DNA from: Tubulanus polymorphus
Taxonomy: Eukaryota; Nemertea; Palaeonemertea; Tubulaniformes; Tubulanidae
DNA length: 64,000 nucleotides
Reading direction: 5' to 3'
Assembly (NCBI RefSeq): GCF_964204645.1
Contig: NC_134026.1
Coordinates: 12,800,450-12,864,449, forward strand
Numbering within the stretch: position 1 is the stretch's first letter; each line of letters opens with the position of its first letter. The translations under genes and the position numbers were made by a program. Below are positions 1-64,000 of the stretch, in pieces. The notes under the pieces are model-generated. The model was not told the origin of the DNA. It ran no database searches and was given only the letters and a program-made list of their open reading frames with translations.

Positions 1-21
1 ACCTACCTACCCACCCATTTT

Positions 22-184
22 GGGATCATTCATTTATTACGTACGCATAAAATTTTAATTTTTAAATCCCTCTCCCCTTTGTACGCAAAATCGGCCATTT
101 TTTCATTATACATTAAGCATTACAGTACGCAATTGCACTGACCCATCCCCTCCCCTAATGCATACAGAATAAATGAATGACCCC
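22..184. mobile_element. Short MITE with terminal inverted repeats
   Basis: The left end reads GGGATCATTCATTTATTACG and the reverse complement of the right end reads GGGGTCATTCATTTATTCTG, and the match continues through TGCA, giving a terminal inverted repeat of about 25 bp around a 163-bp element. There is no coding capacity. I could not find a convincing target-site duplication, so the superfamily is left open. Confidence 0.7.
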
Positions 185-269
185 TTATAGAGCCTTACAG
201 GCTCAAGGAATGAAGAATCTATTTGGTATGCTTACGATGCTAATAACATTAAATTTTCCTTTTCAGAGA

Positions 270-962
270 TGGTTGGAAAAGAAAAAAGTGATATACGACC
301 AAAATTTAAACAAACAACAACTTGTAAAACTATGTCAAACTTAATAACCAAATAAAGTTTACAAATCAGAGCAGCTGATTCTCGATTCTGGACAAGAGCT
401 ACTGATATTACCAGTCAAACATTGCGAGCTCAACTCAATTGAAATGGTTTGGCACCAGATGAAAGCATATGCAAAGAAAAGAAACACTACAAATAAACTG
501 AAGGATGTAGGAAAGTTAATCATTGAAGGCAGAGAACAAGTCACAGCGGAAAATTGGAGTAATTACGATGATCACATGAAGAAAATCGAAAACGAATTAT
601 GGATTAAGGACAAATTATCAGACAATCTAGTAAAAAAATTTGAAACTTATGTTGTTATGAATCTGAATGTTAGTGATGAGAGCGAGGATGAGAGAGAAAA
701 TAAGGAAGAGAATCAGGGTGCGGAAGATGACAGTGAGAATGAAGGAAATGAGTCTAGTGAGGGAGCTGAGAGCGAGAATGAGGTTTGTGCAGTGTGTGGA
801 GAGAAGGAGGATTGAGGAGATGATCAGCTGGTTGAATGGGTAGCTTGTAGTATGTGTGATCGCTGGTTCCATGTTTCTTGTTTAACTAATCATGATTCAG
901 AAAATTTTAAATGCAAAAGATGTGAAGATATTCTATGCAAATCAATGTATTTTTTGGAACCG
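270..962 (+). pseudogene. C-terminal part of a DDE transposase with a PHD-finger tail, broken
   Basis: One reading frame can be followed from 270 to the TAA at 963. It begins WLEKKKVIYDQN and runs through HCELNSIEMVWHQMK at about 420-464, the block around the last catalytic acidic residue of DDE_3 (IS630/Tc1-like) transposases; the usual P before IE is S here. An acidic linker (about 675-780) follows, then a Cys4-His-Cys3 PHD-type finger at about 784-930 (CAVCG, CSMCDRWFHVSC, CKRC). Two adjacent stops at 342-347 and a TGA at 813-815 inside the finger break it. A ttttcag acceptor lies just before 267, so this may be the last exon of an old gene. The DDE_3 assignment rests on motif recognition; the fusion to PHD is seen directly. 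Confidence 0.72.
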
Positions 963-1077
963 TAAATTATCTTATCATATCTAATCATGTCTAAGAAATT
1001 CATTTACTTCAATCATTTGATGTACATGTATATACGATCTAAACTGGTTAATTTCGTTAAGTAGTCAACCCTATACA

Positions 1078-1605
1078 AATGGAGCGAATTTAAATGACAT
1101 GGTTTCCAGAGCAAGGGCTCTTTGACAGAGCAACTGAGCATATATTCATACAAATCACTCATTAAAGCATTATCCATTATCCAAATTCTACGAAGCTGAA
1201 TTTTGAAAGAGGGCCTCGTTAAAATTTATATGAGCTTTTTCACGAAAATCCGATCGCAATAATATCTGTTTTAAAAAGCCAATCAGAAAGCAAAGACTCC
1301 TCTATGATTGGTTTCGCCGCAGAGATAAGCAGGTGTTCACGTGAACCCGCGGTATCGTCTACTGTTTTACTTTTGGGTTTTATTTTAAGATCTAAAATTG
1401 TATTTCAATATAGATTTCTGTGAAATCTTTATTTGATTTGATTTTTGGGAGGGATATTTTTAATTGAACCACAGAAAATATCACTGACAATTGGCAAAGT
1501 CCGGGAAAAATAGCTTTTTCTCAAATCAGATGGATGACCTTGATATGCTATTGTGTTAATTATTAGGTATTTACTAGTCTGAGTGCCCCTTGGGGCTCTT
1601 GTTTT
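1078..1605 (+). repeat. Dispersed repeat R1, copy 1, ending in stem-loop plus CTCTTGTTT
   Basis: It starts near GGAGCGAATTTAAATGACAT and ends GCCCCTTGGGGCTCTTGTTT at 1585-1604. Related copies are at 4010-4790 (3' part), 36845-37650, 44090-44372 (5' part) and 60658-61200. No coding capacity is seen. The end, a perfect short stem and then CTCTTGTT, recurs on unrelated bodies elsewhere and suggests a rolling-circle (Helitron/Helentron-like) non-autonomous element. Confidence 0.75.
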
Positions 1606-3009
1606 TATCTGACCCGTAAATATTCGATATGGCTAAGTGGCGACAATTGTTGTTCGTCATAATTAGCCATGTTTACACATTTGTTTTCAAGTGAAATTTT
1701 GAAGAGGCTGATTAATCATCTGCTATGCTAGACTCATTTTAGACTGAAGAAGGGAGGTAGTAACCACCCGAAATATTTCTTATATGTTTTAATAAACATT
1801 TTATCATCTAATTCTTTTATTGTGGGATTTTACTCGTATCTGCTATGCTAGCTGCTATGGTAGGAGTTACTATCACAAAGTCACTGTTAACAGGCGGGTG
1901 GTTTTACAGTCACCTCTACTGCTAGTGTGCACTATCAAAACCAGATGTTTCAAAATGGTCACTTTTCAATAGTAGACTCTTTGAAACAGCCACTATAGAA
2001 AACCAACCGAATTGAAAGGAATACTATTTCAGAGTGACTGTTTTGAAATGTATACTTCTGGAAAAGAAGCCGATATCGTTAATTGCTTATTGTTCTCAAG
2101 TGGCTACTAAGTAAAAGTAGACGTTTGGGCTCAAAAGTGCGATAGACATTTTCTTGAATTCAGCCTTTCAAGTCCTCCATGTTTAACAATTCTGCTATCA
2201 AATTATCATTTTAATTGATGAAAAATAATCTATGACTCGCAAATCAGTTTTGTCGAATTGATTATCTTCATCTGAATGACATCCTGAATCAAAGTAAATT
2301 GCATCAAAAGGGCTATGGGATATGCCTTCACGAAAAACAGCGAGGCTCGTCATAAAAATCTAAAATGCTTATTTTTAGGTAGTTTGATGCATATTTAGGG
2401 CGTTTAATGTGGACACAGATTATCCGGTGATCTTTCGCAACATACTAACTGACAAGCTGTTTGTACGTTGTGACAATCAACAGATATATATCTAATATAA
2501 TGATTTTATTGTTACTTTTATGAATAATATAGGCCCTATACGATCAAATAGCAGAGATAAATACTTTGCCGTATACAGCTAAATATTCACTATGTCTAAT
2601 TCGGCCTAAATCACTGACGCATGGACCTGTAACTAATGATAGTGAATGAATAAAACCAGTATCAATGACCGACCACAGGCACTCCTCGATGGGCTTTGGG
2701 TACAGTTCCCAGAGTTATTGATAATGTAGCTGTGTTATGAGTGGTTATTCTGCAATCAAATAAAATGAACAACAAAAAAGCATTGTTTATTGCAAAAGCT
2801 ATTATAATGAATAGTTCTTTGCGATATTAGTTATGATATTATTGTAATAATCATGTTAGGCCTATGATAATCTCATTCATCCAAACTGTGACATTTATTG
2901 TAAATGAATGGAATAAGCAAATAAAACGAAAGAAAATTTACCAAACCCTGTGTATTACATACGTGCTAGTTTTGTGCGCCTTCACGCTGATAGTGGATAA
3001 GTGAATGAC
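1606..3009. other. Non-coding stretch, no recognisable gene
   Basis: AT-rich sequence without convincing coding potential or clear inverted ends. Copies of TAGGCCTA-like motifs occur (about 2530, 2861). It may be 5' flank or first intron of the aminopeptidase gene; I could not identify the start exon in it. Confidence 0.4.
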
Positions 3010-3083
3010 GTTTCATAAACGTCATATGGGCAGTATCTGTCACTCATATGTTTCCATAATGTCATGCGCAGCGAAAGGGTTAA
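3010..3083 (-). repeat. Truncated end of a TTAA-type MITE
   Basis: On the minus strand it begins TTAACCCTTTCGCTGCG at 3083 and continues with the same GACGTTT..AAACGTCA hairpins as the complete MITE at 50391-50965. Only this one end is present, abutting TTAA at 3080-3083. Confidence 0.65.
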
Positions 3084-3243
3084 GGGGAACTGCTGATGAT
3101 GACAATGATGTGTAGAAATGAATGAGATGTTTGAAAAGAAAACTAGCACACTTGGACTTTCTTACAGTTCTGGTTGGTTTTTAATATACATATACTACTA
3201 ATATGAAATCTCTGTTGAAATTTCTATGATTCTTTTCTTCTAG

Positions 3244-3368
3244 GGACGAGGTTTGGTATTAGGAGTTTTCGAAGAGAAAAATGAAGATAGAAATGTGTTG
3301 TTTACTAAATGTGGAGAAAAATATAATGAAGAAAGAGTTGCAGGAAAAATCGAACACTTATTAAACAT
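3244..3368 (+). CDS. LAP3: Leucine aminopeptidase (M17), N-terminal coding exon
   Basis: The exon encodes GRGLVLGVFEEKNED and, further on, a segment ending at EHLLN; it matches the start of the N-terminal domain of cytosolic leucine aminopeptidase (family M17), where a KGLVLG-like strand opens the conserved part. It is preceded by a pyrimidine tract and tag acceptor at 3241-3243 and followed by a gtatgt donor at 3369. It is 125 nt long and leaves two bases of a codon, which join the first base of the next exon to give Ile followed by SGVPL. The initiator methionine must lie in an upstream exon that I could not identify. The domain aids hexamer assembly in known family members. Confidence 0.88.
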
Positions 3369-3699
3369 GTATGTTTTTATTTATTTACAGTATATCATAG
3401 GCCTATTACAGTGATCATCTCATTTTCTAATGCTTAAGTGTTGGGTTTAAGCTCCTAGGTATAATTCCTGTTGGTTAACCGTTGAGTCTTGAATATTTTT
3501 TGACTTCTTCATAATGGCTTTAAAGACCTATCCAGAAATACCTTGCTCACAAAATGCTGCGTGTCTTTTGAGGGTGAGAAGAGTATAAAATTCTCATCAT
3601 CCGTTGTGCAGGCATGCTGCATATGTATAGATATGGGGTACAAGCCGGGCTCTGCACCAAGCACGCACTTAAAGGACAGGAATTTTTTCGTTTTTTTTT

Positions 3700-3985
3700 T
3701 CTAGTCCACTTGGGACTTAAGTCCCAATGGGCTATTGCGTTCACTTTTCATCCGTCGTCCATCCATTCATCCGTAAGCCGAATCCAGTTATTTTGGGAAT
3801 TTTAAAGATGCTTCAATGTAATGTCTTGATATTTGGTTTACACTTGTATCAACCCTAGGGACATCTTCAGCCCAAAAACTGGCTCGGTGACCTTGTGTGT
3901 CACCTGTGGCGCCATATATGTTGGACTGGCTGATAATTTCAGATGTTCCAATTTTGTGCAGGTACATATTCATTCCTGGTTAAGA
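3700..3985 (+). repeat. Dispersed repeat R10 with a 5' palindrome
   Basis: Starts with a palindromic segment (AGTCCACTTGGGACTTAAGT then CCCAATGGGCTA), followed by a pyrimidine-rich CCGTC/CCATC run and a body that recurs at 23160-23560. It is non-coding. Confidence 0.6.
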
Positions 3986-4009
3986 CCCTGGACACCAGGA
4001 GGAGTTTAA

Positions 4010-4790
4010 TATGCTTATTAGCCATATGCTTATTCAGCAAAATAAATTCAATTCAATTTTACTTCCATTGAACAAATAAAACAAATCCAAATCAATTTCT
4101 AGTTTTATAGAGCAATTTTCAGAAAATTCAATTCCGCATTCAAATCAATAAAGCTAAGCGTACATTGACAAAGCGACTGGAGACAACTTGTTGCTCGTGA
4201 GTGAATACCTCGTGCACATCGAAAATCTAGTAAAAGCCAGCAACTCATGCTGGTTCATGCTGGTAGCACGTACATCATAGCGCGTACATCAATAGCAACT
4301 GAGATGTGTTAACTAGCAAATATCCTTGAGGGCATCTGATTATGGAGCGTTCACATCTACGGATATGACAGTAACTGAGTACAACTAGTTGCTCAAAAGT
4401 GAAACATGGGCAACTGGCTGGAACTGGAGATAGATGGACGCTAACCAGTCATTAGCTACAGTCGTTAGCTTGATCGCATCAACAAATTTGAGTAACTGAT
4501 TGTATCCAGCCAGTTCCTCGCATTCACCGAAAACTGTTGCTGTCTAGTTGTCTCCTATCGCAGTGTCGATGTACGCTAGGCTAGACCAAGCGAAAAGATT
4601 TATTTGAGGTATTTGTTCCTGCAAGCTCCAGTTGCTGTCTGAGCTAAACACAATTGCATTGTGTAAATTAATGGTAATGACTGTGCTGAGCTGGGGTGTA
4701 TTTTGACAAATATGATCCACATAATGCGTCATTTGCCATTTTATGAAAAGCTGACAGGCTGGCCATAGTGCCCCTTGGGGCTCTTGTTTT
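4010..4790 (+). repeat. Dispersed repeat R1, copy 2 (3' part)
   Basis: The 3' half matches 37297-37650 closely, including the end GCCCCTTGGGGCTCTTGTTT at 4770-4789. The middle (about 4150-4540) is not shared with the other copies and may be a further insertion. Confidence 0.65.
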
Positions 4791-5004
4791 CTCATTTATA
4801 CTTAGGATTTTCCAACAATTCTGCACATGCGTATTTAGCAACGTCACTTCAGTTGGAATAAACCCTACCTGAAAAAAGGTAACTCATTCGTCCTGGAATT
4901 AACGCTTACCTTTCAATAAGTAACTGAACAACATACGACCTTGGAGTAACAGCAGATTTATGAACAGTCGCTGGTGAACTCTCCAACCCTTCTCTTTATC
5001 AACC

Positions 5005-5410
5005 TTAACCCTTTCGATACCACATAGTGTCTCGGCTGTTGTACCGGAGGGAATTTAGGGGATTATAGGGGGTATATTTGAAACTTCATAGAATAGTTAC
5101 CAAAGTATCTGACACAAAATTTATATAGCATGTTGTTGATAACTTTTGGGCCAACAATGTAGACATAAATAATTTGGATATAAGTGAACTTGAGGTCAAG
5201 GTCACATACTCCAAGATGGCCCCCATGAAAAAAATTCATGAAAAATTTTCAGATAAACTGCTCTGTCTCCCAGCAAAATGCACTGATCTATTCAATTCCA
5301 ACTGAAATTGTATGCCATATATCCTTCCTTTATGTAGTAAAAATTTCAAAGCAATAGAACAACTGAAAAATGTATTTTTCCACCCATTTACCAACCGATG
5401 TAAACAGACT
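5005..5410 (+). mobile_element. 5' end of a TTAA element (piggyBac-like)
   Basis: Begins TTAACCCTTTCGATACCACA and continues for about 400 bp with the same sequence, inverted, as 39240-39653. The left end abuts TTAA at 5005-5008. The right end is missing; it breaks off before the Harbinger fragment. It carries no gene. Confidence 0.65.
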
Positions 5411-5534
5411 TCGCAGAGGGAAGTGATGTTGACAGACGAAAAATCCCGGGGCCCTGAAAAATCCTGAACAAGATTTTTCACCCAATTCCCTTTTGACCTT
5501 GTAATTTAGATTATCAATTAGAAGCTTACCATTG

Positions 5535-5985
5535 ACAATTTCAACATTATCGAGGGCATGATCAATATTTGAAACTGCAATTCACAGCCGCCATGGATGC
5601 TGTGAAACGAGCTTGAATCTTTGAACATATCGATGATGATGTTCGTTCTTTCCGATATGTTTATAGCAGGTGGTCCACCACCAGTCTTTGACAGGCTTTG
5701 CCGTTCCTTGGTAGCGATTCTTGTTGCGTTTTGTTGATCGTTTTTGAATTTTGATCGACATTCATCTGGTGTCCTGACAGCCTCTCCTAATGCTGTGATT
5801 TGATCGGCAATTTCACCTCACGCTTTCTGTTTTGCCACTTTAGTTATCGACACGCTGAATTAATTGAATAGTACATTCTGGTTTTCTTGAACCAGCTGCG
5901 TCAAGAGCAGTGCCTCTGCCAAAGTAAAATTCTTTCGCTTGTTTTTGACAAGTGTAGCGCTTGCTGAACTTTGACGTGACGCCAT
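5535..5985 (-). pseudogene. Harbinger-type Myb/SANT-like DNA-binding protein, broken
   Basis: The minus-strand translation starts at 5985 with MASRQSSASATLVKNKRKNF and reads NFTLAEALLLTQLVQENQ, then GEIADQITAL and RTPDECRSKFKNDQQNATR. This is the tri-helical Myb/SANT-like fold found in the second protein of PIF/Harbinger transposons, which binds the element ends and brings in the transposase. Two in-frame stops interrupt it, one after the first helix and one in place of the Trp expected before GEIADQ. The C-terminal part is lost near 5535. The sequence upstream of the start (5986-6150) ends GTGAAACTTGGCCC, which looks like an element terminus. No Harbinger nuclease gene is present. Confidence 0.7.
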
Positions 5986-6225
5986 TTTAATTATAATACT
6001 AATTACACTTATTATATGCGGTGACGTCACTTAACCAGTTTAGTTAATTCGCTAGTTACACTACTTTGTGAAACTTGATTTACACCAAAAATTAACTAAT
6101 TCGGTTTAAATGTTTACACTTTTTCGTGAAACTTGGCCCTGTCTCAACAATACTTATTTTGTACTTGGCCCTGAAAAAAGGTATCAAATGCACAAACCCT
6201 GATTTCTTAACTTTTTTTCCAACAG

Positions 6226-6383
6226 ATCCGGGGTTCCATTGAAAAAGGGAAAGAGCAGGATTTTTTATGGTTTGGACGATAACTTTCCTAGCATAGCAGT
6301 TGTGTGTTTAGGGGAAAAAGGCAAAGGATACAATGAGGAAGAGCAACTTGATGAAGGGCGAGAACATATACGATCGGCTATAG
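6226..6383 (+). CDS. LAP3: Leucine aminopeptidase (M17), second conserved exon
   Basis: Encodes SGVPLKKGKSRIFYGLDDNF, then the FPSIAVVCLG strand and EGREHIRSAI helix of the M17 N-terminal domain. The acceptor is ttttttccaacag (ends 6225). Two GT donors are possible; 6384 is chosen because the leftover g then joins tt of the next exon to make Val and keeps the frame. The preceding intron is 2.86 kb and the following one 6.2 kb. Confidence 0.9.
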
Positions 6384-6549
6384 GTGGTATGATATACTTT
6401 TATTACTTTTTAGGATTGATTGTGTTGATCCTTATGCAGCTGTCAATCTGCTGTCTGTACATTGTCTGTATAATTCAAATTTCCAATTACGTTTCAATGA
6501 ATTATTTAACTTTTTACCTTTAGAGAAGTTATTGCCATTGCTGTTATCT

Positions 6550-6781
6550 TTAAGAGGCTTTCAGTGATGTGAACTTAGAAAATGGAATGATCGGATAGAG
6601 CATTAAAAATAAACCTAAAGGAATAGTTAGCCAGAGAGTTCTAGCGGAAAATTCTCAAAGCCTTGGAAAAAGTATTTGGGACTTTATTTGTTTTCTGTCT
6701 TGGTCGAAATAATTAAGTCTTACTATGTTTGCCCTTCAACAAGGAAAGAAAAACAAATGCTGGTAAAATTTGGTTACATCT
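6550..6781 (+). repeat. Dispersed repeat R9, copy 1
   Basis: Shares AGAGGC..TTC..GTGATGTGAA, GGATAGAGCAT and GGAGTTCTAGC-like blocks with 32650-32940. The BEL/Pao element begins immediately to its right. Confidence 0.5.
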
Positions 6782-6985
6782 TGTTCTTGTTTATCCTCGG
6801 GTCCTGGCGTATAAACTATAAACTGGCCCTTGAATCAGGGAAACTAATCTATCTGACTCTAACGCCTGCTTCCATATTTGATCAACAACTTTATTATGCA
6901 ACAGCTATACAAAAAAATCAACTCAAAAATTTGATATGTAACAGATGTAACAATTTTCAATATAAGGTCACAGGTCCGAATCTTC
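6782..6985 (-). repeat. 3' LTR of the BEL/Pao element
   Basis: Begins TGTTCTTGTTTATCCTCGGG on the + strand and matches 11873-12081 closely. A CCTTCCCTCT tract at about 6987-6997, purine-rich on the minus strand, could be the polypurine tract. Confidence 0.8.
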
Positions 6986-7472
6986 ATCCTTCCCTCTAAA
7001 GTGACATCCTGTCTCTTTAATTATTCTTAAGTCTATATCCACTAAATTAAACAAAATCTAAATTAACTATAGCTTAACATTAAACTTTTAAGAGCTAAAC
7101 TATTTCTATAAATTTTCTGAAGAAATTACTAAACTTTACACTTGTAATATACATTAATTGGAATGATTCTTTGTAATTTTACCAAGATTTGTATATGAAT
7201 TATATCTAAATCTATTTCTATATGTGCATACACTTAAAACAACTATCTAAATACAATGTAGTCATACAAATCTAATGTTCAACTTTCAACGCAACACGCG
7301 AACCGAAAACGAATTATTGAGACTAGATAATCTCAAAATTGACTTTTAACACAAATTACTCTTCGGTGAGTAATCAAACATATTCATGCGACAATATATG
7401 TTTGCTGATTTCTAATTCCGACCAATGAATGAATTACGCTTCAAATTCGGTTTTTCCTTCCGAATGATTGTT

Positions 7473-9117
7473 TCACTGTTTATACAACGCACAACTGAAA
7501 TTATTCGAATTAAATTCCAGAGGACAGATGTTGCCTATGGAACGCTTATAAACCTTTTTCGAGGTTTCAACATCAACGACACGAATTAATCCATCTTTTC
7601 CTGGATAGACCGATTTGATTTCTCCCAATTTCCACTGCCGCCTAGGAAGATCCTTATCGATAACTAGTACAATATCTCCGTTTGCAATGGAGACAACCAT
7701 TTCTTTCTCGCGCTCAACTGAGGTAGAATCTCTTGGATCCACCTACACTAAAACGGACGAACGACTTCTTGACTATGTCGCCACTTGTTACGCAAATTGT
7801 ACGGAATGCAGTCTACACTACTCGGTGCAGTATCTCCGCTGACTCGTCCCATGATAAAATGATTTGGTGTCAACATAGGTTCATTTATCTCTACCAACGG
7901 TCTCGAGTTCATTATTCCTTCAAATAATGTAACGACTGTACGAAACTGCTCATCGTTTAATTCACTACCTCCGATTATTGCTTTTATTGAACGCTTTGTG
8001 GCTTAAGTATTTGTTTCAAATACACCACCGAAATGTGGACTAACAGGTGGATTCCAAATCCAGTTTACTCCGTTATTTGCTAAGTTATTCGATATCTTAT
8101 CTTGATCAAGACTATCAAGACAATCAACGAGCTCCTTCAACTCTGATTCTCCTGAAACAAAACTTCCACCGTTATCTGATAAGCATCTTTTAGGCCAACC
8201 ACGCCTTGCCGCAAATCTTGAGAATGCGCAAAGGAACGAATCTGTATCCAGGCTATCAGTAGCTTCGAGATGTACCGCTCTGACTTGCAGATTGACCATC
8301 AAAAGGAGGTAATTTTTCGCCCAAACTCTGCCTATCTTAACTGAAAATGGACCCGCGAAATCCAGACCGATGTCTGAAAACACATTCCATGATGGGTTTA
8401 CTCGAATACTAGGCAGAGGAGCCATCTGTTGACTGAGATGCTTCTTTCGTAACCATGTAAGACAATACGCACAGTTGTTCACGATTTTCTTAACCGCAGT
8501 CAACCCTTGTAAAATCAGATATTTTCTACGAAGAGTGTTAAGAATTTGTACTGGCCCTACACTATGTGCAGTATCATCATGTGCCTGTACTATCAAAAGT
8601 CTTGTAATGTCCCTCGATTTCGACAGAATTATCGGAAATTTTGTTCTTCTGGTAATAATTTGCATCTTTCGACTCTCGTTTGCGATCGAAGAACTCCGTC
8701 CAGGTATGGGTTCAACCATGCGATTTTACTACTGAGTAATACATTTTTCTTCTTTTCTAATGCTACTTTTTTTTCACTGAAAGCTTCTCTTTGACCTACT
8801 TTCACTAACTCTACTTCCCCTGCTTTCAGTTCATCAGGAGACAATACACGATCATAATTTATGCTTGAGTTACACGTTTTACAGTTCAATACAAATCGCT
8901 TAACCCACGCATAAATTTGAACCAGCGAAAACTTTCCTGTTGAGGATGTACCACCGTTTTGTACGGGTAACCATCTAGACCATCGACTAGGCTTCAAACT
9001 CCACACAAATTCATCGAGTGGAATATTTGTCATCGAATCATCATTTTCTTTGCGATTTTCTGTATTTTCGATGTTTAAATCCAACGCACGAATCATAAAC
9101 CCAGTAGGTGCCACCAT
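7473..9117 (-). pseudogene. BEL/Pao pol: integrase and C-terminal domain, frameshifted
   Basis: Read on the minus strand, this holds the last pol domains. The segment up to 8629 contains a zinc-binding-type region. The 8719-8003 segment is the integrase core, with acidic residues in GLDFAGPF, SDNGGSF and HFGGVFE contexts, the expected DDE pattern. The 7742-7473 segment (GDIVLVIDKDLPRRQWKLG, followed by a PGKDG loop) is the DUF5641-like domain typical of Pao pol C-termini. Frames change at about 8720 and 8003, so no single protein is encoded. Function is inferred from family resemblance only. Confidence 0.82.
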
Positions 9118-10879
9118 AACTGTTCATCTTTCAACGGAACTATACTGCAGCCTCTTGACGCGACATCTGCCGGATTACAGCTTGTTGGTATGTATCTCCA
9201 CTGAGACGGAGAGGTAACTTCATGAATTTTAGCAACACGATTTGAAACGAAAGTCTTGTAACTTCGACTTTCTCCTCTTAACCAGAACAAAACATCATAA
9301 GAGTCGCTCCAGAAAGTAGCTTCTATTGGTAATTTCAGCACTTTACATACTCATCTTGTCAACTGCATACCAATTTCCGCAGCCATTAACTTGAGCTTTG
9401 GAATTGAAATACTCTTTGTTGGAGCCAACTTCGATTTTGCAGTAACTAGTCTGACAGTAACTGAACCATCTTCATATGTAGTTAACTGATACACTGCTGT
9501 GGAGTAAGCTCTAATCGAAGCATCACCGAATGTATGTAAAGTCACTGATTTTACATCTTTTTGAGTCTTCAAACATCTTGGTATGTGGAGACATGAGATC
9601 GATGACAAATCTTCACACCACGATTTCCATTTCTGACGTAATTTTGACGTAAGAATCTCATCGCATTCTAGTCCTTTCAGCCAGGTTTCTTGCAGAATGA
9701 TTTTCGCTTCAAGGACTTAAGGTGTTATAAGTCCCATCGGGTCAAATATCCAAGCAATATGACTGAGAACTTCACGTTTCGTTATACTGTCGTGGTATTC
9801 TGGTATGTTAACTTGATATTCAAATGTGTCTGATTCTGCTTTCCAGTAGACACCCAGAACTTTGGTTTTTGGCAATACATCGTCTTGAATCTTCAATCTA
9901 TCGGATTCCGGAATATCTTCTAAGACAGACCTGTTATTTGAAATACATTTTCTATAATGAAATCCTCCATCTGTAGCCAAAGCCGTTAACTGTTGTCTGG
10001 CGGCTATGGAAACATCTGGGTCATCCATTGAACAAATGGTGTCATCCATGTATGTTTTTTCGAATCAACTTCATCAGCTGCAAGCGGATAAACTTCTTTC
10101 TTCATTTTCGCATGAGTCTGCCATACATACTGAGCACAGCAAGGAGAGTATGTTCCACCGAATACATGCCTTTTAAATTCATAGACTTCAATTTCACCGG
10201 ATGTCTGATTTTTCCAGAGAAATCTATGATACTTTCGATCTTCTGGCTTCATTTCTATTTGCAAATACAAAAGAAAGATCCGTGAAAGATCTGCACCCAT
10301 AGCCATGAGTCCACTTCTGAATGGAATCAAAACTTCAAATAAATCAGCTTGAAGTTTCGGTCCTGCATATGCTTCAGAGTTCGGACTTTTTTCATTGTAC
10401 TTCGACGATCCATCAAAATCGGAAAATGAGGTAAATACCATGCATCAACATTTTTGAACAATTTTAACGGACCTTTGAATTCGATATAATCTTTGGTCAG
10501 GTATTCTGCGATTGTTTCTTCATACGATTTTTTGATGTCCGGATTGGAATCAATTTTCTTCATTAATAATTTGAAGTCTGTTCAACGCTACTGACTGATT
10601 ATTTTCCAGATAGGGACTTTCATCCTTCCAAGGAACGCCAATTTCATAACGCTTGCCGTTGAACTTCAACGATTGCTCCAGCTTTTTCTGAGCTATTTCT
10701 TCGTCAACCGATAATTTGGATCTTGATACATCGAGACCCGATTTTTCTATCTCCCAAAACGCTTTTAGGGTAGAATCTAACAAAATTTCTTCTTCATTCG
10801 GATTTTCACGATTAGCGAAAATCGTTTGACATGATGCAACATCGAACTGTGTGTTAGAGTACAGCCAGATACTCCTCAC
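9093..10879 (-). pseudogene. BEL/Pao pol: reverse transcriptase and RNase H, frameshifted
   Basis: On the minus strand an N-terminal linker (LLDSTLKAFWEIEKSGLD at about 10790) is followed by the RT: GPKLQADLFEVL, a PEDRKYHRFLW strand, FGGTYSPCCAQYV, and the catalytic box YMDD at about 10050. Next come the Pao RT tail (VLGVYWKAESDTF, HIAWIFDPMGLITP) and RNase H (TLHTFGDAS, then FWSDSYDVLFWL and ADVASRG). At least four frame changes break it. The linker follows gag directly, so the protease appears deleted. Confidence 0.85.
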
Positions 10880-11556
10880 TGTCGTCTACTATTACAATTC
10901 GACCCACGATGATACGGACGTAAACATCGAAAACATAAACCAAGCCTTTTTGCAGTAGTCCAACGTTCATCGATTTTCATCTTTCGGAAACGGTTGCATT
11001 TTACTTCAGTGTGTTCCATTCCACACATGCTATATTTTACTGAATTACCCACGAAGGTACCACTACGTTTATTCGGTAATTTTCTATCAACAGTCTTCGA
11101 ATCATTCGATATTCCATGAAGACCCCTCACTGCTTCACGAGCTTTCACCTTTCGCACAACAACTTCTGAAAAACATTCACTTAAGGAAGCTAGACCTTCG
11201 TCACATGATCTCGAGCTTAACCAGTCATAGTACTGTACGAGCAATATCTCAGGAATCTTTCGAGATACAATGCTATACCAAGCACCATCACCGAGATCAT
11301 CACCTTTTCCTCCAGCTTTCAATTTTGTAACTGCAATGACGAGATTATCTGACAATATTTCTAATTTGTCAATATCATAAACTGACGGCTTTTCTGACTT
11401 TTCCAATTCATCTAAATATCCCTGTAGTTTCCTACGATTACCACTGAACTTCTGAACAAGTAATTTTTTTGCCGCTTTGTATTCCTCTAAGCTATAACCG
11501 AAACCCTTTATCGTATCAATAGCTTTTCCTTTCAACGAGTTCATCAACCGTAGCAT
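10876..11556 (-). pseudogene. BEL/Pao Gag-like ORF (DUF1759 plus zinc knuckle)
   Basis: A 226-codon minus-strand ORF. The N-terminal half is the helical capsid-like region of Pao gag (LKGKAIDTIKGFGYSLEEY), and the C-terminus carries two Cys/His clusters, CGMEHTEVKC and CFRCLRPYHRGSNC, of the zinc-knuckle type. The true N-terminus is probably further upstream (to about 11740), where an in-frame start is disrupted. Such proteins coat the element RNA. Confidence 0.8.
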
Positions 11557-11847
11557 TTTATTAGCTGCTGGTTCTATTATCTCTAGTACTTGACTACTAA
11601 TCAGTATCTTCTTTACTTTCTAAGACCTTTGCTATTGTTAGGAGTCTGGTCAAAGTGCTTTTTTCTATTTTCTTAAGTTTTTTCAGCTCACCTAAACCAC
11701 GGTTTTGAAGTACTTACTGTTGCATCAACATTAGCCATGATTGCGAAATATTGTCAGCAGTTACTGAAGTCTAATTTTCTGATGTTTATACTTGCTGTTT
11801 CTGATGTTCTATTTCTATTTCATGAGTCAGCTTTACAGTTTTCTTGT

Positions 11848-11867
11848 GTTCCCGGGTTTCGGCACCA
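11848..11867 (-). promoter_or_regulatory. tRNA primer-binding site of the BEL/Pao element
   Basis: The minus strand reads TGGTGCCGAAACCCGGGAAC just inside the right LTR, the form seen in many BEL/Pao elements, where a tRNA 3' end primes minus-strand DNA synthesis. About five bases separate it from the LTR. Confidence 0.75.
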
Positions 11868-11872
11868 TTTTA

Positions 11873-12081
11873 TATTCTTGTTTATCCTCGGGTCCTGGCG
11901 TATAAACTATAAACTGGCCCTTGAATCAGGGAAACTAATTTATCTGACTCTTAACGCCTGCTTCCATATTTGATCAACAACTTTATTATGCACCAGCTAT
12001 ACAGCGGAAAAATCAACTCTAAAATTTGATATGTAACTGATGTAACAATTTTCAATATAAGATCACAGGTTCGAATCATCA
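11873..12081 (-). repeat. 5' LTR of the BEL/Pao element
   Basis: Matches 6782-6985 nearly throughout (for example CTGGCGTATAAACTATAAAC in both). The right boundary is uncertain by some 30 bp. Confidence 0.8.
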
Positions 12082-12099
12082 TATCTAGCTAAAATGTCA

Positions 12100-12452
12100 T
12101 TGCAGTCCTATACAGATAAAAATTACTGTTTCGAAACATTTGGTTCTTAATGTGAAAATTATTTTTCCCGATATTTGTGATATCACCTGGTTATATCGTA
12201 ACATCATAACCAAAACTTCATAGCCCATGGGCCTCTTGTTTTCGAAAAGGCTGATCCCAGGTGGTCACTTATACACAAAGGTATTATTTCAATAGTAAAT
12301 GTCAAAAAGTAGGAACCAGAGGGCATTTGACCGTTAAGTGATTTAAAACTTGTTACAATGTTATGATGCAAATCATTCTGTTAACTGTGAATACGCAATA
12401 ATTCTACTACAAATATGTCTCAATGTATAAAACCCATGGGCCTCTTGTTTTA
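12100..12452 (+). repeat. Two stem-loop-ended repeat fragments
   Basis: Two termini, GCCCATGGGCCTCTTGTTTT at 12223-12242 and CCCATGGGCCTCTTGTTTTA from 12433, close two adjacent non-coding repeat fragments. The stretch 12350-12452 resembles 42552-42674 and 58790-58910. Confidence 0.65.
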
Positions 12453-12565
12453 GACATTTTTTGATTCATGAAATGTTTCTTGAATGAATAACCTACGATA
12501 AATGACTGGATGTCTTATTTGATTATCAGTTTTCAAACTTGTCTCATTTATCTTCATACATTTAG

Positions 12566-12746
12566 TTGGAATCAACCAGCTTAGAGATATTGGCGTAACG
12601 GATATTGATGTAGATTCGTGTGGTGATGTTGAAGCAGCGGCAGAGGGAGCTAATTTAGCTATATATAAATATGAGGATTTGAAGTCAAGTGAAAGTCATT
12701 CAAAACCAGTTTTTGTAAAATGTTTCCATGATGGAGCAAATAAATG
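12566..12746 (+). CDS. LAP3: Leucine aminopeptidase (M17), third conserved exon
   Basis: Encodes GINQLRDIGVTDIDVDSCGD, AAAEGANLAIYKYEDLK and VFVKCFHDGAN, the end of the N-terminal domain and the linker of M17 aminopeptidases (a CGD..AAAEGA helix is characteristic). The acceptor is catttag (ends 12565) and the donor gtgagt at 12747. The exon is 181 nt, and its flanking phases match the exons on both sides. Confidence 0.92.
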
Positions 12747-13870
12747 GTGAGTATTCTTTGACCACTAGTAGTGTACCCCCAGTGGGTTGCAGTGTTCACT
12801 TTTCGGGTTTCTGTGAAACGTGGGGTAGCAGATTGGGAGCACCGCATGGGGTACCATCATATATATTAAACCAGGGGGGTTTTGATATCAGATATTGACG
12901 GCGATAAACGTGGACTTATTTTTATAAATTGATTTGGAAGAGCCGGCTATAAAAGAAATTAGGCTTAAAAGATTCTGAGATATTAGTAACTGAAGTTTTT
13001 AAGTGGGCCGCCAGATCAACGGAATCGGCTGTATGTTGTTTTTATCAGAAACATGTGTATAGAAAGTGATTATGTTTACTTATGAAGTTCAACATAATAG
13101 AAAAGTGAAGACAGCTTTTCACTTTACCATATATATATATGTATTCGTACAAAGGGTGTAGTTGATGGTTCGTATCTGTAAAGTTTGATGTAAATGTCTG
13201 GTGATAATAAACAGCCGATGCCATGTTTTCGGTTTTCCGTTTCACTGTTTCCCGGTGAGATCCAGTTGCCCGCTTCAAAACTTTAGTTACCGATATTTCA
13301 GAATTTAAAGCGATTATTAAGCCGGCTTTTCTAAATCAGTTGATTTAGTCCACGTCCACGCTTATCGACGGTACACCTGGTATTGAAAAACCTTGATTTA
13401 ATATTAATGATGGTACCCCAGATTGGGGCCCCATATGGGGGCCCCAATGCGCTACCCCAACACTTCTGCAGGGTTTAGGAAACTAAACGAAAGTAACACC
13501 TTTCATATTCTTCCTAACTTGATACCTGCATGACGAAAGTGCTTCTTGTAAACCATACTTGATCAAATTATTAAACCAGACTCTTAAATCAACATTTTAG
13601 AAAATATACTTCACAATATTCAGCTTGCAGTTCAGCTATACTGGTGAGCTGGTTCACTATACTGGTGAATGTTGGAGGGTGACCTCGGTTCATCACTTGC
13701 AACTAGAAATAGATCAGGTGTGCTGCACTATTAGTCCAAAATGGATAAGAAAACGTTTGATATGTTTTAGGGGTAATTGAAAATTTTGATTTTCTGGATT
13801 ATTTAAGGGCATATGAAAAATGTATCTAGCTTTAAGACAATATATTGTAGATTCAATTCTTCCTCTGCAG
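12747..13870 (+). other. Intron of the aminopeptidase gene
   Basis: gtgagt donor and ctctgcag acceptor. No gene inside. A nested near-palindrome GGGGCCCCATATGGGGGCCC lies at about 13424, and GGGGTAGC/GCTACCCC motifs at 12821 and 13450 suggest an old foldback insertion, about 12.8-13.46 kb. Confidence 0.65.
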
Positions 13871-14017
13871 TAAATGGCATCGTGGCACGGTTTTAGCAGA
13901 AGGTCAGAATTTTGCAAGAAGACTGACTGATGTTCCTGCGAATAAAATGACTCCTACAATTTTTGTCGAGGAAGCTACAAATAAACTTGATAAATTTGGT
14001 GTTAAATGTGTTGCTAG
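13871..14017 (+). CDS. LAP3: Leucine aminopeptidase (M17), exon entering the catalytic domain
   Basis: Encodes KWHRGTVLAEGQNFARRLTD followed by VPANKMTP, the N-x2-R-x-L..PAN-x-MTP signature that opens the M17 catalytic domain, and ends FGVKCVA. The tctgcag acceptor and gtaagt donor are strong. The exon is 147 nt and leaves two bases, completed to Arg by the first base of the exon at 33160. Confidence 0.93.
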
Positions 14018-15129
14018 GTAAGTGAATTGAATGAATCTTTTCATCCAATATGAGTGAGCTTATTTTTCATTGCTCCAACATGATTTGCATTTAGTAATAT
14101 TGTTTGACTGTAGAGGTGAATTATAGTGTAGAGGTATGCTTTTTTCGTCTGGTAATGAATTTTAAGTATACAAATTTAATCTTATGCGGATCATTCACTG
14201 TTCGTCCAATCAAAATCCTAATTGAAGTTTTGAAGCTGTTGGGTTTTGAATTTGAAACTCCCCATATCCTAATTTTGTTGATTTGGCTTGACCTGACCTT
14301 TTGAACCTTTGCGACGATCTGCGGCGATCACATGGGCTCCCCCAGCTACTCACTGCTCTTCAATGGCGCACTTTGATCTCAAGTAGGTAAGTAGGTAAGC
14401 ATTTTGTCTCTTGCCGAATATGATTGAATTAGCTAATTTGATATACTCAGGTTTTGAGTGTGCCCATGTTGGGACTTCGGCTGATAGAATTCTGACTTTG
14501 ATTTATTTCAGCAATGTCTTGAGCCTGCAACATTCTTTGAAAATGAAACGACTGCGACGTGATGGTCCACAAAATAATTACAGAGTTGTGATTAGCAGTG
14601 AAGTTTTGGCTCGCATTAGCGAGCTTATGTCATCGGTCTGGCCGATCGATAATCATTTGTATGCTGAATACACTACGCTCAAAGCTATTTTTAGCACACT
14701 CTTTAGCAATTTCATTAGCCTGTAATGTCACTACTAATGGGCGAGTAGAACGGATTAAGCAAAAACATATTTTGTAATTTGTTTTTCTTTATGGTGCGCA
14801 AAGTTGAAAGCCGTGGGTTTCATATTTTTTTAGTTAACCAAGTTAACCAAAAATTTGATTTATCTGAGCACGTTCTTTTATGCAGCATCTTTAATCGTCC
14901 AAAATTACACATATGAAAATTCAATGCTATTTGCGTCGGAAGAACTTTATCTCCTCAAGATCCAACGCTTTGTTCGGTAGTTATGGGCTTTCAAAGACGA
15001 AACCCCCACCTCTCGGTTATGTATAATTTCTGTTGACCCGGTTTGAACTCCATCATGACGTCATAGCATTTGTTGAATATGTAAATGATGTGGATCAGCA
15101 GGTGCTAAACAAGATGGCGGCACAATTGA
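14018..15129. other. Intron sequence without recognised genes
   Basis: Start of the 19 kb intron. A few open frames (14104-14304, 14411-14725) show no family resemblance, and I regard them as chance. A short GTAGGTAAGTAGGTAAG direct repeat sits at about 14384. Confidence 0.5.
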
Positions 15130-15201
15130 AGAGGTTCTTATCATTTCTAGCGTGAAAACTGATACTCAAGGCGTATGATATAACGATTTATTGTGTGTTC
15201 A

Positions 15202-16124
15202 CAGGGCTGCCAAGTGTTTCAATTTTGGCGGAATCGTTCCGATTCGGCCAATGAAAATACGCCATTCCGACAGGGTTAAAAAAATATGAATTCCATCGCA
15301 AATGTCCTGATGTCCCGGAAATAATTTCAAAAATACGATTTTTATTATAAAACTTCTTCATTTCCTCATAATGTCTATGAAATACACTAAATCAAATAAA
15401 TTTGATGGAAAAAAATTGTTACGGAAAAAGCGTGAAAGTAAAGGAGTGAATTGAATTGACCTTCGTTCAACATCAGCCGTATTCACTTTTGATTTGAATT
15501 GAATTGGGTAAAATTGGTTTCGGTCGGTAATTAGCTCAACCATCAACAAGATGGCAGACGCTGGGCCGTCGTCGCACAGCGATTCGGGATCCGCCGATGA
15601 ATCTGGCCCAACAACAAAAAAACGAAGCGAATGCAAAAATTCCGAAAAGACTATAAGTTGACATTTCCTTGCGTAGCCGAAAGTAAACGGGGAGTTAACT
15701 TTGCGTTCTGTTCGTCTTGTGGCGCTGATTTCAGCATCTCTCACGGCGGCCTGAACGACGTAAAAAACATTGCGATTTTGGAAAAAATAAAAGCACATTG
15801 AAGATAGGGAAAATATCTTCTTTTTTTCGTCCGGACTCGAAGGAACTGGAGGTATTTAGGGCTGAAACCTTGTTTACATTTTTCCTAGTTGAACACAATC
15901 TGCCCCTGGCTGCAGCTGATCACGCGAGAGAACTATTCAAAAAAATGTTTCCCGGTCATTATAATTCAATGAACTATCATTGCGGGCGTACTAAAACTTC
16001 ACACATAGTTGGCGCTCTCGCTGAGAAATTGCTTCATCTTAGTAGGTTCCTATTTGACCCCCCAAAGTTCCTTCTAAGATATCCTTCTGTCCCTATATGC
16101 GTAAGGACAAGGTTGGCAGCCCTG
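15202..16124 (+). mobile_element. Non-autonomous hAT element with partial transposase
   Basis: Ends CAGGGCTGCCAA (15202) and TTGGCAGCCCTG (ending 16124). The 8-mer TGTGTTCA precedes the left end (15194-15201) and recurs at 16123-16130, overlapping the last two bases of the right end. An 8-bp duplication is the hAT norm. The paralogous repeat at 44385-45236 lacks the insert at this point. It contains only the N-terminal part of a transposase, so it cannot move by itself. Confidence 0.82.
15551..16045 (+). pseudogene. hAT transposase N-terminus with BED-like zinc finger, frameshifted
   Basis: Starts MADAGPSSHSDSGSADES. A +1 shift near 15635 leads into KDYKLTFPCVAESKRGV and the zinc-binding block FAFCSSCGADFSISHGGLND. 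Another shift near 15765 leads to RAETLFTFFLVEHNLPLAA, then ADHARELFKKMFPG and CGRTKTSHIVGALAEK, a stretch typical of one branch of hAT transposases. The RNase H-like catalytic core is absent; the element ends shortly after. Confidence 0.75.
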
Positions 16125-16968
16125 TGTTCAATGATTCATCTAGTTTTGAAATCCTGTGCACAAGGTATCATTGCATCAAGATATCTTACGAAATTCTGGT
16201 TTCAAATTGCGGAAATTTACTTCTGTTTTTGGCACACGGCTGATTCACTGATGATACTGATCGGCTGATAGCATTGAATTTTTTAAGATGAGTCAGATAT
16301 TTACATGACTGGAATAATTGTTTTATCATCATTAATTGAAGTCATTTTATTGACGTTCGCATTAATGATCCGTTTTGGAGCCTGATTATTTGTATTTGTT
16401 TGTTAATCGCGGTATAGTGATGAGCGTTTGCGTTGAAAACAGTTGTGCACAGTGGCCTAGGCAATATCGCCTCATACTCTTGTGTTGACTGCGTGTATGT
16501 ATCAGTTAAAGATAACGTGCAGCGCAGGTCGTGCGTAACAACGATCTTGAGTGAAGATGTAAGCTTGCCCGCCTACTTAAAATCCTATCGTGAAACCATG
16601 TCAGTGGATAAACTTAATTGTGTCATTAACCGGCACTGGCCTCAAATTTGCATACCTGGCAGCTTCTGTCCTAATTTGGGCGTATGATAATGATAAACCG
16701 CTGATGAAACCCAGGTTTTCACTTTGCCGGGTCACTCATAGTCCTAGTTGTTTTATATGTCATTCTATGAATGTATAAAAATTATGAATATTAATTTGTT
16801 GAGACGAAAATTCCCGAAATCAATTTTTCAAAGATTTCATTCTCGGTAAAAAGTTATCACTGACCAAAATTAAGTCCTTTTTGATACATGTATATCTTCT
16901 CTTTTCTAATTTTCAATGAAATGAATTTGTGCGTACAAGTAGCGTATGCATGGATCATTGGTCCTTTA

Positions 16969-18339
16969 TATAGGAGAGCAGTGAAATTGGGAAGGGGTGT
17001 AATGAATTATTGTTCAATTTATTAATTGATAGATTTTCTTCAAACTTCATACACCGTGTTCGTAATTGCGCATTTATCCCAGAGAATCATGCAGTTGTGT
17101 GATTATTACATGCAATTCTGAGACACAGTTAAACTTCGTTATAAGGCCACCAATGGGACCTGGCTAACTTTGGCGTAATAACGAGAATGGCGTTATAAAG
17201 AAAAACGCAACTTTATGCCAATTCATGAGTTATTTGTGAATGCAAATTCCTTACTGAACAAATTGATGCTTAATATTTACAGATAAATTTATTATTTACG
17301 AAATTTCGGACCAAAACCCCGCTGCGAGAGCAGTGTCGTGTGACAGACAGTGTCAGTAGCAATTATTTTTAAACATTTTCTTGCTAACTAAGCGTTCCGA
17401 ACCCACATTGGAACATTGGAAAGAGCCATTACCTTCCAAAATATAATAGTTGTTCATGGGTTCAAGATTGCACGGAAAACGCTTCTAAATTCTAAAATTT
17501 CTCTTGGGGGAGGGCCCCCAAACCCCCCCCAAAGAGTGTAGTGTAAATAGTGTGGCTCTGGGCAAAAAGCGTGGGGGTGTTATGATGGCAGCATTTAACA
17601 CTATATTAGATAAGGCTGAACGGTGCCACAGTGATATGATGGCGGTAGATGAGAAAGGCAGTAATATGAGGGGTATTATAACGAGGTTAAAATCTATCTC
17701 AATTGTAGGATTTTGATGAAAATTGTTTGGTTAGGTTTTATTGGAGACTGTAGTGACCGAAGTACAGGACCAAAGCCTTATGTTCCCATATAATTACCTC
17801 GCTGGTTTATTTCCTCTATATCTTCCGGTTGTACTAAGTACTTACAATAACCGTGTATACATACACTACACAGACATGTAAGCTTTTTCATGCCCCCGGC
17901 TCAAAATAAGTCGAGAGGGGCAGATTTACCTCACGCATGCAAACAGCCCTAAAACTCCAATTTTTTTAGTGCCTCCCTAAAATTCCCTAAAATTTTAGCC
18001 TTTTTGCCAATTTTCCTAAAATATCCCAATTTTTACTTTCCGGTAACATCCGCGCTGTGTTGCATCGCATCGTCTCTGATGATGTTGAGGGACATGGCAT
18101 GGTCTGATGTCTGAAGTGAAGGACATCCATTCTTCTGTCTTGTTGATCTCACCCATATCAAATGGCCAGGGGAAATTACACTACCTCATGTATTTTTGCA
18201 GGTATGGAGGGATATCAGCTTTAGGTGTCTTACCTATTTTGTATCTCAAAGGTTAACCAGGAACTGGGTATAGTATGGGTTTCTCATAAAGTTTGTTACC
18301 AAGCTTTCAGATTAGTTATTCATTAGTCATAATTAGGGT
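16969..18339. other. Intron sequence with repeat fragments, no gene
   Basis: At 17124 CAGTTAAACTTCGTTATAAG looks like one end of a pogo/Tc1-type element, but no partner end was found. Positions 17385-17520 share a block with 43078-43210 (CCATTACCTTCCAAAA, then GTTCATGGGTTCAAGAT). At 17890 a GCCCCCGGCTC..GAGGGGC palindrome resembles the one at 22590. Confidence 0.5.
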
Positions 18340-20460
18340 TGTAAGTAACAATTTTTAACAATTACCCATTTTCTTCATCAGTACACTCTAACGATCCACA
18401 GGATATTTACTACTCTAAATATTATAAGCACTGTCATGCTGTAAAGATCGATGAATCAAAGTGTGTTTTAACATCGTCGTTCGGCGGATCCACTGTTCTC
18501 CTCTCCATGAGAATCAAATCAAGTACTAATAAATTTATTACTCTTAGCTGCGGGCTTCAAACAGTCAGTTCCTTTATCGCATATTAACTACAATAAATCA
18601 TTGGAGTACCGGCCAGTGGTATAGGCCTAAACTAAACGAGCCGCACTGATGCAGCAGAGAAGAGCTGTTGTGGTGAAGAGGTATCATAAATGGATTTGTT
18701 ACACTACCAGTGATTCGACAGCGGGTTTCATCCATTTATGAATATTGTATTTTTCCTACAGTACATAATGATCTTTACCAAATCCACGGGATATTTACTA
18801 AAAACCTCTATATTACACATTCTTATCCGTAAGCTGGACTCAAGCTTGATATTCGGAGTGAGCGTCTTGGATGCCGCGGTGGATAGGAGATGGTTTCTAG
18901 GTCGCTTGAGGTGTTCATTGAGTTGTACGCGACCTTTAGGCCTACTGAGCTTGACTGTTTCAAGCAACCATAGTATAATTGTTGTGATTATTTACGGAAT
19001 TTGCAATAAGAAATTTGGCGACATTGCTGCGACGCGAAGTAGGCCTACAAAAAATTTGTTTCTTCATAATCCGAAAATAAACTTGATTTTACTGACTGAA
19101 TACCCCAGAGACCTACCCTGTTAAATAAGGTGTAGGAATACAATGTTTAGGAGGGTTGAAGTTCAATAGGCCTAAGCTTCTGTCCGGTAGACTAGTAGCC
19201 TCTACTAGGTTAAACTATATTCCCTGTAAACGAGGAATCAGATTTATTAGAATACATTTGGGCTATTAGTGATTAACTGGTTCTGACTTGCAATGATCAA
19301 TCACAATTATCAACGATATTTGATTGGCAAAGATGAATATTTCATGGAAATTTCATCTGAGTAGGCAGCTTTATAAACTAGATTTCAGTTTGAGTTTTTT
19401 CATCATTAATAGAACTGCCCTTGTACTAATTCCTGATGAGTTAAGTTACTACGGAGCCCCGGATAAAAAGATCTTTTTGCGTTTGAATTTCTTTTTGTTT
19501 GAACAAATTTTTTGTCAGAACAAAACGTTTTTCGTTCGAACCAAAAATATTTTGTTCGATCGAAACAAAATTGATTTCGTTCAAATAAAACTTTTTTTTG
19601 AAAAATTTGAAAAAAATTGTTTTCGCTCACAGTATAAATATTACATAGCTTTTTATTCGAACCAATTTTATTTTCAGAATTGGGGCGAAAGGTTTTTCGT
19701 ATGAACAAAAAAGATATTGACGAATGAACAGAATTGTTTTCATTCGAACAAGATTGTTTTCGCTCAACAATTTTTTCGCTGAAGAAAAAGATTATTGTTC
19801 GATCAAACAGAATTGTTTTTTTTAACATTAGTATAAAAAATTGTTTTCGCTCAACAAATCCATTTTGTCGTGACGTACATTTTTTGTGCGAACTATAACA
19901 TAGCTTTTTTTCGAAACTATTTTTTTGTCAGAACGAAAAGATTTTTGTTCGAACAAAAAGTATGTTGTTGAAACAAACAGAATTGTTCTCATTCGAAAAA
20001 TTTGTTAGAACAATAATGTTTTCTATCAACAAATTTTTTGTTGGGGACAAAAAGTTTTTCTTTCGAACAATTACATAACGTTTTATTTGATCAAATATTT
20101 ATTTACAAACGAAAATCGAAAAACACACATTATTTCTGTAGAAACAGTTTATTTCCTATCAGTTTTGTAGTTAAGACTAAACCTCATTATTAGTTAACTC
20201 TACACTGAGATTTATATCAGTTCACTACAGTCATCCATATCATACCCTTTTAAGTAGGCCTTATTGACTGTAGACCTTCCTTTTATAAAACCGTGTTTAC
20301 TGTTGAACAAGATTCTATATTGCCTTCATTTTCAATAGGATGGTGTGCTTGCGTCAGGATACACGCAATCGTGTTCGAAGGTGTCCTGACACTAACAAGA
20401 ATACAAACATGGTTGTGCAGAAAACCTGTTATCGCTGCTTTGCAGCTATATTTGAAATTA
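18340..20460 (+). repeat. Long dispersed repeat R3, copy 1
   Basis: About 2.1 kb that can be aligned in order with 53000-55290: the TTTACTACT..CATCGTCGTTC block, the TATCCGTA.GCTGGACTCA block, the GATTAACTGGTTCTGACTTG block, a TTCGTTCGAAC-rich array, and the end TGTGCAGAAAACC.GTTATC. It carries no intact gene. At 19441-19444 it has an unoccupied TTAA that is filled by a MITE in the other copy. Confidence 0.78.
19445..20120. repeat. Array of TTCGTTCGAAC-type units
   Basis: Irregular tandem recurrence, roughly every 20-40 bp, of TTTTTCGTTCGAACAAA and variants separated by A/T runs. The core TTCGAA is self-complementary. An equivalent array is at 54436-54950. Frames through it (for example 19324-19704) are translations of the repeat. 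Confidence 0.75.
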
Positions 20461-20818
20461 ATCTTTGTGGGTGTAAGGTTGGTAGATCTGGTTGTTTCCT
20501 TCAGAATGCATTGATACGCACGCCATGCATGGCTGAGCACTGCCGTGATTTTGAATGGCTCTGATAGTGGACTTGCACCAAAAAAGAAATATAGAATGAT
20601 TGTTCCTTTGGGTACATTTAATGTTTAATGACCAGCTCCCATTTAAGACATTGATTTAAGACATTTCTTGTTTTATTTTTCTGTGGAGAATTGTAAAACC
20701 CATGGTTATCAAAACACCGGCCAACCAGTACGAACCAAGGACTTTAGTGTCCGGAAAGTAACAGATTTTGTGAAATAATGAATTTGATGTATTAAAAATG
20801 ATATGAGGGAAATGAAAC

Positions 20819-20860
20819 CTGGGAGTAATCATTTGAATGGAGGTCGCTCGCGCTATTCAA
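20819..20860 (+). repeat. Solitary terminus related to elements A and B (element C)
   Basis: CTGGGAGTAATCATTTGAAT followed by GGAGGTCGCTCGCGCTATTC matches the left terminus of element B (45494) over the first 24 bases with two or three changes, and that of element A more distantly. No matching right end was found nearby. Confidence 0.6.
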
Positions 20861-21756
20861 ATGCATGGAATGCGCTGTATCAATCATCGAGTGCGATTTG
20901 GTAAGCAACGCCTTCGCTTCATAGATAGCGCCTTTTTAGTGGAAGTGCCTTTTTGGAGCGATCCGATATGCGTGGTCCCATTGAATATGCCCTAGTTTAG
21001 ACATACGCAGTGAGCTAATTTTTCGTCAAATTTCTTCGCAATTTGGTACAAATTTTGTGAAAATCGACCGAAAATTACCAGATTTATCGACGATTGATTA
21101 AATTATCACTCATATCAGTGCTGTTAATTGGTAAGTTCATTTAAATAAGCATAAGTGAAAAAGCCGGACGTTGCGGTCAATGACGAATATACCATCTTAA
21201 AGTCGTTCATTTGTGCTATTCAAACCTACGATTTGTTACGTGTTGCATTGCGTCGCAAAAAAATTTCGAGCACTTAAAAATGCTTATATACCACCTAGAT
21301 AATGCATAAGTGCAGAGTGTCTTTACTTTATTGAAGAACTATCATGCTATTGTTAATTTTTAAGCAATATGTATCTTAGCCTGTAAGTAGTAGTATTGGA
21401 CTGACTTGTTTTCTTTTTCAAAAGATATATTGTGTATTTTTTTTTTCGTTTAATCAGAATCTATTGATTTTTTTGAAAAACGTAGAAGCGACGCAAATAT
21501 TAACAGCCTGGAAGTGAATATTATGGATGGTTAGTACACTTTAAACAAAATTATCTTTCATACTGGAAATACAATATTTCAAAAATGTTTTGCTAATGAA
21601 TATTTTTTATTTTGGCTTTTAGGTGAACACTCTTGTAGGATCAGGCTTTGCTGGATATGTGGGGTGGATTGCGCATTTTATCGCAGAGAGAGAAAGAACC
21701 AGATAATCACAAAAGGGACACATCAAGGAGATATAATCGCCATATATATTCTGCTA
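20861..21756. other. Possible interior of element C; two weak exon-like pieces
   Basis: Sequence next to the element C terminus. At 21459-21534 and 21623-21740, open stretches flanked by ag/gt (IDFFEKRRSDANINSLEVN; a Cys-rich CRIRLCWICGVDCAFYRR) could be exons of a lost transposon gene. I do not recognise them, and support is weak. Confidence 0.3.
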
Positions 21757-22078
21757 CTATAATAATAATAATATGTGTCTTATATAGTGCTAAATCCAGC
21801 CAGGCTGCTCAGAGCGCTTTACATTTTTCGATATTATTACCCCGGCCAATTTTATACTCTAACATGTATCAGTCATCTCTCCCTGGGGAGAAGTAACACC
21901 GAGCTGCTAACAAATGCTCAGGAGTCATCTATCAGGTCAGGTACCCATTTACTCCTGGGTGGAGAGAGGCAATGAGGATAAGCGTCTTGCCCGAGGCCAC
22001 TACGGCAATGTACGGGGTTCGAACCCACGACCTGGCTTCCCAGAGTCGAACGCTCTAACCACTCGGCCACACCGTTCC
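21757..22078 (-). mobile_element. tRNA-derived SINE
   Basis: On the minus strand it opens with a tRNA-like head: A box TGGCCGAGTGGTTAGAG at 22069-22053 and B box GGTTCGAACCC at about 22027-22016. A conserved body (CCCAGGAGTAAATGGGTACC, then TGTAAAGCGCTCTGAGCAGC) follows, and it ends in an (ATT)n tail at 21773-21757. These are the parts of a pol III SINE; the tail is the probable 3' end. Type 2 (Leu/Ser-like) tRNA ancestry is an inference from the A box. Confidence 0.85.
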
Positions 22079-22589
22079 ACTAAATCTCTACTAAATATAA
22101 TAATAAATCTTTAGCCTCAAGTTGAAGTTCCTCGTATGTGTAGTTTGCTTTGCCTAAAAAGAAAAATTGTTATGATACCTACAATTTAATTACAGGAAAG
22201 AATGAATATTTTATATTATATAGTAAATAAAAACCAAAGTTACTTTCATACTTCTGCTGTTTTGGCCTATTAAAAAATTTAATAGGCCAAAACCCATCAT
22301 GGAAATCCATAGAAGCAAAAACAGTACAAATCTCATTTTCTAATGAGTAATATTTATTTATTATAGCATACCTTTTCGAATTTAACACACATCAATCTTG
22401 ATTTAATCACGTATTCAATATGGCCATTGCAATTATATTCATTTCAAATCTCGAAAAAAGTGATGGTTCAATTCTTTTTGTGACAATAAGTAAGTTGTAC
22501 AAGTTAAAATTCCAAATCTTATACTTTGCTTGTGATAACAAGTAACCTTTAAATCCTAATAGCAAACGGCAGTTTGCTTGATTTTTATG
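22079..22589. other. Intron sequence with one perfect palindrome
   Basis: Nothing coding. A perfect inverted repeat TTTTGGCCTATTAAA / TTTAATAGGCCAAAA with a 3-nt spacer occupies 22260-22292. Confidence 0.6.
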
Positions 22590-23152
22590 CCCCCAGCTCA
22601 ACTCTAGTTGAGAGGGGGCATATAGATTTACCCCTGTCTGAATACACCGCTGCCGCCGCCGCAATTGACGTAAACAGCCTAGAGGCCGCAATTGTTGACC
22701 GATTGTTTTCAAACTTAGTTCACAAGTAGGCTATCATTTCGGCCAGAACCCCATTTAAAATTAGGTTGATTCGATTCAAATAATGGCCACCAGGGGCCAA
22801 CATGAAAAACGACGTTAACAGCCTAAAGGCCGCAATTATTGACCGAATAATTTCAAACTTGGTACACAAGTAGGATATCACTTGGGCCAGAACCTTATTT
22901 AAAATTCGGTTGATTCGATTCAAATTATGATTCGATTCAAATTATGGCCACCAGGTGGCCAACATGAACAATGACGTTAACGGCCTAGAGGCTGCAATTA
23001 ATGACTGAATCATTTCAAACTAGGTACACAAGTCGGATATCACTTGGGACAAAAGCCTATTTAAGATAGGGTTGATTCAACTCAAATTATTGCCACCAGG
23101 GGGCCGACATGAAAAATGACATTAACAGCATAGAGGCCGCAATTGTTGACTG
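22590..23152. repeat. Palindrome followed by a 144-162-bp minisatellite
   Basis: A GCCCCCAGCTCAACTCTAGT / TGAGAGGGGGC stem-loop at 22590 is followed by units starting near 22667 (GACGTAAACAGCC), 22811, 22973 and 23118. Each unit contains GCAATT.TTGAC, TTCAAACTTGGTACACAAGT, a GGTTGATTCGATTCAAATTA block and GCCACCAGG. The second unit has an extra internal duplication of GATTCGATTCAAATTAT. Open frames here are the repeat in translation. Confidence 0.82.
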
Positions 23153-23159
23153 ATTTTTT

Positions 23160-23700
23160 AGCCCACTTGGGACTCACTTGCGTTCACTTTTCGTCCGTTG
23201 ACTTTTCGTCCGTCCATTCGTTCGTTCGTACGTCTAGTGGACGGAATCCAGTTACTTTTGGGAAGTTTTGAAGACGCCTCAATGTAATGTCTTGGTATTT
23301 GGGTTACAAATGCATCTACCCAAGACGCATCTTCAGCCCAAGAACTGGCCCTGTCAGATTCAAGATGGCCAACTGGCAGCCATTGTTGTTTGCCAAAATC
23401 ACTTTTTACACATTTTTGAACTTTTTGAGGAAAATTTTGAAGACGCTTTGATCAATTACCTTGATGTGTCGTATGTATTTGATTCCCCCAAGGGTCCATC
23501 AGCTTAAGAAAAATTGGGTCGATCGGATCAAGATCAAGATCAAGATGGCCGTCCTATGACCTTTTTCGTGCCCAAAATCTCAATTTTGGTCGAATTCTGA
23601 GTTCTGTAGCTTCCTACTGGTTTGCCATTTCTCATTGCAATTTGTGATGGGTATTCTTTGGAAATGGAAATTTTATACATGAGACAGGTTTTTTTGATCA
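23160..23700 (+). repeat. Dispersed repeat R10, copy 2
   Basis: Matches 3700-3985 over the pyrimidine-rich TTTTCGTCCGT region, GACGGAATCCAGTTAC, CAATGTAATGTCTTG and CATCTTCAGCCCAA. The 3' part (23540-23640) also resembles 48180-48285. Confidence 0.6.
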
Positions 23701-25844
23701 GCCAATTATGACACAATTTGCGGCCATTTTGGTGTCATCAGTACTGATTCGTAGGTGGGAAAAAGTTTTTCCACATTATATTGATACCTAAGCATATTGT
23801 GTTACCACAATCTACGAGCAATTATCTCACTGGAGGAAGCTCGCCCTATATCAGTGTACTACACACTGGTACGATCAGTAACGCTGTCAATCATACAGTC
23901 AGGGGTGTTTGGGATTCGACATCGCTGGACAGCAGTGCTGCGCGTTGATTCTAAAAGCAATCCATTGAGGTAGTTTTAAGATGACGTAGCCAACTGACGC
24001 ATGCGTATTTTGCACCAGAATGACCGCGCTTACGAAATCCACAGCTCAGTGAAAACATTTTGAAAATCGGTTGATAATTAAGATTTTTACGATATTATTG
24101 GATCTCCAGAGATTTTTAGTAAGTTCTGCAATAAATATATTTTATAAATCACATATTTTATATGTTCCTGACAGTTCCTGTGAATGAAGTATGCAGTTTT
24201 AAGTATGAAGTGTTGATGAATGCTGGGATGACATTCCGATGAATGCGGAATTAGGGTAAAATGCTGCAAAATCTTACAAAAATACAATACATTCACCTCA
24301 AATATGGCCGATCATCATTTCGACTGATTTTTTTCTAGAAATGGTGATCACATAGGTAAATAGTTGGTGTATCTTCTTAACAGAAATTGATTAGAAACTG
24401 CATGGACACTGTTTATTTACTACAGAAATTCAGAAAAATATATCCTTAGAATACATCAATCACGGACAACCAACTCCACAGTTTTTCATCGACAAAGTTG
24501 TATGAAACATTGTCGTTCTTTCCAATTTCACATGATGTCATTGAATGTTTTGTTGGTGTACTAAACAAATATAAGTTATCTCGAAAATTAAAACAGAAAT
24601 ATACTGAAAATTGTCTTGATGCAATACATGTACACAACATGGAAATATTAGATTAAAAATATGAAAGAGTAGTTACCTCTATTATACCTTTATAAAAGAT
24701 GAAAATTACTTCTTGGACCATGAAATACTTTATTTTGTAATTTGTACATATACTGAGTTTTGATATTCTATAGTCTGGCTCATTTTATCCATGTCTGTTG
24801 AGGTGAATACATCACACCCAAAAATCCGAACAATAGGCTCATCAATTAGCCCTGCCCCGACTAGTCAGCCATCCAAGACCAATCTTTCGGCATTTTTGGG
24901 TAGAGCTTGGCACCCAGGCTTAAATGAAAGGTGAGACTCCCCTCACCCTGAAACAGCTGTCTGCCGCTCTGTGATTTTTCACTTTCGGCCTATAGGGGGC
25001 GCTAAATACGGGGTATTCGTTAAGAAGGAAAATCGTCAAATATATTGCAAATTTACGTGAGGCGTGACGACGCCAACTGAAGAGTTAAAAAGTTGTTGAC
25101 CTTTTACACGTCAGCAGAGTATGGTTTCATATATATACGCTTATGCATGAATCGTTCACGATATGTTTTGTCAAACCCAGGAATCCAACGTTTAAAATCA
25201 TATATTGTTGGCTGTTGCCTAGCGACCTAATTTTTGCGCTGTTCACAGGGCTGAAAGTTAAGTTTCTGTTAATGCAAAGACACGGGAATTATATTTATCA
25301 GTTTTAGTTAACCAAATAATACCATAATTCATTTATAGAGACTGCCCGTGTTCCATATGACGAATCATAATGACCATCATTGTTGAAACGCCGTTGCTAT
25401 GACACCATAGATTTGGATGTCTCCATCCTTTCAATTAATGGATAAATGGATAACCGACACTCCTGTTGCTGTGAGACATCAACATCAAACAAACTCCGTT
25501 ACCATGGAAGCACATACTGTTAAAGGTTGTACTCCAACATTGTTGACTGTCTCCATGGTAACCAAGGCGGCAAATGCATGAAAATGCCTATGAAATGATT
25601 TTGGTTACGGTCCGATCTTGAGTTGTCACAGAAAAGTGATACTGGTATCGATTCCTATGTTTTTGGGGTCGCTCTACCCGTTTTTGGGTAGAGAAAAAAG
25701 CTACAATCAACTTATCACCAGGTTTTTAAATCTAGATAATCAAGTAATCTAAAATATTCATTTCTGCATGGGAAAAAAAGGATAAAATATCTTAAGTCGG
25801 TCAGAATAAATTCATGTTTTTATATTGCATAATATCTAAATCGT

Positions 25845-28800
25845 TTAGCACAAACCGTGACAAAGACATAATTTGATGCACCTTTTTCCCAATTTCTTAC
25901 ATTTACACAATTTTTTACAACCCTTTGTGCATTTACAAGTGACTATCTCATCATAATTTGTTGGTATAGCCTCGATGAATCTGTGAACAATAGTCAGTCG
26001 CCCATTATCAAGCGCCCAACCACCTGAATCTTTAGGCTCTCCAATAGGATTTACTCTATCAGCTGATAACCAAACTTTACATTGATAATTTGCTCTCAAG
26101 TAGTGAAGGTTCAGTGCATCTCTTGTAGGTGATAGTGCCGTTAGTTCCTTCGATTTTCTCTGTACAGTTCAACACATGCTGCATTCACTTCCGTACAATC
26201 TACAGATAAATCTCTCAATTTCATCTACCGTAAAAACCGGCGTATAAGTCTACACGGCGTATAAGTCGAGGTCGATTTTTAGACCTACATTTCATGATTT
26301 TAACATATATCCGGCTTATAAGTCGAGTCCCTTCTCTTAGAAGAATAATTACTAGTATCATTGTATTGAATAGTTTGTTTTGATAAGGATGTGTGCCTTC
26401 ACGCACGCCGCCACGCGTCAGCCTGATTGCTGCTGTGTGTTAATCAATAGACTGTTACACACACTCAGGTATAATACACTACCATACAGTGATACAGTAG
26501 TGTGAGTCACACGCTATATATAGCCTAATGTATTAAGCGCTGCTATGAGCGCGCATATATGAATACATGGTTTTAAATGAAGCTGTGTCAAAATGAAAGA
26601 AGTTTTTTTCATTAAATAACTTTATTTATCATGAATAATTATTCAAACTGTTATAGCAGTAAGAAGATGAACACTGTCTTTTTTGTCTGGTAGAATCAAT
26701 ATTTCTTGTGACCTGAAAATACTTCGTAGAAAACTGTACTCGGCGTATAAGTCGAGGTCAATAATTTAGTGGTAAAATCAGGGGTTAAAAACTCGACGTA
26801 TACACCGGTTTTTACGGTAAATTACCGTCCCTACCAACGCCTTCAAGAAGCTGCGATGAGGCCTTGAAGATATCCCAAGCAGTTTTCTTGCCTATTCCTG
26901 TCAGCGAACTTGTTGTGTCGGTACTGGTAAGGGCATGCCATCCGAGGATATTGGTCAGGATGTTATCATTGATTGATGCTCTTAGTTTCTCAATCACATA
27001 AACTTTGTTTCGACTGATCATTACCGCATCGATGTCTTTAGCAAAATGTAGCAAGAGAAGCAGAACATCCATATCATCAGCCAATACCACCACTCTAGTT
27101 GCATCTATAAATAAAAATAGACAGATAAATATCGACATAACATGATACATGTAAGCAGCTTTACAAATGTGAAAAATCAAAATATTGATGCTGAGGTATA
27201 TGCAATTTCAAGCCAGGAAGTTGGGATAGGTTGTTGATTATCGAAAAAAGCAATGATATTTTACTTGCCATTTTTCACTGCATGAAACATGTGAAATATG
27301 ATCCTGGTGTCAGCTTCCTCATGTAAGCATTCCAACGCAGCCATTTCCCCGGCGAATGACGAGGTGGGGTTCCTTCTTCCTCCACTGGTAATTATATTTA
27401 CTTCGTGTTCCGATTTAATCATATGCTGACGAAGGAAATCTACCAAGTCTGCCTTGTTTTCCTCGCATTTGATGAAAGCTTTCCAGACCTAAAAATTTAC
27501 ATTGAAGATTACCAGTACTATCTTGATAGAAATGCAATTAATCAAAATTGAAATTTCGAAAATGAAATTTATTAATGATATTCTACTTTTGTAAAAGGTG
27601 TTTTCTCTGTTATTAATTGTCGTACTCCAGGTGTGTTTATCTTTTTAGACCTCTTCTCTCTAGTAACTCTCTTCATTGATGTTTCTCCATAATATCTATC
27701 AAACAACATCGATCTGGAATGTATCATCAAGCTTCTGACGGTAAACCTGAATATGATAAGAAGTACGCATTTAGAAAGGGAGCTTTGTGGTTAGGGCAAT
27801 AGGTGAATAGACACTCTCGTCTGGTCTCTAAGTGAGGTGACCCCACGATATCTCATTTCATAAAATGAAAACTGACTATCCATCGGTGTTACCTTTTGAC
27901 GGAATAATTCTGCATAATCTCCAAATGTGGTACACAGTTTCGATGGACTGCCAATTTTTTGAATCATTGCACATCCATCAATTATCACTACTGATTTTCC
28001 AGTCAGCTTTCATTTAGTCATGATCTATCATACACATCAACAGAGCCTTCCTTCGCCAGGATATTAACAATCATACTTTTTGACGTCTGTCTTATATCCC
28101 CACAGTGGGTGGTTAGTGCAGGTGGAAATTCTGCCAATTCATGCTTGAGAATATATGCCATGTCTACGTCACGACCATTCTGTGAAGCGATAAATAGTTT
28201 CCGCAAGAACTTAGCAGAATCAGAATCTAATTTGTACTTTTTGGTAGTCTTTGGCTTTTCTACAGGAGCATCGTATAGATTTTTGAATGTCTGTGCCTTC
28301 TGTTGTGGGATTGGATGAAAGAAATCAGTTGATTTGTCCATAAGTCGATTAGTTATCACTGCCTCGACATGTTTTCTACCCAACTGTGATGCGGAAAGAA
28401 GATCCTTCGTTATCTTAACTGTGGCAACTTCGTTGGTTACGATAGATCTAGGAAGTCCCGATGGAGCACTTTCAAAGACCTTCAAAAAAAATAAAATGTG
28501 ATCATAATTGAGCACATCATGTACGAGCGTATCGAATTAGAAATCTCACATTGAAATCGGTAGTATACTTACTCTAAAACTATTAAGGAGACTGAGTTTT
28601 TCGATTGCTGCTTTGTCGCTGGATACTCTACGAGGCAATGCCTCCTTTCGTGTAGTAATATTACTGTCTGAATCTGCATCTGCCAAACCTAACAACATCT
28701 TTGTCTCTTGCATTATTTGTGATTTAGTCGCCCACGTGATGCAGAATCGATTTCTTGCTTTTTCATCTAGAATGATAATGTATGGTGGTTGAGAGCCTGT

Positions 28801-29190
28801 CACTGAAATTAGTTTATTAAACCACTTTCCCCAGACTTAACGGGATCTGAAAAGTATCTTACTAAAAATGTAAACAAACATTTAGAAGAATGTGACCCCC
28901 ATTGCAACTGAGTGTGCAAAAATTCCTAGTTTTCAACCAACCTGTAGAAACCCCGATAATTCCATTCGCCAATTTACAGATCCTGTTCATCCATTCCGTC
29001 GCTGGATCAAACGAGACTTGATTGAAGCTGGTGGCACTCCTCTTTGCAACAAAATTTCCCATGACAAATTCTCTGAAGAAAAGATGAAAAATTGAAGTGC
29101 ATTTTACAAAAAGTAGGAGTATAGATCCTGTATTAATATCTCTACGTATTATTACAGAGGAATTCTCAATAGTAGATGTGTATGCGGCCA
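25845..29190 (-). pseudogene. Element A protein: XPG/FEN-like nuclease domain with CXC tail, multi-exon
   Basis: Minus-strand exons, approximately: 29100-28870, 28801-28569, 28482-27780 (frameshift near 28018), 27730-27595, 27488-27265, then 27104-25848 interrupted by a MITE. In order they carry a WATKSQIMQETKMLLG segment, KLFIASQNGRDVDMAYILKH, VVIIDGCAMIQKIG, FDRYYGE, then ECLHEEADTRIIFH, VVVLADDMDVLLLL and TDTTSSLTGIGKKTAWDIF. The acidic positions and the G-x-GK-x2-A turn resemble the XPG-I/H2TH region of FEN1-type nucleases; the usual GCD is STD here. The C-terminus (CKCTKGCKKLCKCKKLGKRC) is a CXC, tesmin-like cysteine motif. At least one stop and one frameshift are present. Similar proteins occur as uncharacterised predictions in many invertebrates. 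The nuclease assignment is inference from motif pattern. Confidence 0.72.
26228..26817. mobile_element. Nested TA MITE with CCGTAAAAACCGG ends
   Basis: The left end CCGTAAAAACCGGCGTATAA and the reverse complement of the right end CCGTAAAAACCGGTGTATAC form the TIR, flanked by TA at 26226-26227 and 26818-26819. It sits in the last exon of the element A gene; without it and one TA, the frame reads GRDGNL then DEIERF. TA duplication points to a Tc1/mariner-like mobiliser. The interior resembles 59430-60250 and 56230-56440. Confidence 0.85.
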
Positions 29191-29416
29191 CATCTAGCCA
29201 CTTTAAAGAAATATTTTGTTGGACATAATGGCTGCAATATTTCTGTATTACCTACCGATAAACAGTTGGTGCTGTTTCTTCCACGTCTTTCATCTGAGCC
29301 AGATATACCCCAGCGTGTGTAGTTTGTATGGTCGTAGACAGTTTGATTGACAGCGTTACTGATCTTGTGTACAGAGATATAGGGCGAGCTTCCTCATGTT
29401 AGATAATTGCTCGTAG

Positions 29417-29560
29417 CCACAATCAATGGGAAAGTTGCAGCTCATAATGTGTTCTATGATTTTGGTGTGTTTCAAGGTCAATTGGTTTTTGTATATGGCC
29501 ACCAGGGGGCGTTGAATAATACAATAACTTCATCATCATCATCATCATCATCATCATGTT
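29417..29560 (+). repeat. R4 repeat unit with CCACCAGGGGGCG, and an ATC microsatellite
   Basis: Right-hand flank of element A. It matches the units at 31262-31400 and 55400-55860, including GGCCACCAGGGGGCGTTGAA at about 29501. A (CAT)n run occupies about 29531-29556. Confidence 0.7.
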
Positions 29561-29870
29561 GAGGCCTTTTGATGTCCGGCTCGTTTGGTAATTTACATAA
29601 ATTTAGGTGATATTTAAAATATTTCTCGATGCTCATAGTTTGATCTGCACCTAGCCCATCTTAAAGATGCGTGTTAAATGTTCTTTAGATCAGTTAGAAT
29701 GGTTAGAATTATTGTAACATTACATGACTAGTTAAAAATATTGATATCAATAATCTATCGGTATCATTTCGAGTTTAGATTTTAAAGAATAATAAAGTTA
29801 TCTATATATCGTTAATAAGTTCTAATAGTTTTTTAGAGAAAGACTTTTGAGATAGTTATCAATACTCAAG

Positions 29871-31118
29871 TTATCTAAATAAGTTTTTCTCAGTTATTTC
29901 CACATTGATAAAAAATGTGATATCAATATTTAGATATAGCATGAATATTATAAATAGTGTCGTTTTTGATATATTGTTCTGTTCCGGTACACATCCATGC
30001 TGTAGTTGGGTTCCACTCTTCTTCTTGACATGCTGTTGTTGCTCCTTTTTTTTTCTGTTCTTAGCTAATTGGATCCCGTTGAGTGTTGCAGGTTCGATCC
30101 TTTTTAATTTTATATAATTCTCTACGCATTGAACCCGATCATTTACATTGGTAAATATCACTCTTATGGGACGTGGTCTCGTTTGATTTTTATTGCCAAT
30201 TCTTCTGATGTCTCTTAAGTTGGCTGCACCAAGTTTAATGATACCATTTAGAAATCTTTCCACCCGAGAAGTGTCGTCACAAATAATCTTATTATCTGAT
30301 TCAGGTATGTTATATATGATAATGTGTGACCGTCTCTCATCATTTGAAGAGCTATTTGAAACACTGATTTCCTCTGTCAATGTTTTTGTTGAAGTGTTAA
30401 ATCCAGCTTCCATTTTATGGGTAGATTTCTTGAAGACCATATTTTCACTCTCAATCTGCTTAATTTGATTTGAAAGAATATCGAGATTTTTTGAGTTCGT
30501 ATCCAATAGTCTACTATGAGTCTCGATTTTTTCTCTGATGTCAGCTATGCATTTATTTGTTTTATAGCTTTCTTTTGCAGAAACTTCTTGATGTATTTTG
30601 GTAATCCGGGATTCTAAAATTTCTATAGCGTTAAAGAATATTTCTCTCATGTTCTTTATCTCCAATTTAATGGTCTCCATCTCTTGAAATTTCTGCTCAG
30701 TTTGAAAATCAGTCAAACATCGACTACACAGATATTTAACCGGCAGATTCTCTGCATTTTCAGCTGCGTTGGAGCAGTTATTACAAATTGACTGACCGCA
30801 CTTGGAACACTGGACGATCTCGTTTTCAAAATTAAACAGACGGTTACATTTAGAGCACGGTTCATAGTTTTCCCATTCATCATCTTCTAGTGTTGAATCA
30901 AGATCACTGTCCAGTTCTGCTAGACTCTCAGCAAACTTCAGAGCTTCTTCATGAATTTGCTCTTTTTTGTCACAGCCCTTTACCTTTGTTGCCATGGTTT
31001 CCCTTGTCTGAAATGGTTGCTGACTGGTGGTTGCTAAGTTGCTTGGATGATTTCCCACAGATTTCACTTTTAAAACACTCACAGATTTTCTTAGGGAAGA
31101 TCGTAGTTGTTGAAGCAA
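29871..31118 (-). CDS. LINE ORF1 protein: PHD-like finger, coiled coil, RNA-binding C-terminus
   Basis: An uninterrupted 415-codon ORF, the longest intact one in the window. Residues about 80-135 form a Cys-rich finger (CSKCNRL, CSKCGQSICNNCSN, YLCSRC) of PHD type. Residues about 145-235 are heptad-rich, likely a coiled coil (EMETIKLEIKNMREIFF on). Residues about 250-350 (RRSHIIIYNIPESDN, LRDIRRIGNK, RPRPIRVIFTN) match the RRM-like core of LINE ORF1 proteins, which bind element RNA. The last 45 or so residues are hydrophobic and probably read-through past the real end. No ORF2 follows, so this is a fragment of an element. The start could instead be the Met about 40 codons in (METMATK region). 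Confidence 0.75.
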   Translation of the reverse strand: MLQQLRSSLRKSVSVLKVKSVGNHPSNLATTSQQPFQTRETMATKVKGCDKKEQIHEEALKFAESLAELDSDLDSTLEDDEWENYEPCSKCNRLFNFENEIVQCSKCGQSICNNCSNAAENAENLPVKYLCSRCLTDFQTEQKFQEMETIKLEIKNMREIFFNAIEILESRITKIHQEVSAKESYKTNKCIADIREKIETHSRLLDTNSKNLDILSNQIKQIESENMVFKKSTHKMEAGFNTSTKTLTEEISVSNSSSNDERRSHIIIYNIPESDNKIICDDTSRVERFLNGIIKLGAANLRDIRRIGNKNQTRPRPIRVIFTNVNDRVQCVENYIKLKRIEPATLNGIQLAKNRKKKEQQQHVKKKSGTQLQHGCVPEQNNISKTTLFIIFMLYLNIDITFFINVEITEKNLFR

Positions 31119-31261
31119 TATTCAGAAGAATCCCTGTGTATTATTTAACATTGTCCTGCTAAGTTAGATGGCTGGAAGATGTTGTTTCTGTTAAATATGT
31201 AGAAGTTACATGGAGCTTAGATGTTCATTCTTCCTTCCATCCCCATGGTCACTAGGCAACT

Positions 31262-31400
31262 TAGTATTTCTATGTTATATTTGTACCTATGCATATTTTG
31301 TTATCACAATCAATTAAAAAATTGTATCTGCTGACATGTTCTTTGATTTTGGTGAGTTTCAAGGTCATTAGTTTTGTATATGGTCACCAGGGGGCGTTGA
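31262..31400 (+). repeat. R4 repeat unit
   Basis: Matches 55560-55700 through TTTGTACCTATGCATATTTT, CACAATCAATT and GTCACCAGGGGGCGTTGAA. Confidence 0.7.
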
Positions 31401-31959
31401 ATATTGAAGTTGTTAGATTGTTGAGCATTTGAAACCACTTTCCAAGTGGGCATGGTGTCCCTGGACCCTTAGTTTATTGAAATAAATATGTAATACTACT
31501 GATGTTGAAATTTTTGGGTAAGCAGGTCCATTACGTTAGCAAACGTTGGAGCCTGGCTATCTTGTAGTTAGTTTACAACACTGATGATTTTGATATCTTT
31601 AATACTCAGTGCACGACGCGTGTTGATTGCATTGTCAGCAATAACGCATTAACCGTTAACCATTTATGTATCGATTACGTGTAGTAATAGATAACGCTTC
31701 CCACGCTTTACTATTAAAAGCTATCATGAATGAAACTATTGAAAGCCACATTCATTCAGTTGATGAACTTGATTTCAACAGTAACCGGCCATCCTGGTTT
31801 AATATATGTACTGCCCTGAAATTGAAAAAGTTATATAGCAGCTTCTGATTTTGTTTGTCCCGAGTAGTTTATGTTCAAGTTTTAGTTGTTTTATGTCATT
31901 GTCTCACGGGATCAAAATTGTCAAGTCCAAAATGCCCATAATTAATCTTGCGTTTCTGG
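31401..31959. other. Intron sequence, fragments related to R2
   Basis: Non-coding. The part around 31600-31860 is distantly similar to the R2 repeat (ATGTATC, TAACCGGC, TTTTAGTTGTTTTATGTCAT blocks). Confidence 0.4.
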
Positions 31960-32245
31960 TGTTCTTCCGCTGTTTTCCTGTTCCACTTGGTCAATCGTAA
32001 GACTAGCTATAGGCCCTCAGGGTACAGCTAGCAGTTGGCCTTAAGGTGTCTGTGAACTGCTTCAGGACACTCTTGTTTAATCATGGATGTGAAGCTTGCA
32101 CCCCATGGACTGCATGGTGTTTGGCCTATATCATGGGTTCTTGGCGATTGTGCCGAGAGCAGACTGTATCCAGTGGCCATGGTAAGTATACTTACTGACG
32201 TTTTACCTTGATAGTATGGATTTAACATGTACTGCATCAACACAG
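31960..32245 (+). repeat. Dispersed repeat R8, copy 1
   Basis: Matches 38300-38545 (GTTCCACTTGGTC, AGTACAGCTAGCAG-like, ATGTGAAGCTT.CACCCCATG, TTGGCGATTGTGCCGAGAGC). Non-coding; the minus-strand frame here is chance. Confidence 0.65.
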
Positions 32246-32649
32246 TTATTTCCTCTCACTTTTCTAGTTCTGAGTCAACACGTAAACCCATCATGGAAAG
32301 TTTCTTTCTGGTTTACACTTAGTACACATGTTCTCTAATATCATTCTTATAGAAATAATTGTGGCCATGATATTTTTAACGTATTTACAACAAACCCTGT
32401 AACTTCACGTGGCAGTGAATTTCAGGCCGAGGGCATACAAGGCTTTACCTCATTCTAGTTCTTTCTATCTCAAACAATTAAGTTCTAAAGCAAAATTGTT
32501 CAAATATTATTGTTGTTACTGTTACATTGTGACGACAAATAACTTGACATTACGAGGTGTAAATGTAATGTTTATTTTTTATCAATAAAGTTTTAATAAG
32601 TTGTACAATTGAGTACCTCACTTTCTCTGAGTTTTTGCTGTGGCTTTAA
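32246..32649. other. Intron sequence, nothing recognised
   Basis: AT-rich, no coding or structural signal seen. Confidence 0.5.
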
Positions 32650-32940
32650 TTAGTGTGCTGTTAAGAGGCATTCGGTGATGTGAAATATGAAAAAGGAGTT
32701 AACGGATAGAGCATCAAACATTAATCTACAAGGGAATTACTAGTGGAGTTCTAGCTCTTGATGAAATTAAGCCCAGAAAACACATTTCGGGACTGTCTAT
32801 TTAGTTTACTTTTTTCCTCAAAATAGTGAAGTCCTTCTCACTGTCCTGTTCTCCTGTGATATCTTCATGGAAAGACAACATGATCTGCTTGTAAAAGCTA
32901 AACCACTATCATTATCAAATCACTTGTATTAAGTTTTTTT
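32650..32940 (+). repeat. Dispersed repeat R9, copy 2
   Basis: Matches 6550-6781 in order with many changes. Non-coding. Confidence 0.5.
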
Positions 32941-33159
32941 CGTTGTAACAATCAGCAGTAGTAACTACGATATTCCATGAACGGTTTCATAAAGTTTAGT
33001 CTTAGTCTTTAAGCCAAGCCCCATGTTAAAGAGATCCGAGTTAGGCAAGTTATACTGTTTTTTCCATGTCTAATGATTCTCTAATGACTCTCCTTTGCCC
33101 TAATGAAATGCATGCTGAGCTAGCCACTGTACTAATTGGTCCATTTATTTCTATTCCAG

Positions 33160-33315
33160 GGACAAGAAATGGGTTCAATCTGAAAATATGGGGGCATTTC
33201 TTAGTGTTGCAAATGGTTCGAATGAACCATTGAAGTTTTTAGAGCTTTCATACAATGGTACAAGAGAAACGTCCAGATCATTTGCTCTCGTTGGAAAAGG
33301 TATTACATTTGATAG
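33160..33315 (+). CDS. LAP3: Leucine aminopeptidase (M17), exon with first metal-site residues
   Basis: Encodes KKWVQSENMGAFLSVANGSN, LKFLELSYNG and ends FALVGKGITFD. The VGKGITFD motif carries the first zinc-site lysine and aspartate of M17 enzymes. The acceptor is ttctattccag and the donor gtatgt. The exon is 156 nt; its final ag joins c of the next exon to make Ser of the FDSGG signature. It is separated from the previous exon by a 19 kb intron and from the next by 12 kb. Confidence 0.94.
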
Positions 33316-33768
33316 GTATGTATATTGTAACGGATGAAACTCCAGGGCCAAAAAACCCAATTCCTTTTCGGACACAAAATCCAGGGGCGAACTACACCCA
33401 CAAAACTAATGACAACACCAGACGTATACTATTAGAACGAACGTACATTTATGAAAGTACCGTGGCTGGGACTGGCTATGGTCAGTAACAGACATTTATA
33501 TAGGTTCAGTTTATAGGAGTCATTCAAGTATACTAATTCATTCTGAACGGACTGATGTCAGTAAACCATACATACACTTTACATACAGTAACTATACAAT
33601 ACAATCACTGGGTAACACCCTCACTCTAAAAAGATTCAAGGATGTATTTTTTGAAAATAACATGTACACACGTTCTAGAAAATCTGACAATGCTATAAAT
33701 TAATACAGATTCAATCTTCAAATCATAATGATTTGGAAGATACAGCACACATTAATTTTAAAGTAAGA
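33316..33768. other. Intron sequence, nothing recognised
   Basis: No repeats or coding resemblance that I can support. Confidence 0.5.
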
Positions 33769-34385
33769 TTACGTGCGCGAAAGGGCATCTGAAACAACAT
33801 TACAGCGTCTTTTGATACGTCTTATGTCTAAATCATACGACTGCAGTATCACACTCCAAGCCATGAGACACTTATTCTTGTTCTGCATCTTGTACAAGAA
33901 AGTTAATGTAAATATAACTACTGGAAAGATTTTCATACTTGCATAGACATCAAAATGTTCCAAAGCTAAGATTATAGACAGGCATTCCTTCTCAATTGTC
34001 GAGTTATTTTTCTGCGCGGCTACAAACTTTGAAAAGAAGCATAAAGAATGTTCCAAACCGTCGTCATCATCTTGAGCTAAAACTGCGCCTGCACCCAAAT
34101 CACTGGCGTCAACTGAAAGCTTAAATTGTTTATCGAAATTTGGAGCTGGGAGAAAAGGAGTTGACATCAATAAATGTATTGTTAATTGAAAAAGATTTCT
34201 CACAAGTTTCACTCCACTCAAATTGTGCATTCTTTTTCACTAACTGTGTTAAAGAAACAGGGACTTGTGTGAAATTTTTACAAAACTGTCTGTTGTATCC
34301 CGCCATTCCTAAAAAACGCATGATGTCACGCTTGTTAGAAGGTGGTGAATACATCTTAAAGTTCTTCAACAGTTTATGGGCTTAA
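33769..34385 (-). pseudogene. Ty3/Gypsy reverse transcriptase tail and RNase H, broken
   Basis: The minus strand gives the RT connection (KRDIMRFLGMAGYNRQFCKN, then FEWSETCEKSF) and, after a frame change near 34190, the RNase H domain (KLSVDASDLGAGAVLAQDD, TIEKECLSIILALEHFDVY and the closing CNVVSDALSR). The polymerase core (YxDD) and integrase are not joined to it. The family is recognised from the D-A-S, E-K-E and D-A-L-S-R landmarks. Confidence 0.82.
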
Positions 34386-35344
34386 AATAGATTTCAACCT
34401 TCATGTTATACATTAAATATTCTTAGCCTCCTTGAATGTGCCCTCTATTTTAATCATCATTATCCTTTTTTACGCCTTGGGTAGGTATCCGTAGGTACCC
34501 AGTGGTGGAATTGATGATATTGTGAGCATATACTTTTCCTAATATCAACTAAGAAATGCTCAGAATGCACCTAAATGCATCTCATTTTCAAAGCTTAGAC
34601 CAGACCCCCTTTTTGGTGAATTGCACCTGCGGCCCTTTCTCCAAAAGCTAGATTCTGAATATTTATCTAAATTGCTTAATGGCATTCTTCATTTATTTCA
34701 GGTCTGCCCCCCCCCCTCCGTTCTTACAGCTCTACAAAGTGTCTTCCAGTTTGGATTCGCTTGCCCGATTCCCTGTTATAAATAGCGACATATGCTTCTG
34801 ATTTGCAGTGGTATGTGACAATATAAACCGTAGCGAAAGTGGCTTTTTTGGCTGGAAAGTGGACCATTTATAATAATAATAATAATCAACAGAAATACAA
34901 GAGTAATATTAAATTAAATATTTCTTACCGAGTCTTAGACTGATCTAGCTCTTCAACAATAATGCAACAATCCTGACAAAACTTGCCCCTTTGATAAACT
35001 TTGTGGCTATACAACTAAACCAGAATTCGTGTGATTTTTATATCAGGAAAGTACCCACATTGTTTGAGTAAAAATCACCAGTTTCCCCTGAGATAGGATA
35101 AAACATCAGGATTTCTCTGTATGACTACTGCTTATTCAGGGAAAAGACATTAACAGAAGGACTTATCCAACAGGAACTGAACCACAGAAATGTCATTTCA
35201 GTGCTCAGTAATTACAACAAAGGTAAAATTCAATATATGAAATAAAATAAATATCTCTAAAATAAAACTAATTCTACACATATCTCAAATAACAGAATTA
35301 ACTATAAAAACATTGTTTTGACAGTCAACAAATTAACTTCATCT
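34386..35344. other. Intron sequence between Gypsy fragments
   Basis: Non-coding; an (AAT)n run at about 34871-34888 and a C-run at about 34708. Confidence 0.5.
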
Positions 35345-35700
35345 GTATCTAGCCATCTTTTTAGATTAGTTTCAATGGACCTCTTACTTGGTGACCAAAC
35401 ACCAACTCAAAAGGACTAAAACCCAGAGAATTTTGAACCGCTTCTCACATAGCAAAAAATAGAAATGGTACTGCTTCATCCCAATCTATGTCATGTTGTG
35501 TACTATATGTTCAAAGTATGTTTTTGGGGTTTGGTGGAAACGTTCAAGAGACCCTGAGATTCTGGGTGATGAACACTAGAAATATTTTGTTTAATTCCTA
35601 ACTGATACATAACCTGTTGGAATATATACCTATAATATATATCAGACTGCACCGATGTCGGTACCCCAAACAGTGTTAAAGAATTTAACACTGATTTTTC
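35345..35700 (-). pseudogene. Ty3/Gypsy integrase fragment, broken
   Basis: The minus strand reads LFGVPTSVQSD, FQQVMYQLGIKQNISSVHHP and ESQGLL (the second acidic residue and the catalytic glutamate area), then, after frame changes, SLGFSPFELVFGHQVRGPLK. This is the C-terminal half of a Gypsy integrase core. It lies upstream, in its own sense, of the RT/RNase H fragment, the reverse of the normal pol order, so the two are separate or rearranged pieces. Confidence 0.78.
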
Positions 35701-35870
35701 AAATTTCCATTTGGGAAAATTGAAAAATCACCAATGAAGTACTTGGGAATCTTAAATTCATTTAACTGTGGGAACCATGGTCTGTGATTTCTGGTTCTCA
35801 CCCCGCTTATTCTTTTTCTGAGGAGAAAAACATGTACTTAGAGTATGACCAGATTTTTGGTTTACCTTAA

Positions 35871-36206
35871 GGCGGGCGTAGGTCGGCCTTCGACGGCTTG
35901 CGACTCACTACGACGCGACTCGCTGCGACCGCCAGCGACGAGCGCGTTGCAACGAGCAACTGACCTACGCTACCTTGCGACTGCCAGCGACGGGTTGCGA
36001 CTGCCAGCGGCGCCAGTCGCAATGAGTCACACATGTTCTACTTTCTGCGACGCGACGCGACCGTCGCAACCGATATACGCGCGCTTGCGACTGGGAGCAA
36101 CTAGTCGCACACAGTCGCTGACAATCGCGTCGCATCCGACTTGCGCGGCCACTTGTGACGCAACGCGATGACCACGTCAGGTCGCAAGGCCGACCTACGC
36201 CCGGCT
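35871..36206. mobile_element. TTAA foldback MITE rich in GCGAC repeats, copy 1
   Basis: Ends GGCGGGCGTAGGTCGGCCTT and (reverse complement) AGCCGGGCGTAGGTCGGCCTT, next to TTAA (35867-35870) and TTAG (36207-36210). The interior is GC-rich, with many TGCGACTGCCAGCGAC-like units on one half and their complements on the other. Long open frames in it are by-products of the repeat. Confidence 0.82.
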
Positions 36207-36210
36207 TTAG

Positions 36211-36844
36211 GACCACAGTAGGTAGTACACGTTGCCCTATTGTTATCGTGAAATCCATCACGTCTAACGATTACGTCCGTGTAACGCCACATACGCGTCT
36301 GAAACTTTCACAGTCGCTTATATATGAAACATAGAAGTTTGAGTTCGTATATGGTGAATTTTTGTTACTTGGTTAATTGAATATTGCCGAAATGAAAAAA
36401 TTTAAACTCTTAAGTAGTGCCGCCCCTGTCAAGAAGAAAACCTGTGTTAGTCCGCACTTAAAATAGTGCCACGCATACATTTTTGAAATAGCGATTTACA
36501 TAGGCATATTCTCTGACTTGAAGGCATATTCTTGACTGATGTATTTTGTCGTTTCGTGGTCGAAAGTTGGGTATTTTCTTGGTGTGTGTGTGTGAGTCAG
36601 CGGATTAATTGAAATGTTTACATATTGGTGATATGGACCTCAGGCACTTGAATATGGGCTTTGACCTTGTTGGTAAAAATGATAAAATTTACCGTAATCT
36701 ACGCTAAAACACCACCGGGGTTGCCATCTTAATCATCCATGATGCAACTGTTTTACCCATGATCCAATGCACACCCCTCGTCTAACTATACTATACAGAA
36801 AGGCTGGAAACGATCCTATCTCTGTAATGCTTAAATCTACCCGC
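36211..36844. other. Intron sequence, nothing recognised
   Basis: Non-coding; a GT-rich run GGTGTGTGTGTGTGAG at about 36580. Confidence 0.5.
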
Positions 36845-37650
36845 AATTATTAAATGACATGGTTTCCAGAGCAATGGCTCTTTTACTGTGCAACTGAGCA
36901 TATATTCATACAAATTCATTAAAGCATTATCCATTCTCCAAACTCTACGTAGCTGAATTTTGAAAGAGGGCCTCGTTTAAATTTATATGAGCTTTTTCGC
37001 GAATATCTGATCGCAAAAATATTGGTTTTGAAAAGCCAATCAGAAGGCAAAGACTCCTCTATGATTGGCTTAGCCGCAGAAATCAGCAGGTGTTCACGTG
37101 AACCCCCGGTATCGTCTACCGTTTTACTTCCAGGTTTTATTTTTAGATCTTAATTTGTATTTAAAGATCAATTTCTCTGAAAGCTTTAGTTGATTTGGTT
37201 TTTGGGAGGAATATTTTTATGAGCACTACAGAAAACATCATTGACCATTGTGCAAAGTCCGGAAAAAATAGCTTTTTCTTAAATGGATAGATGACCTTGA
37301 TATGCTAATTAGCCATGTGCTCAAACTACAAATACAATCAAATTCTATTCAGCAAAAAAATATTAAATCCAATTTAATTTTACTTTATTGAACAAATTTC
37401 TGAAAATTCAATTCTATTCCGCATTAAAATCAGTAAGACCAGGGGAAAAGATTTATCTGAGGTATTTTTTCTTGCCAGATCCAGTCCCTGTCTGTGCTAC
37501 TTTTGTATTCTACGATTGATTGTGTAAATTATTAGGTATTGACTCTCAGCTGAGAGTGTATTTTGACAAATTTAACCCACAGAATGCATCATCATTTGCC
37601 ATTTCATGGAAAGCTGACAGGCTGGCCATAGTGCCCCTTGGGGCTCTTGT
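36845..37650 (+). repeat. Dispersed repeat R1, most complete copy
   Basis: Runs from AAATGACATGGTTTCCAGAG to GCCCCTTGGGGCTCTTGTT at 37633-37651. It joins the 5' half seen at 1078 and 60658 to the 3' half seen at 4010. Confidence 0.75.
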
Positions 37651-37659
37651 TGCAGATCG

Positions 37660-38545
37660 CAGTACGTCGAGCAACACTGAAAACTCTCTTACTATTACCA
37701 TAAAGTAAAATGATTAATCGTCATTAATTCTTTGGACTTTCCCGTTAGCAATCCGTTCTTAGAGCCCGATTATGTGTATTTAGTTTTGGCACAGTTATGA
37801 GAGCGTGCGTCAATAACATTAGTTACAGTCCTGTCGGCAATATCACTTTATACACACGGTTTTCACCGTGTATGTATCAGTAATAGATATTGCGCTCTAC
37901 GGAGCGAGTCGCGCGTAGTCTACAATCCACACGCTTGTTTTGTCAAAAAGGTCTTGAATTAGCAGAAGAAACATTATTCACAACTCTTAATATAAAAAAA
38001 TTTTCCTATTGTGAAACCATTAAAAACATTTAAGTTGGTAAACATAATTTTGTCAGTAAGTTGTTTTAAACTCGAATGTGGCCGGTTTAGTTTCAGATTC
38101 GAAATTTTCACAAATATCCCACCCGATTATAAAAGCTTTAACCACCAACGATTAGGTAACTAGCTTGTCAGTAACGTGCCTACGCCCTCATCGTAGTTGT
38201 TTTTAATTGTATCATTCTCCTGGCTCTATCAAGTCATAAATTCCCATAATCATTCTTTCGAACAAGAATGCTAATGAGACTGCTGGAAAATATTCATTCT
38301 GTTCCACTTGGTCGATGGTTAGACTAGCTCCAGGCCCTAAGAGTACAGCTAGCAGCTGGCCTTTGGTTCAGTCTGTGAAAAGCTTCAAAACAATGGTATA
38401 AACACACGGATGTGAAGCTTGTACCCCATGGACTTCATGGTCATTGGCCTATGTCATGGGTTCTTGGCGATTGTGCCGAGAGCAGACTGTATCCGGTGGT
38501 ATGCTAAGTATAACTTGATAGTGTATGGATTTAACATGCACCGAT
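37660..38545 (+). repeat. R2-like fragment joined to repeat R8, copy 2
   Basis: 37690-37930 resembles 16330-16540 (GTTTTGG.GC..GATTAT, GCAATATC, GTATGTATCAGT). 38300-38545 matches R8 at 31960. No coding. Confidence 0.55.
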
Positions 38546-38721
38546 GGCTAAAATGATACCTTCGTTTCACAACCCTTCTAATCGTATCTTAGGCAATATC
38601 AATCCTTACCGCAACGTTTTTGTTGATTTTGTTGATCGAGCTTACATATTTCATGTCTCAGGACCTTGAGTCCTCTAGTTTTCAAACTTGCAGGGATGCT
38701 AACTGCTCCGTTTTGCCTTAA

Positions 38722-39649
38722 CCCTTACAATACCACAACCGTATGGCATACGGTACAAATTGGCAAGCTAGGATACCCGTACCGTATGTGATACGGTATC
38801 GCTTAACCCTTCTTCTAGAAAGGCATATCTATCAGTATCAGCTGGTGCATCTGCATAGAATCCAAGATGGCAACAGCCAGGAAAAAAACAATTTGGCTGG
38901 ATGAAACGGTTCAGTAGCTCGAAGTAACGAATATGACAGCAGCAGTTCAGATGATCAGACTTAGTCAGAAAATAGGTTTATAGTGCCGGCAATAATTTTG
39001 ATGATGAAAATGAAATCAGTGACAATTTTTTTAGACCCTGTTGATACGGTTGTCATGGCAACGGACACCAATAATAATGAAGAACCAGAAACTGTCCCTC
39101 CTCAAGGTCACATATATCCAACTATTTGTCTTATATGTAAGCCCAAAGGTTATCAACACCATGGTATACAATGTATCTGTGTCAAATAGATAGGTAACAA
39201 TTTTCTGAGGCCTGAAATTATACCCCAATGAAACCCCTTACATCCGGCCTTCCGTCCTATCGGTGGAAAAGTGGGTAAATGAGTGGAAAAATAAATTTTT
39301 TAGTTGTTCTATTCTTTTACTACATAAAATAAGGATATATGGCATACTATTTCAGTTGGAATTGAATAGATCATTGCATTTTGCTGGGAAACAGAGCAGT
39401 TTATCTGAAACTTTTTCGTGAATTTTTTTCATGGCGGCCATCTTGGAGTATGTGACCTTGACCTCAAGTTCACTTATACCCACATAATTTATGTATACTT
39501 CGTTGGCCTAAAAGTTATCAACAACATGCTATATAATTTTTCTGTGTCAGATACCTTGGTAACTATTCTATGAAGCCTCAAATATACCCCTATAAACCCT
39601 TAAATTTCCTCCGGTACAGCAGCGGAGACACTATGTGGTATTGAAAGGG
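38722..39649 (+). mobile_element. TTAA element, piggyBac-like, internally deleted
   Basis: Ends CCCTTACAATACCACA and (reverse complement) CCCTTTCAATACCACA, flanked by TTAA at 38718-38721 and 39650-39653. The right 400 bp is an inverted relative of 5009-5410. Short acidic open pieces (FDDENEISDNFF near 38990) could be the remnant of a transposase N-terminus, but no catalytic region is present. The superfamily is inferred from TTAA and the CCC start. Confidence 0.72.
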
Positions 39650-39724
39650 TTAAAGGGCGAATGCCATCAAAATTGTACTTTCTGCGATTTCTTAACCAGA
39701 AGAAACTTCAGTAGAAGAAACTGA

Positions 39725-40440
39725 TGAGAATATAATTATTTCACGTATCTGCCATAGGTATTGTTTCATTTTGATAGCCTGCGATTGTTTTAATTGACAT
39801 TGAAGTGTAAGCGAGCATTCACCAACTCATAAGGCCTCCACGTGCGCTTGAGCGCTAATAATTTTTACACAAGGGCTTGTCATGATTTGATGGGAGGATG
39901 GATGACACCAGTATCCCCATATAAAAAAGAATAGGGATACTGGTGTCATCCATCTTCCATCAAATTGTGACAAGCCCCTGTGCATTTTTAGACTGTTGCA
40001 CATACACATGACTACGTCATGAAGGTTATAAGATGGTAGTGAGTCGATGACGTCATTTTCGTGTCGCCACTTATAACTTGTTGGTGGGAGTTCAGAGGAA
40101 GATTTGTCAAACAAATGAATATTTTAATATTATTAATGCAGAGTGTGAAGTTTCGCTTTTTGGTTTACCTTTGTCAGCGATATGATGTTGGCATTGAGCC
40201 ATTTCATATAAAATCGCGGTATGTTTTTTTATGTGAGCATTTGTTTCATTGGTTCTCGGCTTAAACGACGTATAATCGATGCGATTGAAGACATGGCGAA
40301 CCTCCGTCGATGACATGGTCAACTGAATTAAAATTCTACGAAAAACTGTTTTTGGCAGGAAAATTCTTAGCTCTCGTGTATAAAATTGCAATGACCTCGA
40401 TTGGGGGGCATCGTCCTATGAGCGAATGGGATGGGCTGTT
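39725..40440 (+). repeat. Dispersed repeat R7, copy 1, with an internal long hairpin
   Basis: 39730-39850 matches 59320-59420, and 40160-40440 matches 58915-59160, so the two halves are in the opposite order in the other copy. A perfect-looking hairpin sits between them at 39868-39982. Confidence 0.65.
39868..39982. repeat. Long near-perfect hairpin
   Basis: Arms of about 52-53 bp (39868-39920 and 39931-39982) around a 10-nt A-rich loop, differing at about five positions and one indel. The inner 23 or so base pairs (GGATGGATGACACCAGTATC and on) are almost unbroken. Its transcript from either strand would fold into a long duplex. Confidence 0.85.
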
Positions 40441-40441
40441 T

Positions 40442-41330
40442 AGAGATACATCAATTCAATTCAAATCAATTTATTCATCATAAAAAACAGACAAGTTTGT
40501 TGATGATACATGAATTAAAGGATTACAATATAACACATTTAACATGATAAAATATGGATTATATACATAATGAAAAACCGACGTAATACTTTCAAATGAG
40601 GTTAACGCAAATAACAATTTACATTATCATTATCAATCAGATGTTGACATTACGAGTCGTATTAAAATGACACTACTGTTTAATTAATTATTTAATACAT
40701 TGATTGGTGTATTTCGCCACATTCAGTAAATCACTACCAGTACTTATTTGGTTATTAAAAACAGCTGACAATTCTTCAAGATTATTTATATTTATCATAT
40801 ACATATCACGTTGAATGGAAAATTTATTGCACCTAAACAGGAAATGTTCTTCATTTTCTACTAATTGACAACTTGCACAAAGACGATCGTTGGGCTCTAG
40901 ACCTAAATGTCTCCCTTTTTCAATCATAAGTCCATGCGAAGAAGTCCTCAATTTGCAAACAGATGATCTCATAGAAAAGTTTTTAATACATATTAAGTAT
41001 TTTTCCAGATAGAAGCCTTTTTTGATTTTGTTATAGAAGATGTATCTGCTGTGATTAATGTCGTTAATTTCAGATTTCCAATAGGCTATAAAATGATTTT
41101 GTAATGACACTTTTACCAGGTTAATATTTCCTCTAAAGTTATCCCAAATATGCGAGAGCTGCAATATATACAGAAGTTCTTTAATACCTGACTGATAATT
41201 GTTAGGCTTATCTATATCACCTATACTATCCAGGAATGATATATGTACAAGCGATTCATTTTTTGATGAACTCATAATGGAGCACCAATATATCACGACT
41301 AGCGTATTGAATGGCGGCGCCATGTTTAAG
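40442..41330 (-). pseudogene. 3' end of a LINE: C-terminal zinc motif of ORF2
   Basis: The minus-strand ORF of about 210 codons ends with CASCQLVENEEHFLFRCNKF, the C-x2-C..H..C motif that closes ORF2 of many CR1/Jockey-like LINEs, preceded by SSVCKLRTSSHGLMIEKGRH. After the stop comes a short 3' region and a tail of TTGAATTGAA-type repeats at 40442-40470. The RT and endonuclease are missing: a 5'-truncated copy. Similar in plan to, but not the same family as, the LINE at 49531. Confidence 0.78.
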
Positions 41331-42049
41331 CTGCGCGTGTATCATTGAATAGTGGAATTACAGGGTGGAATTATCTTGATTGTATCCATATGAAGTTTAT
41401 TAAAGGTTAGTGTCAACAAATGGTCCATTACAGTCCCTCTAATTTATGTGGAGAGATGCTCTTAACCTGCAAAACCGTGGTGTGTTTCGTGTTATCATTG
41501 ACCTACGTGGTGACTGACCTTGACCTTGCAGCACGTCCTAGTGTGATGGTTTTCTGACGATTATTAGCTAGTACGGTGCCAGGTATGGCTCGCAGCTGCT
41601 GGTGAATGAGTGCTGACATCAACCCGGTGCATACCGGGAGTGGGCAGGAAAGAGTTAAAAAAGGTACCTACTGTCTGACATTCTACTGAAAAATTCCGGA
41701 TTGATTCACCGCATAGTTTTTTCATAGGGAGCATTTTAGTATATGAATCAATTAAGATGATTGACAGACGTGGGTGCGGTTGTATCAGGTGTTGAAGACG
41801 TTCGATGTAAACAATAATTTCAACCACATGCGCGACGAAAACAGGGACATCGAACTAAGAAGCGCTGAATTTTTTAATTACATGTGATTTGAATAGGCAT
41901 CTGTGCTGGTTTTTCAAAAAGCTGAATCTTAATTGACTCCTCCTATTGCATAGGCCTAAGCCAGGACTTCTGGAATTGAATTGAATTCCACATAGTTATT
42001 CTTATTCGCCTGTAATTTGCGATGAATCTTTTTGAAAATTAGCTTGAAG
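41331..42049. other. Intron sequence, nothing recognised
   Basis: Non-coding; the minus-strand frame 41564-41827 has no recognisable resemblance. Confidence 0.5.
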
Positions 42050-42674
42050 ATTGGGTCTGGCGAGATGTCCACCCCTATTGGAAAAAAAGGTCATTGGTGT
42101 TCAAGTATGGCTGCCATTGGGGTGGCCATCTTGAATTTCTTGTTTGCCGATGCAACCCGCAATTCTTGATGGATTTCCACAAAATTTGGTGTGAGGATCA
42201 GGGTCAAGCTGTCCATGCCTTATGTATATGGAGGTCATCGACCTTCAAATATGGCCACCAGGTCAGCCATCTTGAATTTCTAGCACGGAATCGCCTGCAA
42301 TTCTTGATGCATTTCCAGGATACTAGGTGAAAGAATTTTGGTAGGTGAAATGTCTACTCTTTATTGAAAATTGAGTTCAAGTATGGCCACCATGGTTGCC
42401 ATTCTTCTTGGATTTCTTTTCAGCACGATGCCTACACCAATTCTTGATGCATTTTTTCATGTAATGTGATCTTTGGGGCAGCTAAAATGGGCTTGTCTTT
42501 TCATGTAAAGATATATTAACAGAAAATGAACATTGTCGCCACATAGCTTATACCTCTTAACTATTTTAAAACTTGTTACATCGTTACAATGTAAATCATT
42601 CTGTAAAACATTGAATACTAAATCATTCTTCTTCTACTGCGTCATGAAGGTACAAGGCCCGTGGGCCTCTTGTT
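42050..42674 (+). repeat. Minisatellite-bearing repeat with stem-loop terminus
   Basis: Three imperfect units of about 140 bp (TTCAAGTATGGC.GCCAT..., GCCATCTTGAATTTCT, CAATTCTTGATG.ATTTCCA) at about 42060-42490 are followed by a body related to 12350-12452 and 58790-58910, and the terminus GGCCCGTGGGCCTCTTGTT at 42657-42675. The open frame 42094-42330 is this repeat. Confidence 0.7.
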
Positions 42675-43979
42675 ATCTCTATTTAATGATGTTAGCACCT
42701 GTCAAACATAGTGAAATAATAGTAACATTATATTCATAACAATAAACTGTGCCGCGGCGTAGACACCCTATAGTGGTATTCCCATTATTCAACACACTAG
42801 GGTGGAATTTTTCAAATTTTCAAATTATCTCCAGGACTATAGGGTAATGATTAGTCAGCATTGAAAGGGTTAATGATCGGTTGCGAACAGACACGCGGGT
42901 GGCAACTGTAGTAATGTATATAGGCCTACTGCTGTTGCCGCGCGCGTACGTGGTGAGCACCTTAAGATGTACACTGTGTGATGATTTTTAGTGAGCATTC
43001 ATCGGCGCATTTTAACTGCAATAATTCAGGGGTCGACCCGTATTGCATGAGATGCTGATTGTTATAGAATGAGGATGTGCCACATTGGAAATAGCCATTA
43101 CCTTCCAAAAGATAAAAGGTCGTTCATGGGTTCAAGATCGCTATAAGTGCTCGGAGAATGCTTTTAATTTCTAAAATTTTCTTGGGGGAGGCCCCAAACC
43201 CCCCTAAAATTGCTTCGCACCTTTGGCGCTCGCGAGTTCTGATGGCTGCGCCTTTACCTTGTTCGCCTGTGTGAATCTACAAAGAAACTGCGGATTTCAA
43301 AGTTAGGCGTTCTCGCAGTTTCATTGGCTATCGTGTTGAATATACCATTATGGAAATTATAGGATGGGAAGGATTGGGCAATTACTCAATACTTTGTAGG
43401 GAAGTTAGATATGGCCTCTGCGCTGACACTATTTTGTTATTGAACCAGATCGTTACATTGAAATAAACTAAACTAAAAACGCAATAATACCTTTATAGAA
43501 CAAATAATCAATTTATTTTCACAATTCCTCAAAGAATTTTTCAGGATGTCGGGAAAATAGGACTACTTTTGCTGTGGGAAATGTCCGTTAAATGGTAATA
43601 GACAACATCACAGAAACCCTGGAAACATGTATTTGTTTTCACTGATGACATCTCATGCATCCACTCACTACTAAACTCTCTCCTACCATATGGACTCTAT
43701 GGTCCTCTTGTTTTGTCATTAGTCAATGCTGGAAAATGGGCCTCAGATGCGTCAAAAACCCCTTGAAATTTCAAAATATTTTGGGGAGAGGGCCCAAAAC
43801 AAGTCTTAGCCGGGACTATGCAACTGAACCCAGGCACTTATTGATCTTAAACTTGACCAGGGGAGCCTCTAAAATATCACCATTGACCCCCAACTTTCTA
43901 GCAATAGGTTAGTTTAGTGAGAAATAACCAAAGTTTGATTTGATTTGGCTTAAACCAGAACTTATGATTATTACATGCA
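42675..43979. other. Repeat fragments, no gene
   Basis: A TTAA-element end (CATTGAAAGGGTTAA) stops at 42873. 43078-43210 matches 17385-17520. A stem-loop end, CCATATGGACTCTATGGTCC followed by TCTTGTTTT, is at 43686-43713. Confidence 0.55.
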
Positions 43980-44372
43980 TTCTGAGGCTTTTTGGTTTAC
44001 CTTTGTTAGCCATATTGAAGTTGGCATTGAGCCAAATATGTAAAATCGCAGTACGTTTTTAGGCCAGTGGTAGGCTGAGCCTATTACTATACAAATGGAG
44101 CAAATTTAAATATCATGTTTTCCAGAGTAAAGGCTCTTTGACTGTGCAACTGAGCATATATTCTTACTAATCATTCATCAAAGCATTATCCATTCTCCAA
44201 CCCCTATGAAGCTGAATTTTGAAAGAGGGCCTTGTCAAAATTTGTATGACCTTTTTCGCGAAAATCTGATCACAAAAATATCTGTTTAAAAAGCCAATCA
44301 GAAAGCAAAGACTCCTCTATGATTGGCTTAGTCGCAGAGATCAGCAGGTGTTCACGTGAACGATATACGATT
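43980..44372 (+). repeat. Fragments of R7 and R1 in tandem
   Basis: 43985-44065 matches the R7 start (TTTACCTTTGT.AGC.ATAT, GTTGGCATTGAGCC). 44090-44372 is the 5' half of R1, ending at GTGTTCACGTGAAC where R2 begins. Confidence 0.65.
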
Positions 44373-44384
44373 GAATAGGTTGAT

Positions 44385-45236
44385 ATTCATCATTTCTTGC
44401 GCAAATACTGATACTTAAGGCGTATGGTATAACAATTTAATGTGTGCGATGTGTTCAATAATTCATCTAGTTTTGATATTCCATGCATAAGGTAACATTG
44501 CATCAAGATATCTAACGAAAATGTGGTTTTAAAATGCAGAAATTTACTTACGTGTTCGCCACACGGCTGATTTACTGATAGCATCGGATTTTTAGAGATG
44601 AGTCTGATATATACACGACTGGAATACTTGTTTAATCATCATTAACTGAAGTATTAGCGATCCGTTTTGGAGCTTGATTATGAGTATTAGTTTGTTAACT
44701 ACGGCACAGTGATGAGCGTTCGCGTTGAAAACAGTCGTGTACAGTCGCGTAGGCAATATCGCAATATACTCTCGTGTTCAATGTCGTGAAATTATTAAAA
44801 ACGATGTCAATCGATAAACTTTGTTTCATCAGTAACCGGCACTGGCCTCAAATTTGAAGAACTTGTAGAGCTTCTGTAATGATTGGTCCATATATGATAA
44901 TGAAAAACCTCCAATGAAACCCAGGCCTTCACCAAGTTTGTACCGTATCTTAGCGGGTCACTCATAGTTTTAGTTGTTTCAGGTCGTTCAAGGGATGTAT
45001 TAGAATTTTGAACATTTGTTCTGACAAAAGGCCCATAATCAATTATTGGAATATATCATTCTCCTGTAGTCAGTTATCATCAAAAGTTCACACTGACCAA
45101 AATTGAGTCCTTTTCATATATTTTTTTCTTGTTTAATTGTCAATAAAATGAATTTTTGCGTACCAGTAGGCTACTTGACAGATTTTTAACTTCCCCACAC
45201 CAGTTTGGCGAGCCACTGGACCATTGGTCCTTTATT
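44385..45236 (+). repeat. Dispersed repeat R2, copy 2 (no hAT insert)
   Basis: Matches the 15130-16968 copy and has GATGTGTTCAATAATTCATC where the other copy is split by the hAT element. Ends GGACCATTGGTCC plus TTTAT at 45218-45235, just before the next aminopeptidase exon. Confidence 0.78.
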
Positions 45237-45261
45237 AACAATTATGGTGGTCTCTTTTCAG

Positions 45262-45386
45262 CGGTGGTATATCTCTTAAAATGAGTAAAGACATGGATAA
45301 AATGCGAGCTGATATGGGTGGTGGAGCATGTGTTGTTGGAGCATTTCTTTCATTAGCTAAATTGAAAGTACCCATTAATGTAAAAG
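45262..45386 (+). CDS. LAP3: Leucine aminopeptidase (M17), exon with catalytic lysine and zinc aspartate
   Basis: Starts by completing the FDSGG signature and reads [20 protein letters not shown], then [16 protein letters not shown]. It contains the catalytic lysine of SGGISLK and the zinc-binding aspartate of ADMGG. Family members usually have DMGGAA; here it is DMGGG. The acceptor is tctcttttcag and the donor gtagga. The exon is 125 nt and leaves one g. The remaining ligands (the NTDAEGR motif) and the C-terminus are not in the window, so the next intron exceeds 18 kb or the gene ends elsewhere. Confidence 0.93.
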
Positions 45387-45486
45387 GTAGGAACAATGCA
45401 GCATAACAATGTCATGTTAACAATTCTTATTGCATGTACTGTAGCACCACTCACCAAACAACTAAGTGTGTCCACTATTATGGTTA
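45387..45486 (+). other. Start of the next aminopeptidase intron
   Basis: Begins at the gtagga donor. Down to 64000 I find no further aminopeptidase exon: the conserved LCENMPSG-like and NTDAEGR-like segments are absent. Confidence 0.6.
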
Positions 45487-45668
45487 CTTATACCTTGGAG
45501 TAATCATTTGACTGGAGAGAGCTCGCCTATTCATTTCGCGCAGCGTATCATAGTTGCAGTCAATCATCGCGCACCTGCTACACAGTGGGCGGGGATTCCA
45601 CTTCGGCAATTTCCGTCAGCACTCGGCGTAACTCGGCGCTTAGCAACTAGTAAATAACACTGGACAAA

Positions 45669-47233
45669 ATGGCGAATGATAACATAGCGTACGGGTTTAG
45701 TCAATCTGATTTTGAGAATAATTCCGAATCTGAAGACAGTGATATTTCGAATTTATTTGAAATTTACTGTTCATGTAAGTCTCAAGAATTGGACGATATA
45801 ATTGCGTGCGAATCACATGCTTGCAGCACAGTTTGGTATCATATGCCATGTGTGCCGAATTTGAAAAAACGATTGGACGAGAACGCCGGAGTTTTTCTGT
45901 GTTCCAATTGCAAAAAAGGTTGGTCGTTGCAATTTTGTGTCTCTCCATCTGGATCTAATCATCTTCACGAAATAATCGTTTGTAAGTACAGATATTTTAT
46001 TCTTTCTTGTAGGGCAAGCTGCTGAACACACTGTTCTGAAAGACTCCTCAAATTCGATAAAGGATGACAAAGTCAAAGAGCTTCAAGTAAAATCTCAGAA
46101 GAAATCAAATGTTCCAACAGTAAAGAAACGAAAAAAAGAACTCAGAACTTTCAGAGTAAGTATTCCCGCATGGTGATTTAAAATAATTATTTTTTGCATT
46201 AATAATAATTTAATATTAATAATTAATTGCTCTATATAATATATAATAATAATATTTTAACATCATATTATTTCATTTTCAGACAAGGCAAAATATTCAT
46301 TGAGTGAGCTCCAACAGGAAAAAATTCAGCTATTTTGTGATGCTGTAAAGGATATTCTTAACTCGGATATAAATAATTCGGAACTTTTGGAAAATGCTAC
46401 CACAGTTTTAAAATTAACTGAAAACCCGAATTATAAAGACACTTGTTAACAGAACTTTTGGAAAAAATTTGGATTGCTGTGACAGCGGGAGACAATAAAA
46501 CACAGTTTCCAAAAAAACAAATCGCAGTCTTTTCGAAATTTCATGAAGTAGCTACTTTGGCACCAGCCATGAATTTTATACAAAGGTTCAAAACAGCATC
46601 AGAAACTCCTTCCATGGGTAGTGACCATTTTCTCATACAGATAATTCTTGAAAATCTTCTTAAAGAAATTCTGAAAAAAGGTACACAAATCCTGATAAAC
46701 AATCACTGGAAATAAATGCAGGTAATTTGACCTTGACAGAGACTGAAAAGCAAGTCGTGTACTATTTGGGTGGTTATGTATGTGCCAAGCTGATTAATCA
46801 CTACAGAAAATGTAAAAATCAACATGCACATATATTTACGAACTTATTAAAGTTATGGGAAGTGTCTCCGGGAGTGTCAAGTACACAAAATTTCATGGTA
46901 TATACCAAGAAATGGACAGAAATTGTGAACAGGGGGGGTTTATTCGAGATGTCAGCGACTGCATACAGGTTCTTTGAAACGTTAGAAACCATTATTAATC
47001 CAATCTTAAAGACAAATAATGTTATGAGACTTCGTCAAGATTTGCGTTCAAATGTTGAAGAGACAGTTTTGAATGACGATTCAATACTAACAAGCTGGTC
47101 ATTACTAGTGGCAAATACAGAATGTGATTCAATTAAAGATTCGTTGTTAGCTAAAGTGGTTGACTGCTGGGTTACAGTGCGACTTCATGCTTTCAGTCGC
47201 GCGTACATGTACCTGTCACAGAAAGATGGTTAA
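45669..47233 (+). pseudogene. Element B protein: PHD-like N-terminus and conserved C-terminal domain, frameshifted
   Basis: Exons 45669-45981, 46013-46155 and from 46283. Exon 1 starts MANDNIAYGFSQSDFENNSE and holds a Cys/His finger (YCSCKSQELDD, IACESHAC, WYHMPC, LCSNC) of PHD type. Exon 2 is lysine-rich. The third piece (SLSELQQEKIQLFCDAVKDI) shifts frame near 46443, continues to 46715, and stops again before 46727. The final ORF to 47233 reads LTETEKQVVYYLGGYVCAKL and WTEIVNRGGLFEMS, a region I have seen at the C-terminus of uncharacterised transposon proteins. No catalytic core can be named. The splice sites are good; the exon order is an inference. Confidence 0.65.
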
Positions 47234-47710
47234 ACTGCCAAAAAACGAGAAAAATGTTTAAGAAAAAATTAAAAACTCAGAATGAGTGTCATTGAATTTT
47301 TACCATTTAATGAGTTGATCTTCGTCTAGGTATAGGTGCTGAATTGATGACTGATTCGCCATTTTCTTGAATGATTGTGCAGTTTCCTCTCGCAGAACCT
47401 TTTATTGTCTTGGAACATGCAACAAGCAGTTTTCTTGCATTTTGTTGAAACTCTTTCACGGACGGGTTATCATTTGAGCCTCCACATCTACGTTGCTTGC
47501 TATAGTATATCTCTGATTAAATTTTGCTGTCAATACGTACTGTACACCATCTTCATTCAAAAGCTCATAAATCAAATTGACAGCGGATTTGACTGTAACA
47601 AAGCATTTCATATAGTTTTTGATTTCAAACCATACAATGTATTATGTATATGTACATACAGTGTAATTGTTTATGTAATAAATAATATGATATCCATCAA
47701 TGAAACTTAC

Positions 47711-48100
47711 CAGTTATTCGCAGTCCTTCAAGTGTTTCTCGACTTAAACACATTCTTCTTCGTAATCCGATTGGCAAATCGACTTTTCGGAGGCACTGAA
47801 TTTCCCAATTTTCAAAGAATGGTATGAATTTATTCTCCAACCACTGAAAAAAATGAGAAATAAAAAATTTGCAATCTTTAGCAACCAAGTTTATTAACTG
47901 AATGCACGACTGACTCCGAGATTATGCTTACATCTAATCTGTCCAGGTTTTCTCTTGTGAATGGTGCAATATACTTATTGCGTTGATGAATACTATCAAC
48001 AGTATTTGACACATTCAAGCAATCAAAAAATCGATTCATGTATTTTATCAATTTTCGTGTCGATTCGAGACGAGGATCACCCTTCAGTTTTGATGATTAC
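47711..48100 (-). pseudogene. Two inverted exon fragments of a P-element/THAP9-like transposase
   Basis: On the minus strand, about 48100-47933 encodes KLKGDPRLESTRKLIKYMNR and YIAPFTRENLDRLD, and 47843-47711 encodes WLENKFIPFFENWEIQCLRK and MCLSRETLEGLRIT, with ttttttcag acceptor and gtaag donor. A GDPRLE..LSRETLEGLRIT layout is known from P-element/THAP9-like transposases. The run starts right beside the right terminus of element B and stops with no downstream exon, so it is truncated and opposite to the main gene. Confidence 0.62.
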
Positions 48101-48179
48101 TCCAAGCTTATACTCATTAGAAATGTGATATATATTGAGAAACATTCCTAACATAGAGGAATTTTGTAGCTCTGTGATC

Positions 48180-48372
48180 ATGTCAAGATGGCTGTCCTGT
48201 GACCTTTTTTGTGCCCAAAAATTTCAATTTTTGGCCTGAATTCTGAGTCTTGTAACTTCCTAATGGTTTGCCATTTTTCATTAGGGTTTTCTGTTACATC
48301 ACAGAAAACCCTATTGAGATTCACGAGATTATTAGGGTTTCTGCTGCCTCGGCAGAAACTCTATTGGATTCC
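48180..48372 (+). repeat. Repeat end with two AGGGTTT stem-loops
   Basis: 48180-48285 resembles 23540-23640. Then AGGGTTTTCTGT / ACAGAAAACCCT (48288-48316) and AGGGTTTCTGC / GCAGAAACTCT (48333-48363) form two stem-loops in a row, of the kind found in triplicate at 52556. Confidence 0.75.
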
Positions 48373-49530
48373 TGCTGATTATTATTTTAACATATTTTCC
48401 ACTGAGTTTCGTCACATAAAAATCATCTTCTATTAGCTTTTGACTACTAACACCTTTGAAACGTAATGTTAAACTCTGATAATAATATAACAGTCTCTTT
48501 CTGCGCGTAGTTTCTATGGATGTACTGTGCTTCCTATTTTAAACTTGAAGTTACTTAAAGATAACACCGGTGGAAATAGCAATCATCAATCATGGCGCGA
48601 ATCTGAAAGTTTGTGACGTCATTTCATTAATAAATAATGAAGGAAGGCTCCGAGAATATCCAAATCACAGGTTACTGTGAATAACTGGGGTTCGACCATT
48701 CACAAGTTAAAAATGTACTTCCTTGTTTGTGAAGTAAGTTTATTCATACTGTTATTAAAAGCAGTTCCTTTTAAACATTCTATAATAGTATAGTTTTGTT
48801 CGTGGATATCAATACTTCGAAAAATCAACAGCGGTTTATTTATTTACTGTACCAGTGCGCGTTTTCTTAATTGAATTGAATTGGTCCAGTCCAAAAGGTG
48901 GGTCATACTAGATAGTGTCAGAAAATGTCAGCGTCGGTGATACCTTGTTATCGTCGATATTAACCGGTCTAAAGTCCGTTTATACATCACATACATTACA
49001 AATTGGAGGTTTCTTGTATATGTACATCACATCGTGACGCAGCGGCGATGGTAATGTCATAGAAGAACAAAGTAAGTTGAAAATACCTACCCACTGCACC
49101 GATAAAGAATGTTTGCTAGCCAGAGACCAGTGACAGTCAGTAATGGGGAGTGATGGTACCGTTCGTGATTATGTTTTTATAATGGTTATTGGACGTCAAT
49201 TTCATATGTGAATTGTAGTCCCCAACTGATCGCTTGACTTGTCAGACGGACTTTTCACTCCTCTACTAATAGTAACACTATGAGGCCTTCCCTCCTGCAT
49301 AGTTTACCCTATAGGCCAAATTTGTGCTTTGGGCCAAATTCGGTTTTCTTATCTAGTCGACTTTTTTTCGGAACTAATAATAACCGAATATGCGCTTAAA
49401 CTGTCACTAGGGAATGGTAAAAACACTGTAGCTTCGTTCTGCTCGATGTTATTTCCCCCAAAACCTGGCACATTAGTATTTTGCGCGTAGTAGCACATGT
49501 TGGTCAACATATCCATGTTGTGAGTTGACC
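48373..49530. other. Non-coding stretch, nothing recognised
   Basis: No repeats or coding that I can support between the stem-loops and the LINE. Confidence 0.45.
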
Positions 49531-49535
49531 CCTAG

Positions 49536-52284
49536 GTGGGACTCTTTCAAAAAAACGGAAAGGAATTGAGAGAATGCGAAATTAATAACCCAAAAAAGTA
49601 TTGGTCGATGCTAAACTCTGCGAGCGGAACAAAAAATAATGAGGCTAATATAGATATCGATATTTTTCTTCAACATTTTATGAGATTAAATGATTTGAAT
49701 AATGTTAACAATGAAACCGATGACGGTGATGAGCCCCCAGACGTGGGTGACCCTCCTGTCTATGACAATTAAATTTTGAACAGTGATATAACCAGTGATG
49801 AAGTAATTAAGGCTATCTCTTTACTCAAAAACAATAAGGCCCCAGGCATTGATGGAATCACAAATGATATCCATTTTTAGTTGATATATTACAAAAATTA
49901 TTCAATTTAGTTCTTATAACAGGATATGTTCCTGAGATGTGGTCTATAGGCGTCATCAAACCCATTTTCAAAAAGAATGGCGATCCCTCTTATCCTGATA
50001 ATTATAGAGGTATTACCTTAGTTAGCTGTCGTGGTAAGTTATTTACAAGTATCCTAAATCAAAGATTGTCAACATTCCTAGATACGAATGACATTATAAG
50101 TGAAGCCCAGGCTGGCTTCAGTTCGAAATATTCCACCATTGATCATATTTACACGCTTAAAACAATCGTAGAGCTGTATCTTTGTCAGGGAAGAAGACTT
50201 TTTTGCGCCTTTGTTGATTTTAAGAAAGCTTTCGACTCGATTTGTAGGGTAACGTTATGGCGAAACTTAATTGCTAACAGTGTTAATGGAAACTTTTTCA
50301 ATGTGGTCAAAAATATGTATAATTCCATAAAATCATGTGTTAAATTTAATGGTTGCATGTCACAATACTTTGCAGCTGATAGACGCTTAACCCTTTCGCT
50401 ACGTGTGACGTTTTGGAAACGTCATATGAGTGACACGTGCTGTGCGTATGACGTTGTAGAAACGTCATGCACCTATTGATTTATAACTCGAACGCGTACA
50501 CAGCAAACAGTATGGAAACGCATGTAAGACAAGATAGTTAGCTTTCTAAACAACAGATGGCGAAAATGCGTCAGTAGTTGGTGCTGTCAGCCTGTTGAGC
50601 ACATGGTAATTTGCGCGGGATTGAGATGGCTCCCCACTTACGTACCTCTACCAGCGGAAAAGGATATCCCATATCAATTGAATTTCTTTCATCCACACCG
50701 TAGCATCAATCACCAAAGACTGAGATAGGCACTTGGGTGAAAAACTGAAAAAAAAAATTTCTAACCCATCCTGACCCCCCCCCCAACACGCCCCCCCCCT
50801 ACAGAAAAGGCTGTTGGTATGATTTTTTACTGATTTTCACTAAATAACATCATAATCTTCGATAAAAACGCGAAAAATCGGGGTTAAAAACAATTTGAAA
50901 AAAATCGAATTTTTCGGAAAATACCTTACGTAGGGGGCGGTGCAAGCGTGTACGCAGCGAAAGGGTTAAGACAAGGCGAAAATCTCTCACCTATCATCTT
51001 TTCGTTATTCTTAAACGACATTGAAGAATTTTTCATTGATCGTGGAAAACCGACTTTGTCATTTATTGAAAAACTAAATTTGAATCGTGACCCTGATATT
51101 GATACTTTACTGAATTTATTCATAATACTATACGCAGATGATACAGTTATTCTTGCTGAGGATGAGAAATCTCTTCAGCTACACTTAGAACCTTATTTGA
51201 ATATTGTGCCGCTAATGGTCTCACTGTAAATTCAGAGAAAACTAAAGTACTCGTATTTGCGCGAAGTAAATCCCAGATAAAAATGATTTCGAAATTTATG
51301 TTTGGTGATCAACAGTTTGAGGTAGTTGAAGATTATGTTTATCTCGGAGTGAAATTTATTTGGAATGGTAACTTTGCTAAGGCAAAAAAGTATTTTTACG
51401 ATAAAGCTATGAGAGCTATGTTTTCGATCGTTCAAAAAGGCAGACGTTTGAAATTGTCCATAGATGTTATGTTTAAATTATTTGATATGTGAGTTGCACC
51501 AATAGCCATGTATGGGTGTGAGATCTGGGGATACGAAAATCTTGATTAATTAGAAAATGTTCATTGCTTCTTCTGTAAAATCTTAATGAAAGTGACGAAA
51601 TATTCTCGCAACTTACAAGTTTTATCAGAGCTAGGACGTTATCCTTTGAATATAGATGTTAGACGCAGGATTGTTAACATTTGGGTAAAAACAGTATCTG
51701 GAAAGCAAACCAAACTTAATTCAATACTTTATAAAATATCTTTCAATTTATTTTTAAGGGATAAATTTAAGAGCCCTTGGTTATCATATATAAAGAAAAC
51801 CTTTGATGACTGTGGTTTGTCCTGCATTTGGATGCAGCAATTCATGACTTACAGTAAATCTTTTTCAAAACGAATAAAACAGATACTCCGTGACCAGCAC
51901 CTTCAAGAAACCGTATCTGCCATAAATACTAATCCGATATACACAAACTTTAGGCAATATAAAAATGGTATTAGGTTAGAGAAGTATATAATAGAACTTG
52001 GTGATGACTTAGGAACTAGTTTATTTGAATTTAGGGTCGGGTCCTATATTATACCTGTGAACAAATTTTCAAACCATTTAGACAGAGCCGATAGAATATG
52101 CCCCACTTGTAATACTTTAGGTGATGAATCCCATTTTCTGTTTGACTGTACCTTACTGAACGAACCCCGGAAAAACTATTTGAATTTGAATACCTTTAAT
52201 ATCCTTGATATTCTGAAAAACCCAGCGGTCAAATTAGCTAAATTCATTATAACCGGCTTAGATGTATATAGATCCCTCCAATAG
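49536..52284 (+). pseudogene. LINE ORF2: reverse transcriptase and C-terminal zinc domain, broken
   Basis: Landmarks in order: NNKAPGIDGI at about 49825, VIKPIFKKNGDPSYPDNYRG (49955), FVDFKKAFDSI (about 50210), then, after the MITE, RQGENLSPIIFSLFLNDIEE (about 50970), the catalytic LYADDTVILAE (about 51130), NGLTVNSEKTKVLVFARS (after a frameshift near 51225), a thumb region, and a closing CPTCNTLGDESHFLFDC (about 52100). In-frame stops at about 49771, 51490 and 51547, plus frameshifts, make it non-functional. The endonuclease is missing. Confidence 0.87.
50391..50965. mobile_element. TTAA MITE (piggyBac-like) inside LINE RT
   Basis: Ends CCCTTTCGCTACGTGTGACG and (reverse complement) CCCTTTCGCTGCGTACACGC. 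TTAA on both sides (50387-50390, 50966-50969). Removing it with one TTAA brings DRRL and RQGEN of the LINE RT together in frame, which defines the boundaries. The 5' 90 bp has nested GACGTTT/AAACGTC stems, also at 3010-3083. No ORF of its own. Confidence 0.92.
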
Positions 52285-52555
52285 TACATATAGTATTGTA
52301 AATAGTTGATGTATATATATTTTGTTAAGTTTTCATTCTCTAAATTTTAATCACTACAGTGTTGTTTTGTAAATATTTGTATATACATGTGTAATAGTTT
52401 TCCTCCATATACCATGGAAATGGTTGGAGTGTAAATAAAATCGTAATCGTAATAGGAATGTAACAACTGATTTCGGGTGAAATCTTTGCTCGCATCCCTG
52501 AACGACATTCTATCCAGAAAGGCATAAACCCGTTATCGCTGCTTGCAGCTATATT

Positions 52556-52725
52556 TAGGGTTTTCTGTTTCGTCACAGAAAACCCTATTGAGATTCGCGT
52601 GTTTCTTATTAGGGTTTTCTGTTACATCACAGAAAACCCTATTGAGATTCGCGTGATTATTAGGGTTTTCTGTTACATCACAGAAAACCCTGTTGAGATT
52701 CGCGTGTTTCTTATTATTATTATTT
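52556..52725 (+). repeat. Three tandem AGGGTTTTCTG stem-loops
   Basis: AGGGTTTTCTGT.(A/C)TCACAGAAAACCCT followed by ATTGAGATTCGCGTG occurs three times (from about 52557, 52612 and 52662), the last followed by a TTATTATTATT run. The spacing is about 50 bp. Two related stem-loops are at 48288 and 48333. Confidence 0.85.
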
Positions 52726-54104
52726 TATCTCACACTATTTTCACTAAAAGAACAAAGGCTTTGTTACCTTGCCGCTGTTGTCGATACAATCCGTATGGTA
52801 TCGTTCAGCTCACTGAGATCTACAAATACATCGCATGTTTTTTCACGAATCATCGTTACAAAAGCACTGTCGGGCCGTAAACATCGAAAATTGAGCCCCA
52901 TTCAAAGAGCCGACATGTTTTTCTAAGTCGTCTTTCCGAAATCTAACGCATGTTTCTTGTCACGTCGATTATCAATTCAACCATAAATTAACAAATTTAT
53001 TACCCAAAGATTGCACATTCAATCGCGGTTAATAAAACTAATTTTAACAATAGCCCATTTTCCTCATCAAATCATATTACCGATACACAGGAAATTTACT
53101 ACTTTAGATTTTAAAAAAAACTGTCGAGCCGTAAACATCGACGAATCGACGTGTGTCACTACATCGTCGTTCCGGGGATCAGCTGCGAGTTTCACCTCAT
53201 CATGAGAATCAAATCGAGTACAAATTAATTTATTACTACCAGTGATTTGGCCGTGGGCTTCAAGCAGTTAGTTTAACAATACCTATTTTTCTTTACCAGA
53301 TCAAACCGTGTATTTACTAAGATAAATCGTTAGTGTACCGGGGACTGTAGGTCTAAACTAACACGCCGAAGAGATATAGCGGAGAAAAGCTGTTGTGTCG
53401 ACGAGGTATCAAAATAAAAGTATATATTACTTTATTTGGCCGCAGGCCTCGACCTCTATATCAATACCATCAATACTCATATATTTCCTACAGTACATAC
53501 CGATCATTGTCAAATGCACAAGGTATTTACTAAATACAAGTATATAACAAACTCCTATCCGTATGCTGGACTCATACTTGACATTTGGAGTAAGCATTCG
53601 CTGTGGGGGAAAGGAGATCGTTCGCTGTGTCGCTTGAAGTGTTTATCGAGTTTTACGCGACCTTAAGGCTTTAGGCCTACCGGCACTGACCTTTACTGTC
53701 TCAAACAAACACAGTATAATTGTTGCGTTTATTAACGGACTCATTTGATTGAACCCTCAAAACAAAATTTACGATATTTAGGAGGGTTGTTATTCAATAG
53801 GCCTACGACCAATCTGTCCAGATGTTAGGCCTACGCATATACATAGGCCTACATAGGCTAGTAGCCTCTACTAGGTTAATGCTAAGTTCACTGTAAAGGA
53901 GGAATCAGATTTATTAAAATGCATGTTAATTAGTGATTAACTGGTTCTGACTTGCAATGATCAATCACAATTATCAGTTTTATTGCCAAAAGTGAAGATT
54001 TTTTTGAAAATTTCTTCTGAGCAGACAGCTTTATAAGCCAGACTTTTCATTTGAGTTTTTTCATCATAAATGAAACTGGTATTTCATTATTCCTAATGAC
54101 TTAA

Positions 54105-54431
54105 GCCGGGCGTAGGTCGGCCTTGCAAAGGCTTGTGACTCACTGCAATGCCATTCACTGCGACCGTCAGCGACGATTGTGTCGCAACGACTCATCGACC
54201 TACGCTCCCTTGCGACGGGTTGCGACTGTCAGCAACGCCAGTCACAATGAGTCGCACGTGTTCTACTTTCTGCGACACGACACGACTGTCACAACTGACC
54301 TACGTGCTCTTGCAACAGGCTGAAACTAGTCGCACACAGTCGCTGACAATCGTATCGCAACCGACTTGCACCGAAACATTGGATGCAATGCGAGGATCGC
54401 ATCGCGTCTGAAGGCCGACCTACGTCCGGCT
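54105..54431. mobile_element. TTAA foldback MITE rich in GCGAC repeats, copy 2
   Basis: Ends GCCGGGCGTAGGTCGGCCTT and (reverse complement) AGCCGGACGTAGGTCGGCCTT, TTAA at 54101-54104 and 54432-54435. Copy 1 of the host repeat has the single unfilled TTAA at 19441-19444 in the same context (ATTCCT.ATGA.TTAAGTTACT). Same family as 35871-36206. Confidence 0.92.
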
Positions 54432-54435
54432 TTAA

Positions 54436-54950
54436 GTTACTGCCGAGCCCCAGAAATATCTTTTTTTTTCGTTCAAAAGACCTTTCACTTGAAAATTCTT
54501 TCCTCGGAACAAAATTTATTTCGTTCGAACCAATAATATTCTGTTCGAATGAACCAATTTGAAAAAATCATTAGAACAAAGTTTTTTTGTCCAATCGAAA
54601 GGTTTTTCGTTCGAACAATCGTTCGATCGAAACAGAATCATTTTAATTTGAACAGAATTTTCTTGTCAGAACATTAAGTTTTTCGTTCTAACAAGTATAT
54701 TGTAAAAAGTTTTTTCTCCAAACGAAAGGTTTTTCGTTCGAACAACCGTTCAATCGAACAGAATCGTTTTAATTTGAACAGAATTTTCTTGTCAGAACAC
54801 TTAAGTTTTTCGTTCGAACAAGTACATTGTAAAAAGTTTTTTCTCCGAACCAAAAGTATTAAGTATTTCGTTCAATCGAACAGAATTGTTTTCATTGAAA
54901 CAAGATTTTCTTGTCGGAACATTAAGTTTCTTGGTCGAACGGCGTGTTAA
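54436..54950. repeat. Array of TTCGTTCGAAC-type units, copy 2
   Basis: As at 19445-20120, with a clearer 130-bp internal duplication (TTTTTTCTCC.AACGAAAGG / GTTCAATCGAACAGAAT.GTTTT) repeated from about 54575 to 54880. Confidence 0.75.
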
Positions 54951-54974
54951 GGTCGTTTTGGAAATTTACTTGGT

Positions 54975-55245
54975 CTGGTATATTTTGGATTACTGTGTAT
55001 GTCATTTGTCAGGACATTTAACAGAAGACGACTTAGGATACTACCTAGCGTGACTCCACTAGTAAGACTGACTTATTCCAAGATGAGGCGTTCCGTTGAT
55101 TTGGGCTACAAGTTTTCGTTCAGAGATAACTGCTGAGCCATTTGAGTGACCTATCATTGATACTGTTTCCTAATAGCCTGTTTAGTAATGGCTGATGTTG
55201 TGCCTTATTAAATGCTTTGTCGAAATCCACCGTTGAACAGGATTC
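54975..55245 (-). pseudogene. LINE reverse-transcriptase fragment
   Basis: The minus strand reads VDFDKAFNKAQHQPLLNRLL then SINDRSLKWLSSYL, and in another frame TSGVTLGSILSRLL..LTNDI. These are the DFxKAFD, SYL and SGVxQGSxLxPLL..xNDI blocks of a CR1/Jockey-like RT, with the normal PQG changed to TLG. At least one frameshift and several stops. The rest of the element is gone. Confidence 0.72.
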
Positions 55246-55399
55246 TAAGACTGTGCAGAAAACCCGTTATCTCTGCTTTGCAGCTATATTTGCAATTTGT
55301 GATGGGTATTCTTTGAAGTTCTTTTATACCTGAGACAGGTATTTTTGATCAGCCATTAATGATGCAGTTGGCGGCCATCTTGGTGTCATCAGTACTCAT

Positions 55400-55860
55400 T
55401 CGTAGGTGGAAAAAAGTATTTCCACATTATATTGATACCTAAGCATATTTTGTTACCACAATCAATTGGAAAGTTGTAGCTCATAACGTGTTCTATGAGA
55501 TCATTAGTTTTTTTCATTAGTTTTTATATATGGCCACCAGGGGGCATTGAACATGCAATAACTTAGTATTTCTATATTATATTTGTACCTATGCATATTT
55601 TGTTACCACAATCAATTGAAAAGTTGTAGCTCATGACTTGTTCAATGATTGTGGTGGGTTTCAAGGTCATTTGTTACTCCATGTAGTCACCAGGGGGCGT
55701 TGAAAAGTAAAATAGCTTAGTATTTCCTTATTATATTGGTACCTAGACCTATTTTGTTACCATGATCAATTGCACTGTTGTAGCTCATAACATGTTCTAT
55801 GAATGAAGTGAGATTCGCGGTCATTGGGCTTAGCCTATGTTCACCAGGGCAGACCTGCTA
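55400..55860 (+). repeat. R4 repeat in three tandem units of about 150 bp
   Basis: Each unit has ATATT.(G/A)TACCTA.GC.ATTTTGTTACCACAATCAATT, a GTTGTAGCTCATAAC.TGTTCTATGA block and CACCAGGGGGC at about 55535, 55689 and (weaker) 55847. The first unit is the unoccupied counterpart of the element A insertion site, with a single CCACAAT at 55456-55462. Confidence 0.8.
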
Positions 55861-56240
55861 ATCCCCATGGTATTTCCGTATTTGGTACAGATTTTAATAG
55901 CTAAATACGGAAGTACGGATGGTCCATATAAACTATGGTTTTTCATATGTTCTTTTCAAAATACGGATTTGTTTTATCTTCCTGTATGAAAATACGGCTA
56001 AAGTATATCATCACATCTGTGAAAACGGTTATGAACTTTCAAAAGCGGGAGTACGGGTTTGTTTTCTTCTACTGCTCGCAAATCGGGTCAGAGTATTGAA
56101 TATATGGCAGTGGCATACACGTGCGTCCATCTCTTCTTTCACTGCATTGCTACTGTGTATGATCAATATAATCTCTTTACACACACTATATACACACAGT
56201 CACTCGTGACAGCATACCAATGCTCACATATGCGTGTACG
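55861..56240. other. Non-coding, traces of the CCGTAAAAACC MITE family
   Basis: Contains CGTATTTGGTAC / TAAATACGGAAGTACGG palindromic traces; the region to 56440 resembles the right half of the MITE at 26228-26817 (ATAAATAAACTTT, GGTAAAACCTGGGGTTAAAG). Confidence 0.45.
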
Positions 56241-57728
56241 TTATAATTACGTTTTCATACCGTGTTTGAATGAAAAGTTTTTATAATAAATAAACTTTCA
56301 ATGAATATTTTATCGTTTCCTGAAAAATACTAAGTAGTAGACAAGTATGAATAAACGTCGTGATAAATATTTCTTCAGCTGGTAAAACCTGGGGTTAAAG
56401 ACTCATTGACTTATATGTGGTTTTTACTGTATTTCGTGTGGCCAGGCTTTTTTATTTTGAAGGTAGGTTTAATGTTGGAAGGCGAAATAAAAATGAAAAT
56501 GAAATTGTTTTTTTGTATTTTCTTATGAAACGATTATTTTCCTGACTTTATTAATAGACATTTTCACCCTTGGGGAAAACCCACTACTCAACCTTTCATC
56601 ACCCGATAGTGGCAGCACCTGCCTGATTGATACCTTTTCCATAATACTTAGTAGATTCACTCCTGGGAAAAGATCGATATTGCTAAATTAATGCTACATT
56701 TTGAACATTATGTCTGGGTTAATTGAGGTTTTTAGCATTGGTTGATGTCTATGACCTCATGCCATTGCTAGTAGAATGGATCGAAAGTCGTAGTCGAAAA
56801 AAGCACTGACTTCTCATTTTCATAGTTACTTCAAATTGTAACTACGTTCCCGTAAAACAGAAGACAGAGCTGAAAATGACTCAAAATAATTTTTCAATTA
56901 TTCCCAACAAGATTGCATTGCCAGATTTCTGATTTAATGGCCAAAAAAGTTATTCTATCGCATTTTTCTCATTAGTTATCTGGTGGATGAGAGGGGGTTA
57001 TGCAATCGGCTAGTGATATGTCCGCATTGACATTGGCAGTAAAGAATGGGGAATGGCCTCTTCTGAATAGAAAAACATGAAATTATGTACCTCCGATTTA
57101 TAAATATCATAGTGTTTTAATATCACTGTTATTCCAACTATCAGTATTCATCGGATTAATTGGGATTAATTTTCGGCGTCAGAATACGTAATTCTAGAGC
57201 AGTGGTACAACAGGCCTTCTCTTGACTGAAGCCCGTACAGGTAAATTATGTGATTGTGCGGGAACGCCTTTACAAAAGTTAAAACCATTTCATGATGTCA
57301 CGAAACATTAAATGGTAAACGGTAGGCTAACACCATGATATGATTCCACCAATGAAGACGGATAATTTTATTCAATTTTACCATAGTTGTTTATAGGGGG
57401 TATATCATTGTTAAAGTATGCCGAGAACGACCATGTTGTATCATCAATCAGTTGACTGACAGTTTATTGTAAAATTCCATCGGTTCAGCTATATTCTACA
57501 ATAAGTTTTCACTTTAAGATGCCCAACCCGCCTCCGGCGCACTCACCAGGCGGTAGCAGCCACTCAGCAGATAGATTCGCTTTGAAATGCACGCTGGAAA
57601 AAAAACTTTTATCTTTTCCACGCATTGAACACCATAACAGTGATTAAATTTCAACATTGTTTGTCGTGAATTGCAATATGCGATGGTTATTTGCCGCTAC
57701 TGTAGTTCTTTTCGGAATTCAATCCAGC

Positions 57729-57910
57729 GGCTTCGGTAGCTCAGTGAGGTAAGGCGTGATGCTGTTGCATGCACTATCTGTGCTGAGTGACAAGTGGGTT
57801 CGAGTCCTGCTGACTGCTTACAACACTTGTGTGCAGGCAACACTTCAAAGGCCGTCCAGTCGTGAGGTTAAATGAACAAAACAATAGGGTTAAAAACTAA
57901 GGTCCGAACG
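57729..57910 (+). mobile_element. tRNA-derived SINE head
   Basis: A box TAGCTCAGTGAGG at 57737-57749 and B box GGTTCGAGTCC at 57797-57807, followed by a body (TTACAACACTTGTGTGCAGG, then GTCCAGTCGTGAGGTTAAAT). The spacing and the unpaired middle exclude a real tRNA gene. An identical copy is at 62773-62954 in the duplication. Confidence 0.75.
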
Positions 57911-58439
57911 ACGTAAACAATCAAAAACAGTCAAACAAGCAATCATCAGCCTGCCTCAATAGTGACACCAATGCCGGCATTGCTCTCTGTGCGACGTTTT
58001 GATGCGTACATTAGTCCGCTTGATCTATAACTATTATGCAACAGAGTATTTTGCATTCAGAAAAATCGTTCTGTTTTCGTTTTCATTATTCAGCAATAGG
58101 GCATAACAGTTCATGCAAGGAAAACCACAGTCAGTCGAGATTACCCTTACAGTTGTATGTTAAATACGAATATTGTGTAGACGAAACTAGTGCCGAAATT
58201 GTTGTATTAAATAAATGGGTTTTAGTATATAAATCTTGATTGATATAAATCTCTTAGCTGGGACATGATGGAAAACATCAGAATAAACTAGTTTCCTCCT
58301 TAACAAAATAGCATTAACAAGGTTAAACAATACAAATAGTATAGGCTAAATCGTTCAGCAGAAAAATGAAATTCATTTCAATTCTTAGTCTGTGGTCCTC
58401 CCAATCAACATCGTCATAGAACATTTTCCGGCAGATGTA

Positions 58440-58912
58440 AAGCATTAACCACTTAATACCTTACCACAGTATAATCTTCTGTAAATGCTTCAAGGCCCAT
58501 GGGCCGCTTGTTACCCTCCGATCCTCAGATTTTGGAACTCATTGGCAGGAAGAGCAATGAAAAATTTAAAAAGTAAACAACATTCAATTTTATTTTTTTG
58601 ATTAATTCTGTTTTCTGATACTAATGATACTCTAAAGGAAAGTACTGATTTTATGGCATAAAACTACTGTTGCTTAATCGGAAGCTACTGACGGACATTC
58701 ATTAAAACTACTCATGTGAGCTTAGTTTTACTGAGATAAATATGTAATACTACTGATGTTGAAATTTTATGGGTAAGCAGGTTTGATACCATATTAACTA
58801 TTTTGAAACTTGTTACATCGCTACAATGTAACTTTCTGTAAAACATTGAAAACTAGATCATTCTTCTTCTACTGCGTCATGAAGGTATAAGGCCCGTGAG
58901 CCTCTTGTATTT
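58440..58912 (+). repeat. Two stem-loop-ended repeats
   Basis: Termini GGCCCATGGGCCGCTTGTT at 58494-58512 and GGCCCGTGAGCCTCTTGTAT at 58891-58910. The second body (58790-58890) is close to 42552-42656. Confidence 0.7.
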
Positions 58913-58914
58913 TT

Positions 58915-59420
58915 ATTTACCTTTGTCAGCGATATGAAGTTGGCATTGAGCCAATTCATGTAAAATCGTAGTACATTTTTTGTGTGAGCATATGTTTTAT
59001 TGGTTGTCGGCCTAAACGATATATAATCGATGCGATTGAATACATGGCGAACCTCCATCGATGACATGGTCAACTTTGTTAAAATTCTACAAAAACTGTT
59101 TTTGGCGGGAAAATTCTTAGCTCTTGTGTATTAAATTGCAATGACCTTTATTTGGGGGTGTCGTCTCTAGTATCGAATGTGATTGGCTGTTTCTGGGATA
59201 CACGGGGAATTCTGGCGCTACTAAAATAACCATGGGAAAGCTATGAATGGCGAACGTTTGATTGGACTAGGTGCCGTAAAAGTGCGAATTCCAAATGCTC
59301 ATTGCTGGTGAGAATATAATTATTTCACATATCCGCCATAGGTATTGTTTCATTTTAATCCCCGGGGATGGTTATGATTGTCATTGAAGTGTAAGAGAAC
59401 ATTCACTTACAGATAAGGCC
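58915..59420 (+). repeat. Dispersed repeat R7, copy 2
   Basis: 58915-59160 matches 40160-40440, and 59320-59420 matches 39730-39850. Confidence 0.7.
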
Positions 59421-59429
59421 TCCATGTGC

Positions 59430-60250
59430 GCGCAGAGTGCATTAGACTGTTACACACACAATTGTACAGTATACACTACTATATATAGTGCTACTGTAAT
59501 AACACTGCTTTCTGGCGCGTGCACGTTTGACATGAAAATACGCTTTAAGCCATCCCAAAATAATTGTCTGTTTGCCGTAACACCGACTCAAGTTTTCAGG
59601 ATGAATCGGTAGGAAGGTAGAAATTTTTTTTTGTAAAATTTTTGGTAAAAAAAAAAAGAATTTATCACCTTTTCTTACATGGAAACAATATCACGAATCT
59701 CGTCGTGCACGGGAAATTTGTGTTAAGCCTAGATTCGAAGAATAATTCTAAAATTATAACTTCGTCCAGAGCGTCATCTCTGTGTTCAAAATGAAATAGT
59801 ACATTGAATATATGCGCGCTACATTACCAGCTTAAATGTAGTCATTAAGAATGAGTGGGAGCTTATTGGAACACTGCCAGTTTCCTGAAAAATTTAAACT
59901 AGGCTACATGTCAAGGCATGTTTTCACACTTCAAACATACGTAGTTCATGCATCCGTAGTGGGTCTGCCGTTTTAATAAAGAATAAAATTTATTTCAATA
60001 AATCCCAGAAAAAAGTTTTCACTCGGCACCTTTGAAGTCGGGTCGGTCAGGTTAATGCAAATAAACAGACCATTATTTTGGGATGGCCTTATGAATAATC
60101 TTTTAAACTTTTATAGCAGAAGATGAGCGCTGTGTTTGATTTGTAGCAAATTGTAATTTCTTGTGACCTGAAAATACTTAGCAGCCAACTAGTTCTAGGT
60201 CTGAATATTTTAGTGGTAGAATCCAGGATTTTTATCGATCTACTTGCATA
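59430..60250. repeat. Relative of the CCGTAAAAACC MITE
   Basis: AGACTGTTACACACAC at about 59446 and the block TTTCTTGTGACCTGAAAATACTT at about 60157, plus TTTTAGTGGTA, match 26446-26800. No clear terminal repeats remain. Confidence 0.55.
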
Positions 60251-60657
60251 CGCCGATATTTTACGGTACCGGTATTTTATCTTCCACAGCCATACATTGG
60301 AAGAGATTTCCAAGACTCAATATTCAGCCATCCTCCGATTGCTGACATCATATGAATTTTGTTCTAGAATTATTCATATTGTGAAAAATACTTTTTCAAA
60401 ATATTGGATAGTTTCCCTGCCGCGCCTATTTGTACCCTACTAAATGTTGTGCGTGGACCGTAAACAATGTATATCTTTGGTCTTATTTGACTACAAAATA
60501 ATTCTTTGAGAAAGTTAAAATACAATATAAACTTATAGAACTTTGAAGTCATGAATTAAAAAGATTAAAAGTAATGCAGTAAAGGCAGTAAAGCCCTTGA
60601 TCCAAACAACCTCTAGCTTTTTCAAGGTAAACTGCACTTTGCCCATGGGCAATTTAT

Positions 60658-61200
60658 TCATACAATGGGAGCAAATTTTAATTTCATGGTTTCCAGAGCT
60701 AAGGCCCTTGTGACTGCAACTTAGCATATATTCATACATATCATTCATTGAAGCATTATCCATTCGCCAAATTGTAGTGAGCTGAATTTTGAAAATGGGC
60801 CTCGTTAAAATTGATAAGAGCTTTTTCGCGAAAATCTGAACGCAAAAATATCAGAAAGCAAAGACTCCTTTATGATTAGCTTAGCTGCAGAAATCAGCAG
60901 GTGTTCACGTGAACCCGTGGTATCGTATACTGTTTAATTTCGGGGTATTATTTTAAGATTTAAAATTGTATTTCAAGATTGATTTCTGTGAAGTTTTTAG
61001 AATTTGGTTTTTGGGAGGAACATTTTTATTTTTGCAGTACTGAAAATATCATTGACAATTATGCAAAGTCCAGAAAGAATAACTTTTTCACGAAATGCAT
61101 GGACGACCTTGATATGTTAATTAGCCATTTGCTCAAACCGCAAATTCAATCAAATTTCATTCTGCAAAAAATCTACTTTATTGAACAAGGTTAAACAGCA
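60658..61200 (+). repeat. Dispersed repeat R1, 5' part
   Basis: Matches 1078-1550 and 36851-37400 from GGAGCAAATTTTAATTTCAT on; stops before the terminal stem-loop. Confidence 0.7.
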
Positions 61201-61284
61201 AATCCAATTTAATGTTGTTATAATTACGTTTTCATACCGTGTTTGAATGAAAAGTTTTTATAATAAATAAACTTTCAATGAATA

Positions 61285-64000
61285 TTATAATTACGTTTTC
61301 ATACCGTGTTTGAATGAAAAGTTTTTATAATAAATAAACTTTCAATGAATATTTTATCGTTTCCTGAAAAATACTAAGTAGTAGACAAGTATGAATAAAC
61401 GTCGTGATAAATATTTCTTCAGCTGGTAAAACCTGGGGTTAAAGACTCATTGACTTATATGTGGTTTTTACTGTATTTCGTGTGGCCAGGCTTTTTTATT
61501 TTGAAGGTAGGTTTAATGTTGGAAGGCGAAATAAAAATGAAAATGAAATTGTTTTTTTGTATTTTCTTATGAAACGATTATTTTCCTGACTTTATTAATA
61601 GACATTTTCACCCTTGGGGAAAACCCACTACTCAACCTTTCATCACCCGATAGTGGCAGCACCTGCCTGATTGATACCTTTTCCATAATACTTAGTAGAT
61701 TCACTCCTGGGAAAAGATCGATATTGCTAAATTAATGCTACATTTTGAACATTATGTCTGGGTTAATTGAGGTTTTTAGCATTGGTTGATGTCTATGACC
61801 TCATGCCATTGCTAGTAGAATGGATCGAAAGTCGTAGTCGAAAAAAGCACTGACTTCTCATTTTCATAGTTACTTCAAATTGTAACTACGTTCCCGTAAA
61901 ACAGAAGACAGAGCTGAAAATGACTCAAAATAATTTTTCAATTATTCCCAACAAGATTGCATTGCCAGATTTCTGATTTAATGGCCAAAAAAGTTATTCT
62001 ATCGCATTTTTCTCATTAGTTATCTGGTGGATGAGAGGGGGTTATGCAATCGGCTAGTGATATGTCCGCATTGACATTGGCAGTAAAGAATGGGGAATGG
62101 CCTCTTCTGAATAGAAAAACATGAAATTATGTACCTCCGATTTATAAATATCATAGTGTTTTAATATCACTGTTATTCCAACTATCAGTATTCATCGGAT
62201 TAATTGGGATTAATTTTCGGCGTCAGAATACGTAATTCTAGAGCAGTGGTACAACAGGCCTTCTCTTGACTGAAGCCCGTACAGGTAAATTATGTGATTG
62301 TGCGGGAACGCCTTTACAAAAGTTAAAACCATTTCATGATGTCACGAAACATTAAATGGTAAACGGTAGGCTAACACCATGATATGATTCCACCAATGAA
62401 GACGGATAATTTTATTCAATTTTACCATAGTTGTTTATAGGGGGTATATCATTGTTAAAGTATGCCGAGAACGACCATGTTGTATCATCAATCAGTTGAC
62501 TGACAGTTTATTGTAAAATTCCATCGGTTCAGCTATATTCTACAATAAGTTTTCACTTTAAGATGCCCAACCCGCCTCCGGCGCACTCACCAGGCGGTAG
62601 CAGCCACTCAGCAGATAGATTCGCTTTGAAATGCACGCTGGAAAAAAAACTTTTATCTTTTCCACGCATTGAACACCATAACAGTGATTAAATTTCAACA
62701 TTGTTTGTCGTGAATTGCAATATGCGATGGTTATTTGCCGCTACTGTAGTTCTTTTCGGAATTCAATCCAGCGGCTTCGGTAGCTCAGTGAGGTAAGGCG
62801 TGATGCTGTTGCATGCACTATCTGTGCTGAGTGACAAGTGGGTTCGAGTCCTGCTGACTGCTTACAACACTTGTGTGCAGGCAACACTTCAAAGGCCGTC
62901 CAGTCGTGAGGTTAAATGAACAAAACAATAGGGTTAAAAACTAAGGTCCGAACGACGTAAACAATCAAAAACAGTCAAACAAGCAATCATCAGCCTGCCT
63001 CAATAGTGACACCAATGCCGGCATTGCTCTCTGTGCGACGTTTTGATGCGTACATTAGTCCGCTTGATCTATAACTATTATGCAACAGAGTATTTTGCAT
63101 TCAGAAAAATCGTTCTGTTTTCGTTTTCATTATTCAGCAATAGGGCATAACAGTTCATGCAAGGAAAACCACAGTCAGTCGAGATTACCCTTACAGTTGT
63201 ATGTTAAATACGAATATTGTGTAGACGAAACTAGTGCCGAAATTGTTGTATTAAATAAATGGGTTTTAGTATATAAATCTTGATTGATATAAATCTCTTA
63301 GCTGGGACATGATGGAAAACATCAGAATAAACTAGTTTCCTCCTTAACAAAATAGCATTAACAAGGTTAAACAATACAAATAGTATAGGCTAAATCGTTC
63401 AGCAGAAAAATGAAATTCATTTCAATTCTTAGTCTGTGGTCCTCCCAATCAACATCGTCATAGAACATTTTCCGGCAGATGTAAAGCATTAACCACTTAA
63501 TACCTTACCACAGTATAATCTTCTGTAAATGCTTCAAGGCCCATGGGCCGCTTGTTACCCTCCGATCCTCAGATTTTGGAACTCATTGGCAGGAAGAGCA
63601 ATGAAAAATTTAAAAAGTAAACAACATTCAATTTTATTTTTTTGATTAATTCTGTTTTCTGATACTAATGATACTCTAAAGGAAAGTACTGATTTTATGG
63701 CATAAAACTACTGTTGCTTAATCGGAAGCTACTGACGGACATTCATTAAAACTACTCATGTGAGCTTAGTTTTACTGAGATAAATATGTAATACTACTGA
63801 TGTTGAAATTTTATGGGTAAGCAGGTTTGATACCATATTAACTATTTTGAAACTTGTTACATCGCTACAATGTAACTTTCTGTAAAACATTGAAAACTAG
63901 ATCATTCTTCTTCTACTGCGTCATGAAGGTATAAGGCCCGTGAGCCTCTTGTATTTTTATTTACCTTTGTCAGCGATATGAAGTTGGCATTGAGCCAATT
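61285..64000 (+). repeat. Second unit of the 5,044-bp direct duplication (runs off the window)
   Basis: Identical by eye to 56241-58956. It includes the second SINE (62773-62954) and stem-loop termini at 63538 and 63935. The window ends inside the unit. Confidence 0.9.
62773..62954 (+). mobile_element. tRNA-derived SINE head, duplicated copy
   Basis: Same as 57729-57910, displaced by 5,044 bp: A box at 62781-62793 and B box at 62841-62851. It is part of the duplication, not an independent insertion. Confidence 0.75.

Follow-up and report, generated by a model that had tools for sequence, protein, structure and literature searches.

A broken Tubulanus polymorphus transposon with P-like target duplications, its relatives with a DDE transposase domain and a FEN1/EXO1-fold nuclease, and short palindromes that look like excision scars

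The P superfamily, which includes Drosophila P, Galileo, 1360 and THAP9, is recognised by target site duplications (TSDs) of 7-8 bp, a preference for palindromic GT..AC targets and a transposase fold in which an RNase H domain has another domain inserted, and an N-terminal THAP domain is typical of its proteins. The target of Galileo is given as GTANTAC (PMC4168063). PMC7776569 describes a 17-nt stagger by which P differs from the other cut-and-paste transposons so far characterised; in what order and how the strands are cleaved is described there as unknown. Dada elements have no terminal inverted repeats (TIRs) and insert into small RNA genes (PMC3706591), and of the two Academ lineages AcademH is described as encoding a helicase and AcademX as encoding a nuclease (PMC10045372). 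The element described here lies in a window of 64,000 nucleotides (C2:12800450-12864449) of the 268-Mb genome of Tubulanus polymorphus and is probably an internally deleted, inactive cut-and-paste DNA transposon, whose longer relatives encode one protein that joins a P-like DDE domain to a nuclease of FEN1/EXO1 fold and a CXC tail, and whose excision scars would be the short palindromes found in the genome.

The element occupies positions 23812-29416 of the window (5,605 bp). As an earlier sequence-only reading had proposed, it has inverted termini and the sequence CCACAAT at either flank (23805-23811 and 29417-29423), the length of 7 bp being found at other copies also. The left TIR (23812-23900, plus strand), with the tip CTACGAGCAATTATCT, pairs with the right TIR (about 29337-29416, start approximate, minus strand) in two complementary blocks of 48 nt (90%) and 28 nt (93%), and a gapped alignment of the two gave a TIR length of 80-89 bp; both termini were also recovered by a search with the 89-bp TIR. 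A search of the genome for CTACGAGCAATTATCT with up to two mismatches gave 715 + 705 matches, as against 50 + 53 for a reversed-pattern control, and the tip was therefore not considered a chance sequence. From 23812 to about 24861, the outer 1,050 bp or so of the left end together with its TIR proved by BLAST to be largely common to non-autonomous copies. The interval 21612-31616 of the window has an inverted second copy at C2:13946582-13956580, at a distance of 1.1 Mb along the contig; three compared pieces of this ~10-kb locus were 99.8-100% identical, which would reflect a recent duplication or an assembly effect. The copy at C2:13948782-13954380 was rejected as an independent insertion, having the same TSD and ~2-kb flanks on each side that are 99.8-100% identical.

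The genome-wide search with the 89-bp left TIR returned at least 27 ends, consisting of 18 paired ends (nine elements, among which the duplicate of the window copy is not counted as independent), one end of L033 and eight single ends. Nine elements were read at both ends (the window copy, L033 and L105-L111). Both tips were recognised in seven of these, all seven with an exact 7-bp TSD (CCACAAT, GTTTGAC, GTTACAC, GAAATAC at two loci, ATCTAAC and GGTATAT), while L105 and L106 each had one damaged tip and were left unscored. Two short elements among the tip matches, L008 (454 bp) and L015 (327 bp), had an exact TSD and one with two mismatches, respectively, so that tabulation over further copies gave exactly 7 bp in eight of the nine scored elements. 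The target motif is the palindrome GTNNNAC; the TSD GAAATAC is that of both L108 and L109, which are on different contigs. In the non-autonomous copies, one end is for the most part represented by ~80 bp and the opposite one by as much as ~1,050 bp; L105 and L107 are longer and have a different interior. A search by tblastn with P0003 and P0005 (E<=0.01) gave no match in the eight other copies (L033, L105-L111). These observations cover one terminus family, one genome and one coding insertion.

The nuclease of AcademX is of the XPG type, and the element described here is likewise associated with a nuclease; placement in the AcademX lineage, with a TSD shifted from 3-4 to 7 bp, is nevertheless unlikely. 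AcademX is reported to make TSDs of 3-4 bp and AcademH of 9-10 bp (PMC10045372), as against 7 bp here, and AcademX was therefore excluded as a filing; the sequence-only reading had suggested that the 7-bp length may set the group apart.

The recognised coding remnants, all on the minus strand and in the order expected for the protein family, extend from 29342 to 25848. Contrary to what had been supposed, the interior is not filled by exons: the ~1.95 kb on the left (23901-25847) contain no recognised coding sequence and gave no tblastn match to the four relatives compared. Coding begins at TVYDHTNYTRWG (29307-29342), inside the right TIR, and the first remnant (29255-29342) contains YDHTNYTRWG and VYLAQMKDVEETAP with a frame break between them. 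The protein N-terminal of 29342 is missing, that is, the residues N-terminal of about 514 in the numbering of P0001, a reference of 1,246 aa which is itself N-terminally short in alignment A1. Next come an exon with DPATEW (28946-29074, placed by relatives and peptide location), in which E is the proposed third catalytic acid of the DDE domain, an exon that comes after the RNase H domain (ARNRFCITWATKSQI..., 28549-28836) and the linker exon between transposase and FEN nuclease (28018-28482, upper border approximate, 14 matches in the genome), the last two placed by tblastn with relatives. The FEN block is made up of exons with the first acidic motif VVIIDG (27890-28009), with LFDRY...TREKR (27641-27709) and with HEEADTR (27264-27488), each placed by peptide location and relatives, and of an exon with ADDMDVL and TDTTSSLTGIGKKTA (26818-27105), whose fold is taken from a model of relative P0008. 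The FEN motifs stand in the order claimed from the sequence (HEEADTR 27264-27326, ADDMDVL 27034-27099, TDTTSS..GIGKK 26866-26934), and the peptide of the CXC cysteine-rich C-terminal tail was located at the gene end (25848-25940), again as claimed. Between them lies an exon (FICRLYG ... RANYQCKVW, 26070-26228) with a second frame break near 26157-26187. This exon, which precedes the CXC exon, is interrupted by a second TIR element (26223-26822) foreign to the original one; the inserted element is ~600 bp long and has 28-nt inverted ends (TACCGTAAAAACCGG...), with a TA duplication suggested by its flanks. The window copy is broken in at least three ways: by N-terminal truncation, by two frame breaks and by the insertion of a TIR element into an exon. 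To the right of the element, a 416-aa open frame (29874-31121, minus strand) contains a zinc finger (FYVE/PHD) below Pfam cut-offs and is presumably similar to ORF1 of a LINE-type element.

In the longer relatives, whose named hosts include coral, clam, sea urchin and fish, an N-terminal DDE transposase domain, a nuclease of FEN1/EXO1 fold and a CXC tail form a single protein. Structure prediction for P0008 gave the PIN/FEN fold that had been anticipated, a Rad2/FEN fold in which the acidic residues are conserved. The family has the fold of the FEN1, EXO1 and XPG nucleases and their succession of acidic motifs, and differs from them in that the nuclease is fused behind a transposase domain. 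The CXC profile PF03638 matched five of 10 relatives at E<=10 (best E 0.0015; P0001 scored 12.6 bits, the cut-off being 23.5), and the CXC exon of the window gave no Pfam match. DUF6589 (PF20231), which has no assigned function and on which the open-licence literature searched gave no paper, overlaps the DDE region, with P0004 above cut-off (E 1.2e-7). In comparison the DDE domain looks most like that of P; hhalign against two single P-type sequences gave E values of 0.59 and 0.12; no match was obtained from solved structures searched by sequence, no significant match from Foldseek with the DDE model, and no relative from the viral contigs searched. The possibility that the FEN nuclease is the entire transposase was rejected because the longer relatives have an N-terminal DDE domain, which is missing from the window copy. 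The sequence-only proposal that the gene is the element's own transposase or a core partner is partly supported. Among the papers listed by searches of the open-licence literature, none reports a transposase fused to a FEN-type nuclease.

In its 7-bp TSD and its GTNNNAC target, which resembles the GTANTAC of Galileo (PMC4168063), the element agrees with the P superfamily. It differs in the additional FEN nuclease and CXC tail, in the lack of significant sequence similarity in two comparisons, and in the lack of P Pfam domains, the P GTP-binding domain PF21788 giving no match at E<=10 among 10 relatives. Pfam gave no THAP match in these relatives either, several of which are without the N-terminus. 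As the sequence tests failed, membership of the P superfamily is not claimed; the element appears to work like P, to judge by scars, targets and, more tentatively, fold. It is also conceivable, if rather improbable, that a canonical P transposase mobilises these termini, as those of a non-autonomous family, and that the DDE-FEN-CXC fragment is a passenger captured from another element. The window copy has only part of the gene, and P-type sequences are present in the genome (six PF21788 matches, all over cut-off), one P-type gene lying in an element of 5.9 kb whose 32-bp TIRs are perfect (C3:13541828-13547718); a scripted search with the full 32-bp TIR found no TSD for the latter, while by eye there is a 7-bp GGTAAAC if the TIR starts at CATGG, one base further in. 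The TIR of this element (CCATGGACTCTAAAACG...) is, however, unlike CTACGAGCAATTATCT in a comparison covering that single P-type locus, so that capture by a P-moved family stays alive but is less likely, and a captured gene would by coincidence have to encode a transposase with a DDE domain most like that of P.

Genome-wide, the 16-nt tip is far more frequent than the long TIR, and the loci at the first exact tip matches are mostly palindromes or lopsided remnants, 21-57 bp in length, enclosed by 7-bp duplications. At least 8 nt of both tips were found in 278 matches (a few of them overlapping) as against one in the control, and both 16-nt tips in 61 as against none. The scar classes were drawn from the first listed part of each search; among 76 classified rows the duplication was exact in 40 and had one mismatch in 15 (12 sites), five had long ends, and 16 were neither by the rule used, several of these being visibly decayed scars. 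L081 is in both scar classes, once via a chance repeat, and L054 is doubtful. A random-pairing control (n=1,840) gave 24 exact and 163 one-mismatch duplications, which makes the one-mismatch class softer. In an independent flank count, which scored the two ends of a single palindrome as two, a recurrence of at least 7 nt was seen in 54 of 89 oriented ends (34 exactly 7, 20 longer), compared with 1 of 89 in the control. The retained end sequence halts at ...TCT(A/C/G)AAC, after 19-20 nt: 91 of 100 ends in the 16-nt set (from the 50 loci listed out of 61) and 92 of 98 ends of the 8-nt set (49 of 278 listed) are at or before this stop, and those past it have 1-2 nt extra, A or AG, explicable as filler or as the beginning of the opposite end. 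The fillers vary, and some of them are copies of terminus sequence close by, a pattern in keeping with end joining; the microhomology joint predicted at AATT had 0 copies. These hundreds of tiny palindromes look like scars of element excision. That they are instead ultra-short mobile palindromes (mini-MITEs) inserting with 7-bp duplications is very unlikely: most classified palindromes have a TSD and some identical ones recur, but fillers vary widely among perfect-tip copies (33 strand-independent sequences in 50 listed), many palindromes are uneven, no more than a few nt of one end being left, the retained length halts at ~20 nt, and the recurrences at L006, L021, L023 and L100 share the TSD CTCTCAC and flank and were therefore copied inside larger repeats. 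Among the places listed, one 36-mer recurs at 4 of 50 and one 37-mer at 6 of 50.

Since full tips insert, yet ~20 nt of each tip stays behind, the simplest reading is that the two strands are cut ~20 nt apart. The joining strand would be cut at the very tip of the terminus and the other strand ~20 nt inside it; the donor site would keep ~20 nt of each end and be sealed by end joining, leaving a scar. More tentatively, the FEN domain might make or trim the inner cut, or clear 5' flaps during gap repair after insertion, and the CXC tail might bind DNA. P makes its long stagger without a FEN domain, and trimming or gap repair by the FEN domain is therefore as open as second-strand cleavage. The P stagger of 17 nt (PMC7776569) compares with a scar stop of ~20 nt here, from which the position of the cut would follow. 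It is possible, and is suggested with some reserve, that this is a separate superfamily in which a P-like DDE transposase gained its own FEN/EXO1 nuclease, the DDE domain cutting the tip and the nuclease making or trimming the second-strand break ~20 nt inside, with hundreds of palindromic scars recording insertions of a family now rare intact. Dada resembles the element in its TSD of 6-7 bp and in an xxxH motif past the second acid, which reads DxxH in Dada and GxxH in this family, but is without TIRs and in small RNA genes (PMC3706591), as against TIRs of 80-89 bp here, and no tRNA or Rfam matches were found in the window. A lineage with a P-like signature and a built-in nuclease would allow the question of which active site makes the staggered cut to be addressed directly, and the scars, open to misreading as tiny MITEs, would document in several hundred natural cases the repair of breaks with long overhangs.

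The 7-bp TSD is shown for one terminus family only, because other families with the same gene gave no ends or TSD. No convincing TIR or TSD ends were found at L048 and L049. L121 (C6:14917600-14925400; member at C6:14920858) sits between inverted arrays of a 31-bp repeat, its ends being undefined. A family of ~25% identity has two copies, one from C3:17727372 (L119, L122 and L123) and one on C8 (L120, L125 and L126), which are 99.5% identical over 6.6 kb and combine DDE and FEN, with an open frame of 1,097 aa on C3. Both have foldback-like inverted ends of ~0.67-0.92 kb with internal repeats of ~290 bp, and a TSD was looked for and not found. About 0.6 kb past the right end of the C3 element, there is a weak PF21788 match (L123, C3:17735332-17735472).
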